Shown here: positions 1 through 64,000 of the stretch, one piece after another
Position numbering within the stretch: the first letter of the stretch is position 1
Layout: each line of letters begins with the position of its first letter
Assembly (NCBI RefSeq): GCF_004339245.1
Contig: NZ_SMGG01000006.1
Coordinates: forward strand, 1 to 64,000
DNA: 64,000 bases
Direction: 5' to 3'
Origin: Seleniivibrio woodruffii
GTDB taxonomy: Bacteria > Chrysiogenota > Deferribacteres > Deferribacterales > Geovibrionaceae
The notes under the pieces: model-generated
Seen by the model: the letters and a program-made list of their open reading frames with translations, nothing else
Told to the model about the DNA's origin: nothing
Database searches by the model: none
Made by a program: the position numbers and the translations under genes

Positions 1-185
1 GAACCCGCAGGGTGAAGAATCTCTGCGTTTGAGACTCTTCGGCTATGCCTCAGAGTGACGTGGCTTACCTTGTGATAGTTGCCGAATAGAGTGACGGGAG
101 TTAACGATTGAAACAACCCTAAACATCAGGCTATCCGAGCGTGGAAGACTGCCACGGGCTATGCCCTCGCAGTGACGTGAAATTG
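1..185. repeat. Intergenic dispersed-repeat remnants
   Basis: No gene is visible here. The stretch contains fragments such as CAGAGTGACGTGG (about 51-63) and GACTGCCACGGGCTATGCCC followed by CGCAGTGACGTGA (about 149-181). These resemble the internal part of the ~140 bp repeats at 15574-15717 and 27432-27572 and the intergenic sequence at 16360-16450. I read it as degenerate members of one dispersed intergenic repeat family. The similarity was judged by eye. Confidence 0.5.
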
Positions 186-305
186 TTTTATATTTGGTTT
201 TTAGATGCAAGCAGGACAAGGAAGGTTATCGATTCTGAAGGGGAGTGTACACATAAGTACATGACCCGAAGAATTGAGAAACTGACGCAGTAGTGCGCCG
301 CAGAT
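186..305. repeat. Dispersed repeat, family 2, copy 1
   Basis: About 120 bp sharing an ordered set of short blocks with 30676-30800: TATTTGGT, TTAGA, CAAGCAG, CAAGG, GTGTAC, TAAGTACATGA, then TGA and GACG near the end. The central GTAC...GTAC part can form a hairpin. It lies just beyond the terminator of the regulator gene at 354-1187. Divergence outside the blocks is considerable, so the copies are related but not recent. Confidence 0.5.
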
Positions 306-321
306 AAAAAGCAATAACAAA

Positions 322-352
322 AAAAAGGCCCTGTCGTTTAACAGGGCCTTTG
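322..352 (-). terminator. Intrinsic terminator of the XRE regulator gene
   Basis: An 11 bp stem AAAGGCCCTGT / ACAGGGCCTTT with a six-base loop lies directly after the TAG stop of the minus-strand regulator. On the minus strand the hairpin runs into a T-rich tract. Confidence 0.85.
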
Positions 353-353
353 T

Positions 354-1187
354 CTAATACTTAACCGCATGCCAGTGGATTTTATAAACCCGGCTGTCAG
401 CGGGGATTTCTGCGTCTTTTGAGTGGATAACGGGTTCGCCCGCTCCGACTTCCGGCGCAAAAAGCACTTTGTCAGCAGAAACAAACGCTCGCATATATTT
501 GAGCGATGTTCCGTCGAAATAGAGAACAGGTTCCCTGTCCGCCAGTTCGTTCAGATTGATCTTTTCAACGTACAGAATATCTGATTCGTTGACTTTCGGA
601 GCGAATCTTCCGTCATTAACGGCGATCCACACCGCACCTTTTTCCTTCTCACATCTGCCGTCTTCGACATCGTTAAGGTTAAATCTGATAACGGGTGCTT
701 CAGGCTCATACAGAACCGCTTCTGACTCTGCTGCAACAGAGGTGGCGAGGTCCATCGAATATCCCTCTTCTTCCCCGATCAGATCCGAAACTTTGCAAGT
801 AAGACATCCTGCGAGATTTTCGATTAAATCTCTCTCAAACTCACCATACCCGAGTTCAAGCCTTGAAAGAAGCTGAACATCAAGTTTCGCGACAGCAGCC
901 AGATCGCCTTTGGAAAATCCTCTTTTTTCTCTCATTTTTTTGATATTTTCCCCGATCTCTTTGGTGTTTTTGATATTATCACCATAAGCGAAATAATCCA
1001 GCTTCACTTCCAGAAATCTGGCAACTCTGGAGAGTGTCTCAAGATCGGGTTCCCTGCTACCGCTTAGATAGTTTGAAAGTCTGGAAGGTGAAAGGCCGAC
1101 AGCGCGACAAACGTCTATCTGCTTAATTCCCTTCCTTTTAATCAGTTTTCGAATCTTATCTCCCAACATAAACGAATCATACCTCAT
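354..1187 (-). CDS. XRE-family regulator with two HTH domains and a degenerate S24-like C-terminus
   Basis: Predicted cytoplasmic DNA-binding regulator. Residues about 7-68 form one Cro/C1-type HTH (QIDVCRAVGLSPSRLSNYLSG) and about 77-140 a second, weaker one (KGDLAAVAKLDVQLLSRLE). The C-terminal ~95 residues resemble the LexA/cI S24 fold (FAPKVNESDILYVEK ... SLKYMRAF). The position expected for the catalytic Ser appears to be Arg (RFAP in place of SMxP), so autocleavage is unlikely although a Lys is retained. Met7 (start 1169) looks like the usual XRE N-terminus. Neither Met1 nor Met7 has a well-placed ribosome binding site, and a TATAAT lies 7 bp before Met1, so a leaderless start is possible. 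A 17 bp inverted repeat ~45 bp upstream may be its own operator. Target genes cannot be inferred. Confidence 0.8.
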   Translation of the reverse strand: MRYDSFMLGDKIRKLIKRKGIKQIDVCRAVGLSPSRLSNYLSGSREPDLETLSRVARFLEVKLDYFAYGDNIKNTKEIGENIKKMREKRGFSKGDLAAVAKLDVQLLSRLELGYGEFERDLIENLAGCLTCKVSDLIGEEEGYSMDLATSVAAESEAVLYEPEAPVIRFNLNDVEDGRCEKEKGAVWIAVNDGRFAPKVNESDILYVEKINLNELADREPVLYFDGTSLKYMRAFVSADKVLFAPEVGAGEPVIHSKDAEIPADSRVYKIHWHAVKY

Positions 1188-1231
1188 TAATTATAACCAG
1201 TAAATCAACTAATTGAACATAAGCCTGAAAA

Positions 1232-1248
1232 ATGCACTATACGTGCAT
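1232..1248. promoter_or_regulatory. Candidate operator (ATGCAC-N5-GTGCAT)
   Basis: A perfect 6+6 bp inverted repeat separated by five bases, about 45 bp upstream of the regulator start. It is a plausible autoregulatory site for the XRE protein; this is inferred from symmetry and position only. The rest of 1188-1489 is AT-rich, and I found no convincing gene in it. Confidence 0.4.
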
Positions 1249-1489
1249 ACATATGTGTCAAAATATCGTTACCGGCTTGGTTTTTTCGTGATACAGAAAC
1301 TTTGCTGCCAGAAAAACCTAATTAATTACAAAGCCAATGTTTCTAAACGCTATAATATTACTTCAACTCAAAGTGACAATACTTTTTTTGTATATAACGA
1401 TTCCGAACCGTAATAATTGTGATTTTGAACATTATTCTTTCCATAATATTATATGAAGACTTTTTAAGAATTTGATGATATGAAAGCGG

Positions 1490-1930
1490 ATGCTCGAACG
1501 GATAAGACAAAAGTTAAAAAAGATTCTGCTGCTGGACTACTCTCCGAAAAGGATTGCAATGTCCTGTGCTCTTGGGGTTTTCATCGGGTTTTCACCCTAT
1601 GTCGGCCTGCACACAGGCATGGCCATGGGAACATCATTCGTTTGCGGCCTGCCGCTTTATCCGCTTCTCATCGGAGCATACATAACAAATCCGTTCACCC
1701 TTGTGCCTGTGTATACCGTCTGCTACAAGTTCGGAGTTTTTGTGACAGGCAAGCATGCATCAATGATCCCGGACTTCGACAAGATGGACTACACGAACCT
1801 GATGCATACTGCAAAGACTTTTTTTATCCCTTTTTTTGTGGGGACACATCTGCTGGGGTTGATTCTTGGCGTAATAACGTATATCCTATCCTATTACCTA
1901 GTAACAAAATATAAGAGCAGAGTCAAATAA
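1490..1930 (+). CDS. DUF2062 membrane protein
   Basis: A 146-residue integral membrane protein of the DUF2062 family. The N-terminus (LERIRQKLKKILLLDYSPKR) is basic. It is followed by the family-typical stretch ALGVFIGFSPYVGLHTGMA, a second hydrophobic segment with YITNPFTLVPVY, and a C-terminal helix around residues 110-138. The biochemical function of the family is not established. The stop overlaps the ATG of the next gene by one base (taATG), so it is translationally coupled to the MinD-like ATPase and probably shares an operon with the CheW-CheZ fusion. Confidence 0.85.
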   Translation: MLERIRQKLKKILLLDYSPKRIAMSCALGVFIGFSPYVGLHTGMAMGTSFVCGLPLYPLLIGAYITNPFTLVPVYTVCYKFGVFVTGKHASMIPDFDKMDYTNLMHTAKTFFIPFFVGTHLLGLILGVITYILSYYLVTKYKSRVK

Positions 1931-2814
1931 TGGCTGAAATTATAGCGGTTGCCAGCGGAAAAGGCGGCGTTGGAAAAAGTTTTTTCTCGTCCAACCTCTC
2001 AATGTCCCTTAAGACCGCAGGGAACGAAACCCTGCTGGTTGATGCGGATCTGGGCGGAGCGAACCTGCACGACTTTGTAGGGCTTAAGGTGCCCGGAAAG
2101 GGACTTTACGAATTTCTGAAAGAGAAGATAGACATCGGCTCGGTTATAGCACAAAGCCCCGCCGGTGTTGATTTCGTGGGCGGTTCCAGCGATGTTCTGG
2201 GCATGGCTCACATAACGAACTTCGAAAAGCTCAAGGTTTTAAACAGAATCAAGAAACTCGACTATAAATACATAATCCTCGATCTCGGCGCCGGAACAAG
2301 TTTCAATATGATAGATTTCTTCAACTTTGCCGATAAGAAGATTATGATAATGAACTCCGAGCCCACCAGCCTGGAGAACTCATACGGTTTCCTCAAGGTT
2401 GCTCTCTACCGCAAGATAGAGCTGCATCTGCGCAAGGACACCAAATACAGCGACATATGCAACAAGCTGCGCAGCAAGAGCATGAACTATCCGAATATCA
2501 ACACTATTCTCCATGCCCTGTCCGAGGTTGACCCCGCCGGAAGCGACGAAATTAAGCGGATGGTGGACGATTATAAGATAGGCACGGTGCTTAATCTGGT
2601 GCGCACAAGAAAAGAATTGAATGTTTTTTACGGTTTTGAGAATGTTACTAAAAAATATCTCGGCATAAATATTGAAAAATTAGGATTTATGCCCTATGAT
2701 ATTAGCGTCAGCGAAAGTATCAAGCTGATGCGTCCTTATTATATAAACAACATGAGAAGCGACGTGGCCAAGTGCATTGATGACATCAGAAGCCACATCC
2801 TAACTAAGCTTTGA
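1930..2814 (+). CDS. MinD/FlhG-family deviant Walker A ATPase
   Basis: A 294-residue P-loop ATPase of the ParA/MinD superfamily. The deviant Walker A SGKGGVGKS is at residues 9-17 and LLVDADLGGANLH forms the switch region. YIILDLGAGTSFNMIDFF corresponds to Walker B. I see no obvious C-terminal amphipathic MinD membrane-targeting helix. The family includes MinD (division site), FlhG (flagellar number) and ParC-like proteins that position chemotaxis arrays. The next gene, 12 bp downstream, is a chemotaxis fusion protein, which favours a role in positioning flagella or chemoreceptor arrays over cell division. That functional choice is inferred from context. Confidence 0.85.
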   Translation: MAEIIAVASGKGGVGKSFFSSNLSMSLKTAGNETLLVDADLGGANLHDFVGLKVPGKGLYEFLKEKIDIGSVIAQSPAGVDFVGGSSDVLGMAHITNFEKLKVLNRIKKLDYKYIILDLGAGTSFNMIDFFNFADKKIMIMNSEPTSLENSYGFLKVALYRKIELHLRKDTKYSDICNKLRSKSMNYPNINTILHALSEVDPAGSDEIKRMVDDYKIGTVLNLVRTRKELNVFYGFENVTKKYLGINIEKLGFMPYDISVSESIKLMRPYYINNMRSDVAKCIDDIRSHILTKL

Positions 2815-2826
2815 GGGAGTGCCCAC

Positions 2827-4845
2827 ATGAGTAATCTTCAGCCTGTACGAGATCTGGAATACGGAGATGTGAACCACTCTGACGATCTGGAGGTTATCCA
2901 GCTGGTCGGCCTCAAGCTCGGCGAAGAGGAATATGCCATTGATGTTCTTAAGATTCAGGAGATAATCCGGACTGTGGACATCACCTCTGTTCCCCGCACC
3001 GACTCATTTGTCCTCGGGGTAATGAACCTCAGAGGCAAGGTTATCCCAGTTATAGACCTTCGTGTCCGTTTCTCTCTGGACAAGATGGATTTTGACAAGG
3101 AAACCAGAATCATCGTTGTTAAATTTGAAACGGAGAACATCGGCTTCGTTGTTGACGAAGTGACCGAAGTTATCCGCATTAATAAGAAAATGGTTGAACC
3201 CACCCCCCCTCTCGTAGGCTCTGTGGGGCAGGAATATATTTTAGGCATATGCAAGTACGCCGACAGACTCATAATCCTTCTGGATATCGACAGCGTTATT
3301 GCCGACGGCAAGACTGTTCTGGACAGCAACCTGAAAAAATCTCTCCTCGGTCAGCCTGCGCTGCCCTCTCAGGAGAGCAACTTCAACAAGGTTGCCGCAG
3401 CTGTTGAAAAAGAATTCGAATCAAAAGAAAACTATTCACCTGCCGCCATTGAAGCTGATGAGGATATCTTTGAAGAATCCGATGAAGAAGCTCCCGCAGG
3501 CGACCTTTCAATAGACGATCTCATAGCTCTTGAGCTTAATAAGCGTGAGCAGGAGACCGACGAACTGAACAAGAAGAAAGAGGAAGGAAAAAAAAAGCCT
3601 GAAATAGTTCAGGATTCAATGGATGACATCCTTAACGATGCCCTCAACCAGTCCGAGAACTCAATGCAGTCCACAACAGGACACGTTGAACAGGATGAGC
3701 TCGACTTTCTTATTCAGCAGGAACTGACAAAACGCGAAAAAGAGACCGAAGAGCTCAATAAAAAAAAAAATCTAGCTGACATGACAGGACAGGCCTGTGA
3801 AGTCAAGCCTGCCCAGGTTCCCAGCATAGAACTTTCTGAAGACGACATCGACAAGCTTATGGAGGCCGAACTGGCCGCTCAGGAGCTTGCAGAGAAAAAA
3901 TCCTCAAAAATTTCCGTAAAAGATGAAATGATCGAAGAACCCGCCGCAGAGGAAATTTCCGCTGGAGACGGGCAGTTCGACATACCCGAAGACCTCGCCG
4001 CAGAGTTCGGTCTGGACGACATCTCTCTGCCCGAAGAAGCTCAGGAAGAGGAGTTCACCCTTCCCGAACCCATCGAACAGGAAATGGGCGACGAGATAAT
4101 AGGAAAGGGCATTGCCGACAAGTTCACGGAAGACGAAGAGCTTGTGGACTCGGTGGACGATCTTCTGGAACAGCTGAAAGACATCCCATCAGAACCTGTG
4201 GCAGTTGACAGTGTGCAGGCCATGAAAACCGCCGCATCACCCTTCAACGAACAGGAGTCCTTTGAAAAACTGAAAACTCTCTCCAAAAAGATCATAGACG
4301 GCGAAAAAGTTGACCTCGGAATAAGCATAAAGCAGGAAGTTTCCGAGCTTCTCCGCCTTATTCTGGACACAAAAGGCCGTGTGGACGAGATCGAACCCAC
4401 ACTGATAACCTCCAGAGAACAGATCCCCACTCTTGTAAAATCCCTTGAAAATGTGACCGAATCCACAGAAGAGGCCACTCTGGGACTTATGGAGGCGGCG
4501 GACGGACTGACCGGCCACTATCAGGAGTTCCTTGACGAGATAGAGGATCTGGAAGACCTTATGTACAAAAAGGATCAGGCCGCAATCCTGAAAAAGCTGG
4601 AAGCCCTTGAAAACAGCGCCGCAATGGCCGACACAATGGGCATGAACATTCTGCACTCACTGGAATTTCAGGATATCACCGAGCAGAAACTTAGAAAAGT
4701 AATAAACGCTGTGCGTGAGATAGGCGGAAGGCTGGGCGCAATTCTCGGCTTCATAAAACTGAAGCAGGAGGTCGATCCCACTACAGTGGAAGATGCTTCT
4801 CAGGACGATATCGACAAGCTTCTTGCGGAGTTCGGACTGAACTGA
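2827..4845 (+). CDS. CheW-CheZ fusion with multiple CheY-binding-like peptides
   Basis: A 672-residue cytoplasmic chemotaxis protein. Residues ~22-160 are a CheW domain (VGLKLGEEEYAIDVLKIQEI; GVMNLRGKVIPVIDLR). Residues ~165-465 are a long acidic, low-complexity linker. Residues ~475-672 resemble the CheZ phosphatase: helical-bundle sequence, then EFQDITEQ, in which D616 and Q620 match the catalytic Asp and Gln of E. coli CheZ (QDLTGQ), and a C-terminal SQDDIDKLLAEFGLN like the CheZ tail that binds CheY-P. Related SxDDIDxL-like peptides recur in the linker at residues 227-237, 262-273, 287-300, 336-349 and 439-450. The protein would couple an array to CheY-P dephosphorylation. Chemotaxis proteins with CheW plus CheZ regions are unusual; the extra peptides are odder still. 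Confidence 0.85.
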   Translation: MSNLQPVRDLEYGDVNHSDDLEVIQLVGLKLGEEEYAIDVLKIQEIIRTVDITSVPRTDSFVLGVMNLRGKVIPVIDLRVRFSLDKMDFDKETRIIVVKFETENIGFVVDEVTEVIRINKKMVEPTPPLVGSVGQEYILGICKYADRLIILLDIDSVIADGKTVLDSNLKKSLLGQPALPSQESNFNKVAAAVEKEFESKENYSPAAIEADEDIFEESDEEAPAGDLSIDDLIALELNKREQETDELNKKKEEGKKKPEIVQDSMDDILNDALNQSENSMQSTTGHVEQDELDFLIQQELTKREKETEELNKKKNLADMTGQACEVKPAQVPSIELSEDDIDKLMEAELAAQELAEKKSSKISVKDEMIEEPAAEEISAGDGQFDIPEDLAAEFGLDDISLPEEAQEEEFTLPEPIEQEMGDEIIGKGIADKFTEDEELVDSVDDLLEQLKDIPSEPVAVDSVQAMKTAASPFNEQESFEKLKTLSKKIIDGEKVDLGISIKQEVSELLRLILDTKGRVDEIEPTLITSREQIPTLVKSLENVTESTEEATLGLMEAADGLTGHYQEFLDEIEDLEDLMYKKDQAAILKKLEALENSAAMADTMGMNILHSLEFQDITEQKLRKVINAVREIGGRLGAILGFIKLKQEVDPTTVEDASQDDIDKLLAEFGLN

Positions 4846-4874
4846 CAGCAAGTTTAATGTGTATATAAATTGAT

Positions 4875-4910
4875 ACTGCGGGGTGTTTTCCACATCCCGC
4901 AGTTTTTGTT
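4875..4910 (+). terminator. Intrinsic terminator after the CheW-CheZ gene
   Basis: An ACTGCGGG / CCCGCAGT stem 30 bp after the stop, followed by TTTTTGTTTGTTTTG. The loop contains TTTTCCACA (4886-4894), a match to the DnaA-box consensus. Confidence 0.85.
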
Positions 4911-5111
4911 TGTTTTGTTTATTTTGAACTTTAGTCGGTCTGTTTTATTCAGAGACAGTACGGGGCGGCTATTTGGTTTTGTAATAGCTTTCATAAAGCG
5001 TTCCACTTTGTTGAAAACCTGTGGAAAAAAATCCCGTCTTTATCAACATTATCAGACACCGCCTTTTGCGCATAAGCACAATACCTTATTTATAAACAAC
5101 TTACCCCAAAC

Positions 5112-5150
5112 GCTTGACAAGCAAGGCTTACACCTGTCAAGCATTTTTTT
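5112..5150 (+). terminator. Orphan intrinsic terminator
   Basis: An 8 bp stem GCTTGACA / TGTCAAGC with a 15-base loop is followed by A and seven T on the plus strand. The preceding gene already has its own terminator ~210 bp upstream. This one is therefore either a back-up or the 3' end of a small RNA encoded in about 4920-5110; no small-RNA family was recognised. Confidence 0.6.
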
Positions 5151-5307
5151 CTCCACAAAATTGTGGAGAATTTGTTCAAAGAAAAATAAACACCTTCGAA
5201 AACCGATTAAAAATAAGGGGTTTAACCGCTTTGTATAAAATTTGTGCAGACTTATTCTGATAAAAAAAAATTTATGTATCTTTTTTAATACACTTACATT
5301 AAAAATA

Positions 5308-5336
5308 TTGCATAGTGATTTGGTTTGAACTAAAAT
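5308..5336 (+). promoter_or_regulatory. Sigma-70-type promoter of the acyl-CoA synthetase gene
   Basis: TTGCAT (5308-5313), a 17 bp spacer and TAAAAT (5331-5336). Transcription would begin near 5343, about 20 bases before the ATG. Confidence 0.5.
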
Positions 5337-5361
5337 ACTGTTCTTAAATGAGACAAACTTA

Positions 5362-7263
5362 ATGGCAAATACAGATACAAGATCAGTCTTCCGCATGTTT
5401 GTTGAAGCCTGCGGAAAGTACAAAAAAAACACTGCTTTTATCTACCGTGTGGGCGGTCAGGAGCTTTCTGTTACATACAAAAAACTCCTGGAGGACGTGT
5501 TTCTTCTCTCCCGCTGCTTCAAAAGTTACGGGGTTGAAAAGGGAAGCAAGGTTCTTTTCATTTCCGACAACCGCTACGGCTGGATAGTCACAGACATGGC
5601 TCTGGCATCTCTTGGTGCCATCAGCATTCCCAGAGGAAGCGATACCCCTCCCCACGAAATGAAATACATAACAGGTCACTCAGAAGCTGACTTTGCAATT
5701 TTTGAGACAGAGACCGTCTATGAAAATGCGCAGTCGGATCTTCTGGACGAATACTATAAAAGCATCTTCCTGATAGAAGGCGAAGACAAAGACCGCCCCG
5801 AAGGCAAGGTGCACACGTATAACGAAATGCTGGCCGACAGAACCTTCACCGAAGATGAGATGAAGGAGTTCTGCGAGTCCAACCCCACAGGAATAGACGA
5901 AACTTTCACCATAATCTATACATCAGGCACAACAGGCCATCCCAAAGGGGTCATCCTGTCCAACAGGAACGTCATATATAACCTTGACATGCTCCCCGGC
6001 CTTATAGCCCTTTCCGAAAAGGACAGCTGGCTCTCAATTCTGCCCACATGGCACATTTTTGAGCGTGCGGCCGAGCTTCTGGCAATCACAAACGGATGCT
6101 GCACAGTCTATTCATCGGTGAAGACCTTTGCTATGGATCTTGAGCAGTACAGACCCACCATCGTGGCCACAGTGCCCCGTGTGTGGGAATCGCTCTATTC
6201 AAAGGTTCAGGCGGCGCTGGAAAAGCAGTCCAAGTTCAAGCTGTTCATGTTCCAGTTTCTGTCCCGTGCATCGGCATCATTCAACAGACATTCCAGATAT
6301 CTTCTGGGAGTCAACCCCGAATTCGAAAAGACACCTTTAAAACAAAGACTTAAAGAGATAGGCGTATCTATTGCCAAAGTAATACTTCTCCTGCCCCTCA
6401 AGATAATTGCCATGAACAAGTTCAAAGCTGTTCAGGCAAAATTCGGCGGAAGGCTCAGACTGGCTGTCAGCGGCGGCGGAAGCCTGCCCGGCTACCTTGA
6501 GGACTGGCTGGATGCCATCGGCCTTCGAATCGTGAACGCATACGGAATGACAGAGTGCGCCCCCGCCATCGCAGGAAGGGGTCTGGACTGTCAGGTTTTC
6601 GGAACGCTAGGACGCCCCGTTAAAGGCACAAAAGTCCGCATTGTTGACGAAAGCGGCAGAGAGGTTCCCAGAGGTCAGGAGGGCGAGATTCAGGTCAAGG
6701 GTCCGCAGGTTTTCAGCGGATACTACAACCAACCCGACGAGAACGAAAAATCCTTCACGCCGGACGGCTTTTTCAAAACAGGAGATCTGGGAAAACTCAC
6801 TTTCACCGGAGAACTGAAGATTACCGGCCGCATCAAGGACATCATTGTCCTTGCCAACGGCGAAAACATAGACCCTTCGAGAATCGAATCCGCCATAACC
6901 ATGCTCCCCTTTGTCAAGGACGCAGTTCTGGTGGGTCAGGATCAGAAGAGCCTTGCGGCTCTTATCATTCCCGATATGGAGAAGCTCAGGGACTACATGA
7001 ACAACAAACTGGAACATATCCGCACCGACTTCGACATGAACTCGAAACCCGTTGTTGATCATGTTAAGAAGGAGATAAACAAACTCCTTTCCCACAAAAA
7101 AGGCTTTAAAAACCATGAAAAACTGCACAACCTCTCATTTCTTGAGCAGGAGTTCAAACAGGGCGAGGAACTGACCAACACCCTGAAAAAGCGCAGGCAT
7201 TTCATTGAAAAGCGTTACAAAGAGCTTATCTCGGGACTTTTTAAATCAAATGACAACCAGTAA
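5362..7263 (+). CDS. Long-chain acyl-CoA synthetase (AMP-forming)
   Basis: A 633-residue adenylate-forming enzyme of the long-chain fatty acid-CoA ligase group (FadD15-like). It activates a fatty acid with ATP to an acyl-adenylate and transfers it to CoA. The P-loop IIYTSGTTGHPKGVILSNRN is at about residues 187-206. SGGGSLP and AYGMTECAPA are the next adenylation motifs, then KTGDLGKL and ITGRIKDIIVLANGENIDPSRIE near the hinge. The helical insert around residues 285-350 is typical of long-chain bacterial enzymes. There is no signal peptide; a peripheral inner-membrane association is expected. The 3' end overlaps the probable start of the YgiQ gene by 14 bases. Chain-length preference cannot be read from the sequence. 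Confidence 0.9.
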   Translation: MANTDTRSVFRMFVEACGKYKKNTAFIYRVGGQELSVTYKKLLEDVFLLSRCFKSYGVEKGSKVLFISDNRYGWIVTDMALASLGAISIPRGSDTPPHEMKYITGHSEADFAIFETETVYENAQSDLLDEYYKSIFLIEGEDKDRPEGKVHTYNEMLADRTFTEDEMKEFCESNPTGIDETFTIIYTSGTTGHPKGVILSNRNVIYNLDMLPGLIALSEKDSWLSILPTWHIFERAAELLAITNGCCTVYSSVKTFAMDLEQYRPTIVATVPRVWESLYSKVQAALEKQSKFKLFMFQFLSRASASFNRHSRYLLGVNPEFEKTPLKQRLKEIGVSIAKVILLLPLKIIAMNKFKAVQAKFGGRLRLAVSGGGSLPGYLEDWLDAIGLRIVNAYGMTECAPAIAGRGLDCQVFGTLGRPVKGTKVRIVDESGREVPRGQEGEIQVKGPQVFSGYYNQPDENEKSFTPDGFFKTGDLGKLTFTGELKITGRIKDIIVLANGENIDPSRIESAITMLPFVKDAVLVGQDQKSLAALIIPDMEKLRDYMNNKLEHIRTDFDMNSKPVVDHVKKEINKLLSHKKGFKNHEKLHNLSFLEQEFKQGEELTNTLKKRRHFIEKRYKELISGLFKSNDNQ

Positions 7264-9016
7264 AAATTTTCTCCCCGTCACCGCAGAGGAGATCTCTGCG
7301 CTGGGATGGGACAGACCTGATATTATACTTGTGTCCGGAGACACCTATCTGGACAGCCCCTACAACGGAACGGCCATCATAGGCCGCCTGCTTCAGGACG
7401 AGGGCTACCGTGTGGCTATCATAGCACAGCCTGATATGAACACTGCGGACATCGCACGTCTGGGCGAACCGAAGCTCTTCTGGGGAGTTTCCGCCGGATG
7501 CGTCGACTCAATGGTGGCAAACTACACAGCCTCCAAGAAAAAGCGCAGAACAGACGATTTCACCCCCGGCGGCGAAAACGACAGACGCCCCGACAGAGCA
7601 CTGCTGGCCTACACCAACCTGATACGCAGACACTTTAAAAATACAAAACCGATAGTTCTGGGCGGCATAGAGGCCAGTCTGCGCAGAGTCACCCATTACG
7701 ACTTCTGGTCGGACGGACTGCGCAAACCGATACTGTTTGATGCAAAAGCGGACTATCTTGTCTACGGAATGGGCGAAAAGACCATTCTGGAGCTTGCCGA
7801 AGCTCTTAAAAACGGTTCGGACACAACAGGAATAAGGGGGCTGTGCTACTACGCCAAAGAGATCCCCGCAGGATATGCCGAGCTGCCCTCTCACGAGGAA
7901 TGCACAGAAGACAAAGACGTTTTCACCAAAATGTTCCATACATTTTATCAGAATAACGATCCCATAACGGCCAAAGGGCTGGCGCAAAGGGTTGACACAA
8001 GATACCTGATACAGAACCCGCCTTCACAGACGCCCAGCCGCATCGAGATGAACAGATACTACGAACTGCCGTACACCTACAGAGTGCACCCGTTCTACGC
8101 CGCACAGGGGCCTGTGCGTGCTCTGGACACAATCCGCAACTCGGTGACCACCCACAGAGGATGCTACGGTGAGTGCAGTTTCTGCGCAATAGCCGTACAT
8201 CAGGGAATAACGATAGCAGAACGGACTGAGGCCTCTGTCCTTAAAGAAGTCCAGCGGTTCATAGATGCAGAAGGGTTCAACGGCATCATAAACGATGTTG
8301 GCGGCCCCACGGCAAACATGTTCGGCATGGAATGCCGCAAGAAAAAAGATCACGGCAGATGTGCAAACAAGCGATGCCTCTATCCGCAGAAATGCCCCCA
8401 GATGCCTTCCGATCACAGAAAGCTGAACAGCCTTCTGAACAGCATCCGGAAAACTGAAGGGATAAAGCGTGTTTTTGTGGCATCAGGAATCAGATACGAC
8501 ATAATAATGGACGACAAGGCATTCGGCGGTCAATATCTTGACAACATGGTCAATTTCCATGTCAGCGGTCAGATGAAGATTGCGCCGGAACACATGAAGG
8601 ACAACATCCTCGGACTGATGGGCAAACCCTCGGCGGACGTGCTGAAAAAGTTCGTGGAGGATTTTTATAAGCGGAACAAGGTCAGACAGCAGTTCCTCAC
8701 CTATTATCTGATTGCGGCGCATCCCGGCTGCACTGTGCAGGATATGGAGGATCTGAAAAAATTCACCTCAAAGGAACTCAAGATAAACCCGGAGCAGGTG
8801 CAGATATTCACCCCCACACCGTCAACCTATTCGTCTTTAATGTATTACACTGAAAAAAACCCTTTCACAGGGGAAAGCATTTTTGTGGAAAAAGATCCCA
8901 ACAGGCGCAAAATCCAGAAGGATATCATCGCTCCGCCGGAAGAGAAAAAACCTGTGAAAACAGTACCCTATCCCTTCGCTAAAAAGAAAAAGGGCTCTAA
9001 TCGCCCAAAAGGATAA
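7250..9016 (+). CDS. YgiQ-family radical SAM protein
   Basis: A ~588-residue member of the YgiQ family. The N-terminal B12-binding-like region contains FLPVTAEEISALGWDRPDIILVSGDTYLDSP, the standard YgiQ start. That is why the ATG at 7250 is preferred over one 45 bp upstream inside the ligase gene. The radical SAM cluster motif is CYGECSFC in TTHRGCYGECSFCAIAVHQG, and a Cys-rich insert (GRCANKRCLYPQKCPQMPSDH) follows. The tail is Lys-rich. The reaction catalysed by this family is not known. The 3' end overlaps the convergent toxin gene by 20 bases. Confidence 0.9.
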   Translation: MTTSKNFLPVTAEEISALGWDRPDIILVSGDTYLDSPYNGTAIIGRLLQDEGYRVAIIAQPDMNTADIARLGEPKLFWGVSAGCVDSMVANYTASKKKRRTDDFTPGGENDRRPDRALLAYTNLIRRHFKNTKPIVLGGIEASLRRVTHYDFWSDGLRKPILFDAKADYLVYGMGEKTILELAEALKNGSDTTGIRGLCYYAKEIPAGYAELPSHEECTEDKDVFTKMFHTFYQNNDPITAKGLAQRVDTRYLIQNPPSQTPSRIEMNRYYELPYTYRVHPFYAAQGPVRALDTIRNSVTTHRGCYGECSFCAIAVHQGITIAERTEASVLKEVQRFIDAEGFNGIINDVGGPTANMFGMECRKKKDHGRCANKRCLYPQKCPQMPSDHRKLNSLLNSIRKTEGIKRVFVASGIRYDIIMDDKAFGGQYLDNMVNFHVSGQMKIAPEHMKDNILGLMGKPSADVLKKFVEDFYKRNKVRQQFLTYYLIAAHPGCTVQDMEDLKKFTSKELKINPEQVQIFTPTPSTYSSLMYYTEKNPFTGESIFVEKDPNRRKIQKDIIAPPEEKKPVKTVPYPFAKKKKGSNRPKG

Positions 9017-9338
9017 CCGATATGTTTCTCAGGACTGCCTCAAGCTCCTTATCATCGGCTTTAGCTATGAATGAGGCATTTCTGACTTTCCAGTCAAGGC
9101 TTTTAACCTGATCCGACAGCACCACACCATTTATACCGTCATGATTTATTGAAACTTCGAAAACATATCCTTTCACTCTGCTGGTGACAGGACACATGAG
9201 AGCCAGACCTGTCTTTCGGTTATATTCTTCTCCGGAAACAACAATTGCCGGCCTATGCCCCTTCTGTTCGTGTCCGGACTGCGGGTTAAAATCAAGCCAG
9301 ACGATATCACCCTTCGCAGGCACATACCCCTTTACCAT
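8997..9338 (-). CDS. MazF/PemK-family endoribonuclease toxin
   Basis: A 113-residue toxin with the MazF signature: GDIVWLDFNPQSGHEQKGHRPAIVVS at the N-terminus, CPVTSRVKGYVFEV in the middle and GVVLSDQVKSLDW near the C-terminus. Members cleave mRNA at short sequence motifs. The ATG lies inside the last codons of the antitoxin gene (7-base overlap), the usual coupled arrangement. Length and catalytic region look intact. The cleavage motif cannot be predicted. Confidence 0.92.
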   Translation of the reverse strand: MVKGYVPAKGDIVWLDFNPQSGHEQKGHRPAIVVSGEEYNRKTGLALMCPVTSRVKGYVFEVSINHDGINGVVLSDQVKSLDWKVRNASFIAKADDKELEAVLRNISVILLGD

Positions 9339-9604
9339 TCTTCATTCCCCGTTTTTTCGCCTGTTGAAACTTCCGAATGCAGAGTATCATCCGTAATCTT
9401 AGACAGCATATTTTTAAGGATTGAATCAGCCTCCGACACTGTGAGTTCACCCAAAGGTATCTCTTTGAAAGGAATCAGAATTATGCGGTTCTCGCTATCC
9501 ACCGTTACACGGACACTGCTGACTCCGTTCAGAAGCCTGCCAAGGGTGATGCGTCCTTTGCTATCGGGTTTGAGAGTCATCTCAAATTTTTCAGCCATTC
9601 CCAT
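9332..9604 (-). CDS. MazE-like AbrB-fold antitoxin
   Basis: A 90-residue partner of the MazF toxin. The N-terminal half has the SpoVT/AbrB swapped-hairpin pattern (FEMTLKPDSKGRITLGRLL). The C-terminal half (SEADSILKNMLSKITDD) probably wraps the toxin. AGGAGG is well placed before the ATG at 9604. It is the first gene of the module and probably represses the operon through its N-terminal domain, as is known for the family. Confidence 0.85.
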   Translation of the reverse strand: MGMAEKFEMTLKPDSKGRITLGRLLNGVSSVRVTVDSENRIILIPFKEIPLGELTVSEADSILKNMLSKITDDTLHSEVSTGEKTGNEEW

Positions 9605-9674
9605 AGTAATCCTCCTGACTTTATAATACCCTCAACCCGCATATAATCAAGTGGGAAACGGCATGATTCCCACC

Positions 9675-9703
9675 TAAAAAGAAAAAGGGGCGTTAGCCGC
9701 CCC
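9675..9703 (-). terminator. Terminator of the M1/ChaN gene
   Basis: A GGGGCG / CGCCCC stem (9687-9703). On the minus strand it runs into TTTTTCTTTTT. It lies just after the stop at 9710. Confidence 0.85.
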
Positions 9704-9709
9704 TCTTCG

Positions 9710-12433
9710 TTAAAACTTTATCTTCAGAGTCTCCTCTTTGTCTTTTCGCAGAACCACTAACTCGTACTCCCTGCCCTTTTCGGCGTACAGAAGTTCCAGC
9801 TTAAGGGTTTGCAGTCCACCAACAGTAACCCTGTTGAACGACACTATAATATCATCCTTCAGAACGCCCGCCGTCTGCGCCGCCGATTTGTCGCTGACAT
9901 CGGCAACTTTCAGCTTTCCGTCCTTATCGTCTATACCAACGCCCAGCATGGGCGATGCATCGTAGTCAGTCTCCTGCGGATAGAGGATGTAGTCGGCCAC
10001 TCCGGGCTTATTGTCCTCGTCCTGAACAACAGCAACATAGTTCATCAGGTTTCTGCGAAACAGCCGTTCGGGGATGGAAGTCCTGTTGCGAATATGCCCG
10101 TTGCCGGCAAGGAGAACAAAAAGTCTGTCGGGGTTAGCCGTCATATATTTATATGCGCTGTCCGCCATTGTCTCATCCCACACTATCTGAGCCTCGTAGA
10201 AATTCTCAAAATCCCTGCCCATGGGGTGCATATTGAATATTTTATAAAGTCCGTCACGGTATTCGCCGCCGGTATATTCAATCGTTTCAGGTATCTGTTT
10301 AAGCTCTTCATCAGTAAGGGACTTTATTCCGCCTGATGATATTTTTTTGGTTATCTCCTGCGGTGTGTTCAGCGCAACCAGAGGAATGCGGTTCTCCTTC
10401 GCATAGCGGAAGATCGGCGCATAAAGCCTGTAGTCATACTTCCAGCGGGTATAATATTCAGTTTTCTCAAGCATTTCCCGCTCGGTTATTTTGCCTGACA
10501 GATAGTCGTCAAGTACAGGCTGAAAAGGCTTCTGTATCATCTCAAGCCCAACGGCAATCTTTTTCCCCGCTTCGTTCAGCCTGCGGATAAACTCCAGCTG
10601 GTTCTCATGGTGGGCAAAATCCGTATGGGTCTCGCCGACATAGAACACTCTCGCATAAGGGTTTTCATCTATAATGGTTTTAATGCTGATCGCCGACTGC
10701 ACACGCTCCCCCTGTCTGTCGTCATAAAGTCTGAACCGCTCTCCCTGCACCGACTGATCCATGACAGGCCTCAGCCTGCCGTTTTCGCTCACCACTGAGG
10801 AGTATTTTCCGTAGTGGGTCACTCTGGGGAAGTTAGCCGCCGCCGTTTCCGCATCGTCCGCATGGATTATGTATGACATCCTGTCGCTGTGAAGCGGATG
10901 GAGAGAGGACAACACGGCAAATTCGGGTTTTATGAAAGGAGCGTTAACCCCGTAATATTTCCTGAATGCGGCGTTGTCGGCATCAAGAAAAATAATTATT
11001 TTATCGTTATACTGATAAGGATTTACAGTATCATTATAAACCTCGGCATTATCTATCATCTTTAAAACGCTTGCGTATTTTGTTTTATTTTTATCACTGA
11101 CAAAAACAGCCTTGGGATATTTGCTCCACATTGCATAGAGAGCCGGATAAAGCTCTGTTCTCTCAAGGATTCGGGCTGTTTTATAGTTGGGATCTATCAC
11201 CAGTTCAACGGGTCTATCTTTGGTTTTGATGCTGAAATTCACTTCTTTCGCATCGATATATTTCGTAAAAACCGTGTCTGATTTTTCTGTTTTAACAATT
11301 ACTTCCAGAGGATAGTTAAGGTTTTCATACTTGTTTTTCAAAATGAACGATGTTTCATAACCATCATTGACAGCTTTGAAAGATACGTCCTTTGCATCAA
11401 AGTCCGCAATGGCGGTTTCGTTAAGCCAGCCGTCAAAATATTTGTCCAGTTTCCGGTCTGATACGTCCTCGAATACCTTTCTGACATCATTCCAGTCAGC
11501 TTTTTTGTATTTATACTTCGAGTAGAGCCTTTTCAGCCCTTTGTTGAAATCATCGCCGAGCATATCATCCAGCATGGAAAAGACCATCATCCCTTTGGAA
11601 TAGCCCACAGCCTGACTTGCCCTGTCTTTGTTATAGACAAAGTCTTTCAGAGCCGTACCCTCCTCTTTCTGTCTGGCGTTCTGCATGACGTTTATTATGG
11701 CCGCCTTGCGGTATTCAATACCCTTGCCGTCCTTCTCGTCATACAGCCTGTCAGCCAGATAGGTTGTCAGTGCCTCCGCCCAGTTGCCGTCTTTGGTGTC
11801 CACAGCAACGCCCAGCCATTGGTGAAGAAGTTCGTGCCCAAGCGATGTCCGGGTAAGGAAGGGCATGGGGATTATTTTTTCGGAGATAAACGTCAGCGAT
11901 ACCAGCGCATGCCCCACGGGGTAGGGAACGTCTGCAACGGCAAACCTGCCGTAGGGATATTTTCCGAACATATCCGTATAGAGAGCAAGCAGTTCCTTTA
12001 TGCGTGCCATGTATGCGCCGGAGTACTGCATGTTCGCCTTGCTGAAATAGAGTGCGACCTCCACTCCGTTCACAATTTCGGACTTTATCTGCCATTTGTC
12101 GGAGATGGCCAGAACCATTCCGTGATTTGCATTTTTCAGGGTGAATTTCCAGCCGTATTTGGTCTTTTCCGCCTTGTCGCTCTCGGCAAGGGCAACGTAG
12201 CCCTCAGGCAGTGTCAGTTCCAGCGTATAGCTGTCGTCCTTCGGTTCGCCGAACCAGTCGTCATAGATTATATAGGTGCCGTCTGTCCCTTTCAGAGTAT
12301 AACTGAAAGGTTTACCGTCCACAGTGCCTGAGATCACAGAGTTGGCCATGTCCGCCTTCGCCTTGACCAGAGTGGCGGCACTGGCAGAAATAGCTGATGT
12401 GACAAGGATTAACAAAATCAGCAGTCTTTTCAT
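9710..12433 (-). CDS. Secreted peptidase M1-like / ChaN / PDZ fusion protein
   Basis: About 907 residues. A start at 12433 (MKRLLILLILVTSAISASA) gives a signal peptide with GAGG 5 bases upstream, so it is preferred over an ATG 24 bases earlier. The first part (~20-420) resembles an M1 gluzincin aminopeptidase: zinc motif HELLH near residue 200 and NWAEALTTYLAD supplying the third ligand ~20 residues on. Residues ~600-790 match the ChaN/DUF399 haem-binding family (VFYVGETHTDFAHHENQLE; AVGLEMIQKPFQPVLDDYL). The last ~90 residues are a PDZ domain (LGVGIDDKDG; GVLKDDIIVSFNRV). Export to the periplasm or outer membrane is predicted. A joint role in peptide processing and haem or iron handling is speculative but would suit a cytochrome-rich cell. 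Confidence 0.85.
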   Translation of the reverse strand: MKRLLILLILVTSAISASAATLVKAKADMANSVISGTVDGKPFSYTLKGTDGTYIIYDDWFGEPKDDSYTLELTLPEGYVALAESDKAEKTKYGWKFTLKNANHGMVLAISDKWQIKSEIVNGVEVALYFSKANMQYSGAYMARIKELLALYTDMFGKYPYGRFAVADVPYPVGHALVSLTFISEKIIPMPFLTRTSLGHELLHQWLGVAVDTKDGNWAEALTTYLADRLYDEKDGKGIEYRKAAIINVMQNARQKEEGTALKDFVYNKDRASQAVGYSKGMMVFSMLDDMLGDDFNKGLKRLYSKYKYKKADWNDVRKVFEDVSDRKLDKYFDGWLNETAIADFDAKDVSFKAVNDGYETSFILKNKYENLNYPLEVIVKTEKSDTVFTKYIDAKEVNFSIKTKDRPVELVIDPNYKTARILERTELYPALYAMWSKYPKAVFVSDKNKTKYASVLKMIDNAEVYNDTVNPYQYNDKIIIFLDADNAAFRKYYGVNAPFIKPEFAVLSSLHPLHSDRMSYIIHADDAETAAANFPRVTHYGKYSSVVSENGRLRPVMDQSVQGERFRLYDDRQGERVQSAISIKTIIDENPYARVFYVGETHTDFAHHENQLEFIRRLNEAGKKIAVGLEMIQKPFQPVLDDYLSGKITEREMLEKTEYYTRWKYDYRLYAPIFRYAKENRIPLVALNTPQEITKKISSGGIKSLTDEELKQIPETIEYTGGEYRDGLYKIFNMHPMGRDFENFYEAQIVWDETMADSAYKYMTANPDRLFVLLAGNGHIRNRTSIPERLFRRNLMNYVAVVQDEDNKPGVADYILYPQETDYDASPMLGVGIDDKDGKLKVADVSDKSAAQTAGVLKDDIIVSFNRVTVGGLQTLKLELLYAEKGREYELVVLRKDKEETLKIKF

Positions 12434-12477
12434 GTTAGCCTCGGATAAAGTATTCAAATATATCGGAAAGACAGGTA

Positions 12478-13446
12478 TCAGGCCTTATTGTTCATAAAGA
12501 GAAACCTGTAAAACCATGTGTCAGGAAGTTTTGCGCTCAGGCGTACCGCCGCCGCCACAAGAAGCACCGCAAACACCGTGCGCATCCACAGGATGCCAGA
12601 TATGTGTCCCCCTATGGTCATCATGAGCAGGGTATCCTCTATCATAGAGTGACAGATGCCCATGAAAGCGAGGCTGAAAAATACGTCCCTGTGGGAGATG
12701 TTTCCGGAGCGGGCTTCATTTATTATCAGTCCGCCGCCGTATGTCAGCCCCAGAGTGAACCCCACCATAGTGAGATACGCCGCCTCTTTCCCTATCCCCA
12801 TCAGCTTCATAAGGGGTTCGCATGCCGAGTTTATCAGGTTTATGACTCCGCAGATTTTCAGCAGCTTCATCATAAACACCAGAGCAAGCACAATGCATGC
12901 GATATAGAAAAGACTGCGCACCTCGCCCAGCGCCCATCCGGCAAGGGATGCGTCCTGAGCGGCAGGTTTCAGCAGTATTTCGGCGGGATGCTGAAGCCAT
13001 CCGCCGGTTTTGTACACAAGATTCAGCAAAATTCCGAAGACCAAAGCCGAGCATATGCGGAAGGCGGCCATAGCCGCAAACCGTGTGCCCGCTTTTCTGG
13101 CTATTTGAACCTCAACGGGTATCGCGTGTGCCATCAGCATCATAGTGGCCAGAACGGTGGCCTGAGCCGCCGTAACCTCCACCCTGTCCGCAAGGGATGC
13201 AAACACTATAATTCCGCCGTATATATTTGTGAGGAGAGCAGAGGCCCACGCAAGCCCCATTTCACCCGGCAGACCCGTCAGCACCATAACAGGTGCCAGA
13301 ACTCTGCCCAGAAGGGTCACAACCCCTATGACATCCAGAATTTTTATCAGGATCATCATAGGGATAAGTATCTTGAACAGTTCAGCAAGTATGAAGAACG
13401 ACTCTTTGAAGGTTGAGACAAAGAGGTGCTTCACACTGTATATCAT
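12478..13446 (-). CDS. Nucleoside-recognition (Gate) domain membrane protein
   Basis: A 322-residue polytopic membrane protein with two Gate-domain halves, as in spore maturation SpmA/SpmB-like and nucleoside transporter-related proteins. Recognisable stretches are ILIPMMILIKILDVIG, LTNIYGGIIVFASLAD, VGFTLGLTYGGGLIINEA and FMGICHSMIEDTLLM. The substrate is unknown. Its start overlaps the 3' end of ilvA by four bases, so the two are co-transcribed. Whether this reflects an amino-acid link or chance is unclear. Confidence 0.8.
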   Translation of the reverse strand: MIYSVKHLFVSTFKESFFILAELFKILIPMMILIKILDVIGVVTLLGRVLAPVMVLTGLPGEMGLAWASALLTNIYGGIIVFASLADRVEVTAAQATVLATMMLMAHAIPVEVQIARKAGTRFAAMAAFRICSALVFGILLNLVYKTGGWLQHPAEILLKPAAQDASLAGWALGEVRSLFYIACIVLALVFMMKLLKICGVINLINSACEPLMKLMGIGKEAAYLTMVGFTLGLTYGGGLIINEARSGNISHRDVFFSLAFMGICHSMIEDTLLMMTIGGHISGILWMRTVFAVLLVAAAVRLSAKLPDTWFYRFLFMNNKA

Positions 13447-14639
13447 ACTAAGCGCTCTATCTCATAAAGTGAGCTGAGACGCTCCATAATTCTGTCGATG
13501 TGCTCCTGCCCTCTGGTTTCCAGAGAAACGTTAACACGGCTCTGACTCAGAGGAACCCTCTGGTCGTTGCGGATGTGGTCTATCTGGTGGATGTTCGCCT
13601 GAAGTCTGCTTATCTCCTGTGACAGAGAGGTCAGAGCACCGGGAACGTCACGCAGAATGATTGACACGGTCATGAATCTGCCTGTGGCGGTCATGCCTCG
13701 GCTTATGATGCGGCTGATGGTGGTGACGTCTATGTTTCCGCCGGAAACCACAAGAACCGTCATCTTGTCCTTAACGTCAATCTTTCCAGCCAGAAGAGCC
13801 GCCAGAGGAGCCGCTCCGGCACCCTCCACAACCAGCTTCGCACGCTCTATGTACTCAAGCACCGCAAGGGCTATCTCCCTCTCAGACACTGTGACAAGAT
13901 CGTCCACGCAGTTCTGGCAGGACTCGAATGTCAGCTTGCCAACCTGCTTAACGGCGATGCCCTCTGCAAAAGTTGCGGATGACGAAAGGCTGACCACCCT
14001 GCCCTCGGACAGACTGCTCACCATTCCCGCCGCCTCTTCTGCCTGAACACCTATTATTTTTATATCAGGGTTAAAGCCCTTAACATACTCTGCAATACCG
14101 GAAATAAGTCCGCCGCCGCCCACAGGAACGACGATCTGGTCGATGTCCGGCTTCTCTCTGAGGATCTCATAGCCGATGGTTCCCTGTCCGGCAATTACGT
14201 CATGATCATCGAAGGGATGTATGAAATGCAGACCACGCTCTTTGCCCAGCTGAACGGCATGTTTGTATGCATCCTCGAACGACTGTCCGTGGAGAACAAC
14301 CTCCGCTCCGTGGCTCTGTGTACTGGACACCTTCACCATGGGCGTGAACTCCGGCATTACTATCACAGCCTTTATTCCCAGCGTTTTTGCGCTGAAAGCC
14401 ACGCCCTGAGCATGGTTTCCCGCTGATGCGGCTATGATTCCGCCTCGGCATTTGTCCTGATTTTTAAGAATGCAGTTCAGTGCGCCTCTTATCTTGAAAG
14501 AGCCTGTTCTCTGGAGATTTTCCAGTTTAAAATAGATGTCCGCTCCGGTTATCTCCGAAAAATTGTTCGAATAATACAGCGGAAGCGGTTTGATGTAGCT
14601 TTTTATCCTGTCCCAGGATTCGGTTATCTCGTTTAACAT
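13443..14639 (-). CDS. ilvA: Threonine ammonia-lyase
   Basis: A 398-residue PLP enzyme converting threonine to 2-oxobutanoate and ammonia, the first committed step of isoleucine synthesis. Lys49 in GSFKIRGALN is the Schiff-base lysine, and VPVGGGGLISG is the phosphate-binding glycine loop. The C-terminal ~75 residues are a single ACT domain (VSIILRDVPGALTSLSQEISRL). This corresponds to the ~400-residue class rather than the longer two-ACT E. coli IlvA. In such short forms the ACT domain can confer different feedback behaviour, so either a biosynthetic or a catabolic role is possible. Confidence 0.9.
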   Translation of the reverse strand: MLNEITESWDRIKSYIKPLPLYYSNNFSEITGADIYFKLENLQRTGSFKIRGALNCILKNQDKCRGGIIAASAGNHAQGVAFSAKTLGIKAVIVMPEFTPMVKVSSTQSHGAEVVLHGQSFEDAYKHAVQLGKERGLHFIHPFDDHDVIAGQGTIGYEILREKPDIDQIVVPVGGGGLISGIAEYVKGFNPDIKIIGVQAEEAAGMVSSLSEGRVVSLSSSATFAEGIAVKQVGKLTFESCQNCVDDLVTVSEREIALAVLEYIERAKLVVEGAGAAPLAALLAGKIDVKDKMTVLVVSGGNIDVTTISRIISRGMTATGRFMTVSIILRDVPGALTSLSQEISRLQANIHQIDHIRNDQRVPLSQSRVNVSLETRGQEHIDRIMERLSSLYEIERLV

Positions 14640-14755
14640 ACGGATATATTAGCTTTTATACAGATAAATGCAACCCCGACCTTGCAAAATAGCTGTACAA
14701 TTCAGACGGATTTTAGGGTATTATCCGTTATGAGACAATGACAGGAGCATTATAA

Positions 14756-15547
14756 ATGAGTGATATTCTACCGGATCTTACAACCTACGCATGGCAGATA
14801 ATCTTTGCCATTCTGCTGGTGGTCATCGGAAGGTATGCTGCAAGGTATCTGTCCAAGTTCTGCCTGCGCCTTATGGAAAAGGGGCGGATGGACATGACGC
14901 TTTCCAAGTTCCTTTCGGGTTTGATATATTATCTGGGTATGACCGTTGTGGTCATAGCCGCACTGAACCAGCTGGGCATCGAGACAACCTCCATCGTGGC
15001 GGTTCTGGCAACTGCGGGTCTGGCCGTCGGTCTGGCCCTTAAAGATTCACTGTCCAACTTTGCCGCAGGGGTTATGATAATAATCTTCCGCCCGTTCGTA
15101 ATAGGCGACACAATAGAGGCCGCAGGAACAACCGGCACGGCCGAGATCATAGGAATTTTTACAACACAGCTGAAAACAGCTGACAACAAAGCTATAATCG
15201 TGCCTAACTCCGCAATAATAAGCAACAGCATAACAAACTATTCCGCAAACGACACCAGACGGGTGGATCTGACCATCGGCGTCAGCTACGAGAGCGACAT
15301 CAAAAAGGTTAAGGAAATTCTGGCTGAAATAGTTGAAAAGGACGAAAGAGTCTTGAAAGACCCCGCCCCCACTATAGCGGTTGCGGCTCTGGCCGACAAC
15401 AGCGTCAACTTTGCCTACAGGCTGTGGGTGAAAACAGACGAATACTGGAACGTATATTTCGATACGCTGGAAACGGTCAAGATACGCTTTGATGAAGAGA
15501 AGATAGCTATACCCTATCCGCAGATGGATATTCATATCACAAAATAA
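14756..15547 (+). CDS. Small-conductance mechanosensitive channel, MscS family
   Basis: A 263-residue MscS-type channel. There are three N-terminal membrane segments, with the pore-lining helix around AVLATAGLAVGLALKDSLSNFAAG and then the beta domain (IIIFRPFVIGDTIEAAGTTGTAEIIGIFTTQLKT, IVPNSAIISNSITNYS). The C-terminal alpha/beta region ends in FDEEKIAIPYPQMDIHI. Length is close to E. coli MscS (286). AGGAG lies a few bases before the ATG. It protects against hypo-osmotic shock. Its terminator has been split by a repeat insertion. Confidence 0.93.
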   Translation: MSDILPDLTTYAWQIIFAILLVVIGRYAARYLSKFCLRLMEKGRMDMTLSKFLSGLIYYLGMTVVVIAALNQLGIETTSIVAVLATAGLAVGLALKDSLSNFAAGVMIIIFRPFVIGDTIEAAGTTGTAEIIGIFTTQLKTADNKAIIVPNSAIISNSITNYSANDTRRVDLTIGVSYESDIKKVKEILAEIVEKDERVLKDPAPTIAVAALADNSVNFAYRLWVKTDEYWNVYFDTLETVKIRFDEEKIAIPYPQMDIHITK

Positions 15548-15552
15548 CAGAA

Positions 15553-15572
15553 GGGGAGCTTTGCGCCTCCCC
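15553..15572 (+). terminator. Terminator hairpin of mscS, first copy (no T-tract)
   Basis: A GGGGAG / CTCCCC hairpin follows the mscS stop directly, but the sequence after it is CGGGTTG rather than a T-run. A nearly identical hairpin with a T-run reappears at 15718-15742, on the far side of a 144 bp repeat element. The pair looks like a target duplication. Confidence 0.7.
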
Positions 15573-15573
15573 T

Positions 15574-15717
15574 CGGGTTGTTGACAAAGTCTTAGTGTTA
15601 TGAGATTGCCACGTCACTTCGTTCCTCGCAATGACGTAAATAACTGTCACTGCGAGCGTAGCGCGGCAGTCTCATCACGGTGGCATGCCTGAAACTTCAG
15701 TTTGTCATCAGTCTGAT
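15574..15717 (-). mobile_element. MITE-like ~140 bp repeat inserted in a terminator, copy A
   Basis: The reverse complement of this stretch matches 27432-27572 with roughly nine mismatches over ~137 bp (counted by eye). The ends carry imperfect inverted repeats (GTTGTTGACAAAGTCTTAG at one end, GACTGATGACAAACTGAAG reading in from the other). The interior contains two GC-rich blocks, GCCGCGCTACGCTCGCAGTG and ATTGCGAGGAACGAAGTGAC, when read on the minus strand. It has no coding capacity. Both flanks are copies of the same terminator hairpin. Confidence 0.75.
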
Positions 15718-15742
15718 GGGAGCTTTGCGGCTCCCCTTTTTT
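15718..15742 (+). terminator. Terminator hairpin, second copy with T-tract
   Basis: A GGGAGC / GCTCCC stem followed by CTTTTTT. It probably still terminates mscS transcription after passing through the repeat. Confidence 0.75.
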
Positions 15743-15751
15743 ACCCAACAA

Positions 15752-16012
15752 TTAATAATGATAGCGGCAGGAAATGATAACCAATTTATCCTCTTCAACA
15801 GCATAAACAAGCCTGTTAGTATCGTCCATCCGCTTTGACCAGAAACCGGACAGATTCTCCCTGAGAGCTTCGGGCTTTCCTATTCCGCCGAAAGGCTCAC
15901 GCAGAGTGTCTCTTACCAGCAGATTTATTCTTTTAAGCGTCTTTCTGTCCTGCGACTGCCACCAGACGTAATCTTCCCATGCTTCCTCGGTCCATGCGAC
16001 CAGCTTAGTCAT
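15752..16012 (-). CDS. Txe/YoeB-family toxin
   Basis: An 86-residue RelE-superfamily endoribonuclease of the YoeB type. It contains the family pattern WTEEAWEDYVWWQSQDRKTLKRIN, PFGGIGKPEALRENLSGFWSKRM and the C-terminal DDTNRLVYAVEEDKLVIISCRYHY. The terminal His-Tyr is conserved in YoeB and contributes to catalysis. It overlaps the antitoxin gene by eight bases. The known activity of the family is ribosome-dependent mRNA cleavage at the A site. Confidence 0.93.
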   Translation of the reverse strand: MTKLVAWTEEAWEDYVWWQSQDRKTLKRINLLVRDTLREPFGGIGKPEALRENLSGFWSKRMDDTNRLVYAVEEDKLVIISCRYHY

Positions 16013-16259
16013 CAGTCAGTTCCCTGACTTTCGTTTCCCCCTGTCTGTACTGAGCCGCAGACTTCATCAGATGTGCGGCGTTGGCAGGAGTTTTAAGCAG
16101 GTGGAACGTCTCCATCATGCTGTTGAAGGTATCCAGCGACATTACAACTGTATCCTCAGCATCCCTGCGGGTGATTATTGCGTAGTCGGCATCCTCAACA
16201 ACTGTGTCGAGAACAGATTTCAGATTGTTTCTTGCTTCGGTGAAATTAATGACTTTCAT
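16005..16259 (-). CDS. YefM-family antitoxin
   Basis: An 84-residue Phd/YefM antitoxin: MKVINFTEARNNLKSVLDTVVEDADYAIITRRDAEDTVVMSLDTFNSMMETFHLL is the typical DNA-binding N-terminal domain, and the charged C-terminal third should bind the toxin. Immediately upstream lie TGTACA (16288-16293) and the palindrome AACATGTT (16272-16279), consistent with the TGTACA-cored operators known for YefM, so autorepression is expected. Confidence 0.92.
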   Translation of the reverse strand: MKVINFTEARNNLKSVLDTVVEDADYAIITRRDAEDTVVMSLDTFNSMMETFHLLKTPANAAHLMKSAAQYRQGETKVRELTDD

Positions 16260-16271
16260 GATATCGCCCCC

Positions 16272-16296
16272 AACATGTTCAATATAATGTACATGT
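16272..16296. promoter_or_regulatory. Candidate YefM operator
   Basis: Contains AACATGTT and TGTACATGT, 13-37 bp upstream of the antitoxin start. TGTACA is the core recognised by E. coli YefM-YoeB. Confidence 0.55.
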
Positions 16297-16339
16297 CAGG
16301 AGCGATAATTTCAATAGATATTATGAATCTCAGTCTGAG

Positions 16340-16480
16340 GCGTAGCCTCTTGTCTTTGCAAACCCTTTACGGGTGAAGCAATCTTCCACGCTTGCTGAGC
16401 TTTGAAGACTGCCACGCCGATTACATCGGCTCGCAGAGACGGGCATCACGGGGTGGTCAGATGCGTGGCATATGACCGCC
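16340..16480. repeat. Degenerate intergenic repeat between the TA pair and ccsB
   Basis: Contains ACTGCCACGCC and GGCTCGCAGAGACGGGC, similar in order and sequence to blocks at 149-181 and inside the elements at 15.6 and 27.5 kb. No gene is seen. Confidence 0.4.
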
Positions 16481-16482
16481 TA

Positions 16483-17559
16483 TTACAGCCCGCCGTAGGA
16501 ATGGAGGCCTGAAATCAGCAGGTTTACTCCCACATAGGTAAATATGGTGCAGATGAATCCGGCAACCGCAACTGCGGAAGCCCTTGCGCCTGTCCACTCC
16601 TTAACGTATCTGGCGTGGAGATAGAACGCATAGATAAGCCATGTAATGAGTGCCCAGGTCTCCTTGGGATCCCATGCCCAGTAGCGTCCCCAAGCCTTGT
16701 CGGCCCAGACGGCGCCGAAGATAAGTCCTCCTACGGTGAAAATAGGGAAACCCACCGAAACCATCTTGTAGGTCAGCTCCTCCATCATCTTTCCGTTCAG
16801 CTCGAACCTGTCCATAAGGTTTGCCAGTCTGCCGCCAAGAATCCATGAAACCGCACAGAAAAGAACATAGACGGCAAAAACGCCGAATATTCCGCCTGTG
16901 CTCATCTTTTTAAACGTGTAGTAAAGGGGTTTGTATGTGCCTTCAACAGCCTTTGCCGACATAGCCGCCGCAAAGTCGCCGAAGATAAGCAGTGTAATGA
17001 ATACAAACGTACCCAGTGCAACCGTCCAGAAAATGTACACTCCGTTTTTGCGTGGAAGACGCAGAGAGGCCAGATGCAGAACCGCCGCAACAAACGACAG
17101 CGAAAATGCGGAATAGGCAACGAAGCTCATTGTGGCATGCGCCAGAAGCCAGTTGCTCTTAAGTGCGGGAACAAGGGGCTGAATACCCTTCGCTGCGCCC
17201 ACAGTATCAACGAACGCTACAGCCATGCCCGCAATTGCGGTCAGGAATGCGCCGAGGAATTTTGTTTTGTAGCGTCTTTCGATATAGATGTTGCCTAGTA
17301 TGATGCACCATGCGAAGAACAGCAGGGACTCATAAAGGTTTGTTATCGGTATGGAATGGAAGAAACCCAGCTCGAACGAGTTGGAAAACTCCGCCCAGCG
17401 CAGGAGAAATGCCACGGTGTGGCAGACGAAGCCGGATATCACGGCCCATGACGCAACCTTGCCGATAACCTCTTTTTTCAGAATGAGGTAGGCAACGTAG
17501 ACCGCCATTGTGAGCATGTATGTTATACTGGCGATTCCGAATAAAACAGAGCTATTCAT
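16483..17559 (-). CDS. ccsB: System II cytochrome c biogenesis protein CcsB/CcsA (ResC)
   Basis: A 358-residue polytopic protein of the CcsA/ResC family, the haem-handling half of System II. The WWD motif is WGRYWAWDPKETWALITWLIYA (about residues 288-310). Hydrophobic segments span nearly the whole length, and conserved His residues lie in outer loops (for example LLAHATMSFVAYSAF). With ResB it exports haem and ligates it to CXXCH cysteines in the periplasm. AAGAAGG precedes the ATG by a few bases, and the gene starts 11 bases after resB. Confidence 0.92.
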   Translation of the reverse strand: MNSSVLFGIASITYMLTMAVYVAYLILKKEVIGKVASWAVISGFVCHTVAFLLRWAEFSNSFELGFFHSIPITNLYESLLFFAWCIILGNIYIERRYKTKFLGAFLTAIAGMAVAFVDTVGAAKGIQPLVPALKSNWLLAHATMSFVAYSAFSLSFVAAVLHLASLRLPRKNGVYIFWTVALGTFVFITLLIFGDFAAAMSAKAVEGTYKPLYYTFKKMSTGGIFGVFAVYVLFCAVSWILGGRLANLMDRFELNGKMMEELTYKMVSVGFPIFTVGGLIFGAVWADKAWGRYWAWDPKETWALITWLIYAFYLHARYVKEWTGARASAVAVAGFICTIFTYVGVNLLISGLHSYGGL

Positions 17560-17570
17560 ATATAACCTTC

Positions 17571-18926
17571 TTACAGGGTTGAGTTTTTAAGTTTTTCAAG
17601 CAGTTCCGGAACGGATGATTTGAACTTGCTTCTGTCGGCACAGGCCGAAACCTCTGTTTTGCCTTCCGTTTCCGTTATGCGCACCCAGATGCGCTCGTGG
17701 CGGAAATAAAAAGCGATTACAACTCCGAGGCCGAGGATGAAGAATCCCACATAAACGATATATTCAGCAGGATCGTAGGTTACGGAAAGAACCGAATACT
17801 GTGCCCCTCTGACATCCTCAAACTGGATGCTGACGTCGTTGAAAAGTCCTGATTCGGGATATGCGTTGAACACCCATTTCGTTCCGAGTGAAACCTCGTT
17901 CTCGTCAAAAACTTCAATGAGAACTGCGGGGTTCATCATAAGGGTGTTGAAGTTAACCAGCCTTCCCTTTTCATCCTGTCCCAGAGAGGGAGCAAAATCC
18001 ACAACCTCTGCCGATATCTCGGTGCCGGGAACTGTGAATTTTTTACCGAAAGAGGCGGCTATCTGTTTGACCTGACCTTTTTTTCCGGTGTTCATTATGA
18101 AAGAAAGATCCTTGTTCGCATAGAATCCGAAGTTGGTCTGGAACAGCCTGTAGCCTTTGTATGAAACGGGCGAGTTTACAAGTATCTGCGCCTGAGTTTC
18201 TTTTTTGTTGTCTATTATTGTGATATCCGAACGGTAGAGCTCCGCCTTAACGGAATCTTTGTAGTATTTTACATCGAAGTTATCCAGACGAACCGCAAAG
18301 GGAAGAGGTTTTGTCTTGCCGTCCGCAAAAACCACAACGTCGTCGCTCTGGCCTTCGATAACACCCAGATTGCCTTTGAATCCGAAGATGATCCCCGCCA
18401 GTGCGGCAATGAGGATAACCATGATCCCGAGGTGGGTTATGTAAACACCGCTTCTGCTGAAACGGCCTTTCTCTGCGGCAAGGTAAAGGGTTTTGCCGTC
18501 GGTCTCTTCAACAGTGCTGTAGTTTTTCAGAAATGAGCGAACCTTGGCTTCCGCATCGTCGTCCGCCTCGAATGTCACCGAGTTTGACGAGTTATCGAAT
18601 ATATTCCTGTTTACCGTGACAGGTGTCTTAAGCTGACGGTACACATGGGAAAGCCTGTAAAATGTGCATACTGTCAGGTTCAGCCCGAAGAGCACAAGCA
18701 GGGTAATGAACCACCATGACGAATAGAGGTCGGCTATTCCGGCCTTCACCAGAAAGTTATAGACCTGTTCGTGGGTCATTCCCAGTTTGTCCGAAAGCCA
18801 GAACACCGCCTTTGAGCCTGAGTCGTTCTGCTGGACAAACGTACCGATTGATGAGCCTAAAGCTATCATGATAAAAAGAAACATTGCAAGTTTAACGGAA
18901 GCGAAAAAGTCAAGTATCCTTTTCAA
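17571..18926 (-). CDS. resB: System II cytochrome c biogenesis protein ResB (Ccs1)
   Basis: About 451 residues, four membrane segments and a large periplasmic domain. MKRILDFFASVKLAMFLFIMIALGSSIGTFVQQN is the typical ResB start; it begins at a TTG (18926) with GAGG upstream. I prefer it to an ATG 36 bases further out that has no ribosome binding site. Later segments include YITHLGIMVILIAALAGIIFG and YVGFFILGLGVVIAFYFRHERIWVRI, the usual ResB C-terminal transmembrane region. It partners with CcsB. The pair follows the octahaem nitrite reductase gene, which carries a CXXCK haem site, so a dedicated role in maturing that site is possible. Confidence 0.88.
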   Translation of the reverse strand: MKRILDFFASVKLAMFLFIMIALGSSIGTFVQQNDSGSKAVFWLSDKLGMTHEQVYNFLVKAGIADLYSSWWFITLLVLFGLNLTVCTFYRLSHVYRQLKTPVTVNRNIFDNSSNSVTFEADDDAEAKVRSFLKNYSTVEETDGKTLYLAAEKGRFSRSGVYITHLGIMVILIAALAGIIFGFKGNLGVIEGQSDDVVVFADGKTKPLPFAVRLDNFDVKYYKDSVKAELYRSDITIIDNKKETQAQILVNSPVSYKGYRLFQTNFGFYANKDLSFIMNTGKKGQVKQIAASFGKKFTVPGTEISAEVVDFAPSLGQDEKGRLVNFNTLMMNPAVLIEVFDENEVSLGTKWVFNAYPESGLFNDVSIQFEDVRGAQYSVLSVTYDPAEYIVYVGFFILGLGVVIAFYFRHERIWVRITETEGKTEVSACADRSKFKSSVPELLEKLKNSTL

Positions 18927-19000
18927 GGTACACCTCAGATTATAGAATGCCACAAACGGCATCCGTTTCCAATAAAATAGTATCTTATGATTAGGAGAAG

Positions 19001-19026
19001 AAAAACGGGGGACCTTTCAGTCCCCC
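19001..19026 (-). terminator. Terminator after the octahaem nitrite reductase gene
   Basis: A GGGGGAC / GTCCCCC hairpin (19007-19026). On the minus strand it is followed by GTTTTTC. It lies between the reductase and resB, so the two may be separately transcribed or linked by partial read-through. Confidence 0.8.
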
Positions 19027-19042
19027 GATATATGATTGTCTG

Positions 19043-20713
19043 TTACTTCGCAGCGGGTGCTGCGGCAGGTGCGGCTGCTGAAGCTGCTTTAGCGTCAAGA
19101 GCATCGTTGATGATCTTGATACCTTTCTGAGACTCATCCATAGATTTGGTCAGAGACTCTCTGGCCATTTCGGGGTTGTGGAAGCCGTCAGAGTTTTCAG
19201 CTGTCCAGTATTCCCAAAGGATGTGTGCTCTGAGGTGCTGATCCTGAGCCTGCTTGATAACAGCGGCGTCAAGTCCGGCTTTTTTACCTTCAACTATCTT
19301 GTCGATGAGTGAGGACAGCCAGAACTCAGCTTTTCTCATTTTGCCTTTAGTATAAGCTTTTACAGAGTCGATTGCATAAACTGCATCCTTCTCGTTCCAG
19401 CCTGTGTAGCATTTGCCTGTGAGGCAGGAAGCCTTGATGTTGTCTTTAGGAGTGACAGCATAGTGAGATGTGTACATCTTGCCGTCTTTGCCTTTCACTT
19501 TGGGAGTGTGGCAAGTGTCGCATCCTACGCCGGCTTTAGCGTGTACAGAGTTATAGTAGGACTCTGACTCGGGGTGCTGTCCTTTCCACAGGTAGCCGCC
19601 TGTGAGGGCATGTTTGAAGTCGTAGAACTTGATCTGGTTTTCATAGTGCTCATACAGGTCCAGAGCTCCCTTGAAGGGGAAGTGGTTAGTTCTGGGGTCG
19701 TCAAATGTGACGGGTTTGCCTGATTTAGAGTCTGTGCCGGGGTTGCAGTTGTACTCAACGTGGCACTGACCGCACTGAAGTCTTGTGTCATATTTTTCAA
19801 GAATAGCGATCTTTCTTGTGTAGCCTCTCATACCCATGTCGTAAACTTTGAAGTTTGTACGGTTGGGGTCTTTGTGCCACAGAGTGTCCGCTTCGGGTCT
19901 TGTGAGAGCCTGAATAAGGGCATCTCTTACGATTCTCGGTTTGGCAGAGTGAGGATCGTGGCAAGTGAAGCAGTTAAGACCGTGCTGGATCTTTTTAGTC
20001 TGGATCATCTCAACAGGCTTGCTCTTTCTGGAGAAAGGTGCGCCTACAGTGGGGTCGCCAAGGTAGGGCCAGTCAAGGATATGGTCCTGAGTTTTACACT
20101 GGAAGCAAACGGGGTTAACCGCTGTTGCAGTCTGTCTCATGAATACTTTCTGGTCGCCTGTGGAGGGCTCTTTGTCGACGATTGAATCCCAGATTTTTCC
20201 GGGTTTGTCGTTAACATATTCCCAGCCGTTTTTGGGCTGGAATCTGCCGCCGGCAGCTCTGTCGACAATGATCTGATCCAGAAGCATGAAGGGGTGGCTT
20301 CTTGTAAGAGCGTGCTCTTTTGTGAAACCGTGACCCATCATCAGTTTGTCCCAGAAGGGGTTGGGTGCTCTGTTTGTCAGCTGAGATTTTTCATCTCTGG
20401 CAGGACGGTGTTTGTTAACTTTCAGGAAGCTGTCGTGCTGGTTCTTGTGGCACTTTCCGCAGGCTTCCCATGAAGTGTCTACCATAGGACGCTTGGAAGA
20501 GTCCGCAAGGTGCTCTTTCAGTCCGGAGTGGCAGTTTACGCAGTTAACGTTTTTGTGTTTTCCGCCTGCATGCAGTTCTTTAACTACGTCATGGCACTCG
20601 TAGCACTGCTTAGCATTGACGGGTTTTTCCATTGCGGCCATAGCGGATGATGCAAACAGCATTACCATTGCTGTCATCGCAACGACCAAAATAAACTTTG
20701 TCATTCGCAACAT
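19043..20713 (-). CDS. Octahaem cytochrome c nitrite reductase (ONR, NrfA-related)
   Basis: A 556-residue periplasmic protein. AGGAGG precedes the ATG and a signal peptide ends near ASSAMA. In order: CYECH, CVNCH, CGKCH, CFQCK, CFTCH, CGQCH, CDTCH and CLTGKCY. Three N-terminal haems ahead of an NrfA-like core with a lysine-ligated CXXCK site are the hallmark of octahaem nitrite reductases such as the Thioalkalivibrio enzyme. CGQCHVEYNC also matches: the catalytic Tyr is two residues from a Cys, as in that enzyme's Tyr-Cys crosslink. Expected activity is six-electron reduction of nitrite to ammonium, possibly sulfite or hydroxylamine too. Oddly, the eighth site reads CX4CY; a TAC codon stands where CAC would give CX4CH. 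The C-terminus is Ala/Pro-rich. Confidence 0.88.
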   Translation of the reverse strand: MLRMTKFILVVAMTAMVMLFASSAMAAMEKPVNAKQCYECHDVVKELHAGGKHKNVNCVNCHSGLKEHLADSSKRPMVDTSWEACGKCHKNQHDSFLKVNKHRPARDEKSQLTNRAPNPFWDKLMMGHGFTKEHALTRSHPFMLLDQIIVDRAAGGRFQPKNGWEYVNDKPGKIWDSIVDKEPSTGDQKVFMRQTATAVNPVCFQCKTQDHILDWPYLGDPTVGAPFSRKSKPVEMIQTKKIQHGLNCFTCHDPHSAKPRIVRDALIQALTRPEADTLWHKDPNRTNFKVYDMGMRGYTRKIAILEKYDTRLQCGQCHVEYNCNPGTDSKSGKPVTFDDPRTNHFPFKGALDLYEHYENQIKFYDFKHALTGGYLWKGQHPESESYYNSVHAKAGVGCDTCHTPKVKGKDGKMYTSHYAVTPKDNIKASCLTGKCYTGWNEKDAVYAIDSVKAYTKGKMRKAEFWLSSLIDKIVEGKKAGLDAAVIKQAQDQHLRAHILWEYWTAENSDGFHNPEMARESLTKSMDESQKGIKIINDALDAKAASAAAPAAAPAAK

Positions 20714-21011
20714 CTTTCCTCCTTTTATTTGTCAAAACGCCAATTAGGAATATTGCTTATATGAGTTATACCTGTAATTTTGTCAGAATGGTGTTAATGA
20801 TATTAATATAAAGTAAAGATTGTTAAGGCCGGTGAACCGGAATGGTATATTACTGTCAGGGGGCTGTTTTTCCTTGTGAGAAAAATAAGGCGGAGAACCT
20901 TTAAAAGCTGAGATTCTTCGGAAAAAACCATAAAAACAGGGCTTATAAGGCTTGTCCGTATTTAATCAGGATTAAATATAAAGGCGGTCGTTCAGACCGC
21001 CTTTACAGATG
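20714..21011. other. Intergenic region upstream of the nitrite reductase
   Basis: No gene. It must contain the reductase promoter. On the minus strand, CTGACA with TATAAC and CATATA downstream is the best candidate but is weak. The terminator of the small secreted protein gene occupies its right end. Confidence 0.5.
20980..21004 (-). terminator. Intrinsic terminator of the small secreted protein gene
   Basis: A perfect AAAGGCGGTC / GACCGCCTTT stem with a five-base loop, followed on the minus strand by ATATTTAAT. Confidence 0.75.
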
Positions 21012-21371
21012 TCATTGTGCTATCATCAGCTCCGGAGAAACGTTTCCGTCCGGCATGATGTTAAGATAGAATCTGTTGCCGGAAACATCCTTTACAAGAG
21101 CCTGATGCATATTGCCGAAGGGCATAACTATTGTGGCTGTTTCAACAACGGCATAGCCTTTCAGGTTTTCCGACAGGAATTTTGTAAAAGCAGCCTTAGC
21201 TTCGCCCTGCGAAAGGCTGACGGGTGCGGGCATATCCTTTCTTTCCTGATGTCCGATCTCAGGACGCGGCATTTTCATCCCCTTTTCGGGTTCAAACGGC
21301 GGTTTTGTGTCAAGTGCGTAGAGCGATGCCGCCGCCAAAAGCAGCAGTGACGCAAGAATGAATTTTTTCAT
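21012..21371 (-). CDS. Small secreted protein, unknown function
   Basis: About 119 residues from the ATG at 21371, which has GGAGG upstream and starts a clear signal peptide (MKKFILASLLLLAAASLYA). The mature part begins with a Pro/Lys/Glu-rich stretch (DTKPPFEPEKGMKMPRPEIG) and continues into a compact ~70-residue domain (EAKAAFTKFLSENLKGYAVVETATIVMPFGNMHQALVKDVSGNRFYLNIMPDG) that looks PepSY-like in pattern. I do not recognise the family. It lies beside the haem-sensor two-component pair on the same strand as the regulator but has its own terminator. Confidence 0.7.
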   Translation of the reverse strand: MKKFILASLLLLAAASLYALDTKPPFEPEKGMKMPRPEIGHQERKDMPAPVSLSQGEAKAAFTKFLSENLKGYAVVETATIVMPFGNMHQALVKDVSGNRFYLNIMPDGNVSPELMIAQ

Positions 21372-21476
21372 GTGCTCCTCCATCGTATTCGATGGTATAA
21401 GCATATTACAGAATTGAGTAAAAGTTATGTCTGAGGGGTGTTAAGTTGGGGTTTTGACAAAAACAGTACGGCAGTC

Positions 21477-21830
21477 TCAGGGCATTGCGCTGGAGATACT
21501 GCTCATAAGTCTTTCAAGGTTGACGGGCTTGCGGATAACATCGTTAACACACAGTTCGTCTTTGGTATATTCATAGGCGGTAAGGGCTATTATCGGGATG
21601 GCACATCCGTTCTCACGCAGACGGCGCACCATCTCCCTGCCGTCCATCACAGGCATGTTGATGTCGGTTATAATGAGATCCGGAGCACTCTCTTCCACTT
21701 TTTCAAGTCCGTCCTGTCCGTCCTTAGCCAGCAGAACTTCCTTGACACGCTTTGAAAGCATGCGTGAAAAGTACATACGGGTTATTGCTTCATCCTCAAC
21801 ATACAGAACTGTGATATCCTGAACATTCAT
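21477..21830 (-). CDS. Single-domain response regulator
   Basis: A ~117-residue CheY-like receiver with no output domain. ITVLYVEDEAITR is the acidic pocket, DLIITDINMPVMDG holds the phospho-acceptor Asp, IIALTAY the switch Thr, and RKPV the conserved Lys-Pro. Met16 of the longest frame (start 21830) is chosen because the receiver fold begins there. It is divergent from the histidine kinase at 21959, 128 bp away, and is the likely partner. Confidence 0.82.
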   Translation of the reverse strand: MNVQDITVLYVEDEAITRMYFSRMLSKRVKEVLLAKDGQDGLEKVEESAPDLIITDINMPVMDGREMVRRLRENGCAIPIIALTAYEYTKDELCVNDVIRKPVNLERLMSSISSAMP

Positions 21831-21958
21831 AACACACACCGCACTTAGATGTTTGATACTGTAATTATTACTCATATTTACGCAAACGACAAGTGCATCT
21901 TATTAAAATAATCTTCATTGATGAAATAAAAATGCTATAATCTATTCAGGGTGCAAAC

Positions 21959-23731
21959 ATGACACAGCATAACAGCGTCAGCATGATTAAGAATTATTTT
22001 GTGATTCTGGTTTTTGCGTGGACAGCTGTTGCCGCATGGTCACTGGTCTGGACGATACGCACTGCCGAACAGAACACCACCATAACCGCTCTGGCTCAGG
22101 GGCGAATGGCTCTGGAAAAGGACAAGATGTTCCGGAAATGGAGTTCAGCCCATGGCGGTGTCTACACCGTCACAACAACAACCATCCCCAACCCTTACCT
22201 GTCGCACCTGAAAGACAGAGACATAAAACTTCCCGACGGCAGAACCCTGACACTCATTAATCCGGCATACATGATCCGGCAGATGTACGAGCTGAACAAA
22301 GACTCGAAAGCAGTCCGCACAAGACTTGTCAGCGACAGACTGCTGAATCCGGTGAACATCCCCGAAGGCTGGGAGGTGAACGCTCTGGATCAGGTTCTGA
22401 AAACAGGCAAAGAATATTATGAAACCGACAGCTACGACTCCAAATATGATTTTAAACTCATGGCTCCGTTCTTTATAGAGAAAACATGCCTCAAATGCCA
22501 CGCATTTCAGGGCTACAAGGTTGGCGACATAAGGGGAGCCATAAGCGTTGTGACGGATATAACAGAAGTTAAGCGAGGTGAGAACGATATAAAAAGATCG
22601 GCCTACGTCGGTCACATCATTCTATATCTCATTGTGCTGGGGCTTCTGAGAATAGGCTATCTGAATCTGGTGCGCATGCTCACACAGGTTCATGACCACG
22701 AAAAAGCCATGAACAACGCTCTCAGCCGTACTGAATCCATCCTCCAGTCCGCCTCGGAGTGCATTTTCGGTGTGGACAGAATGGGAACAGTCACATTTAT
22801 AAACAACGCTCTGGCGGAAAAACTGAAATACCCTGCGGATGAACTGGTGGGCAAAAGCCATAGCATGTTCACCCACAAAAGGGACGAGCAGGGGATGCCC
22901 GTTGAGTCCGCAGACTGCTGTATCGTTAAGTCCATCGGCTCTGGCACAAGGATCAACACCATTGAAACCTTCACCAGAAAGGACGGAGCGGATTTCTCCG
23001 GCGAAATGTTCGTATCGCCGATATTCTTAGATAATTATCCGGCGGGAGCGGTGGTCTCCTTCTTCGATATAACGGAGCGTCTCGCCAAAGATTCCGCAAT
23101 TGAAAAGGCGCTGGAGGAGAAGAACGTTCTGCTCAGCGAACTGCACCACAGGGTCAAGAACAACCTTCAGATAGTTTCCGGCATCCTCTCCCTTCAGGCA
23201 GATGCTGCAGAGGAGGGACAGCAGTCAGCGCAGGATATTCTGAAGAATGCCCAGTCAAGGGTAATGTCCATGGCGCTGATGCACGACTGCCTGTATAAGT
23301 CCGACGACCTTTCCACAATCGACATGGCGGACTATTTCTCCAAACTGATAGACTATTACGCTGCAACGTTCACCCTGTCCGGCAGCATGATCCGCTTTGA
23401 AACGGATATTGACAGAATAGACCTGCCCATTTCATCGACGATCACCTGCGGACTGCTGATAAACGAGCTTGTGACCAACAGCATTAAACACGCCTTCACC
23501 GACACGGAAAACCCGGCCATCCGCATAAGCCTGAAAGAGGAGCGGGGTGATGTTGTGCTCAGGGTGAGCGACAACGGCAAAGGGCTTACCAAAGAAGATC
23601 AGGAGAAGGACGGACTGGGCATGATGCTGATACAGAGCCTCACCGAACAGCTTTACGGAAAACTGAAAATTGAAAGCCAAAATGGCCTGACCACAGAAAT
23701 ATCCTTCCCGAAAAGGATACAGAAATCTTAA
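21959..23731 (+). CDS. Histidine kinase with periplasmic c-type haem sensor domain
   Basis: A 590-residue membrane kinase. TM1 is at ~12-30. A periplasmic domain of the DUF3365/Tll0287-like type (~40-210) ends in CLKCHAFQGYKVGDIRGAIS; CXXCH at residues 177-181 is a covalent haem site. TM2 is at ~215-235. A PAS domain follows (ILQSASECIFGVDRMGTVTFINNAL), then a HisKA_2 dimerisation domain with ELHHRVKNNLQ (probable phospho-acceptor His397). The HATPase ends the protein (LLINELVTNSIKHAF; DNGKGL; DGLGMMLIQSL). It probably senses redox state, oxygen, NO or a related ligand through the haem. The divergent receiver at 21477 is the likely target. Confidence 0.88.
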   Translation: MTQHNSVSMIKNYFVILVFAWTAVAAWSLVWTIRTAEQNTTITALAQGRMALEKDKMFRKWSSAHGGVYTVTTTTIPNPYLSHLKDRDIKLPDGRTLTLINPAYMIRQMYELNKDSKAVRTRLVSDRLLNPVNIPEGWEVNALDQVLKTGKEYYETDSYDSKYDFKLMAPFFIEKTCLKCHAFQGYKVGDIRGAISVVTDITEVKRGENDIKRSAYVGHIILYLIVLGLLRIGYLNLVRMLTQVHDHEKAMNNALSRTESILQSASECIFGVDRMGTVTFINNALAEKLKYPADELVGKSHSMFTHKRDEQGMPVESADCCIVKSIGSGTRINTIETFTRKDGADFSGEMFVSPIFLDNYPAGAVVSFFDITERLAKDSAIEKALEEKNVLLSELHHRVKNNLQIVSGILSLQADAAEEGQQSAQDILKNAQSRVMSMALMHDCLYKSDDLSTIDMADYFSKLIDYYAATFTLSGSMIRFETDIDRIDLPISSTITCGLLINELVTNSIKHAFTDTENPAIRISLKEERGDVVLRVSDNGKGLTKEDQEKDGLGMMLIQSLTEQLYGKLKIESQNGLTTEISFPKRIQKS

Positions 23732-23760
23732 TTGACAGTACCCTGAAACAGGCGTATGTA
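23732..23760 (+). promoter_or_regulatory. Sigma-70-type promoter of kup
   Basis: TTGACA (23732-23737), a 17 bp spacer and TATGTA (23755-23760), starting one base after the kinase stop codon. It gives kup its own transcript. Confidence 0.6.
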
Positions 23761-23800
23761 TGCGGATGTGTTCAATTTTTAACGCAGGATATATTTTTTA

Positions 23801-25615
23801 ATGCTGAACCGGAGCGATCTCTCCAAGATATTAAAATCTCTTGGTCTCGTTTTCGGTGATATCGGCACCAGCCCAATCTACACCCTTACAGTTATTTTTC
23901 TGATTCTTGAACCCACAAAAGTAAATATAATGGGCGTTCTGTCCCTTATCTTCTGGACACTTCTGCTGCTGGTAACAGTGGGCTACACCTGGCTTACCAT
24001 GAGCCTCAGCCGCCGCGGGGAAGGCGGAACCATAGTTCTGATGGAGATCCTTAACCCCATGCTGAAATCGGGCAGAAAGGTCGCTTTTTTCACCCTGATG
24101 ACATATATAGGCGTTTCGCTTCTGGTGGGCGACGGCGTTATAACCCCTGCGATAAGCATTCTTTCCGCTGTGGAAGGCCTTAAGCTGATACCTGCATTTT
24201 CAGGGATATCTCAGGGCGTTCTGATCGCTATTGCAGCGGTCATTGCAATAGTCCTCTTCTCCTTCCAGAGCAAAGGAACTGAAAAAGTTGCCGTGTTCTT
24301 CGGCCCTGTCATGCTGGTGTGGTTCGGCGCACTTCTGATAACTGGTGTTGCGGCAGTTGCAGATCACCCCGAAGTTCTTCTGGCCGTAAACCCATACTAC
24401 GCAATAGAATTTGTCGCAACCCACGGTGTAGTGGGCTTCTTTGTGCTTTCCGAGGTAATTCTCTGCGCCACAGGGGGCGAAGCCCTCTATGCAGATATGG
24501 GACACTTCGGCCGTGCGCCGATAATCCGTGCATGGTCAATGGTCTTCTTTGTTCTGATATTCAGCTATCTGGGTCAGGGCGCATTTCTCATGGGACACAC
24601 GGAAGCAAAGAACATCCTTTTCGAAATGGTATATTCTCAGGCGGCCCTGCTTTACATCCCATTCCTGATACTCAGCCTCATGGCCACCGTTATAGCTTCG
24701 CAGGCCATGATAAGCGGCATGTTCTCTGTTATGTATCAGGCAATCACCACACGCATTCTGCCCCTTCTGAAAGTTGACTACACATCCGACGAGATGCGTT
24801 CCCAGATATACATTCAGACAGTAAACTGGTTCCTTCTGGTCTGCGTGCTCATCGCCATGTTCGTGTTCAAAAGCTCAGGGCACATGGCGGCGGCATACGG
24901 TCTTGCCGTTACAGGCTCAATGACTGTTACGGGAATAATGATAACCACCATCTTTTTCATACGCAAAAACTACTTCAAATCCGGCATTGCAGCAGTGGTC
25001 ACAGTTGCCGATATTATGTTCCTCTCTTCAAACATGCTCAAGATACCCCACGGAGGCTTCTGGTCGCTTCTGATAGCTTCCATTCCCTTTCTGGTCATCA
25101 TCGTATACACCAAGGGCGGCAGGAAGATGTATAAGGCCATCAAGCCGGTTCCGATTCAGGACTTTCTGGTTCAGTACAACGAACGGTATCACACCGCTTC
25201 AAAAATTGACGGAACGGGGCTGTTCTTCATCCGCGATATAAAATTCATCCCGCCGTACATTGCCAAGACAATGTTCGTTAACAACATAATATACAAAGAG
25301 AATATCTTCATATCTGTAAACATAACCGACCATCCCTTCGGCATAAAATGGCAGTTCAGAGACAGTCTGGCCGACGGGCTTCAGGTTTTCGATATCCGCA
25401 TGGGATACATGGAATCCGCCGCAGATATAGACAAAATACTAACATCCGCAGGAATAGAAGAGAACGTAATATTCTACGGTGTTGAGGATATCATGACAGA
25501 TAATCTCATCTGGAAATTCTATTCCCTCATAAGAAAGGTCACTCCTTCTTTCGTGCAGTTCTACCGTCTCCCGGCGGAAAAGCTCCACGGAGTTGTCACA
25601 CGAATTAATCTATAA
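23801..25615 (+). CDS. kup: Kup-family potassium uptake protein
   Basis: A 604-residue K+:H+ symporter of the KUP/HAK/KT family. The N-terminus SLGLVFGDIGTSPIYTL is the family signature, followed by SRRGEGGTIVLMEIL, VGDGVITPAISILSAVEGL and GGEALYADMGHFGR. Twelve membrane segments end near residue 440. The C-terminal ~150-residue cytoplasmic domain carries GTGLFFIRDIKFIPPYI. Length is close to E. coli Kup (622). No sign of a c-di-AMP riboswitch fits in the short upstream gap. Confidence 0.95.
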   Translation: MLNRSDLSKILKSLGLVFGDIGTSPIYTLTVIFLILEPTKVNIMGVLSLIFWTLLLLVTVGYTWLTMSLSRRGEGGTIVLMEILNPMLKSGRKVAFFTLMTYIGVSLLVGDGVITPAISILSAVEGLKLIPAFSGISQGVLIAIAAVIAIVLFSFQSKGTEKVAVFFGPVMLVWFGALLITGVAAVADHPEVLLAVNPYYAIEFVATHGVVGFFVLSEVILCATGGEALYADMGHFGRAPIIRAWSMVFFVLIFSYLGQGAFLMGHTEAKNILFEMVYSQAALLYIPFLILSLMATVIASQAMISGMFSVMYQAITTRILPLLKVDYTSDEMRSQIYIQTVNWFLLVCVLIAMFVFKSSGHMAAAYGLAVTGSMTVTGIMITTIFFIRKNYFKSGIAAVVTVADIMFLSSNMLKIPHGGFWSLLIASIPFLVIIVYTKGGRKMYKAIKPVPIQDFLVQYNERYHTASKIDGTGLFFIRDIKFIPPYIAKTMFVNNIIYKENIFISVNITDHPFGIKWQFRDSLADGLQVFDIRMGYMESAADIDKILTSAGIEENVIFYGVEDIMTDNLIWKFYSLIRKVTPSFVQFYRLPAEKLHGVVTRINL

Positions 25616-25752
25616 TTCTAAAATCATTAACCAGATATTCATTTTTCACTCTATACGGAAAAATATCAAATTTTTGTGTTAATTCACTTCCATAATCATT
25701 TTTATGGATTTATACTCAGATAAATACAAATAACCTAAAATTCAGGTGAAAT

Positions 25753-27399
25753 ATGAACTTATTCGGCAACTTATCAATAAGAACGAAGATAAATCTCGCT
25801 CTGGGCACGCTCATGATCATGCTGCTGCTCTGCGGGATAATAGGGCATTTTGGTCTGACCAACATTAATAACTCGCAAATATCGATTTTTTCGGTCAGAC
25901 TTCCCTCAATGGACTACCTTATCGAAGCGGACAGAGACCTTCACCAGCTTCTCATAGCAGAGCGTGCTCTGACAGTTACCCCTGCTGACGCTCCGGAATA
26001 CAAGGACTTTCTGGACTCATACAACGAAAACCTTGAGCAGACGCTGACACGTTTCAAGAAATATGAAGATCTCAGCAAATCGGAGCATACTCAGGAGCAT
26101 ATCGATAAGTTCCATGCGGATTTTGCGCAGTGGAAAGCTGTTTCTCAGGAAGTCTTAAAACTCTCGGCGGAGAATACGCCCGAATCCAGAGAGGCCGCCG
26201 AGGATCTTTCATACGGCAGGGCAAACGAGCTTTTCGGAACCATGAGGGAGAACATCAACACCCTTACCGAAATTAACCTCAAAGATGCCGAAGAGGAACA
26301 CAATCTCGCCAACAGCTCCTTCACAACATCGCAATACTCCTTCATAGGGGTCATCATATTCGGCATTATCATCGGTGCTGCTGTGGGGCTTAAACTCGGC
26401 TCTGTAATAACAAACAGCATCAGAGCCACCGCAGATATGCTCAGAGAGATATCCGCCGGAGAAGGCGACCTGACCAGAAAACTTCCGATAACGTCCAAAG
26501 ACGAGATAGGAAATCTGGCTCAGCATTTCAACTCGTTCACAGACAAGCTGAAAGATATCATAGGCACTGTTAAGATGAACTCCGAAAGCATAGCATCCGG
26601 CAATGCGGAGCTTGCGGCAACTTCCGACAGACTGGCGCAGAACTTCCATGAGCAGACAATGCAGCTTTCGGCAGTGGCCTCGGCAACGGAGGAGATGTCA
26701 ACATCCGCCTCCGAGGTTGTTCATTCGGTTCAGGATGTAACGGAGAAAGCGGAAATGGCCAACGGCTACATCAGCGACGGCCGAAATATGCTTCTGGAAG
26801 CCGTTTCCAGCGTTATGTCAATTAAGTCCGAGGTCGAAAACCTCGGTCAGACCATCAGCCAACTTTCGAACTCTTCCGAAGAGATAGGAAACATACTTAA
26901 TGTTATTAACGATATAGCAGATCAGACCAACCTGCTGGCACTGAATGCCGCAATTGAGGCCGCAAGAGCCGGAGAGCACGGCAGAGGCTTTGCAGTGGTT
27001 GCGGACGAGGTTCGCAAACTGGCGGAACGCTCGCAGAAGGCCATTAAGGAGATCGAGACCATAATCGTAAACCTTCAGCAGGAGTCAAACGTGGCATCCA
27101 CGAACATGCAGGAGGCCAGTAAGAAGGTTGAGGCGGGAGTGGTTGTTATACGCAATACGGAGAGCATGTTCGAGAACATAGTCAGCTCAGTGAACACAAT
27201 CACACAGGCAAGCAGACACATTGAGACAGCCGTTTCCGAGCAGGTTCAGGCAATCCACAATATCAACGGAAACACTCAGATACTCTCGAACGGAGTGGAG
27301 CAGAGCAACATATCCGTTACCGAGGTTTCAAACACGGTCACCGACCTGCAAAGACAGACCGAAGACCTGTCGATGCTCGTCAGACGTTTCAGAACATAA
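25753..27399 (+). CDS. Methyl-accepting chemotaxis protein
   Basis: A 548-residue chemoreceptor. TM1 (~14-34) is followed by a four-helix-bundle-type periplasmic domain (~35-190, [18 protein letters not shown]). TM2 (~195-215) leads to a HAMP domain ([26 protein letters not shown]) and a cytoplasmic coiled coil with the hairpin tip [39 protein letters not shown]. It has no C-terminal CheR/CheB pentapeptide. Gene context (kup upstream) gives no ligand clue. It is monocistronic, with a duplicated terminator downstream. Confidence 0.93.
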
Positions 27400-27407
27400 G
27401 AAACCAT

Positions 27408-27431
27408 AAGGGCGGTCAGCTGACCGCCCTT
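27408..27431. terminator. Palindromic terminator of the MCP gene, first copy
   Basis: A perfect 24 bp palindrome centred on GGTCAGCTGACC, nine bases after the MCP stop. It lacks a T-tract. An almost identical hairpin with a T-tract lies at 27573-27600, beyond the ~141 bp repeat. Confidence 0.75.
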
Positions 27432-27572
27432 AGACTGATGACAAACTGAAGTTTTTGGCATGCAACCTTGATGAGACTGCCGCGCTACGCTCGCAGTGAC
27501 AGCTATTTACATCATTGCGAGGAACGAAGTGACGTGGCAATCTCATAACACCTAGACTTTATCAACAACCAG
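27432..27572 (+). mobile_element. MITE-like ~140 bp repeat inserted in a terminator, copy B
   Basis: Same element as 15574-15717 in the opposite orientation. It starts with AGACTGATGACAAACTGAAG and ends with AGACTTTATCAACAACC. It is again non-coding, between convergent genes, and bounded on both sides by copies of the same terminator hairpin (27408-27431 and 27573-27594). Confidence 0.75.
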
Positions 27573-27600
27573 AAGGCGGTCAGCTGACCGCCCTTTTTTT
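27573..27600. terminator. Palindromic terminator, second copy with T-tract
   Basis: A GGCGGTCAGCTGACCGCC hairpin followed by CTTTTTTT. It serves the MCP gene and, by symmetry, perhaps the convergent aldo/keto reductase gene. Confidence 0.75.
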
Positions 27601-27605
27601 ATATA

Positions 27606-28811
27606 TCAGATAGTTCTTCTGGCAAAAGCTCTTGCTCCTGCAACCCTTCCCTGAAAGTCCCCTGCCTCAAGAACGTTCACCACATCCTGAAGCACATCTG
27701 GAATCGCTATTCCCTGAGGGCATTTGTCCACACACTCGCCGCAGGATACGCACTGTGAGGCAAACCCATTATTGGGCTTATCCGAGAACGCCTCTCCTGT
27801 GACCATCGCATAGCGGAACATTGCCGTGTTCAGGTCGTCAAACAGGAACCTGTTGTTATAGTATTCGAAACAGGACGGAATCTTAACCCCCACCGGGCAG
27901 GGAAGGCAATATTCGCAACCCGTACAGTTAACCTTCAACAGCTTTTTGAACGCCGCCTCGGCTCTGTCCACAAGCTCCAGTTCCTTTGCTGTAAGGGAAA
28001 GGGGATGGGCTTCGCAGGCAACGGCGATGTTCTGGTCGATGTGCGCCTCTTCGTTCATTCCGGAAAGGATCACGCCCACCTCAGGATAGTTCCATACCCA
28101 TCTGAGCGCCCACTCAACGGGTGTGCGCTTAACATCAGCCTCGTCCCATACCGCCTGAACAAGGTCGGGCTGAACTGGGTTTGCAAGGCTTCCCCCACGC
28201 AGAGGTTCCATGATGATAACGCCGATATTCTTTTCTGCCAGATATTTAAGTCCGGCAAGACCCGCCTGATAGTCTCTGTCGAGATAGTTGAACTGAATCT
28301 GGGCGAAATCCCAGTCGTATGTATCCACAATGGGGTTGAACTCTTCCGGTGCGCTGTGGAAAGAAAAGCCCACACGCTTCACACGGCCATCCTTCTTTAT
28401 GGTGTCTATGAACTCAAGGATGCCCAGGTCGAGCATCTTCTTCCATGTGTCCCAGCCCAGACTGTGCATAAGATAATAGTCAATGCGGTCTGTCTGCAGC
28501 CTTTCCAACTGTGCGTTAAGATATTTATCCATCTCCTCACGGCTGTTCACCATCCAGCAGGGGAGCTTTGTGGCAAGATATACCTTGTCTCTGTAGCCGT
28601 CCTGCAGTGCTCTGCCGACGAAAGGTTCGCTGGCTCCGAAGTGGTACGGCCATGCGGTGTCAACATAGTTGATCCCACGGTCTATGGCTCCCCGCACCTG
28701 TGCAAGTGCCCTTTCCTCATCTATCTGTCCGTCCTTCATAGGCAGACGCATAGCCCCGAAACCAAGAATGGAGAGCTCGTCTCCTGTTTTAGGCATTTTT
28801 CTGTAAAGCAT
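27606..28811 (-). CDS. Aldo/keto reductase with C-terminal 4Fe-4S domain
   Basis: About 401 residues from the ATG at 28811, which has GGAGG upstream; a longer frame lacks one. The N-terminal ~290 residues form the AKR barrel (LSILGFGAMRLPM; GINYVDTAWPYHFGASEPFVGRAL; YYLMHSLGWDTW). The C-terminal ~100 residues carry two ferredoxin-like clusters, CTGCEYCLPCPVGVKIPSCF and CVSCGECVDKCPQGIAIPDV. This architecture is widespread in anaerobes; the substrate is unknown. The iron-sulfur part suggests electron transfer with ferredoxin or another redox partner besides NAD(P)H. Confidence 0.9.
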   Translation of the reverse strand: MLYRKMPKTGDELSILGFGAMRLPMKDGQIDEERALAQVRGAIDRGINYVDTAWPYHFGASEPFVGRALQDGYRDKVYLATKLPCWMVNSREEMDKYLNAQLERLQTDRIDYYLMHSLGWDTWKKMLDLGILEFIDTIKKDGRVKRVGFSFHSAPEEFNPIVDTYDWDFAQIQFNYLDRDYQAGLAGLKYLAEKNIGVIIMEPLRGGSLANPVQPDLVQAVWDEADVKRTPVEWALRWVWNYPEVGVILSGMNEEAHIDQNIAVACEAHPLSLTAKELELVDRAEAAFKKLLKVNCTGCEYCLPCPVGVKIPSCFEYYNNRFLFDDLNTAMFRYAMVTGEAFSDKPNNGFASQCVSCGECVDKCPQGIAIPDVLQDVVNVLEAGDFQGRVAGARAFARRTI

Positions 28812-28929
28812 CTCAAACCTCCGATGATCAATCAACGGTATATAGAATATGCTTTTTTTCCGATTCAACAATATTCATTTCAATGTTTTTCTTGCCTATT
28901 TCTCTATAAGCAAATTATTATTTTATGTG

Positions 28930-28957
28930 TTGACAAAACGCTTCGCCCAACTATACT
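28930..28957 (+). promoter_or_regulatory. Sigma-70-type promoter of the MFS gene
   Basis: TTGACA (28930-28935), a 16 bp spacer and TATACT (28952-28957). Transcription should start near 28965. Confidence 0.65.
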
Positions 28958-28990
28958 ACACCGTACAGTTTACTTTTTTATGGTGTTATC

Positions 28991-30184
28991 ATGACAGCAA
29001 ACAAGCATTTCTCAGGCTCAATAGTTCTTCTTCTGGCCGTCTCAAGCGGGCTTATAGTGGCCAACCTTTACTATGCCCAGCCGCTGGTGGCCCTCATTTC
29101 AAAAGACCTCGGCATGGCTCCCGCCGCCGCAGGGCTGCTGGTTACAATGTCGCAGATAGGCTACGGTCTGGGGCTTCTGTTCATTGTTCCCACAGGGGAC
29201 ATGTTCGAAAGCCGCAGACTTATAATCACTATAACTTCGGTGGGGATACTAGCTCTGCTCGGAGCGGCATTTTCATCAGACGCATCGCAGTTCATCGCCG
29301 CTTCGTTCATGATAGGCATAGGCTCGGTGGCGGTTCAGATAATCATCCCCTACGCCGCCCATATCGCCCCGCAGGAGATTCAGGGGCGTGTCGTAGGCTA
29401 TGTTATGAGCGGGCTTCTGCTCGGCGTAATGCTGGCCAGACCCTTTGCCAGTATCGTTACGGAGCTTTTTTCATGGCATGCCATATTTATCGTTTCAGCA
29501 ATATCGCTTACAGTGCTCATGGCAGTGCTCTATAAACTGATGCCTAAGCGCATGCCTCAGCCAAATATGAGCTACGGCAGGCTTCTTGCGTCGATGGGCA
29601 GGATGTTCATTGAAATTCCGGCCTTAAGACGCAGATCGGTCTATCAGGGGTGCCTTTTCGCATCTTTCAGCCTCTTCTGGACAGTAGTCCCCATGTATTT
29701 CTCAGGCACAGCCTATAACATGTCGCAGGCTCATATAGCTCTTTTCGGTCTGGTGGGTGCGGCGGGTGTTGTTGCGGCTCCCATAGCCGGCAGAATAGCC
29801 GATAAAGGGGTGACGAAGTTCAAGTCATCTGCGGCGATACTCACAGCGATGGCGGCCATTGCCCTTCCTCAGATGGCAGGACGCAGCGGAACCCTTGAGC
29901 TTGCTCTGCTCGTTGTATGTGCGGTGATGCTGGATTTCGGAGCGATTGCAAATCAGGTTATGGGACAGAGGGTGATTTTCTCTCTGGGCGCAGAGTTCAG
30001 AAGCCGCCTGAACGGAGTTTATATGGCAACTTTCTTCGGAGGCGGAGCGGCAGGCTCGGCCATAGGCGGATACGTTTACGCCGCCTACGGGTTTTCAGCG
30101 GCACTCTGGACAGGACTCGCTCTGCCCGCAATAGCACTGGTCTATCTTATAACTGAACCCAAAGGACTTTATTCTAAAAAATAA
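28991..30184 (+). CDS. MFS transporter (DHA1-like)
   Basis: A 397-residue, 12-segment major facilitator protein. LLAVSSGLIVANLYYAQPLVALISKDLG is the first segment. GDMFESRRLIITIT is the loop 2-3 signature, and AAHIAPQEIQGRVVGYVMSGLLLGVMLARP is characteristic of the YgaY/YybF-like drug:H+ antiporter group. The substrate is unknown. The stop codon abuts the stop codon of the convergent DUF2325 gene with no space. Confidence 0.9.
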   Translation: MTANKHFSGSIVLLLAVSSGLIVANLYYAQPLVALISKDLGMAPAAAGLLVTMSQIGYGLGLLFIVPTGDMFESRRLIITITSVGILALLGAAFSSDASQFIAASFMIGIGSVAVQIIIPYAAHIAPQEIQGRVVGYVMSGLLLGVMLARPFASIVTELFSWHAIFIVSAISLTVLMAVLYKLMPKRMPQPNMSYGRLLASMGRMFIEIPALRRRSVYQGCLFASFSLFWTVVPMYFSGTAYNMSQAHIALFGLVGAAGVVAAPIAGRIADKGVTKFKSSAAILTAMAAIALPQMAGRSGTLELALLVVCAVMLDFGAIANQVMGQRVIFSLGAEFRSRLNGVYMATFFGGGAAGSAIGGYVYAAYGFSAALWTGLALPAIALVYLITEPKGLYSKK

Positions 30185-30478
30185 TTATCTTCCGGCGGCG
30201 GTCATAACGTCTCTAACCACGCCGGAAACCGATTCGGGACTGGTCTTGTCGGTCACAACAAAGTCGATGCCCCTCTTCCTGCATATTTTGCGGGCGGCAT
30301 TGAGCATGTTGTGGCTGGACATTCCGGTGAGAAACACAACGCAGTCAGTGCATTTTATGTTGTCTTCAAAAGATTTTGTAACCTCGTTAAAGACCTTCGC
30401 TTTGCATCCCAGACGGGCGCAAACATCCACATAGTCATTCTCTCTTCTTTTCAGTCCGCCCAGTATGCAAAGTTTCAT
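30185..30478 (-). CDS. DUF2325 protein
   Basis: A 97-residue soluble protein of the DUF2325 family: MKLCILGGLKRRENDYVDVCARLGCKAKVF at the N-terminus and DCVVFLTGMSSHNMLNAARKICRKRG in the middle. Three or more Cys residues (C4, C20, C25, C43, C46) might bind metal or sense redox, but the family function is unknown. It is monocistronic and convergent with the MFS gene. Confidence 0.82.
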   Translation of the reverse strand: MKLCILGGLKRRENDYVDVCARLGCKAKVFNEVTKSFEDNIKCTDCVVFLTGMSSHNMLNAARKICRKRGIDFVVTDKTSPESVSGVVRDVMTAAGR

Positions 30479-30638
30479 ATGCCACCTCTTCAGGTTTGAT
30501 ATTACTTATGATACTCAGCTGTTTTTATTTATCAAGTAAAAATATAGATTTTATAGATAATTTATTTACTTCTGTCGCCATTACCAGAGCAACGAAGCAA
30601 CCGCATTAAGATTCGCAGTGACGTTGGGCTGGATACAA
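30479..30638. other. Intergenic region with a degenerate repeat
   Basis: AT-rich sequence upstream of the DUF2325 gene, probably its promoter region. It is followed by a short stretch with AGCAACGAAGCAACC and TTCGCAGTGACG (~30588-30624), related to the family 1 repeats. No gene is seen. Confidence 0.4.
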
Positions 30639-30664
30639 AAAGGCTCTGCCGGAGCAGAGCCTTT
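30634..30664 (-). terminator. Terminator of the liv/CBS operon
   Basis: AAAGGCTCTGC / GCAGAGCCTTT stem. On the minus strand it runs into TTTTTGTATCC. It lies ~140 bp beyond the CBS gene stop, with a repeat element between. Confidence 0.8.
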
Positions 30665-30675
30665 GAAGTGTTATT

Positions 30676-30800
30676 CATATTTGGTGGTTAGAACCAAGCA
30701 GTTCAAGGCGGAGGGTGAAAAATATGCGCAGTGTACGTTTAAGTACATGAGCAATATTTTTTGACCGACAACGAAGAAATGCGAAGTGTTATAACCGCCA
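30676..30800. repeat. Dispersed repeat, family 2, copy 2
   Basis: Shares ordered blocks with 186-305 (TATTTGGTGGTTAGA, CAAGCAGTTCAAGGCGG, GTGTAC, TAAGTACATGAGC, TTGACCGAC). It ends in ACCGCCAA directly against the stop codon of the CBS-ACT gene. It separates that gene from its terminator, as expected for an insertion. Confidence 0.55.
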
Positions 30801-30801
30801 A

Positions 30802-31446
30802 CTACCCGCGAAACTGGATTTCTGCGTCGGGATACTTTTCAAGTACCGCCTTACACATAGCCTCTCCGTCACCCTCTCCTCTGGAGCGGATAACGACCTT
30901 TCTCATGCCTTCGCTGGCAACGTGGCCACTGAGGATGCTTTCGATTCCGAACTTGTGGTCACGGATGACGTTTGCGGCCTCTTTTATAGAGCCGGATCTG
31001 TCAACGAGTACGAAAGTTATCCTGTAGCCTTTTTTGTTGCCGCCTGTGATATCCACAAGAGCCTTGAAGATGTCCTTATCTGAGATGATGCCCACCAGTC
31101 TTCCGTCTTCCACAACAGGCAGACATCCTATGCCTTCCACAAGCATCAGGTTTGCGGCCTCTTCAATGGGAAGAGAGGGTTCGCATACGATGGGGTCATG
31201 CTTTATGAGCTCTTTAACATTTGTGCTGTCAAGCAGATAGTTAAGCTCAAAAACATCCAGAGTGGTGCTCTTTGAGGGCAGATACTCTTTCAGAGCTCTG
31301 TCGGATATCAGCCCCACTACTTTGCCGTGATCCATAACAGGAACATGCTTGATGTTCATGGCGTGCATCAGCTTTACAGCGGTTGAGATGCCGTCTTTTA
31401 TATCAACTGTGTGGACCGTGTGTGTCATCCAGTCTTTAACGTACAT
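30802..31446 (-). CDS. CBS-domain pair with C-terminal ACT domain (AcuB-like)
   Basis: A 214-residue soluble regulatory protein. Two CBS motifs (MNIKHVPVMDHGKVVGLISD at ~30-50 and VEGIGCLPVVEDGRLVGIISDKDIF at ~103-127) form a nucleotide-binding Bateman module. Residues ~143-214 are an ACT domain (ITFVLVDRSGSIKEAANVIRDH). It lies 15 bases after livF as the last gene of the transporter operon. It probably senses an adenine nucleotide and an amino acid to modulate uptake or downstream metabolism; the target is unknown. Confidence 0.88.
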   Translation of the reverse strand: MYVKDWMTHTVHTVDIKDGISTAVKLMHAMNIKHVPVMDHGKVVGLISDRALKEYLPSKSTTLDVFELNYLLDSTNVKELIKHDPIVCEPSLPIEEAANLMLVEGIGCLPVVEDGRLVGIISDKDIFKALVDITGGNKKGYRITFVLVDRSGSIKEAANVIRDHKFGIESILSGHVASEGMRKVVIRSRGEGDGEAMCKAVLEKYPDAEIQFRG

Positions 31447-31461
31447 TTTTCCCTCCGAAAC

Positions 31462-32166
31462 TTATACGCCGAGATATGCGGCTTTTACGTGTTCGTCGTT
31501 TGCAAGGTCGGAAGCTATTCCGCTCATGACTATCTTTCCGTTTTCCAGAACGTATGCCCTGTCTGCAATGGAGAGGGTCTGTTTAACATTCTGCTCAACG
31601 ATGAGAACCGTCATACCTTCGGAGCGAACCTGCTCGATGACTCTGAAAACCTCTTTAACAAGGATGGGAGCGAGACCCAGCGAGGGTTCGTCCAGCATCA
31701 TGAGTTTAGGCAGAGACATGAGCCCCCTGCCGATGGCAAGCATCTGCTGCTCACCGCCGGATAGTGTGCCCGAAAGCTGTCTGCGGCGTTCCGCCAGTCT
31801 GGGGAACAGGTCAAAAATCTTGTCTTTGTTAGCCTTTCTTTGTTTTTTCGCATCTCCCCTCAGAGAACCGATGTCGAGGTTCTCCTCAACTGTCATTTCA
31901 GGGAACAGTCTGCGCGCCTCGGGAACATGCACAAGTCCGAGTTCAATAAGGCTGTAGTTATGCAGCTTGTTGATTGCCTGACCATCGAATACGATATTTC
32001 CGGCCTTCGGGGCCACAAGCCCTGAAATGGTGCGGAGAATGGTTGACTTGCCCGCACCGTTTGCACCGATGAGAGCCACAACCTCGCCCTTGCCGACGTT
32101 GAAGGAAACGTCATGAATTACCTGCAGGTCGCCGTAAAATACGTCAATATTCTTAATTTCAAGCAT
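31462..32166 (-). CDS. livF: Branched-chain amino acid ABC transporter ATPase LivF
   Basis: A 234-residue ABC ATPase. Start 32166 gives MLEIKNIDVFYGDLQVIHDVSF, with GGGAGAGG upstream; a longer frame reads into livG. Walker A is GANGAGKST, the signature is LSGGEQQML, and Walker B is LMMLDEPSLGLAP. The Q-loop/EARRLFPEMTVEENL region is typical of LivF. It powers uptake with LivG. Confidence 0.95.
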   Translation of the reverse strand: MLEIKNIDVFYGDLQVIHDVSFNVGKGEVVALIGANGAGKSTILRTISGLVAPKAGNIVFDGQAINKLHNYSLIELGLVHVPEARRLFPEMTVEENLDIGSLRGDAKKQRKANKDKIFDLFPRLAERRRQLSGTLSGGEQQMLAIGRGLMSLPKLMMLDEPSLGLAPILVKEVFRVIEQVRSEGMTVLIVEQNVKQTLSIADRAYVLENGKIVMSGIASDLANDEHVKAAYLGV

Positions 32167-32167
32167 C

Positions 32168-32881
32168 TTACGCCTCTCCCAGATATGCTTCGATAACCTG
32201 CTGATTGTGTCTAATCTCGTCAGGTGTTCCTTCAGCAATCTTCTGTCCGTATGTAAGCACCACGATTCTGTCTGAAATAGACATGATAACCTTCATATGG
32301 TGCTCGATGATCATTACGGTGATACCGCTTTTCTTAATATTTCTGATGATTTCGATGGACTTGTCCAGCTCCGCAGGGTTAAGCCCAGCAAAGGATTCGT
32401 CCAGCAGAAGCAGTTTGGGCTTGGTCGCAAGAGCCCTTGCGATCTCAAGTCTCTTACGCTTGCCCAGAGGAAGCCCCTTTGAAAGGACTTCTCTGTCCTC
32501 ATAGAGGTCGGTGAACTTCAGAACCTCTTCGGCAATCTTCTCTGCTTCGGCCTTGCTCTTCGCACGCAGGAAAGCGGACGCAAGAACGTTGTCGAAAACA
32601 CTCAGCCTGCGCAGGGGGCGGACTATCTGGAAAGTTCTCGCCATTCCCGCAAGGCATATTTCGTGGGGTTTCTTTCCGCCTATCTGTGCTCCTTCGAAGA
32701 CTATCTCTCCTTTGGAGGGCTTATAGAAACCGTTTATCACGTTGAAAAGCGTGGTCTTGCCGGCACCGTTGGGGCCGATGATGGCGAGGATCTCGCCTTC
32801 ATTCACATTAAAGCTTACACCCGAAACAGCCGCAAGTCCTCCGAAATATTTGGAAACGTCTTTAACTTCAAGCAGGCTCAT
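32168..32881 (-). CDS. livG: Branched-chain amino acid ABC transporter ATPase LivG
   Basis: A 237-residue ABC ATPase: Walker A GPNGAGKTT; ARTFQIVRPLRRLSVFDNVL, typical of LivG; signature LPLGKRKRLEIARAL in the LivG form; Walker B LLLLDESFAGLNP. Its ATG overlaps the livM stop by four bases. Confidence 0.95.
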   Translation of the reverse strand: MSLLEVKDVSKYFGGLAAVSGVSFNVNEGEILAIIGPNGAGKTTLFNVINGFYKPSKGEIVFEGAQIGGKKPHEICLAGMARTFQIVRPLRRLSVFDNVLASAFLRAKSKAEAEKIAEEVLKFTDLYEDREVLSKGLPLGKRKRLEIARALATKPKLLLLDESFAGLNPAELDKSIEIIRNIKKSGITVMIIEHHMKVIMSISDRIVVLTYGQKIAEGTPDEIRHNQQVIEAYLGEA

Positions 32882-33819
32882 GCTTTCACCCTCCCGATAC
32901 CGAAGAATCTTTTGATCTTGCTGAGGTCGCCCACGATACCGTTAGGCAGGAAGATGATGATGAAGATGAGCAGCAGACCGAAGATAGCCATGTGAAGTGC
33001 GCCGAGGCTTTCGACGGAACGAACCATCTCCTGAAGCAGAACCATGATAACTGCGCCCACAAAAGGCCCCCACTGTGTCGCAACTCCGCCCACCATAACG
33101 ATCATAATGGTAATGATGGATATGTCGTGCAGTGCGAAAACGATGTGCGGGTCGATGTAGCCCATGTAGTTCATGTAAAATGCGCCTGCGATTCCGGTAA
33201 CGATACCGCTGACCACCAGCGCAATGGTTTTGTAAAGTGTTGTGTTGATACCCATTGATTCTGCTGCGTCCTGATCTTCACGGATGGCCACGAAGAAATA
33301 GCCGAGCTTTGAACCGACAAGATATCTCATAAGGATGAACGTACCTACTGCGATTGCCAGAATTATGTAGTAGTAGGGCTCTTTGCTGACCCAGAGTCTT
33401 TTCTGGAGCATAATACCCTGTGTACCGTTTGTGAGCCACGCCATGTTTTCGGAGGCGACCCTGAAAACCTCACCGGATGCCAGAGTGGCAAGGGCGAAGA
33501 AAGGACCTCTGAGGCGCAGAACTATAAGCCCGATGAGGAATGCGAAAACACCCACCACCAGAACGCTTAAAGGCAGACCATACCAGGAGGATATAGCCCC
33601 CTTGCTGTAAAGGATGCCCGCAGTATATGCGCCTATGCCGAAGAAGGCGGCATGACCGAACGAAACCTGTCCGCAATAGCCTGAGAGCAGGTTCCATGAC
33701 ATACCTATTGTTGCCCACATCAGAAGAAGGATCAGGATGTGCATAACATAGGTGCTGAAGCCCACAAGGGGCAGAACCAGAAGTACCGCCAGAGTTATGA
33801 AAGGATAGTATTTTTTCAT
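32878..33819 (-). CDS. livM: Branched-chain amino acid ABC transporter permease LivM
   Basis: A 313-residue permease with about ten membrane segments. SWNLLSGYCGQVSFGHAAFFGIGAYTAG is the family signature, and AIREDQDAAESMGINTTLYKTIAL is the cytoplasmic EAA-like coupling loop. It overlaps livH and livG by four bases each. Confidence 0.95.
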   Translation of the reverse strand: MKKYYPFITLAVLLVLPLVGFSTYVMHILILLLMWATIGMSWNLLSGYCGQVSFGHAAFFGIGAYTAGILYSKGAISSWYGLPLSVLVVGVFAFLIGLIVLRLRGPFFALATLASGEVFRVASENMAWLTNGTQGIMLQKRLWVSKEPYYYIILAIAVGTFILMRYLVGSKLGYFFVAIREDQDAAESMGINTTLYKTIALVVSGIVTGIAGAFYMNYMGYIDPHIVFALHDISIITIMIVMVGGVATQWGPFVGAVIMVLLQEMVRSVESLGALHMAIFGLLLIFIIIFLPNGIVGDLSKIKRFFGIGRVKA

Positions 33820-34739
33820 TTCCCTAACCTCTTACGTTTAAGTATGGAGGCGATACCGCCGGGGAGGAACACAAGGGCTGCAACGAAGATAACGAATCTG
33901 CCCACAGGTGCCCAGCCCATGCCCACATATGTTGAGGTGAGCGATTCGAAAACACCGAGAATGAGACCGCCGACAATGGCGCCGATGATCGAACCCAGAC
34001 CTCCGAGGATGGTTATTACGAAGGCAATCAGAGTGAACTGACCGCCCAGTGCCGGATAAAGATAGTAAAGAGGGATGAACAGACAGCCGGCCGCACCGAC
34101 GATCGCCGCTCCCAGACCAAAGCTGAGTGCACGCACTCTGTTCACATTTATACCCATAAGGATGGCCGCATCGCTGTCCTGCGATGTAGCTCGGATCTGT
34201 TTACCCATATCTGTCCTGCTGAGGAAGAACCACAGCGCCAGAGTGATTGCGACGGCAAAGAAGAACGAAACCGCCCAAAGCAGCGATACTGATAACTCAA
34301 TGGGGCTGTTTGCCCAGAAGTCAGAGAGATACCATGTTGTTGATGCGTAGTCCACAGGTGTGGAACGGTAGTCGGATTTGAAAAACACTGTCGCAAGGCT
34401 CACCAGAACCATGCCTATCCCCACGGTCAGAATAACCTGATTTTCAGGTAATATAGACTCTACCTTGATAACGGGTGTTACAAGATATTTCTGAATCAAA
34501 ATGCCTATGACGAACAGAACGGGGGAAGCAATAAATACCGCCACATAAGGGTCTACGCCCATCAGGGTGAACATCCAGTATGCGATGTACATAGCGACCA
34601 TCATAAGCTCGCCGTGAGCAAGGTTGATGATCTTCATAACGCCCATGATAAGCGTCATGCCGAGTCCTATCAGCGCATAGAGTCCGCCCAGAAGAAGCCC
34701 CGAAACTATCGTTTGAAGTAAAACCTCAAGTTGAACCAC
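33816..34739 (-). CDS. livH: Branched-chain amino acid ABC transporter permease LivH
   Basis: A 307-residue permease. GLLLGGLYALIGLGMTLIMGVMKIINLAHGELMM is the LivH N-terminal signature, and ATSQDSDAAILMGINVNRVRALSFGLG is the coupling loop. It begins 70 bases after livK, across a stem-loop. Confidence 0.95.
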   Translation of the reverse strand: MVQLEVLLQTIVSGLLLGGLYALIGLGMTLIMGVMKIINLAHGELMMVAMYIAYWMFTLMGVDPYVAVFIASPVLFVIGILIQKYLVTPVIKVESILPENQVILTVGIGMVLVSLATVFFKSDYRSTPVDYASTTWYLSDFWANSPIELSVSLLWAVSFFFAVAITLALWFFLSRTDMGKQIRATSQDSDAAILMGINVNRVRALSFGLGAAIVGAAGCLFIPLYYLYPALGGQFTLIAFVITILGGLGSIIGAIVGGLILGVFESLTSTYVGMGWAPVGRFVIFVAALVFLPGGIASILKRKRLGK

Positions 34740-34770
34740 TTAAAAGCTCCTTGGTTTAGTTGGATAATAT

Positions 34771-34795
34771 CTCCCCCTGCCGTCAGCAGGGGGAG
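34771..34795 (-). terminator. Intercistronic hairpin between livK and livH
   Basis: A perfect 10 bp stem CTCCCCCTGC / GCAGGGGGAG with a five-base loop and no T-tract. It may stabilise the livK end of the mRNA or cause partial termination, giving more binding protein than permease; this is inferred. Confidence 0.6.
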
Positions 34796-34809
34796 AAACG
34801 GATATGCTG

Positions 34810-35997
34810 TTATTTTCTCTCTCTCCACTTAGGCATGGGGTAGAGGAATTTTGCGCTTGCCATACTCTTGGGCCAGATTGTTTCGTGCTGACCTTTGATA
34901 ACCTGCAGAGCGAGTGTGGGGATGAAGTTCTGGTTCTGATAGCCGTTCTTGTCAACAAACTGAACGGGACCGAAAGCAGTCTGCATCTTGGTGGCTTTCA
35001 TAGCGGCTCTGATGTCCTCGGGAGACCATGTTTTGGCTCTCTCAAGCGCATCTTTTGCTACGAAAAGAGCAGCGTATGCTGCCGCACCGTGATATGAAGG
35101 ATAGTCGCCGAACTGTTTTTTGTATTTCTCGGCATACTGTTTTGCGCCTGCATATTTAACCTGAGGGCTCCACAGTGTGGAAGTTACAACATAGTCGGAT
35201 GCATCCTTTGCATTATCGATAAACTCGGGGATAGCGAAACCGGCCGCACCGCCTGCAAACAGGTTGGCGTCAAGTCTCAGTTCTTTGATCTGTCTCATGA
35301 GAAGTGATGCGTCCATAACATAGGAAACCATGTAAAGAACGTCGGGTCTCAGAGATTTAACTTTTGAAAGAATGGGTTTGAAGTCAACAGCTCCGCTCTC
35401 ATACTTCTCTTTAAGGAGAACTTTAATGCCGGATGCTTCTGCATGCTTCGCCATTTCCTCTGCGCCTGATGAACCGAAGTCGGAGCTTTCATAAAGGATT
35501 GCGATGGTCTTGGGTTTAACGACCTCTTTCATGAAGCCCAGAACGCCGTCAGCATAGTAGGCGTTGGGGGAGTTGAGTCTGAAAACATATTTGTAGTTTG
35601 CCTGAGTGATATCATCGTTTCCGGAAACAACCACAAGATAGGGTGTTTTTCTCTCTTCACTCACTGCCGCAACAGCTTTTGCGCATGCGGAAGTGTATTC
35701 GCCGATGATGATAGGCTGTTTCTGAACGTCGATGAGCTTTTCGACGATGCCTCTTGCGATATCAGGCTTTGCGCCGGAATCTTCAAACTTGAGTACAAGT
35801 TTATTTCCTTTGACTCCGCCCGCCGCATTGATCTCCGCAGCGGCGATCTCATAGGAACGCTTCTGAATCTCGCCAAACTTAGCCTGCTTGCCTGTCAGAG
35901 GCAGCGGGATGGTAAGGTTGAGATCTGCGGCGTGTGCAAGCACTGCGCCGAAAGCGAAAAACATGGAAAACAGAGCAGATGTAATCGCTTTTTTCAT
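34810..35997 (-). CDS. livK: Branched-chain amino acid-type periplasmic binding protein
   Basis: A 395-residue class I periplasmic binding protein (peripla_BP_6) with a signal peptide ending AVLAHA. Recognisable stretches are NLTIPLPLTGKQAKFGEIQKRSYEIAAAEINAAGGVKGNKLVL and IIGEYTSACAKAVAAVSEERKTPYLVVVSGNDDITQANYKYVFR. GGAGG precedes the ATG. Members bind Leu/Ile/Val, other amino acids, amides or aromatic acids, so the actual ligand is open. It is first in the operon livK-H-M-G-F-CBS. Confidence 0.9.
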   Translation of the reverse strand: MKKAITSALFSMFFAFGAVLAHAADLNLTIPLPLTGKQAKFGEIQKRSYEIAAAEINAAGGVKGNKLVLKFEDSGAKPDIARGIVEKLIDVQKQPIIIGEYTSACAKAVAAVSEERKTPYLVVVSGNDDITQANYKYVFRLNSPNAYYADGVLGFMKEVVKPKTIAILYESSDFGSSGAEEMAKHAEASGIKVLLKEKYESGAVDFKPILSKVKSLRPDVLYMVSYVMDASLLMRQIKELRLDANLFAGGAAGFAIPEFIDNAKDASDYVVTSTLWSPQVKYAGAKQYAEKYKKQFGDYPSYHGAAAYAALFVAKDALERAKTWSPEDIRAAMKATKMQTAFGPVQFVDKNGYQNQNFIPTLALQVIKGQHETIWPKSMASAKFLYPMPKWRERK

Positions 35998-36013
35998 AAT
36001 TATTAACCTCCAT

Positions 36014-36031
36014 ATAATCGTCCCCGATTAT
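36014..36031. promoter_or_regulatory. Inverted repeat upstream of livK
   Basis: ATAATCG-TCCC-CGATTAT lies immediately upstream of the livK ribosome binding site: a possible operator or small attenuating hairpin. TATAAT-like sequences on the minus strand further upstream (about 36040-36060) are the probable -10 region. Confidence 0.4.
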
Positions 36032-36061
36032 TATAAGAAATTATATAACAAGATTATAACG

Positions 36062-36450
36062 AATGCATTAAATTTCTTTTTTAACAAACCCCTGTTTTAT
36101 TGCTTTTTTTGATATTTCTAACATTTTTTAATTTTATATTAAAACTTTATCTCTATGATTACATAACACTGTTTAAATATATTGAAAATCAACATAGACC
36201 TACCCTATCGCTGAATAAAAAATACACGTATTCACAATAACATTGACACATACTATTTGTTATATTGATAATAATATGGATATTTAAAATATATATTTAA
36301 GAGAAAATACATCATCATTCTGATATCAAATAATAAAACAAACATACTGATGCATTCTATTTTATGATCAATACAGTTTAAAATTAAAACAATCTGATTC
36401 TTTTTCAGGAATAACTTACAGGCAGACAAATGAGCATAAACTTAAAACAG
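36062..36450. other. AT-rich intergenic stretch without genes
   Basis: Roughly 390 bp of very AT-rich sequence between livK and the terminator of the cytochrome operon. I see no protein or RNA gene. Confidence 0.5.
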
Positions 36451-36453
36451 ACC

Positions 36454-36490
36454 GCAAAAAAAGGGGAGACCCTTTCCGGAGTCTCCCCTG
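36454..36490 (-). terminator. Terminator of the extracellular electron transfer operon
   Basis: AGGGGAGAC / GTCTCCCCT stem (36462-36489). On the minus strand it is followed by TTTTTTTGCGG. It lies just after the last cytochrome gene. Confidence 0.88.
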
Positions 36491-36515
36491 CATGATATCT
36501 GAGATTATTTTTCTG

Positions 36516-37559
36516 TCAGAACAGACCGTTCTTGTCCGTTCCGGAGCCCGAACCGTGGTAATGGCAGTCGGTGCAGTTGGATGAATAGGTGCTGGTATGC
36601 ACAACTTCCTTAAGACCGTTGCCGGCATCTGCACCTGCGGGGTTGGTGTGGCAAACTGCGCAGAGTTCGGAGAAGTTGTTCTCCGTAACCTTCACAGCAG
36701 CGTTTTTGGCGTCACTGTCTGCCAGTGCGGCCGTTTTGCCTGACTCGGTTATCAGATAGGGGTTATCTGACGAGTGAACCTGATGGCAGCTGAGACAGGG
36801 CAGTTCCATGTTGTTGGAATATGTGCCTCTGAAAACTCCGAAGCTCTGTCCGATACCTACTTTAGCACCGTGGATGTCTGCTGTTGACTTCATCTCGCTC
36901 TCTGTGCTTCCAAGCCCTTTGAAGGTTGCAAAAAGGTTCGTGACCTCTGTTTCAAACTTCAGTGCGGGCGGCATCACTCCGAAAGCCCCGTTACCGTCAT
37001 GGCAGTTGAGACAGACTGAGTTGATGTCAGTATACGCCGAGCTTCCTGCGGTGAAATCCACCGTAGGGTCTATAGTACCGTTCATATCCGACCATGCGTG
37101 GCAGACAACGCAGTCTGAGTTGCCTATTTCGCCGTCGCCGTTAAAGTCATGGACGTTGGCTCCGTGGAACATATCAGCGGAATCTTTCCCTACCACAGCC
37201 TCGTCCTTATGGCATGTGAGACACTGATATGTGTCGGCTGTTATGCCCTGAATGCCGTTTGTTCCGTGGCAGTAGAGGCATGCACCGATGTCCGTCTCGC
37301 TGACAGTGTCGAAACTGTCGGCAAGTTTAGTGTTATATGCGTGGATATCCTTAAGTTTCTTGATGTTATGGCAGAGGTAGCACTTGTCGTTGCCCCATGC
37401 AGAGCCGCCGTTGTGGTTCTTGGGCACTGTGAGCTGGGGAGCGTTACCCTTCATATCCCTGATGGGCGAATCTCCGTCGCCGGAGCTACCGCAGGCGGTG
37501 AGCAAAGCCAGAGATGCCAGAATGAATACTGCTATGATGTATCTGGAATATGCTTTCAT
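36516..37559 (-). CDS. Octahaem c-type cytochrome lipoprotein
   Basis: About 347 residues from the ATG at 37559, two bases after the upstream gene's stop and preceded by GGAAGGG. The signal is MKAYSRYIIAVFILASLALLTAC, with lipobox LTAC. Eight CXXCH motifs in order: CYLCH, CLYCH, CLTCH, CVVCH, CLNCH, CLSCH, CAVCH, CTDCH. DFNGDGEIGNSDC may be an EF-hand-like calcium site. As the last gene of the operon, beside a beta-barrel, it is a candidate outer-membrane subunit of a porin-cytochrome conduit. Whether it faces the periplasm or the cell surface cannot be told. Confidence 0.88.
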   Translation of the reverse strand: MKAYSRYIIAVFILASLALLTACGSSGDGDSPIRDMKGNAPQLTVPKNHNGGSAWGNDKCYLCHNIKKLKDIHAYNTKLADSFDTVSETDIGACLYCHGTNGIQGITADTYQCLTCHKDEAVVGKDSADMFHGANVHDFNGDGEIGNSDCVVCHAWSDMNGTIDPTVDFTAGSSAYTDINSVCLNCHDGNGAFGVMPPALKFETEVTNLFATFKGLGSTESEMKSTADIHGAKVGIGQSFGVFRGTYSNNMELPCLSCHQVHSSDNPYLITESGKTAALADSDAKNAAVKVTENNFSELCAVCHTNPAGADAGNGLKEVVHTSTYSSNCTDCHYHGSGSGTDKNGLF

Positions 37560-37561
37560 TT

Positions 37562-38131
37562 TCAACCCTTCCTGTGACATGTGATACAGAAGTCCACCCT
37601 GTGGCATTTGTCGCATGAGCCGGGGTCAATGGTGGCCTCCAGTGAATGCTTCAGCTTGAAAGAGCGGGAGTGTCTGTAGTTTTCAAGTGAGTTCTGCTTG
37701 CTGTGGCAGCTCTCGCAGTACCACTGTTTATGGCATGTTTCGCATGTTTTGCTGTCCAGTTTGGCAGGAACAGAGTGCAGAGTGTTCCAGTTGTTAACGT
37801 GGTCTGCGGGTTTCAGAACCTTCATGTTCTCATGGCATGTGGAACAGTTCTGAGGAGCGGAAGCAACCTTTGTAGGCACGTCACGGTGACATGAGTGACA
37901 CTTGCCGTCGATCTTCAGATCCGCCGCAATTTTGAGCTGTCCGCCGCTTTTTATCATCGTTTCGATGGAGGGCAGTTTATGACAGAAGAAACAGTCCCTT
38001 TTCTGTTGAAAAAGGATGTCCACATGAGCCTCGTGATTGAATTTTGTCACGGGGGACTGATAGTAGAACTGCGAGCATCCGTAGATGACGGGAACGATCA
38101 GCAATATGAGCCATGATAACTTTCTAATCAT
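37562..38131 (-). CDS. Heptahaem c-type cytochrome lipoprotein
   Basis: A 189-residue protein with a lipoprotein signal (LILLIVPVIYGC). Seven motifs: CFFCH, CHSCH, CSTCH, CETCH, CESCH, CDKCH, CITCH, packed at one haem per ~25 residues. This is the density of class III and c7-like electron wires. TKFNHEAHVDILFQQKRDCFFCH resembles cytochrome c7 N-termini. It lies between the beta-barrel gene and the octahaem lipoprotein. It probably carries electrons inside or beside the barrel on the periplasmic side. Confidence 0.88.
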   Translation of the reverse strand: MIRKLSWLILLIVPVIYGCSQFYYQSPVTKFNHEAHVDILFQQKRDCFFCHKLPSIETMIKSGGQLKIAADLKIDGKCHSCHRDVPTKVASAPQNCSTCHENMKVLKPADHVNNWNTLHSVPAKLDSKTCETCHKQWYCESCHSKQNSLENYRHSRSFKLKHSLEATIDPGSCDKCHRVDFCITCHRKG

Positions 38132-38152
38132 TATGTCCTCTTCTCTTATGCC

Positions 38153-39397
38153 TTAGAAGCTGTATGCCGCTTTCACGCCATATCTGTTTTCGGGCAGATA
38201 TCTTGTTTTCTGGTTCTTCTCTGCATAAACGCTGAGCTTAAGGTCTTTCCATATTTCATACTCCGCATCTGCATACACGGAATAAATGTTGTCCTCAGTT
38301 GCGTAGTTCTCCAGCCTCAGGTATTCGCTTTCGAATCCGAATTTAAAATCCCTTGTGAGGTTCCAGTCCAGCGCAAGGCTTGCGCCCTTTGCGTTGGAGG
38401 TTACGCTGTCGTAGTAGTAGCCTTCGACATTCGCTGTCACGCCTTTTGTCTTGAACCAGTCAAAATCAGCTCCCAGCTTATATATCTGGCCGTCGACAAC
38501 GTCGCCGCTTGACTGCTCTATTTTTGTGTTAACAACGCTGACATAGGGGGATACGTTCTCGGTGACCGCATACTGTACCGTAAGAGCCAGCTTCTCCTCT
38601 TTTCCTGTTGAAAAGTTGCTGATGATAAGGATGTCCTGATAGTTTGAACCGTCGTTGACATTGTATCTTGTGGCTTCTCCGGTTACTCTCAGTGCGCCCT
38701 TATTAAGGAACACTCTGACAGAACCTCTGTAGAAGTTGCTCTCTTCCATGTCATATTCTCCGTTGGCGTCAACACCTATGCCGTCTTTGCCGCCCAGTGA
38801 GAATACTCTTCCGAGTCCAAGTCCTGCAAACTCCTGATAGGTCATTTCGCTGTCGTACTCTTTAGAGTAGGAAACGTAACCTGTTGTGTCTTTGACACCG
38901 TTAAGGAATATGCGTCCGCCGTAAAGCTTGTCGCCTGTTTTGCGGAATTTTTCGTTGATGTGTCTGCCGTCAGCATCGAAATACTGGGGCTTACCGCCAA
39001 AAGCGGTGACACCGAATTTATAGTCTGTGCGGACAGTGGCTATAGCACCGTCCAGAGTGAGAAATCTGTTGCCGATGTACGAAAAGCGTCCGGCCTTGAC
39101 CTCTACCGCATTCTGAAAGCTGGTGTAGTCCAGATATGCTGAATAGATGTCCGACTGGCTGTCGCTCTCCTCTTCCGAATCTTTGGCAAACCTGCCGTAG
39201 AAACTGAAGCCGAAGTAGGGATCGTAAAGTTTTGCGTTGTCTATGCTCAGATAGTTTTCCCACAGCCTTTCGGTATCCTCGCCTTTGTCTTTGGATATCT
39301 CGTAGGATGTGGAGATGAACCCGTCCACATTGAACCCATACGCGGCCGCCGCCGAGCAGAGCATTACAGCAATTAAAATAAATCTGCTAATTTTCAC
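38153..39397 (-). CDS. Outer-membrane beta-barrel, putative porin of the electron conduit
   Basis: A 414-residue protein with a signal peptide ending AAAYG. Alternating amphipathic strands with aromatic belts (TSYEISKDKG..., FGFSFYGRF, YSAYLDYTSF, YGGRIFLNGV, SLALDWNLTRDFKFGFESEYLRL) run throughout, and the chain ends in AAYSF, the usual C-terminal Phe of outer-membrane barrels. I did not recognise the family, but position among lipoprotein cytochromes makes it the likely MtrB- or PCC-type sheath. It is shorter than MtrB (~700 residues) and closer to Geobacter-type porins of such conduits. Confidence 0.78.
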   Translation of the reverse strand: MKISRFILIAVMLCSAAAAYGFNVDGFISTSYEISKDKGEDTERLWENYLSIDNAKLYDPYFGFSFYGRFAKDSEEESDSQSDIYSAYLDYTSFQNAVEVKAGRFSYIGNRFLTLDGAIATVRTDYKFGVTAFGGKPQYFDADGRHINEKFRKTGDKLYGGRIFLNGVKDTTGYVSYSKEYDSEMTYQEFAGLGLGRVFSLGGKDGIGVDANGEYDMEESNFYRGSVRVFLNKGALRVTGEATRYNVNDGSNYQDILIISNFSTGKEEKLALTVQYAVTENVSPYVSVVNTKIEQSSGDVVDGQIYKLGADFDWFKTKGVTANVEGYYYDSVTSNAKGASLALDWNLTRDFKFGFESEYLRLENYATEDNIYSVYADAEYEIWKDLKLSVYAEKNQKTRYLPENRYGVKAAYSF

Positions 39398-39415
39398 CGG
39401 CTTTCTCCCGTTCTA

Positions 39416-41569
39416 TCAGTTTGCCGCCAGATCGGCGAGCGAAAGATTTACAAGTTTAACGACGTATCCGGGGTTGTGGAAACCGCCGCTTCTGTCGTTC
39501 AGTATGAAGTTGTAGTTATACGCCGCACGGTTCAGAGCGTTTGTCTGCGCTGTGGTAGTTCCCGTGTAGGAAGCTTTGATGGCCGCATCGGCTGCTTCTC
39601 CGGCTTTTGCGTTGATTGCCGCTTTAAGTTCGGCGATCTTAGCTTTTGCCGCTGCAACAGTACCAGCCGTAACATCGTAAGTGCCGTTGCTGTATGCAGG
39701 TGCGTTTGTAGTGTGGCAGCCTGTGGTACATCCGGCTATCCTTGCAGCTGTATCGTCTGTCATATCAAGGCTGTGTGTTGTGCCGCCTTGGGTCTTCATA
39801 TGGCATGTGCTGCATCCGGTGGCGGAGTGTGACGATGCCGTAGTGCCCAGATTCTGTCCGTATTCATATCCGCCCACACCGCTGATAAGCTCTGCCTGGG
39901 AGTTGTGGGGGATAGCACCCACTGTGGGAAGCTCTCCGTCGGCATTGTGGCAGTAGTAGCAAAGTTTGCTGTCACCTGCGGCAACAACAGTGCTCTTGGT
40001 GGGAAGAGTGTAGCTTCCGCTTATTCTCAGCTGAGAGTTCTGGCCTGATTCACCGTGGGGGTCGTGGCAGACCGAACAGCCGATGCCCGATATCCTGTCT
40101 GTGTTGGCAGGTGTTATATTCTTGCTGAATATTCTTCCCATCATGCCTTCGCCTGTGTGGCATTTGAAGCATGCCGCATTTTTGGCAACGTTTCCGCCTG
40201 AAAGCTTATGCGCATTGTCGTGTCCGTCTGAATATCCGAAAACGTGTCCGCTCACTGTGCCGTAGTCATGGCATGAGAGACAGACGTTTGATGTTATAGC
40301 TGTATTCTTATAGTGCTTTTCAAAGAAATTTGCACTGCTGCCGTCGTTGGGTCCGTGGCAGGCTTCGCAGGAAACGCTTTTAAGGTGATCGCCGCCTGTG
40401 GAGGCCATTGTGCTCCAGTTGGTTATCTTGTCGTCATAACCTTTCGCATCGCTGAACTCATCAGATCCGTTGCCGTTTCTGTCTGCAAACAGGAAGCCTG
40501 TTGCATGGCACTGGAAGCATCTGGAATCAGTTGATGCAGCCACAGCCGCAAATGAGTTGCCGTGTGCGCTTGCCGCCCAGGGAGTCGTGATTGCTCTGAG
40601 AACATTGCGTCCGTATTTATCAGTAATTCCTGAACCGGCAAATGTGCCGTCATGACAAACAACGCAGGATGCCGAGTTGGTCGCCGTGTTATATGAATAG
40701 TTAAGTGCGTAGAGTGTCACGCTCTCGGTTTTGGTGCTGTTTACGCCCACCAGAGAGAGTGAAACTGTGTATTTGCCTGCGACATCAGGAACGAATGTTG
40801 CATTTGTACCGTTGAGTGTAATAGCCGCAAGAGAGCCTGCGGGCTTTGATGTAAGCGTCCAGTTGAAAGATGTTACAGTATCGCCGAAAGTTACTGTGTC
40901 TATGAACAGCCTTACCTTCTCTCCGGGCTGAACACGATCGATCCCCCTTACGGAATCGGGAAGTGATTTTGCAGAAGGATCCACAAGGAATGAGCTTGCG
41001 GCGGCGGCAGCTCTGTAGCTGACAGCCTCAAACTTGATTATCCCTGTGAGAGATGATTCCGACTGTTCTTTTTTAAGACCCACGAAGAAACTTGCAGGTA
41101 CGCTCCCCACAGCGGTAACATCACTGCCCGAACCATGGCTGGATGTAAGTTTTGTCACCGAACTGCCTGAAAGAATGCATACGGCTGTGTCTGCTGCCGA
41201 TCCGCCCTCGTTGGCGAGAATAGTGCTGCTGTAGGGCAGTGTAACCGTCAGTGCGTAAACCGCATCGGCCTTGTCAGCCACACTCACCGTATAGACGGGA
41301 GAGAGGGACACATAGCCGTCAACAGAGTACTCTGCGTCAGATTTTTCTATATAAACAGTTTTGCCTGCCAGTCCTGCCGCTGTTCCGCTGAGAGCGAAAC
41401 CGGCCATCTCTCCGCTTCCGGTATAGGCAACTTTGCCGTCGGAACCGACAGTAGTGGTAACGATTATTCTGGTATCGTCATCAACGGAAGATTTTGTGCT
41501 TCCGCCGCCCAGACATGCTGTCAGAGCAAAAAGCGATACGGCAACAAGCAAAAATTTAATCAATCTCAT
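39416..41569 (-). CDS. Nonahaem c-type cytochrome lipoprotein with N-terminal Ig/PKD-like region
   Basis: A 717-residue protein with a lipoprotein signal (FALTAC). Residues ~25-295 are haem-free and beta-rich, ending in a PKD-like segment (VAGKYTVSLSLVGVNSTKTESVTLYAL). The haem region follows: CVVCH, CFQCH, CEACH, CLSCH, CFKCH, CSVCH, CYYCH, CSTCH and a ninth site CTTGCH (CX3CH). The last ~100 residues are Ala-rich helix ending in NDRSGGFHNPGYV, a phrase also found near the end of nitrite-reductase-like multihaem proteins. It is a likely outer-membrane terminal reductase or conduit subunit. Confidence 0.88.
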   Translation of the reverse strand: MRLIKFLLVAVSLFALTACLGGGSTKSSVDDDTRIIVTTTVGSDGKVAYTGSGEMAGFALSGTAAGLAGKTVYIEKSDAEYSVDGYVSLSPVYTVSVADKADAVYALTVTLPYSSTILANEGGSAADTAVCILSGSSVTKLTSSHGSGSDVTAVGSVPASFFVGLKKEQSESSLTGIIKFEAVSYRAAAAASSFLVDPSAKSLPDSVRGIDRVQPGEKVRLFIDTVTFGDTVTSFNWTLTSKPAGSLAAITLNGTNATFVPDVAGKYTVSLSLVGVNSTKTESVTLYALNYSYNTATNSASCVVCHDGTFAGSGITDKYGRNVLRAITTPWAASAHGNSFAAVAASTDSRCFQCHATGFLFADRNGNGSDEFSDAKGYDDKITNWSTMASTGGDHLKSVSCEACHGPNDGSSANFFEKHYKNTAITSNVCLSCHDYGTVSGHVFGYSDGHDNAHKLSGGNVAKNAACFKCHTGEGMMGRIFSKNITPANTDRISGIGCSVCHDPHGESGQNSQLRISGSYTLPTKSTVVAAGDSKLCYYCHNADGELPTVGAIPHNSQAELISGVGGYEYGQNLGTTASSHSATGCSTCHMKTQGGTTHSLDMTDDTAARIAGCTTGCHTTNAPAYSNGTYDVTAGTVAAAKAKIAELKAAINAKAGEAADAAIKASYTGTTTAQTNALNRAAYNYNFILNDRSGGFHNPGYVVKLVNLSLADLAAN

Positions 41570-41585
41570 ATAATCCTCTCACTGC

Positions 41586-42563
41586 CTACTCTGCGGACAT
41601 TCCTTCCAGAGCATCAAGCAGGTCCTTTGCTTCTTCAGGTTCATGACACTTCGCACACAGAGCCTCACGTCCGCCCTCAACAGACAGCAGTTTGTCGTTG
41701 TCCGAATAGTGGGGGCTGTGGCAGTCTGCGCACTCGATATCCTTGTTCAGTTTCTCGACCCTCACTCCCTTCACAGGGTGGGCTTTCATATAGCCCTTGG
41801 TGTGGAAGTTGTCCTCAGGGTTTCCGGAATCGTGACACTCGTTGCAGAGGTCGTCGATGGGTTTTCTGAGGTGCGTTCTGTTGGTCGACTTATGGGGTGA
41901 ATGACATATGGTGCAGTATCCCTCGATAACGGGTGAGTGAACCATAGGCATTGAGTCTATTTTCTCTTTCATCTGAGTGTGACACTTCAGACAGGTCTCC
42001 GCAAAAGGCTCGTGGGGAATGAATCCCTGCGCCTGGTCGTGGCACTCGAAACATTTAGCCTCTTTAACAGGTTTGTGAACCCATGCGCCGAGGAACTTGT
42101 CGCTGTGACAGTTAACACAGTCGCTCAGGTTGTCAAACTTATGGCAGTTAAGGCATATATCCTTATTTGTACTCTTGTGGAAACCGTTAAGTCCCTCTGT
42201 CCAGTCCGCAACCTTTGCCGCAGTGTCGATCCTGTTTATCACAAACGACTTTTTCTCGTCCCCCTGTGATATGTTGATCTTGTTCTCTCCGTCCTCAAGG
42301 CGCAGAATGGTCATAAGCATGTAATAGTCGTGTCCGGCGGTGTCCTTTGCTCTGATGAGCTTCTTCTCGGTGACTGCGCCGTTTATCTCAATTTTTACGG
42401 GCGTGTTGTTAGCAAGTCTGCCTATAACGTGTATATTGCTGACAGCTTTCATATTCTGAGACATGGGGAAGATGATCTGCATCTCGGCCCTGGCCTCAGT
42501 TGCAAAAACAAGACTACTCAGAGTCAATATTGTAATTATCAGGCAGTTTAATCGCGTCCGCAT
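41586..42563 (-). CDS. Octahaem periplasmic cytochrome c
   Basis: About 325 residues from the ATG at 42563 (GGAG 12 bases upstream), overlapping the preceding gene by 50 bases. The signal peptide ends ATEARA. A ~110-residue haem-free beta domain (MQIIFPMSQNMKAVSNIHVIGRL) precedes eight motifs: CLNCH, CVNCH, CFECH, CLKCH, CTICH, CNECH, CADCH, CAKCH. CSPH/CHSPHKSTNRTHLRKP segments resemble the doubled-CXXCH repeat family. It is probably a soluble periplasmic carrier between the inner-membrane module and the conduit. Confidence 0.87.
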   Translation of the reverse strand: MRTRLNCLIITILTLSSLVFATEARAEMQIIFPMSQNMKAVSNIHVIGRLANNTPVKIEINGAVTEKKLIRAKDTAGHDYYMLMTILRLEDGENKINISQGDEKKSFVINRIDTAAKVADWTEGLNGFHKSTNKDICLNCHKFDNLSDCVNCHSDKFLGAWVHKPVKEAKCFECHDQAQGFIPHEPFAETCLKCHTQMKEKIDSMPMVHSPVIEGYCTICHSPHKSTNRTHLRKPIDDLCNECHDSGNPEDNFHTKGYMKAHPVKGVRVEKLNKDIECADCHSPHYSDNDKLLSVEGGREALCAKCHEPEEAKDLLDALEGMSAE

Positions 42564-43383
42564 TCTTTTTGTCTCCATCCGCTTCATACAGCATTTTCAA
42601 ATAATAATTTAATCTGTTCTCAGACTTATATTTTCCTTTCAGTGCGCTCAGGATCTCGATGGCTTTTTTGTTGTCTCCGCCGAGATAGTATGCCAGTCCT
42701 GTGTAGAACCTGCACTCTGTCTCTTTGCAGGCCGAAAGAACCTCAAGAGCTTTGTCGGGTGATTTCAGTCTGAGATACGTCTGCCCCAGAAGGAGCTTAC
42801 CTTTATCGTCAAGTTTGTCCGCCGGAATTCCCTCCAGCTCTTTCAGAGCCGCATTCGTCTCTCCCTTTTTGGCAAGAAGGAGGACAAAATTCATTCTGGG
42901 GACTATTTTCTTATACAGTTCGGCACTTTCAGCAGCCTGCAGACGTTCTGCAAGCTGCTTACTGTCGGCTTTCCCTGATATGTAATCCAGATAAATTTCG
43001 ATTTTCGTATTGAAGCTGCTCTCGCTCTCTATTGCTCCAACAAGCTTGTTCTGCTTGTAAAACTCCATATATGGCAAATGTTTGTCTGTTTTGCCCTTGT
43101 AGATGGCGTTTTCGTTGTGCCCTTTAAAGCTCTCCGCAACCTCTTCAGTCGTCTTTTCAGTGCTTTCCGCAGCAATGCATGTCACCGCAGGGTGAGCTCC
43201 GCACTCTTTCAGAAAGTCAGCAAGCAGGCTGACATTGAAACGGTTTTTTCCGTCAAAATACAATACTGCTCTGTTGCCGGTCACGGGCTTTGCGGTCGGG
43301 AAAACAGGTTTCAGCTCATCCGCAGCCTGTGCAGAAACCGCAAACAGTACGCCCGTCAGTATACCTGCTATTTTAGTTCTCAC
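42514..43383 (-). CDS. Secreted TPR-like protein of the cytochrome operon
   Basis: A 289-residue protein with a signal peptide (ILTGVLFAVSAQA). The N-terminal ~120 residues have a thioredoxin-like or alpha/beta pattern without the CXXC motif. The C-terminal half consists of TPR-like helices (RMNFVLLLAKKGETNAALKELEGI, LLLGQTYLRLKSPDKALEVL, GLAYYLGGDNKKAIEILSAL). No haem site. It overlaps both neighbours (four and 50 bases), so strong co-expression is expected. A role in assembly of the 28-haem protein is plausible but inferred. Confidence 0.75.
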   Translation of the reverse strand: MRTKIAGILTGVLFAVSAQAADELKPVFPTAKPVTGNRAVLYFDGKNRFNVSLLADFLKECGAHPAVTCIAAESTEKTTEEVAESFKGHNENAIYKGKTDKHLPYMEFYKQNKLVGAIESESSFNTKIEIYLDYISGKADSKQLAERLQAAESAELYKKIVPRMNFVLLLAKKGETNAALKELEGIPADKLDDKGKLLLGQTYLRLKSPDKALEVLSACKETECRFYTGLAYYLGGDNKKAIEILSALKGKYKSENRLNYYLKMLYEADGDKKNADAIKLPDNYNIDSE

Positions 43384-46300
43384 TTTGCGCCCTCAATTTT
43401 TTCAAGGTTCCTTTGTATTTCAAACAGGTTCTTAAGAACCTCAGCCTCAAGCATCTTTCTGTTCAGCTGGCTTCTGCCGTCACGGAACGTCTTATCGTGG
43501 TATTTATCGAACAGGTCTTTTGCCTGTGTCTCACCGTGACATACCGCACAGAACTTGTCTTTCACTCCCGATTTAAGGAAGCTGTTCGTGGGATCGCCCT
43601 CAACGTTGTACGCTGCGGTCATTGAACCGCCTGCCTTCCATACGTGGGGGTTGTGACAGCTCTGGCATGTGATGGAGCCTTCAGCGGATACCAGTCCCTT
43701 ATCGTTGAAGAGGTTCTCTTTGAACTTCTCCCTGTAGGGGAATATCTTGAAGATTCTGTCGTGTGCCGTCTCAACGGGTATCTTTTTATAGCCTACGCCG
43801 TCTGTTTTGTGGCAGTCGCTGCACATTTCAAAGGCGAAAGGCTCTTTTCCGTTGGGTTTGTATGCCCACATCAGCCTGTTTTCCTTGTGGAAGTTGTGGG
43901 GTGTGTGGCATGCATAGCAAACGTTTGCCGCCGCCTTCTTCTTGTCGTTCTCGTTCAGGTAATCCAGCTTGGCAAGGTTGTGTTTGGTCATGTCCACCAG
44001 CTTCTGGTCTTCGTGACATGCGAAACATATGTTCTTCTCGCCCATGTCTCTCAGCATTCCCTTTTCGGGGCCGTGGGGTTCATGGCAAGTCGCACAGACT
44101 ATGTTTCCGTCCTGCAGATAAATATCCATGTTCTTCTTAGGCTTCACATTCATCTTGTGGCTGGATGTGATAGCCGTTTTGGAAGCGATGCCGGAATCTG
44201 AATGACAGCTTGCGCATATCTTCTCAAAGTCTTTGCCCATGGATTTATCGAACAGGTAATATCCGCCGTTGCCGTGAACCTCGTGGCATGCGCCGCAAGT
44301 GTCGTTGGCAGCCTTAAGTTTATTAACCTTCTCTGTGTTCTTCTCAAACTTGTTTACGTTATGAGGGGACTTGTCGAAGGACTGTTTGTCCTCGTGACAG
44401 CCCGCACAGAAACCGCCTTTGCTCATGAGCTTCTTATCGAGGAAGCTGTTCTGAACCGTACCCTCTGCGCCTTTTTTCGGGCCGTTGGAGTGGACAGTGT
44501 GACAGGTTGAGCAATAGATATAGTAATTGCCGTCCTTGTCTTTTGTCAGGTTCTTCTCATACTTCTGATATTTATCAATTTTGCCTGTTTTGTGTCCGCC
44601 GCTCACAGTCTTCTTGTCCGCATGGCCTTTGGGGTTGTGGCATGCGATGCAGTTGTCGTCTTTGGTCTTGTATGCATACTCCACGGTCATCATGTTGACG
44701 GGTGTTTTTGCATTGTGGACGCTGTGGCATGAGGCGCAGACAGCCTCTTTATCGGTTTTGCGCATGTCGTGGTCTGTGCCTGCGATCTCTTTCTGAGTCT
44801 GGTGGCATGCTGAGCAGAATGAATCCTGATCTGCAAATCCGCCCCTCATGAAATCCTTAACAGTGCCTTTTTTGGACTGTTTGTGGGGATCGTGGCAGCT
44901 TACGCATGTGAAAGTTCCGTCTTTAGTGAGTTTGAAGTCGCCTGTCATCTGCATTTTGGTCTTCATGTTGACAGGGTGAGAGTGCTCGCCGATGAGCTTT
45001 TTCTCGCCGCTTCCGCCCACTTTGTGGCAGTCAAGACAGCCATCGTTGACAGCAACTGTCAGCAGTCTTTCGCTGTCGCTGTTGTGTACCTTGTGACAGG
45101 ACATACAGCTCTTTTCGTTCTTCTTGTCGCCGTGAGATGTCTTGGCGATCATCTCTTTCTCTTTATGGCATGTGATGCAGAGTGTTCCGTTCTCAACGCC
45201 GATTCTCAGCGCATTGGGGTTCTTGCCGTGAATATCGTGGCATGTGGAGCAGTTCACATCGGTTTTGCTCTGGTCGGAACCCATCGTGGTGAAGAATCTG
45301 ACTATTTTGGCGAACAGAGGAAGTTTTTCATTCTTCTGCATATCCTTTTTCAGACCTTTGCCCACTGGGTGGTTGAACTTCTTGGTATCTATTATCTTCT
45401 TCGCACCGACAGCACCTTCGGTGTGGCAGCTTACGCATCCTTTGGTAAGGAGGTCGCCTTCGCCTGCGAATCCCGCAGACCAGCCGTGGGGTGCGTGGCA
45501 GCTTCCGCATGTTCCGGCCTGCTGAGCAGATTTGCCGTCTTTAGTGCGGAATCCTTTGGCAGTAAGCATGTCGTGCTTGCCGCCTGCGATCTCTTTCTTG
45601 TTGTTGTGGCAGGTGTAGCAGAGTTTATTATCGGAGTTTTCCGTAACAAGCAGTCCGTCAGCCTTTGCCTTGTGGGTGGAGTGACACGTTGAGCAGATTA
45701 CTTTGCTGTCCTTGGTGTATATTCCGCCGCTCTTTATCATCTCAAGCATATCGCTCTGTTTGGTGTGCTTTATGTTCACGGGGTGAGTGAGCATACCTTT
45801 GATGTACTCGCCGGATTTGGCATCCACCACGCCTTCGTGGCATACGCCGCATATCTTGGAGTCCGTCAGAGATTCGATAAGCAGTTTGGTCTCTTTAGGT
45901 GAGTGAGGGGTATGGCAGCTTTCGCAGACGACCTGTCCTTTGCTGCCCAGCTTTCCATAGCGGGATCTGACCTCTTTGGCCATGTTCTCATATCCGCTCT
46001 GGGGAGCTTTCAGGGGGTGGCTTATGTTGCCGTCCTTTCCTATCTCCTTGTGGCAGGCTACGCAAAGTTCAGAGTTGTTGTTCTCCATACGCAGGAAAAC
46101 GCTCTTGTCTATCTTGTCGTTCTTGGGGTCGCCTGTTGAGTGTGCGGAGTGGCAGGTGCGGCAGGCTATCTTGCCCTTTTCAAGGGGCAGGTTGCCTGGA
46201 ATTTTCATATGTTCGGGTATCTTGTCGGTGAGTTTGTGCATCTCGCCTGACCAGACCCTGATCCTGCTGTCGGCAACGGAGCCGTTGTGGCAGCTGAAAC

Positions 46301-46505
46301 ACATCTTGTCGCTGGCCACCACTTTTTCCTTCTGGTAGTCAACGACCTCTGTCCCTTTCAGATCATAAAGGAACTGAGGCATCCATTCATAGTGGCAGAA
46401 TGCGCACTCTTTGGATGAATCGGGGTTGCTTTTTGTCACGTCAGCTGCGAAGGCCGCAGGTGCGGACAGAACTATAAGTGTGAGCAGGAGAAGAAGCTTT
46501 CTCAT
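43380..46505 (-). CDS. 28-haem c-type cytochrome
   Basis: A 1041-residue exported protein (signal ending APAAFA) with 28 CXXCH motifs counted one by one, from CAFCH near residue 34 to CAVCH near the end. They are about one per 37 residues and many continue as CXXCH-x-x-H (for example CSTCHSTH, CMSCHKVH, CVSCHDPH, CGACHEVH), the doubled-CXXCH type. Internal modules repeat (CESCHTPH, CSTCHDIH, CATCHEPH), suggesting growth by duplication. No membrane anchor or lipobox is seen, so it is periplasmic or secreted. It could act as a long electron wire or a capacitor. Four-base overlaps with both neighbours indicate coupled translation. Confidence 0.92.
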   Translation of the reverse strand: MRKLLLLLTLIVLSAPAAFAADVTKSNPDSSKECAFCHYEWMPQFLYDLKGTEVVDYQKEKVVASDKMCFSCHNGSVADSRIRVWSGEMHKLTDKIPEHMKIPGNLPLEKGKIACRTCHSAHSTGDPKNDKIDKSVFLRMENNNSELCVACHKEIGKDGNISHPLKAPQSGYENMAKEVRSRYGKLGSKGQVVCESCHTPHSPKETKLLIESLTDSKICGVCHEGVVDAKSGEYIKGMLTHPVNIKHTKQSDMLEMIKSGGIYTKDSKVICSTCHSTHKAKADGLLVTENSDNKLCYTCHNNKKEIAGGKHDMLTAKGFRTKDGKSAQQAGTCGSCHAPHGWSAGFAGEGDLLTKGCVSCHTEGAVGAKKIIDTKKFNHPVGKGLKKDMQKNEKLPLFAKIVRFFTTMGSDQSKTDVNCSTCHDIHGKNPNALRIGVENGTLCITCHKEKEMIAKTSHGDKKNEKSCMSCHKVHNSDSERLLTVAVNDGCLDCHKVGGSGEKKLIGEHSHPVNMKTKMQMTGDFKLTKDGTFTCVSCHDPHKQSKKGTVKDFMRGGFADQDSFCSACHQTQKEIAGTDHDMRKTDKEAVCASCHSVHNAKTPVNMMTVEYAYKTKDDNCIACHNPKGHADKKTVSGGHKTGKIDKYQKYEKNLTKDKDGNYYIYCSTCHTVHSNGPKKGAEGTVQNSFLDKKLMSKGGFCAGCHEDKQSFDKSPHNVNKFEKNTEKVNKLKAANDTCGACHEVHGNGGYYLFDKSMGKDFEKICASCHSDSGIASKTAITSSHKMNVKPKKNMDIYLQDGNIVCATCHEPHGPEKGMLRDMGEKNICFACHEDQKLVDMTKHNLAKLDYLNENDKKKAAANVCYACHTPHNFHKENRLMWAYKPNGKEPFAFEMCSDCHKTDGVGYKKIPVETAHDRIFKIFPYREKFKENLFNDKGLVSAEGSITCQSCHNPHVWKAGGSMTAAYNVEGDPTNSFLKSGVKDKFCAVCHGETQAKDLFDKYHDKTFRDGRSQLNRKMLEAEVLKNLFEIQRNLEKIEGAK

Positions 46506-47389
46506 TTTCCACCCCTCAGCTCATAAACAGTGACAGACTTTGCAAATGCATCCACCACCGCCAGATATCTTCCGTTGATCCTCATGTGGGTTATTGAGTC
46601 GAACTTCAGCTTTCTGCCGTTCTTGTCTTTCAGAACGCCTGCAAACTTTCCGTCCTCGTCAAAATACTGGATGACGCCTGTGAAGCCGTCACCGACAAAA
46701 AGGGTAGTGCCGCCGAGAACCGCAACACCAGTGGGTCTGTAGAACTCTCCGGCACCGATTCCCCATTTGCCTATATTCTCATAAAACTTGAAATCTTTAG
46801 TGATCTTCTGGACACGGGTGCCCAGAGCTTCGGAAACATAGAGAACGCCTCTTTTGTCCGTAGCCAGCGCAAATGGATACCAGAACTCAAGTTTTCCGTT
46901 TCCGAAACCGCCCACGGTCTGTTCGACCGCTTTGGTTCCCAGATGTGTCTTTAAAACACGGTGGTTGTCGTTGTCCACCGTATAGACATATCCTCCGGAC
47001 ACCAGAGCATCGGTGGGGTCATATTTCCCTTTTATGCCTGCGGGCAGTCCGAACGTACTGAACTTATCCAGACCTGCTGTCAGCATGTCCAGTGAGTTTT
47101 CTGTGCTGTTGCAGTAAAGGAAGTAGTTACCGTTCTTAACAAGACAGTTCCCGCCTTTAAGGAAAGACTTCTGAACTGATTTGACGGCTCTTCCGTTCCT
47201 GTAAACCGTATATGTTCCGCCGAATGCGTCATATACGCCTGTGCTGGCATCGCTTTCCACAACCACATCTCCGGGTGCAGCATTGTCTTTCAGCTGCACT
47301 TTATAGAGAAGTGATGCTGTCACCTGGGCAGCATCACTTATTGCGGCAATACTAAAAAGCAGAATTACGGCAAAGATCTTAATTTTCAC
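46502..47389 (-). CDS. Secreted NHL-repeat beta-propeller
   Basis: A 295-residue protein with a signal peptide ending AISDA. Repeated blades match the NHL pattern: DPTDALVSGGYVYTVDNDNHRVLK, YPFALATDKRGVLYVSEALGTRVQKI, RPTGVAVLGGTTLFVGDGFTGVIQYF. Probably a six-bladed propeller. No haem motif. NHL proteins are found beside large multihaem cytochromes in metal reducers, where they may scaffold the complex or be peptidyl partners. It overlaps the 28-haem gene by four bases and the trihaem gene by 11. Confidence 0.82.
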   Translation of the reverse strand: MKIKIFAVILLFSIAAISDAAQVTASLLYKVQLKDNAAPGDVVVESDASTGVYDAFGGTYTVYRNGRAVKSVQKSFLKGGNCLVKNGNYFLYCNSTENSLDMLTAGLDKFSTFGLPAGIKGKYDPTDALVSGGYVYTVDNDNHRVLKTHLGTKAVEQTVGGFGNGKLEFWYPFALATDKRGVLYVSEALGTRVQKITKDFKFYENIGKWGIGAGEFYRPTGVAVLGGTTLFVGDGFTGVIQYFDEDGKFAGVLKDKNGRKLKFDSITHMRINGRYLAVVDAFAKSVTVYELRGGK

Positions 47390-48239
47390 TCTCTTGTCCC
47401 TCTGCAGGTTTCAGGAAGTTGGGGATGAAGAACTCTTTGTATTTGTCCACCATACCGACAACTTCGTTGCCTACGAGCTGGTTAGCTCTTCTTTCAGGAT
47501 AGCCGATCTTCGCAAAAGGCAGGTATGCCTTATAGGAGTCGGAAGTGTGGCAATCCTCACAGTTAACAGTGTCCTTAAGCTCGGTCATGGGTCTGTGGAT
47601 AACTTTCAGAGATGCGCTCTTTGCTGAGGGCACCATGTTGTTAACCTGAGCCTTGAACTCGCCTACGTATTTTTTCATCTGCTCATTGTCATAGAATCTC
47701 TCGCCGGAGTTCTTAAGAGGCATGAGCTTATAGGGCGTGTCTTTCAGATAGCTTGAAAGGTCTATCTTGTCCTTCTCTTTTCCTGTGGCTTTTTCATACC
47801 ATACAAACTTGGTGTCGGCTTTGCTTTCCGCCTTTATGTGGCAAGTTTCGCATGCCATGAAGTATGCGTGCATATTCAGGAAAGCCCTGACCTCTTTCTT
47901 TTTGTCGTGGGGAACGTCGCCATGGCAGGAGACGCAGAGGTTCTGCTTGTCCTCAATGGCCGTTCTCTTGGTTTCGTGGAAATCATAAAGCTTGTGGCTG
48001 CTGTTTATGTCCTTAGACCCGCTGCCATGTCCGTCGGTGTCGTTGACACCCTTTATCATCTCCTGATACAGCTTGTCCTCTTTGCTCATTCCGACTGTGG
48101 TCTCCTCGTGGGAGGCTTTGTGCCAGATGTGCATTACGAGTATCTGAATTATATATCCGCAGTATACAAGAATAAGTATACCCAGCAGACAGTAGATTAT
48201 CCTTTTAGGTCCAACCTTAACGTGGTGGTGCTCAGACAT
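47379..48239 (-). CDS. Membrane-anchored trihaem cytochrome c
   Basis: A 286-residue protein with an uncleaved N-terminal membrane helix (IIYCLLGILILVYCGYIIQILVM) after a short His-rich cytoplasmic start (MSEHHHVKVGPKR). Three haem sites: CVSCH, CETCH, CEDCH. It starts at the stop of the cytochrome b gene (one-base overlap), so they almost certainly form one inner-membrane complex, with this subunit taking electrons from cytochrome b. Confidence 0.87.
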   Translation of the reverse strand: MSEHHHVKVGPKRIIYCLLGILILVYCGYIIQILVMHIWHKASHEETTVGMSKEDKLYQEMIKGVNDTDGHGSGSKDINSSHKLYDFHETKRTAIEDKQNLCVSCHGDVPHDKKKEVRAFLNMHAYFMACETCHIKAESKADTKFVWYEKATGKEKDKIDLSSYLKDTPYKLMPLKNSGERFYDNEQMKKYVGEFKAQVNNMVPSAKSASLKVIHRPMTELKDTVNCEDCHTSDSYKAYLPFAKIGYPERRANQLVGNEVVGMVDKYKEFFIPNFLKPAEGQESEN

Positions 48240-49141
48240 TACTTATCCCCCTTTTCGCTCTTTTCATTTTCCTGAAGGAAAGAAATCTGACCTCTGATAA
48301 TTTCGAGCTTCTCAGCATCTTCCAGTTTCTGCGCTTCTTTCTGTGCATCGATGTCGAGCAGATATGAGGAGTCTTTCTCAACTATTTTGTTGATACGGGC
48401 CCACTCAACATAATACTCGTGTTTCATCAGGTCTTCGGGAAGATAGCCTGTTATGAACAGCGGCGACACAGGGAACTTGTCGTAGTTTATATGTGCGTTG
48501 TACATGTGCCATATAAAGATAACGCTCACCGCCAGCATCGCTTCGTCAGAGTGTGCGATGTAGCTGATGTTGATCGCCCAGCCGGGAAGGAATGAAGCAG
48601 CCCAAACAGGGAACCACAGGAAAAGTCCGGTGATGCCGAGAACGGGAATACCCCAAAACACCGCCCAGTAGTCAAACTTCTCTCTCCAGTGGAATCTTTC
48701 GTGTTTGGGTCTGTCATCGGAGATGAACAGCGCAAACTTGACGAAATCCGCTATGTCCTTTCCGTCTTTCGCACGGGGACACATGGGAGAATAGTAAACA
48801 AAGAGACCCAGCTCTTTCCATGAGAAAGTTCCGGTTCTTCTTGCGGGGCCGGCATAGTATTGCCAGATGTTTTTAAACAGGTAATACCAGTGATAGAAGA
48901 ACAGACCGCACATTGTAACGCCTGCTATTCTGTGCAGAATTCTTGTAACAGGGAGACCGCCGAAGAAATCTATAACGGGTTTAGCCCAGTCATAGTAGTG
49001 GAATTTCAGCGGGAAGCCCGTAAGGGTCAGCATAAGGAAAGTTGTCATGAGGATATAGTGCTGAGCCTTCTGGTTTCCTGTTATTTTCAGGTAATGTCTC
49101 TTACCGTCTTTAATTTTTATAAGGGGCAGTTTTCTCATCAT
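48239..49141 (-). CDS. Di-haem cytochrome b, putative quinol dehydrogenase subunit
   Basis: A 300-residue membrane protein like the gamma subunit of formate dehydrogenase or Ni-Fe hydrogenase cytochrome b. Four to five membrane segments: HYILMTTFLMLTLTGFPLKFHYY, ILHRIAGVTMCGLFFYHWYYLFKNI, FWGIPVLGITGLFLWFPVW, SDEAMLAVSVIFIWHMYNAHIN. His residues in helices 1, 2 and 4 are candidate haem b ligands. The C-terminal ~50 residues are a charged helix. In this operon it would oxidise menaquinol and pass electrons to the adjacent multihaem subunits, as proposed for Cbc complexes of Geobacter. Confidence 0.88.
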   Translation of the reverse strand: MMRKLPLIKIKDGKRHYLKITGNQKAQHYILMTTFLMLTLTGFPLKFHYYDWAKPVIDFFGGLPVTRILHRIAGVTMCGLFFYHWYYLFKNIWQYYAGPARRTGTFSWKELGLFVYYSPMCPRAKDGKDIADFVKFALFISDDRPKHERFHWREKFDYWAVFWGIPVLGITGLFLWFPVWAASFLPGWAINISYIAHSDEAMLAVSVIFIWHMYNAHINYDKFPVSPLFITGYLPEDLMKHEYYVEWARINKIVEKDSSYLLDIDAQKEAQKLEDAEKLEIIRGQISFLQENEKSEKGDK

Positions 49142-49153
49142 GTCGGTACCCTC

Positions 49154-50203
49154 TTAGTCCTTTTTTTTGCGTCTGAAGCTCAGGTTCGGGAACATCTCTC
49201 TGATAAGTTCCAGAATCATGAGACCAAGCAGCGGGTAGAATGCACCGATTGTAAGAATGGTGAAGCCAAGCGCCACATAAAACTCTATGGGGTAGATATC
49301 TTTGTCGATAACAGAGTGCATCCTGATCATGCCGAACTCCTTAGTGGGGTTGACGTGACAGTTTGAATCCTGGCAAGCAAGATATCTGTTTGATTCATAC
49401 GTTGCGCTGTCAGGGCTTCTCCAACTGCGTATCTTGTGAGCGGATTCGCCTTTCTTAACGTGACAGTCGATACAGCTGGGAGCGTTGGGCATTCCAAACT
49501 CAACAGCCTTTCCGTGGAATGTGTCGAGATAGGTTGCGGCAGCATTTTTCATTTTATGCTTCGTTGCCATCTCTTCTTTGGAGTGACATTTACTGCAGGT
49601 CTTTACAACGTCCTCAGAGGGAGCAAGGTTTTTGATCCTGTGGGTGACGTGTTCAAAGAAATAACGGTAGTCGACGTTGTTTGCGTGACATACGGCACAT
49701 TTCTGAAGGATCCTCTCCTTGTGTCTTGCCTCGTCAACCGACTCAACATCGCCTATCTGAAAGCGGTATTGGGGGTTTTTGTGGCAGTTTGTACAGGTGG
49801 GGAAATCATCCACTATCTTGGCTCTGACATAGGGGTTGTCAGGGTTGTGGATACTCTGTTTGAGGTCATCAAAGATCTTTTTGTGTGAAAAAGGTTTTTC
49901 CGAGCCTGCATTTGTGACGTGACACTCGGTTGAGCAGTCAACAGGCTTCATCTCTTTGTGAGGTATCTCTTTGATATCGACGTGACAGCCGGTACATTTC
50001 ACTTTTGTGTGAACTGTATGGTTGTAGTTCTCCGAATCAACATAGAATACTCTCAGGTATCCCTCGTTGTTCACGCGGGTCAGGCCGGGGTACTTGTGGC
50101 ACATCATACAGTTTTCACCATCGGTGACAACTGAAGCCCTGGCCGTTCCGCAGGTCATAAAGAGACTGAAGACCATGACGGCAATAAAACAGTATATTCT
50201 CAT
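49154..50203 (-). CDS. Octahaem membrane cytochrome c with non-canonical haem sites
   Basis: About 349 residues from the ATG at 50203 (GGAG six bases upstream). An N-terminal signal (IYCFIAVMVFSLFMTCGTARA) and a C-terminal membrane helix (FYVALGFTILTIGAFYPLLGLMILELI) leave the haem domain in the periplasm. Sites in order: CMMCH, CTGCH, CSTECH (CX3CH), CTNCH, CAVCH, CSKCH, CIDCH, CQDSNCH (CX4CH). The pattern resembles NapC/NrfH-related and Cbc-type multihaem quinol dehydrogenase subunits. First gene of the 11-gene operon, directly before the cytochrome b. Confidence 0.87.
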   Translation of the reverse strand: MRIYCFIAVMVFSLFMTCGTARASVVTDGENCMMCHKYPGLTRVNNEGYLRVFYVDSENYNHTVHTKVKCTGCHVDIKEIPHKEMKPVDCSTECHVTNAGSEKPFSHKKIFDDLKQSIHNPDNPYVRAKIVDDFPTCTNCHKNPQYRFQIGDVESVDEARHKERILQKCAVCHANNVDYRYFFEHVTHRIKNLAPSEDVVKTCSKCHSKEEMATKHKMKNAAATYLDTFHGKAVEFGMPNAPSCIDCHVKKGESAHKIRSWRSPDSATYESNRYLACQDSNCHVNPTKEFGMIRMHSVIDKDIYPIEFYVALGFTILTIGAFYPLLGLMILELIREMFPNLSFRRKKKD

Positions 50204-50254
50204 CATCAGCTCCAAATAAATGATTGAGTTAGCCTATATTACGGCTATTTTCAT

Positions 50255-50283
50255 AGACTAGAATAGGTTCCGGTTATTGTCAA
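50255..50283 (-). promoter_or_regulatory. Sigma-70-type promoter of the 11-gene cytochrome operon
   Basis: On the minus strand TTGACA (50278-50283), a 17 bp spacer and TAGTCT (50255-50260). Transcription should begin near 50248, leaving a ~45-base leader. The remaining intergenic sequence up to 50530 shows nothing else I can name. Confidence 0.6.
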
Positions 50284-50536
50284 CATAAGATGCACCCGTG
50301 TTTACCCTAATTTGTAAATTTTATTAAGATGCAATTATTCGAATATTCATAAATAGATAGGCCATCTCATAACAAGAGATAAGTCGGTGTGATTTCAGAC
50401 TATTTGGCTGTTATTTTAAAGTGGCTGTTAAATAAGTGTTTATCATTTTTCAGCATCTGAAACGTTTTTATTTATAAATGATGCGGTTGCATTTTATACT
50501 TTCAGACAGCATATGATCAGACCAAAATTCACGGAA

Positions 50537-50568
50537 TAAAAAAAACCCCGCCGAAGCGGGGTTTTTTA
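50537..50568. terminator. Bidirectional intrinsic terminator of the decahaem cytochrome gene
   Basis: An AAAAACCCCG / CGGGGTTTTT hairpin ~45 bases after the decahaem gene stop, with A- and T-runs on both sides. It separates this gene from the 11-gene operon. Confidence 0.88.
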
Positions 50569-50609
50569 GAAGGCGGAGCGAACCCCGCCAAAATTGTTAC
50601 CTAGAATGA

Positions 50610-53120
50610 TTACTGAGCAAGCTGCAGTATTTCGTTCTTAGTAGATTTGTTAGTTTTGTAACCGAATGTTGTAGCGTGAGCTCTGATTGCAGCTGCATCG
50701 CTGATGTTACCTTTGTGACAGCTTGTACAAGCAGCCGCATTGGGTCCGATTACTGTGTCATCTGCATGAGATGCAAGGTTTGCGCCCTGCTCAACAGTTA
50801 CAGCAACAGCTTTAGTCTGGTCAGCAACATTGAATGTTCCTGCGGGGTGACAAGCTGTACAGCTGGTGATCGCACGGGGATAATGTACCTGAACGTCCTG
50901 CCACATGGAAGCTGTTCCGCCTACGCCGAAGTTAGCAGGCTGAGCAGATTCGCCGCGGAATGAGTAGATACCTCTTGTACGGTAAACCATATAAGCTGTG
51001 TCTGTGTCAGTTGCAGAGTGAATGTTGTGAAGCATTACTTTCAGGTCATAAGACTCTTCAGTTTTGCCGTCAGCAGTTACATTGTAACCCTGAGCTGCAA
51101 GAGTAGTTCTCGGTGACTTGTCAGTTGCGTTAGCATTGTGACATGTTACGCAAAGCTCAATGTTGTTGATTCTGTTGTGTCCGTGTCCGAGGAAGTCAGT
51201 GTGACAGTTCAGACAGAGGTTGATATCAACAGCGGAACGACGTGCAGTAGCTGCAGAGTTGTCTCTGTTGAAGTTTTTAGTAACAGAGTCAACGATTGCA
51301 AGGTAACCTGTGCCGCCGGACCAAACAACGGGTACACCCTGAATTGCAACGATACCTTTAGTGGCTGTTACAGTTGCGGGAATTGTGAATGTTGTTTCAA
51401 ATACATCAGTAGTTCCAACTTCTGAAGTGTTACCGGATCCTACTGCAACGTTCAGAGTAGGCTGACCACCCTGAGAAGTGATACCCTGGTTAGTAAGGTC
51501 ATCACCGGTGTAGAAACCGATCACCATAGATGTTGCATATGACTGGAAAGCTCTGGCAGCATCTGCTGATGAAGGAGAAGTACCTACGAATACAGCGTCG
51601 TTTGCAGCTGTTGTTCTTTTCAGAACATCGTAGTTTGTTGAAGTGTTAGTGTTGTACGCTCTCCAAGTAACTTTTCCTGTGTTGCCAGTGATTGTAACAG
51701 ACTGGATTTCGTAAGCGATGTTTTTGCCAAGAGAAACTTCCATGTTATGGAGGTTGCCAGCGTGGATGTCTTCAAGTGAAGTAGGAGCAATTGCGCCTGC
51801 AGCACCAGTGTGGCAAGTTACGCATACATTGTCGTTAGCGGCTACAGTGTATGAAGAGTGGATTGACTTAAGTGTGTCATTCATAGGGATAGTTTCCCAA
51901 GGAGTGCTACCATGGCAAGTTACGCAAAGTGACAGTCTGAATTTAGAGTTGTCGGTTGCGTTTGCAAGCTGGTCAGCAGTTGTGTGGCAAACTGAGCACT
52001 CAGACATGTTGCTGGGGAAACCGATATTGAATCCGTCTTCATCAGGATAACCTTTAAGAGCATTACCATCTGTATCTTTTCCGCTTTCATACATAGCAGA
52101 AGCGTGAACGCCATGCACACGACCAACAAGAGAAGATCTTGAGTTGGACACATATGCGGGCTGGTTAGTGCCATCATAAGATGCACCACCAATGTGGCAA
52201 GTTACGCAGTCATCTGCATCTGCTCTGAGAACGTTGTTGTGATGATAGTTGAACTCGTTATCACCGTGACATTTGATACAGCTGGGAGCAGAACCCTTGT
52301 CACTAACATAGTTTCTGGGGTTGTTAGAGCTGTTAACATCATAGTCAACGCCTGCAACAAGCAGTCTCTGAACGTTGAAACCATCTTTCAGGTTACCTCT
52401 GTAGATGTCAGAAGCAGCATTTGCTCCGTCAGCATCTGAAGAAGTTGCACCGATCATAAGTGTTTCAGCAAGATAAGGTGTCAGGTTAGCATCAGCAGCA
52501 ATAGTCACAGTGTAGTTGTTACCTGAATCCAGTACAGCAACGCGGTTGCTGAAGTTAGCTGCTGTAGCAGGTGCAATGTTTACCCATCTGTCATAGTTTG
52601 CAAGGGTATTATCATCCTGATAACGGTTGATAGTGAATGAAACAAAATCAGCCGCAGGGTTAAAAGCAGCACCAGTTGAAGTTATAGTGATATCAACAGT
52701 AAGAGAGTTATCTCCGTTAACTACCACATCAGTGATGTTTGCACTCCAAGCTGTTTTGAAGTTACGCACTTCACGAACCACCGGAGCGGAATCGTTAGCT
52801 CCCTGATGGCCTTTAACGAGATAATCACCGCCGTGAGCGGGGTCGTTAGTTTTGCCGTCAGCGTGGCAAGTTGCGCAAGATTCAACAGCAGTGATTTTGC
52901 CAGTTGAAGCAAGTTCAGCTTCAAGAGCTGCGATTGCATCTTCGTACTGAGCAATAGTGATAGCACCGCTTTCAAGCTGTGCCTTAAGCTCGGCAATGAT
53001 AGCCGCCGTGTCTGCATCAGCACCATTGGCGCCGTCAGAGCCGTCTGAGCCGCCGCAACCTACCAGCATGAACGAGCAGGTGAGGGCGAGCATCAAAAGA
53101 AATAAAATTCTTCTCGACAT
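50610..53120 (-). CDS. OmcA/MtrC-family decahaem c-type cytochrome (surface lipoprotein)
   Basis: An 836-residue lipoprotein (lipobox LVGC then GGSDGSDGANGADAD, a flexible linker). A short helical segment at ~35-75 precedes CATCH. The ten sites are CATCH, CIKCH, CVTCH, CSVCH, CVTCH, CVTCH, CLNCH, CVTCH, CTACH and CTSCH. They are arranged as two clusters separated by beta-rich segments (for example VTITGNTGKVTWRAYNTNTSTNYDVL), as in the four-domain OmcA/MtrC fold. The family forms the extracellular terminus of electron conduits reducing Fe(III), Mn(IV), flavins or electrodes. GGAGG precedes the ATG. It has its own promoter, a ~260-base leader with two RNA structures, and its own terminator. 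Confidence 0.92.
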   Translation of the reverse strand: MSRRILFLLMLALTCSFMLVGCGGSDGSDGANGADADTAAIIAELKAQLESGAITIAQYEDAIAALEAELASTGKITAVESCATCHADGKTNDPAHGGDYLVKGHQGANDSAPVVREVRNFKTAWSANITDVVVNGDNSLTVDITITSTGAAFNPAADFVSFTINRYQDDNTLANYDRWVNIAPATAANFSNRVAVLDSGNNYTVTIAADANLTPYLAETLMIGATSSDADGANAASDIYRGNLKDGFNVQRLLVAGVDYDVNSSNNPRNYVSDKGSAPSCIKCHGDNEFNYHHNNVLRADADDCVTCHIGGASYDGTNQPAYVSNSRSSLVGRVHGVHASAMYESGKDTDGNALKGYPDEDGFNIGFPSNMSECSVCHTTADQLANATDNSKFRLSLCVTCHGSTPWETIPMNDTLKSIHSSYTVAANDNVCVTCHTGAAGAIAPTSLEDIHAGNLHNMEVSLGKNIAYEIQSVTITGNTGKVTWRAYNTNTSTNYDVLKRTTAANDAVFVGTSPSSADAARAFQSYATSMVIGFYTGDDLTNQGITSQGGQPTLNVAVGSGNTSEVGTTDVFETTFTIPATVTATKGIVAIQGVPVVWSGGTGYLAIVDSVTKNFNRDNSAATARRSAVDINLCLNCHTDFLGHGHNRINNIELCVTCHNANATDKSPRTTLAAQGYNVTADGKTEESYDLKVMLHNIHSATDTDTAYMVYRTRGIYSFRGESAQPANFGVGGTASMWQDVQVHYPRAITSCTACHPAGTFNVADQTKAVAVTVEQGANLASHADDTVIGPNAAACTSCHKGNISDAAAIRAHATTFGYKTNKSTKNEILQLAQ

Positions 53121-53155
53121 AAATTTAGCCTCCTTTTGCTTATGTCAAATATCCG

Positions 53156-53214
53156 CCTGTTTCCGTCAGCACTGTGGCTTGTCTAATAACGTGCTGCCAT
53201 GAAACAGGTTTTTT
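53156..53214 (-). promoter_or_regulatory. Structured leader RNA element 1 (putative pseudoknot)
   Basis: Read on the minus strand (the sense of the decahaem gene): closing stem CCTGTTT/AAACAGG. Inside, TGGC-AGCAC-loop-GCCA-CA-GTGCT has the order of an H-type pseudoknot. The loop carries GTTATTAGACAAGCCACAG, shared with element 2. It begins ~35 bases upstream of the start codon. I do not recognise it as a known riboswitch class. Confidence 0.5.
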
Positions 53215-53277
53215 GCTTAATCAACTATAAAACTATCTTTCAACTATACATATTCTCCGAAATTATTCTTCAAGCTG

Positions 53278-53341
53278 AAAACCCGTGAAACGTGAACAAT
53301 GCTGTGGCTTGTTTTTAACACATTGCCCGTACACGGTTTTT
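53278..53341 (-). promoter_or_regulatory. Structured leader RNA element 2 (putative pseudoknot)
   Basis: The same architecture as element 1, 63 bases further upstream: closing stem CCGTG/CACGG, then GGC-AATG-loop-GCC-ACAG-CATT, with the loop GTTAAAAACAAGCCACAG. The paired segments differ from element 1 but remain complementary; the unpaired core ACAAGCCACAG is identical. Confidence 0.5.
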
Positions 53342-53389
53342 CTCATTTATATATACACTAAATTTACACAATCATTACTTTTTTTACAG

Positions 53390-53417
53390 AGTATACCAAA
53401 TAAAATTCAGTTGTCAA
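53390..53417 (-). promoter_or_regulatory. Sigma-70-type promoter of the decahaem cytochrome gene
   Basis: On the minus strand TTGACA (53412-53417), a 16 bp spacer and TATACT (53390-53395), near-consensus. It predicts a start near 53383 and a leader of ~260 bases that contains both structured elements. A GGCATATGCC palindrome at 53441-53450 upstream could bind a regulator. Confidence 0.65.
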
Positions 53418-53450
53418 ATATAACTTAACCACAACATATTGGCATATGCC

Positions 53451-53696
53451 CGTAAATTCCGTGCATTCTATCTCTAAATTATGACACAGATACACTATTA
53501 AACATTAAATTTAATACTTATCAGGCACTAGCGGCGGAGATTTACTATATATAGAATTAATACAATATTCATATAGACATCTTCCTGTGCCGTGAATATT
53601 CATTCATACTAAACTTTAGGTATTTACCAGAAGTTAAATATGCATTTATTTATATATTCTGCACACAAAAAAACCACTCATACGCCTGTATTTTTT
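53451..53696. other. AT-rich intergenic stretch
   Basis: About 245 bp between the decahaem promoter region and the end of the sigma-54 regulator gene. No gene, hairpin terminator or recognised site is seen. Confidence 0.45.
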
Positions 53697-55070
53697 TCAG
53701 CTTCCTTTCAGTCTTTTGTGGAGAGCCTGTCTTGTGATGCCCAGAAGTCTCGCCGCACAGCTCACGTTTCCTTCGGACTCCTTAACTGCGGCATCCACCA
53801 CATACTGCTCTATCTCTTTCAGGGTCGGAAAAGTTCCGCTGTAGGTAAACACCTTTCTGTTCACATCCGCAGCCGATATCCCGTGGCGGTACAGAAAGCC
53901 CTCCGCCTCACGTTCTCCGGGTCTTTTCCCGCCGAACACCATAGCCATGTCTGAGACAACCGCCTGCAGCTGACGCACATTACCCGGAAAATCATAGCTT
54001 TCCAGCATCCTGATGAACGCTGTCGGGATAGGCTCGCCCTTAAGCCCCACCTCTTCCAGTGCCTTTTCATAAAACACGGGAGCAAGGAGCCCGATATCGC
54101 CTCTTCTCTCCCTGAGCGGGGGAATATCGACTCTGTGGGTTGTCAGCCTGTAGAAAAGATCCTGTCTGAACCTGCCCTGCCTGACGCTCTCCTCAAGATC
54201 GGCATTTGTCGCCGCAACTATGCGCACGCCGGAACGGACAAACTTGTCCGAACCCAGCGGTGAATATATTTTTTCCTGAAGCAGGCGAAGCAGTTTTACC
54301 TGCGCACTGTCGGTGAGATCGCCTATTTCGTCTAAAAAAAGCGTTCCGCCCTCTGCCAGAGCCACCATACCCTGACGCTGCTTTTCGGCTCCTGTGAAAG
54401 CACCCTTAACGTGACCGAACAGGGTATCCGTGAACATGGTGTCGTCCAGTCCGGCAACGTTCACGGGGACAAAATCCCCTTTTCTTCCGCTGCATTTATG
54501 AACCGCACCTGCAAAAAGCTCTTTGCCCACCCCGGTCTCCCCTGTTATGAGAACCGGAAAGCTGCTTTTAGATATGGATTCTATATATCGGAAAAGCTCC
54601 TTCATTCTGCCGTCGGAGGTAACTATGCCGCAGAAATCGACAATCTCTCCGCTTTCAGCCGCCTTTTTCGCACTGCGCAGAGCATTTATCTCCGTCTGCA
54701 TCTGAAATGCGTTCAGTGCCGAATGGTATGCCGCTGCAAATCTCTCCTTGTCCAGCGGCTTTACGAGAAAGTTCAGCGCACCCTTATGGATGCATCTGAC
54801 CGCTGTATCCACATCTGCGTTCCCGGTGATTATTATGACCGGAGTCTCCGGATGCTTAGCCTTCACCAGTTCAAGGATATCCTCTCCTGTGTAGTAGGGC
54901 ATCTGTAGGTCAAGGAAGACAGCCATGGGCGTGACGGAATCCAGAGCGGCAACGAACTCTCTCGGGTCATTCATGATAATATAGTCACTGATGCCGCTGC
55001 GTTTCAGAAAAATGGCATAGGCATCGGTTATTGTTTTGTCGTCATCTATTATATATATAGGGGATGTCAT
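53697..55070 (-). CDS. Sigma-54-dependent response regulator (NtrC family)
   Basis: A 457-residue transcription activator. A receiver domain at ~1-120 (IYIIDDDKTITDAYAIFLKRSG; AVFLDLQMPYYTGED). The AAA+ domain at ~145-380 has Walker A GETGVGKE, the sigma-54 contact loop GAFTGA and Walker B GGTLFLDEIGD. A Fis-type HTH follows at the C-terminus (NVSCAARLLGITRQALHKRLKG). It is co-transcribed with the hybrid kinase (four-base overlap). Candidate targets are the sigma-54 promoter at 57100 and genes elsewhere; no sigma-54 site was found in front of the cytochrome genes. Confidence 0.93.
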   Translation of the reverse strand: MTSPIYIIDDDKTITDAYAIFLKRSGISDYIIMNDPREFVAALDSVTPMAVFLDLQMPYYTGEDILELVKAKHPETPVIIITGNADVDTAVRCIHKGALNFLVKPLDKERFAAAYHSALNAFQMQTEINALRSAKKAAESGEIVDFCGIVTSDGRMKELFRYIESISKSSFPVLITGETGVGKELFAGAVHKCSGRKGDFVPVNVAGLDDTMFTDTLFGHVKGAFTGAEKQRQGMVALAEGGTLFLDEIGDLTDSAQVKLLRLLQEKIYSPLGSDKFVRSGVRIVAATNADLEESVRQGRFRQDLFYRLTTHRVDIPPLRERRGDIGLLAPVFYEKALEEVGLKGEPIPTAFIRMLESYDFPGNVRQLQAVVSDMAMVFGGKRPGEREAEGFLYRHGISAADVNRKVFTYSGTFPTLKEIEQYVVDAAVKESEGNVSCAARLLGITRQALHKRLKGS

Positions 55071-56905
55071 GCATCACCTGCGGGAACCAATATCCTGACC
55101 GTGGTTCCTGCATTTCTTTCAGATGTGACCTCCAGTCTGCCCTTGTGATCCTGAACTATGGAATACACAATTGCAAGCCCCAGTCCCGTGCCCCCTTCGG
55201 CCTGTTTGGTGGTGAAGAAGGGTTCTGTGATGCGCTGAATGTCCTCTTCCCTGATCCCCACTCCGCTGTCGGCTATCTCTGTAACAACAAAACCTTCCTG
55301 CGTGAAACACCGCACTGACACGGGCAGATGTCTGCCTACAGTGGCCTCAAGAGCATTCATTATAATGTTCATAAAAACCTGTTCCAGCTTCTGGCCGTTG
55401 CCGTTAACTGCGGGAAGCTCCTCGGCTATCTCCACCGAAAAGTGATCTGTGGTCTTGTTTATTTTATGTGTAAGAATATGGATTGCGGACTTAAGGGGCT
55501 CCGCAATTGAGAGCGGTTTGTGAGCTGCCGAAGTCTCCTGTCTTACGAAACTTTTGAGATCGTGAACAATGTCCCTGATCCTCTCCGACCCCTTGTGAAC
55601 ACCTTCCAGAAGCTGAACTATGTCGCATTTTGCCTCTTCATAAGGGGTGTTGCCCACCATCAGCTCCCTGCCCGGCTCGGAAAATGAATCGAGAAGGGAT
55701 ATCATATCGTTCAGATAATCCCTTATTATTGAGGTGTTGAACATAATAAAATTGTTCGGATTGTTCAGCTCATGGGCAACCCCTGAAACGAGAGTTCCCA
55801 GAGCGGCCATTTTGTTGGTCTGGATCATACGGATCTTAAGTTCTTTCTCTATATTCTCAAGACGCACCTTTTCGGATACGTCCTCGATATCAAGCAGTAT
55901 AAAGGCATTTTCTCCCTCGGAAATGATGTTGCCCCTGAAATCGGCGATAAACTCACGCCCCGCCCGGCTGACCTGTGTCACCCTTGACAGCTCGAAATAT
56001 GAGTGCTCGGCCGAAAGCTCCGTCAGCCTGTCCATGACCTCCTGTCCGGTGAGAAACGACAGCGGAAGTCCTTCGGCCTGCGCGGCCATTCCGTAAAGCT
56101 TTTGCAGAGCCTCGTTGCAGTCCTTGATCATCAGACTGTTTCTGGAGGTGATCACAGCGGGAATGAACTTCTTCCGGAAAACGCTGGTGAACTTCTCCTC
56201 AGCTATATACAGCTCGTTTCTGAATATTTCGGTCTGGGTTATGTCGGTGAGGGTGACTATGCTCCCTTCCATGAAGCGGCTGACACCCATCACGGCAGTT
56301 TTTCTGTCCGAACCGTTGTCCAGACAGATCACGGAAGACCCCATGCTGTGGTCATATCCGCCGAGAACGTCCCTTATGTTGACCCCTGCCGCACATTCCT
56401 TCATTCCGGTAATGGTACAGAAGGTTCTGTTCACCATGGTTATATTGTAGTCTTTGTCCACAACGGCAATGCCGTCGGAAGTGTTCTCAAGGACGTTTTC
56501 AATAAGCTCGGTCTTTTCGAATGCGCTCTTTTCAAGTTCAATCCGTGTGAAAGAGAGTGAAACAGTCGCCAGAAGAGATTGGGATGTGAACGGTTTTATG
56601 ATGTAGCCGTATGGCGATGTTGTCATGGATCTGCTTATTGTGGCGGAATCGGAATAGCTTGTGATGTAAACCACAGGATATTTCCTTGTCCTGTGCAGTT
56701 CAGAAACCAGCTCAATGCCGTCCACAGAGGATTTCAGACTGATATCCATAAGGATCAGGTCGGGCGTGTCCCTCGCAAGGATGGAATGAACCTCTTCGTC
56801 GTCAACCGCAAGGCCGATAACCGTATAACCGCTCCGCTCCAGTCTGGTAGCGATATCCAGACCGATAATGGCTTCGTCTTCAACGACCAGTATCTTTTTT
56901 GACAT
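55067..56905 (-). CDS. Cytoplasmic histidine kinase with N-terminal receiver and two PAS domains
   Basis: A 612-residue protein with no membrane segment. Receiver at ~1-125 (KILVVEDEAIIGLDIATRLE; DLILMDISL; ITSYSD; IIKPF). PAS-like domains at ~130-240 (LENTSDGIAVVDKDYNITMVNRTFCTITG) and ~250-360. The HisKA region has GTLVSGVAHELNNPNNFIMFN; the HATPase has MNIIMNALEAT, DSGVGIREEDI and GGTGLGLAIVYSI. It signals to the adjacent sigma-54 regulator and can itself be a phospho-relay target through its receiver. The ligand of the PAS domains is unknown. Confidence 0.9.
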   Translation of the reverse strand: MSKKILVVEDEAIIGLDIATRLERSGYTVIGLAVDDEEVHSILARDTPDLILMDISLKSSVDGIELVSELHRTRKYPVVYITSYSDSATISRSMTTSPYGYIIKPFTSQSLLATVSLSFTRIELEKSAFEKTELIENVLENTSDGIAVVDKDYNITMVNRTFCTITGMKECAAGVNIRDVLGGYDHSMGSSVICLDNGSDRKTAVMGVSRFMEGSIVTLTDITQTEIFRNELYIAEEKFTSVFRKKFIPAVITSRNSLMIKDCNEALQKLYGMAAQAEGLPLSFLTGQEVMDRLTELSAEHSYFELSRVTQVSRAGREFIADFRGNIISEGENAFILLDIEDVSEKVRLENIEKELKIRMIQTNKMAALGTLVSGVAHELNNPNNFIMFNTSIIRDYLNDMISLLDSFSEPGRELMVGNTPYEEAKCDIVQLLEGVHKGSERIRDIVHDLKSFVRQETSAAHKPLSIAEPLKSAIHILTHKINKTTDHFSVEIAEELPAVNGNGQKLEQVFMNIIMNALEATVGRHLPVSVRCFTQEGFVVTEIADSGVGIREEDIQRITEPFFTTKQAEGGTGLGLAIVYSIVQDHKGRLEVTSERNAGTTVRILVPAGDA

Positions 56906-57099
56906 AACATCACCAATAAAAAGAACACGATTTATGTATAATTTTTCAGTACAAAAATCGTATTGTCAACTTTATTTTACAAACCATTTGTCTTTATTAT
57001 TCGCAATTTAGCCATAAATGAAAAAACATGTCAACTTAGATTAACATGCCGGACTGTAAACAAAAGTGACAATCTCTTTCTCACCATAGACTTAGCATC

Positions 57100-57114
57100 T
57101 GGCACAAACATTGC
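57100..57114 (+). promoter_or_regulatory. Sigma-54 promoter of the chemotaxis operon
   Basis: TGGCACAAACATTGC matches the -24/-12 consensus (TGGCAC-N5-TTGC), with GG and GC exactly 10 bases apart. The -12 GC at 57113-57114 predicts a start near 57126, one base before the ATG at 57127. No other sigma-70-like promoter is obvious in the 220 bp gap. Confidence 0.8.
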
Positions 57115-57126
57115 GTATATTTCACC

Positions 57127-57519
57127 ATGAGAAAAAGAGTACTTCTGATAGACGATGAAGAATATTTCAGATCCAGCGTCAAGATCGCCCTTAAGCGGGA
57201 AGGGATACAGGTCACAGACGAACAGGACGGAACGGACGGAATGCGGAACATAATGCTCAGCATGTCGACAGGTGACCTGTATGACCTGATAATCCTGGAC
57301 ATAATGATGCCGGGGCTCACAGGCATTGATATTCTGGAGTTCATTCTTCAGAACGAACTGGATATTCCGGTGATAGTCGTCACCGGATACATGGACTACG
57401 ACCTCCGGTTCTTCTGCTCAAATATCAAAAGGATCAAGGTTATGGAAAAACCCTTCAGCCACGACATGCTGGTGAGCGAGGTTCTTTCCATGCTCAGCGG
57501 AGGCGCAAATGAACGCTAA
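57127..57519 (+). CDS. Single-domain response regulator, first gene of the che operon
   Basis: A 130-residue CheY-like receiver: [31 protein letters not shown] with the phospho-Asp, [17 protein letters not shown]. No output domain. There is no ribosome binding site before the ATG, and the sigma-54 start point nearly coincides with it, so translation may be leaderless. Its last codons overlap the MCP start by 11 bases. Confidence 0.88.
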
Positions 57520-58696
57520 GGTCGTGCTTTTTCTGATTGGTGCCGCAATAACGGGTGTCAGCTTCACGGAGTCAATGCTAATAAGACCCGCCCTCACCCT
57601 GTTTCTGCTCATAGGGGCATATTTTGCGGTGTCGTCGGTTATCCGCTCGGTAAGAGCCGATGCGGAAAAACAGGCCGGAATAACGGCATCACACACAATC
57701 CAATCCATAAATTCAAATACAGCCCCTTTGGGCAAAGTTCTCAATGATTACGGAACCCTTATGAAGGTGTTTCAGGAACAGCTTAAAAACGTCAATGCCG
57801 ACAGCGACAAAGCCACAAACACCATAAGCGGGAGTTTTTCCGACATAGTCGACAAGGCAATGAATCAGTCGCAGGAGGCCGGCCGTGCTCTGGAAGGCTT
57901 CACAGGGGGAGAAGGCGGACAGGGATTCGTAGAAAGCAGCAGACAGACGCTCATCAGCGTTATCCGTGAAATGCAGGAGATGGGCTCATACGCCGTGAAG
58001 TCAAACGAAAGCCTGCAGGGTGTAATGAAAGAGGTGGAGAGCATAAGGGAGATAGTCGCAAACGTTGGCTATATAGCCGACCAGACTAACCTCCTCGCCC
58101 TCAACGCCGCCATTGAGGCCGCAAGAGCCGGAGAACACGGAAGAGGATTTGCCGTTGTTGCTGACGAGATACGCAAGCTTTCAGAAAAATCCAACCAGTT
58201 CGCTTCGGAAATAAAGACCGCAGTGAACAGCATTTCATCAAAAGTGACCTCGATCCACAGTGAATCGGCTTTCGAAGTGGACAAGATCGACCGGATCACC
58301 GCCGGAGCCCACAAAGAGGTGGACAGCACTCTGACAGGTCTGGACAAGGCCCTGGAACACTCAAAGAACATCATAGCCGAGCTTCAGCTAAGCTCAATGG
58401 CACTGGCACAGGACATCAACGCAATGGTGGTCTCAATGCAGTATCAGGACATAAACAGACAGCGGATCGAGCATGTGATCGAACCCCTTGAGATAATGAA
58501 ACAGGATCTTCAGTCCATTGCGGAAGGGCTGAAAAATATAACCGAAGCGGGCGCTGCCCTGAACATAACCGAGCTTTCGGAGCATCTCAACCGGATATAC
58601 ACAATGGAATCCGAGCGAGAGCTTATGTCCAGCGTGTCCGCAGGCAAAACCAAAGGCGGCAGAGCCAAGGCCGCAGACAACGTGGAACTTTTTTAG
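57509..58696 (+). CDS. MCP-type signalling protein with minimal membrane anchor
   Basis: A 395-residue receptor-like protein. Two hydrophobic segments ([15 protein letters not shown] and [18 protein letters not shown], ~4-50) are linked by only a few residues, so there is no periplasmic ligand domain and no HAMP. The cytoplasmic signalling domain has the tip [41 protein letters not shown]. The C-terminal ~90 residues ([25 protein letters not shown]) resemble the CheZ/TlpC-like helical tails seen in some receptors. It may sense an internal or membrane state rather than an external ligand. Confidence 0.87.
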
Positions 58697-58705
58697 GAGA
58701 ACAAG

Positions 58706-59044
58706 ATGAACCTGCATTTCAGCGGCGAAGGAGCCGTACCAAAACTTACAGTGTCAGGAAGCCTGACAGTGGAATACGCCTCAGAACTTCTGGAAAACCT
58801 TAAAAACATAAATGCGAACGGAACCGACCTGCATCTGGAAATCGGCGAAGTGGACAGCGTGGATATGACATTCTTCCAGCTTATGTGCTCCGCCCACAGA
58901 ACGTTCACTGGCGGGGACAGGAAATTCATAGTCACAGGCAGAAAAAACGAGCTTCTGGAAAGAGGAGCAAAAACCGGATTCCGCAGACACAAAGGCTGCT
59001 CAAAGGATAAGTTCGGAACGTGCGCAATGGTAATGGAGAATTAA
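58706..59044 (+). CDS. STAS-domain protein of the che operon
   Basis: A 112-residue single STAS domain: LHFSGEGAVPKLTVSGSLTVEYASELLENLKNI, then DLHLEIGEVDSVDMTFFQLMCSAHRTF, the helix following the usual phospho-site. Anti-sigma-antagonist-like STAS proteins occur in che clusters with non-canonical outputs. GGAG lies close before the ATG at 58706. Its partner kinase or phosphatase is not in the window. Confidence 0.82.
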   Translation: MNLHFSGEGAVPKLTVSGSLTVEYASELLENLKNINANGTDLHLEIGEVDSVDMTFFQLMCSAHRTFTGGDRKFIVTGRKNELLERGAKTGFRRHKGCSKDKFGTCAMVMEN

Positions 59045-59046
59045 GA

Positions 59047-59412
59047 ATGGCAAAAACAATACTTACGGTGGACGATTCCGCCAGCATAAGACAAATGGTC
59101 AAATTCACCCTTTCAAAAGAGGGCTACAGCATTATCGAGGCTTCCGACGGGCAGGATGCGCTGACAAAGATCGGCGGGGTCAAGGTCGACATGGTGATAA
59201 CCGACCTCAACATGCCCAACATGGACGGAATAACCCTCATCAAACAGCTCAGGGCGAAGCCGGAATTCCGCTTCACACCCATAATAATGCTCACCACTGA
59301 ATCTCAGGATTCAAAGAAGACGGAAGGAAAAGCGGCCGGAGCAACGGGCTGGATAGTTAAACCGTTTCAGCCGGAACAGCTTGTGACGGTAACAAAAAAA
59401 GTTCTGGGGTGA
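59047..59412 (+). CDS. cheY: CheY response regulator
   Basis: A 121-residue receiver beginning MAKTILTVDDSASIRQMVKFTL (start 59047; a longer frame overlaps the STAS gene). The phospho-Asp is in MVITDLNMPNMDG, the switch Thr in IIMLTTES and the Lys in GWIVKPFQPEQL. This is the form usually found directly upstream of cheA in such clusters. Confidence 0.9.
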   Translation: MAKTILTVDDSASIRQMVKFTLSKEGYSIIEASDGQDALTKIGGVKVDMVITDLNMPNMDGITLIKQLRAKPEFRFTPIIMLTTESQDSKKTEGKAAGATGWIVKPFQPEQLVTVTKKVLG

Positions 59413-59415
59413 TTT

Positions 59416-61488
59416 ATGTCGGCAGACGTGCATCAAGAGGTTTTCATTCAGGAAGCGACCGAACTGCTCCAGGAACTGGAACAGTCGCTGCTTGAGCTTG
59501 AGGACGACACCTTAAACATGGATCTGGTGGCAAGGGTATTCCGTGCCATGCACACCATCAAAGGTTCCGGAGCGATGTTCGGTTTCGAGAACATTGCCGC
59601 ACTGGTGCACAGTATAGAAACGGCCTACGACCTTGTCAGAAACGGCAAACTGGACATAACAAAGCCCATGCTGGACTACTCGCTGAAATCCTGCGACATA
59701 ATCCGTGAGATGCTGGGCGACCCCTCAATGAAGGCGGATTCGCCTCTGGCTATGGAGATAGTGGCGTTCTTTTCGGAGGCAGGGGGCATAAAGCAGCCCC
59801 AGCAGAAGCCAAAAGAGAAGGAGCAGGAGAACAAACTGCTGAAAAGCAGCAATCTGAAGACCTACAGGGTGACCTTCAGGGCACCGCAGGACATTCTGCT
59901 CTCGGGCATAAATCCCGAACTTCTTGTCAAAGAGGTTGCGGAACTGGGCGAGGCAAGCATTTCAGCCCAGACAACCTATATGCCCGAACTTGGCGAAATG
60001 GAGGCGGAGAAGTGCTACACCTTCTGGGAGATAATCCTCACCACCGACAAGACCGAGAACGACATACGGGACATCTTTATCTTCGTTGAGGACGACAGCG
60101 ATCTGAAAGTTACGCTGATCGATGACTTCACAGGCGGTTCCGAAAACCTGAAAAAGATAGGCGAGATACTCGTTGAAAAGGGCGACATATCTCAGGATGC
60201 CCTGATGGGGCTGATGCAGGAACGGAAGATGTTCGGCGAAATCCTTATTGAAAAAGGACTTATAACCAAAGAGGCTCTGGATTCGGCACTGAATGAACAG
60301 CTCCACGTCCGCCAGATAAGGGATCAGAAGGCGGTGGTTGAAAACATCTCCTCCGTTCGGGTTCCTTCGGAAAAACTGGATTTTCTGGTGGATCTCGTGG
60401 GCGAACTGGTGACTGTTCAGGCCAGACTGGGGCAGATAGCCGTTCAGGAGAACAATCAGGAGATGCTGAAGGTTGCAGAGGAGGTTGAACGCCTCGTCTG
60501 GGAACTCCGTGACAACACAATGAGCATCCGCATGCTTGAGATAGGTTCAACATTCAGCAAATTCAAAAGGCTGGTGCGTGACCTCTCCGCCGAACTGGGC
60601 AAAGAGATAGAGCTTATCGTCCACGGCGGCGAAACAGAGATAGACAAAACCGTTATAGAAAAACTGGGCGATCCGCTGGTGCACCTCATCCGCAACAGCA
60701 TCGACCACGGAATAGAGACACCCCAGGAAAGGGTTGCCGCAGGCAAACCCGCAAAAGGACACATAACCCTCACCGCAACCCATTCAGGCGGCAGCGTTTT
60801 AATTGAAATATCAGACGACGGCAAAGGGATAAACAAGGAAGCTGTGCTGAAAAAGGCACGGGCAAACGGAATAGTTTCCGAAACGGCCGAACTCCCCGAC
60901 AAAGAGGTGTTCGAGCTGATATTCGCATCCGGCTTTTCAACAGCCGAAACCATATCCAGCGTCTCCGGAAGGGGAGTCGGGATGGATGTGGTGCGAAGAA
61001 ATATCGAGTCACTCAGAGGAACAATAGACATAACCAGCACTCAGGGCAAAGGAACAACGATAACCCTGAAACTCCCGCTGACACTGGCGATCATAGACGG
61101 TCTGCTGGTGGTTATAGGCGGCCAGTTCTACATAATCCCCCTTTCTCTGGTGAACGAGTGCATAGAGTTCAATGCGGCGAAGAACAGAAGCAGTTCCGGC
61201 CGCAGGATAATAATGGTCAGAAACGAGATAGTTCCCTATGTGTTTCTCCGTGACTTCTTTCAGGCAGAGGGCGAGGCGCCGGAGATTCAGCAGATAGTTA
61301 TCATAGAGATAGACGGTCGCAGGGTCGGTTTTGTGGTTGACAGCGTTGTGGGCGACCACCAGACGGTGATCAAATCACTCGGCAAGGCTTTTAAGGACAT
61401 AGAGTGTATTTCCGGCGCATCAGTTCTGGGTGACGGTTCGGTGGCTCTCATTGTCGATGTTTTTAAGATATACACAGAAATAGAGTAA
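59416..61488 (+). CDS. cheA: Chemotaxis histidine kinase CheA
   Basis: A 690-residue kinase. P1 (Hpt) with phospho-acceptor His46 in MHTIKGSGAMFGF. Residues ~150-235 are a linker or P2-like region. Residues ~245-300 contain two short repeats (KIGEILVEKGDISQDAL and MFGEILIEKGLITKEAL) resembling the MshEN/GspE N-terminal fold, unusual in CheA. P3 dimerisation (~310-375) precedes the P4 ATPase (LVHLIRNSIDHGIETP; DDGKGI; GRGVGMDVVRRNI). P5 is the CheW-like end (IIPLSLVNECIEF to DVFKIYTEIE). It autophosphorylates in response to receptors and passes phosphate to CheY. Confidence 0.95.
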   Translation: MSADVHQEVFIQEATELLQELEQSLLELEDDTLNMDLVARVFRAMHTIKGSGAMFGFENIAALVHSIETAYDLVRNGKLDITKPMLDYSLKSCDIIREMLGDPSMKADSPLAMEIVAFFSEAGGIKQPQQKPKEKEQENKLLKSSNLKTYRVTFRAPQDILLSGINPELLVKEVAELGEASISAQTTYMPELGEMEAEKCYTFWEIILTTDKTENDIRDIFIFVEDDSDLKVTLIDDFTGGSENLKKIGEILVEKGDISQDALMGLMQERKMFGEILIEKGLITKEALDSALNEQLHVRQIRDQKAVVENISSVRVPSEKLDFLVDLVGELVTVQARLGQIAVQENNQEMLKVAEEVERLVWELRDNTMSIRMLEIGSTFSKFKRLVRDLSAELGKEIELIVHGGETEIDKTVIEKLGDPLVHLIRNSIDHGIETPQERVAAGKPAKGHITLTATHSGGSVLIEISDDGKGINKEAVLKKARANGIVSETAELPDKEVFELIFASGFSTAETISSVSGRGVGMDVVRRNIESLRGTIDITSTQGKGTTITLKLPLTLAIIDGLLVVIGGQFYIIPLSLVNECIEFNAAKNRSSSGRRIIMVRNEIVPYVFLRDFFQAEGEAPEIQQIVIIEIDGRRVGFVVDSVVGDHQTVIKSLGKAFKDIECISGASVLGDGSVALIVDVFKIYTEIE

Positions 61489-61508
61489 TTTTTTTACGGG
61501 GGCATTTT

Positions 61509-63434
61509 ATGCTTAAGAATCTGAAACTTGGGGCAAAACTGTTTATTGGTTTCGGAATGCTTATCCTCCTTATCCTGCTTTCAGGATATATGGGATTCAG
61601 CGGTCTGAAAAAAGTGGAGAACAGAGTTCTTAACTCGAACGACCTGAACAGCATTATTCAGCTGGTACTGGAGTGCAGGCAGCAGGAAAAAAACTTCATA
61701 ATGCGCAAGGATTATGCAGCGGCGGACATGGTCAACTCTAAAACACTGGAAATACTGAAACTGGCAGAGGAACTGAAAGGACGTTTCAAAGATCCGGCAA
61801 ACAAAAAACAGATGGAAGACATCATCGCCGGAACCAATTTATATATCCAGTCGTTCAACAAGTTTGTAGAGCTTGAAAAGCAGAAAACAGAGCTTATGAA
61901 CACTGTCGGTCAGAAATCCGCAGAAGCGGTCAAACTTTCCGACAAAGCCGCCATGGACTATAACTCTGTGGATGCCCAGCGGGTTGTCAGCTCATTCCTC
62001 ATGGTCAGATTCCTCGGCAAGGAATTTATCATAACCCATGACGAAAGCTACCTTGTTAAGGTTGACGACGAATTCGCAAACACCATGAGACTTTCACGCT
62101 CACTCTCCGCACAGCACCCCGGCGAACTTACTTCGTCCATGGTGAAATCCCTTGAGGAATACAAGGTCAACATCGATCAGTTTTTCAAAAATATAAAAGA
62201 TCAGATAACAATAGAAAAGGTTCTCATAGAGAATGCACGCAAAGCCATGGAAGTGGTATCTGCTACAACCGAGGATCAGGAAGACAAAATGATGGAAGAG
62301 ATGGCAAACGCAATAACAATGATAGTAATTTTTGCAGTCATCGGTCTCATTCTTGGTGGAAGCATCGGCTATGTGCTTACAAAAGCCATAACAGGTCCTC
62401 TTTTCAAGGGTGTCAACTTTGCTTTACAGTTGTCCGAAGGTAATCTGGATGCGAAACTCGACGTTGAGCAGAAGGATGAGGTCGGTCAGCTTGCCGAGGC
62501 GCTCAAGGACATGGTCGGTAAACTCAGAAGCATAATAACCGACGTCCGCACATCATCCGACAACGTTGCCGCAGGAGCCAGAGAGCTTTCCAGCGCAGCT
62601 CAGGATATGTCGCAGGGCGCAACGGAACAGGCCGCCAGTGCAGAAGAGGCTTCAGCCTCTATGGAAGAGATGGCATCCAACATTAACCAGAACGCAGACA
62701 ACGCTCTTCAGACAGAAAAAATAGCTCTGAAGGCCGCAGGCGACGCCAAAGAGGGCGGCGAGGCAGTTCAGCAGACCGTTAAAGCGATGAAAGAGATAGC
62801 AGACAAGATATCAATCATCGAAGAGATAGCCCGTCAGACCAACCTCCTCGCTCTGAACGCTGCAATAGAGGCAGCCAGAGCAGGCGAACACGGCAAGGGT
62901 TTTGCGGTGGTTGCGGCGGAAGTCCGCAAGCTTGCAGAGCGCAGTCAGGAGGCAGCAGGAGAGATCAGCGAGCTTTCATCATCCAGTGTTGCCATTGCCG
63001 AAAAGGCCGGACAACTCCTTGACCGCATTCTGCCCGACATTCAGAAGACGGCGGAGCTTGTTCAGGAGATAACCGCAGGCAGCAGCGAAATGCGCACCGG
63101 CGGCGAGCAGATAAACTCTGCCATCCAGCAGCTTGATCAGGTAATTCAGCGCAACGCAGGAGCATCCGAAGAGATGGCGGCCACGGCTGAGGAACTCTCC
63201 AGCCAGTCCGAAGCTCTCCAGCAGGCGGTCTCATTCTTCAAAATGAAGGGCGACAGCGGCAGAAGCAGCTATGCGGCTCCTGTTAAAAAAGCACCCAAGA
63301 CAGTGCTTGCAGCAAAACACATAGAAAAACCCACTGTGACGGCCAATAAGAGTGCAGGCAGGAACGAGGGGATAAACCTCGACCTGACAGAGGGCAAAAG
63401 AGACAGCCTCGACCACGACTTCGAAAGTTTTTAA
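61509..63434 (+). CDS. Methyl-accepting chemotaxis protein with C-terminal tether-like peptide
   Basis: A 641-residue chemoreceptor. TM1 at ~10-30. A helical periplasmic domain (~30-265) contains ECRQQEKNFIMRKDY, as in HBM/CHASE3-like bundles. TM2 at ~268-290, then HAMP and a signalling domain ([45 protein letters not shown]). A ~75-residue flexible tail ends in DFESF, which fits the aromatic-x-x-aromatic pattern of the CheR/CheB-tethering pentapeptide (NWETF in E. coli). Within the che operon it is the likely cognate receptor of this CheA. Confidence 0.92.
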   Translation: MLKNLKLGAKLFIGFGMLILLILLSGYMGFSGLKKVENRVLNSNDLNSIIQLVLECRQQEKNFIMRKDYAAADMVNSKTLEILKLAEELKGRFKDPANKKQMEDIIAGTNLYIQSFNKFVELEKQKTELMNTVGQKSAEAVKLSDKAAMDYNSVDAQRVVSSFLMVRFLGKEFIITHDESYLVKVDDEFANTMRLSRSLSAQHPGELTSSMVKSLEEYKVNIDQFFKNIKDQITIEKVLIENARKAMEVVSATTEDQEDKMMEEMANAITMIVIFAVIGLILGGSIGYVLTKAITGPLFKGVNFALQLSEGNLDAKLDVEQKDEVGQLAEALKDMVGKLRSIITDVRTSSDNVAAGARELSSAAQDMSQGATEQAASAEEASASMEEMASNINQNADNALQTEKIALKAAGDAKEGGEAVQQTVKAMKEIADKISIIEEIARQTNLLALNAAIEAARAGEHGKGFAVVAAEVRKLAERSQEAAGEISELSSSSVAIAEKAGQLLDRILPDIQKTAELVQEITAGSSEMRTGGEQINSAIQQLDQVIQRNAGASEEMAATAEELSSQSEALQQAVSFFKMKGDSGRSSYAAPVKKAPKTVLAAKHIEKPTVTANKSAGRNEGINLDLTEGKRDSLDHDFESF

Positions 63435-63446
63435 GGCGGTGACATC

Positions 63447-63956
63447 ATGGAAGAGAAATACACCGCAGCAGGCGGAGAAGTATGTCAGGTACTGACCTTT
63501 AAACTGGCAGACGAGGTTTACGGGGTGGACATAATGTCCGTAAGAGAAGTTCTCGACTTCTCCAGCGTGACAAAGGTTCCCCACACGCCCGACTTTATGG
63601 TGGGCGTTATAAACCTGCGGGGCAACGTTGTTCCCGTGGTGGATCTGAAAAGAAAGTTCAAAATGGGCGCAACCGAGAAGGGAGTGAACACCTGTATAAT
63701 CATCGTTGAGGTGATAATAGACGGCGATTCCACCATTCTGGGCGCACTGGCGGATTCGGTTCAGGAGGTTGTGGATTTTGAGGAAAGCGTCATAGAGGAC
63801 GCACCCAAGATAGGCACACAGCTCAACACCGCATTCATAGCGGGCATGGCGAAGCGTGAGACCGGATTTGTCATAATCCTGAACGTCAACGCAGTATTTT
63901 CAATGAACGAAATAACGGCACTCTCCGCCCCGGCGGAACAGGTGCCTGTTCAATAG
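63447..63956 (+). CDS. cheW: CheW coupling protein
   Basis: A 169-residue CheW: VLTFKLADEVYGVDIMSVREVLDF, VPHTPDFMVGVINLRGNVVPVVDLKRKF, and the C-terminal GFVIILNVNAVFS. It links CheA to receptors. Spacing of 12 bases from the MCP gene indicates the same operon. Confidence 0.94.
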   Translation: MEEKYTAAGGEVCQVLTFKLADEVYGVDIMSVREVLDFSSVTKVPHTPDFMVGVINLRGNVVPVVDLKRKFKMGATEKGVNTCIIIVEVIIDGDSTILGALADSVQEVVDFEESVIEDAPKIGTQLNTAFIAGMAKRETGFVIILNVNAVFSMNEITALSAPAEQVPVQ

Positions 63957-63965
63957 GAAGCGGAA

Positions 63966-64000
63966 ATGGATGCGGAAAATCTGAATGACATATACCATCA
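63966..64000 (+). CDS. Start of a further che-operon gene (truncated by window end)
   Basis: ATG at 63966, ten bases after the cheW stop and preceded by GGAAGCGGAA. Only 11 codons are visible (MDAENLNDIYH). Operon order elsewhere would suggest CheR or CheB, but the sequence is too short to decide. Confidence 0.5.
   Translation, partial: MDAENLNDIYH

Follow-up and report, generated by a model that had tools for sequence, protein, structure and literature searches.

What kind of RNA lies between the promoter and the start codon of a decahaem cytochrome gene in Seleniivibrio woodruffii, and is it built to bind a small molecule? The window, by which we mean the whole 64,000-nucleotide stretch that was analysed, encodes on its minus strand (50610–53120) an OmcA/MtrC-like decahaem c-type cytochrome with a lipoprotein-type signal peptide. 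The profile evidence on this type is divided (TIGR03507, 195.4 bits, below its cut-off of 209.3; PF22113, 121 bits, above its cut-off of 30), and ten CXXCH motifs were counted. Domain matches place an NtrC-type response regulator with a sigma-54 interaction domain (53697–55070) and a sensor histidine kinase with receiver and PAS domains (55067–56905) on the same strand. We note that the sigma-54 promoter consensus TGGCACNNNNNTTGC is matched exactly at 57100–57114 on the plus strand, near these sigma-54-type regulator genes. The first-pass annotation had described the cytochrome leader as two tandem ligand-binding RNAs, each an H-type pseudoknot with an identical unpaired core and helices that vary in sequence and still pair.

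The layout itself was re-found where it had been placed. A sigma-70-type promoter at 53390–53417 on the minus strand (TTGACA-16-TATACT, 11/12, with TG before the −10) is indeed near consensus, with transcription predicted to start from it, and between it and the ATG at 53120 are two hairpins, at 53283–53336 (copy 1) and 53156–53208 (copy 2), both on the minus strand. Fused to the −35 hexamer is a box, GTTAAGTTATATTTGACA (53412–53429, minus strand), that occurs once per genome in seven genomes of three genera. When it was searched as GTTAAGTTNNNTTTGACA, exactly one match was found in the window genome and in each of G001, G003, G006, G007, G008 and G010, always preceding a signal-peptide/cytochrome gene, and the reversed control gave no match. 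Because of this one match per genome, always before this gene type, and the empty control, the box is a gene-specific promoter element conserved across three genera. Upstream of the promoter lies a palindrome, GGGCATATGCC (53441–53451, minus strand), and copy 2 is bounded on the same strand by a 5′ flank, TTGATTAAGCAAAAAACC (53207–53224), and a 3′ flank, ATATTTGACATAAGCAAAAGGAGGCTAAATTT (53121–53152), which contains the ribosome-binding site GGAGG at 53129–53133. The leader also holds repeats. The word ATATTTGACA of the −35 region (53412–53421) is repeated at 53143–53152, between hairpin 2 and the ribosome-binding site, and in congeners TATTTGACAT is present at both corresponding places; ATGACCGTGT stands four times in tandem directly after the promoter of G001 (L016, 1723–1783), once in G003 and as one degenerate copy in the window. 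No terminator-like site was found in the leader, and a leader peptide was rejected, as the short open frames (27 codons over copy 1) have no obvious ribosome-binding site and, by eye, are not kept in relatives.

The two hairpins are related to each other. The loop word ACAAGCCACAG is an exact match in both (53302–53312 in copy 1, 53172–53182 in copy 2, minus strand), which bears out the identical unpaired core, and a common word of 11 bases was reached in only 5 of 2000 shuffles of one element. The 2.9 Mb genome contains this 11-mer exactly three times; the one occurrence outside the leader lies within an open frame on another contig. Copy 1 is closed by CCGTG...CACGG, and copy 2 runs from CCTGTTTC to GGAAACAGG, with CCTG...CAGG as its closing stem. 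An alignment anchored on the bases common to both copies leaves all six inner pairs intact in each, with three pairs altered at both positions and a fourth at one. The inner stems differ in sequence and still pair, as the first-pass annotation had stated of its helices; the GGC/GCC pair is invariant. With two sequences only, the shuffle control on this covariation is weak (54 of 500 shuffles reach the observed value), and no slid register comes near it. Copy 2 folds much better than its shuffles (z −4.1, ends chosen by eye) and copy 1 weakly so (z −1.65, p 0.07). Taken together, these results support a structured leader RNA whose stems have changed with compensation. When some 40 bases of flank are included at either end, the alignment of the two copies beats that of shuffles (p 0.001); the flanks by themselves align no better than shuffles. 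A tandem duplication, with the copies about 128 bases apart, is the simplest and the likely origin of the pair.

The pseudoknot found no support. The most stable fold is a plain nested hairpin, with a 17–18-base loop holding ACAAGCCACA, and the C of GGC is already used in its inner stem. Forcing GGC/GCC within the nested fold costs 3.0 kcal/mol in copy 1 and 8.6 kcal/mol in copy 2, figures that score the nested fold and not the two helices jointly. Both triplets are unchanged between the copies, which leaves no covariation, and GCC was not found in the hairpin loops of two congeners (G003 and G001). With the forced pair unfavourable under nested-fold scoring and the pair itself not conserved, we rejected the pseudoknot.

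Nor did the leader resemble a known family. The Rfam search that the first-pass annotation had proposed (Rfam 15) returned no family in the window at the gathering cut-off, and two matches in the leader at E up to 10, both at chance level. The annotation had stated that the GNRA hairpin and core of GEMM-I are absent, and we agree: the c-di-GMP-I/GEMM-I model (RF01051) has no match in the leader, and its highest-scoring site in the genome, at 17.3 bits where the cut-off is 35, lies elsewhere. A covariance model of the two copies including the loop core (R1), run with strict filters on 50 genomes of the phylum, which we take to be Deferribacterota, and on 384 genomes in all, scored its own two copies at 47.5 and 43.5 bits and gave no other convincing match. 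Four matches at E 0.04–0.09 per genome are no more than chance over 384 genomes; one weaker match in G026 (E 0.2) was inspected and lacks the ACAAGCCACAG word. A widespread new RNA family was rejected, since over these 384 genomes R1 is convincing for the two copies only. A second model, built on the leader (R2), found a single copy in every one of three congeners and no convincing match outside them; its match in G011 has no cytochrome gene downstream. Family-wide enrichment of GGCA...ACAAGCCA was no greater than for the reversed-pattern control.

Orthologous leaders were compared within a sample of one genome per species and few orthologues. G003 and G001 are syntenic with the window: the kinase and NtrC-type regulator upstream are 70–74% identical, the multihaem gene downstream 86–89%, and the promoter region 85–89% over aligned stretches of 99–124 bases. 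Their leaders retain the promoter, the palindrome, the promoter box and both hairpin-2 flanks nearly base for base, the flank pattern being TTGATTAAGCAAAAAACCTG...CAGGC.G.TATTTGACATAAAGCAAAAGGAGGCTAAATTT. The copy 1 hairpin is absent from both leaders, and the ACAAGCCACAG loop is absent from the hairpin at the second position, which has the same closing CCTG/CAGG as the window. Between these ends the interiors show no significant similarity (window against the congeners, p 0.18 and 0.24; G003 against G001, p 0.44), with some residual similarity perhaps remaining between copy 2 and the G001 hairpin (p 0.056). The hairpins nonetheless fold far better than their shuffles in G003 (z −4.3) and G001 (z −5.2), with ends chosen by eye. 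In another genus, the orthologous locus of G007 has the same promoter box, downstream genes 76–78% identical and a hairpin CCTG...TAGG at the same place. No hairpin was found in L010, a leader without the promoter box. Reverse-complement comparisons, made in case the loop is inverted in relatives, gave nothing convincing over many uncorrected pairs.

As the hairpin ends had been chosen by eye, the fold test was repeated on a fixed stretch, −105 to −22. The window, the two congeners and G007 gave z −2.46, −2.43, −3.14 and −2.91, each with p < 0.025; leaders of a third genus were weaker (L017, z −1.75; L013, z −0.54). The six leaders together differ from 20 intergenic controls of the window with p 0.014, a value that is conservative if the controls include the studied leader. 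A hairpin at a fixed place before the ribosome-binding site, despite sequence change, is thus clear in the window genus and G007 and weak in the third genus. Absence of homologous elements from relatives, which the first-pass annotation had named as telling against its reading, was found for the core and not for the hairpin. As judged from these leaders and the covariance-model searches, the would-be ligand pocket is private to one species, and the hairpin as such is common to several. A riboswitch would show the reverse, a retained core with variable stems.

The genes around these leaders add observations of their own. The congener cytochromes are about 28–30% identical overall, though leader and lipoprotein signal peptide are conserved and neighbours are 70–91% identical (L070, L071, L074), and G006 has a different multihaem protein behind the same promoter and signal peptide. 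In G007 (L075, from 4809) the reading frame differs between signal peptide and mature cytochrome, with a frameshift near a GSDG stretch whose candidate causes are a real frameshift, phase variation or sequencing.

Our tentative preference, to which we give a little short of an even chance, is for a position-conserved, sequence-free hairpin upstream of the ribosome-binding site that acts structurally and was tandem-duplicated in the window species. In this reading the 5′ leader is long and has one constant structural feature, a hairpin of about 50–57 bases whose end lies about 35 bases ahead of the start codon; the position, size and stability of that hairpin are kept across species in our comparison, its sequence is not. 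Such a hairpin would act by structure alone, either protecting the mRNA from decay or setting ribosome access to the ribosome-binding site. Tandem duplication in the window species would account for the loop shared by the two copies, after which the two stems would have drifted through compensatory changes with the hairpins maintained; the fast turnover would follow from weak sequence constraint, perhaps aided by template switching. In bacteria, ompA-type 5′-leader hairpins have a stabilising or ribosome-access role. The window hairpin is like them in being a stem-loop near the ribosome-binding site with its presence conserved and its sequence not, and a similar role is what we propose here; it is unlike them in being duplicated and attached to a gene-specific promoter.

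What weakens the structural reading is the loop, because the identical 11-mer, together with AAGCCACAG in the leader of a paralogue, suggests that loop sequence matters in the window species. Of 27 occurrences of AAGCCACAG in the genome, only three fall outside open frames, all sense-oriented: those in copy 1 and copy 2, and a third on contig 5, where it precedes a paralogous decahaem gene by 215 bases. In the paralogue leader the word lies inside a hairpin, TACGGG...CCCGTA, mostly unpaired and adjoining the 3′ strand, and this hairpin resembles copy 2 (p 0.004, uncorrected). A species-specific factor that reads the loop is possible, since the sole other occurrence outside open frames sits in a cytochrome leader hairpin. 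The loops would then be a double binding site for a trans-acting partner, either a small RNA or a protein that binds RNA, whose action would extend to the paralogous leader, with partner and loop co-evolving and other species having other loops; a loop left identical while the stems changed with compensation would fit such a partner. Against it, the genome count of AAGCCACAG is not above control (27, with 41 for the reversed word), no perfect complement of ACAAGCCACAG was found in the genome as a candidate small RNA, apart from one inside an open frame, and the odds that a given 300-base leader matches nine bases of an 11-mer named in advance are a few per thousand, with the number of paralogues not yet counted in. 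We consider this account unlikely.

The turned-over interior between unchanged flanks raises another explanation, that of a functionless quasi-palindrome kept and reshaped by replication template switching, in which compensatory changes would arise without selection and the middle of the leader would be free to vary. Published work (PMC8794818) reports that template switching generates hairpins and preserves them, with multibase compensatory changes; the window stems show such changes together with fast turnover, and leader repeats differ from species to species, the four copies of ATGACCGTGT in G001 being an example. Unlike such hairpins, that of the window keeps a fixed place, bounded by conserved flanks, in several species: two genera at least have it at the same position, and the closing CCTG/CAGG and the flanks are kept in three congeners. 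We regard this explanation as rather improbable. More improbable still is a bolder proposal, in which each species has its own version of a partner that recognises the hairpin loop, the two diverging in step; a conserved surface-cytochrome expression site (promoter, leader and signal peptide) would then carry a lineage-private RNA recognition code.

A new, narrowly distributed class of tandem riboswitch or aptamer, with a small-molecule ligand and control over the cytochrome, now seems very unlikely. The conserved loop, covarying stems and tandem layout would suit it, and in Geobacter sulfurreducens tandem GEMM-Ib (cGAMP) riboswitches stand before multihaem cytochrome genes (PMC6456294), a comparable gene type. 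The likeness is one of layout only, tandem structured leader RNAs before an outer-membrane multihaem cytochrome gene; unlike the Geobacter leaders, that of the window has no GEMM-I match, its loop core is not kept between species and no expression platform such as a terminator was seen. Conservation of an aptamer core across species, by which a riboswitch is recognised, was not found: the core is missing from the orthologous leaders, with no convincing match in 383 other genomes, and neither Rfam nor the pseudoknot lends support. Equally hard to credit is a DNA-level operator, with repeats near the start of the transcript serving as transcription-factor sites and the hairpin shape incidental, for which the −35 word found again after copy 2 and TTGA.TAAGCAAAA-like words on both sides of the hairpin would speak, and against which stands the fact that pairing is conserved from species to species and the words within the hairpins are not.

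Because related species keep the hairpin at the second position only, and with a different sequence, the leader has the look of an ordinary structural element and not of a new sensor for small molecules. Were it a true ligand-binding RNA, it would add a new means of controlling extracellular electron transfer beyond Geobacter. As a structural element, it offers a clean case of a hairpin whose position is kept while its sequence is wholly turned over between sister species, and of a gene-specific promoter and leader retained while the surface cytochrome behind them diverges fast.
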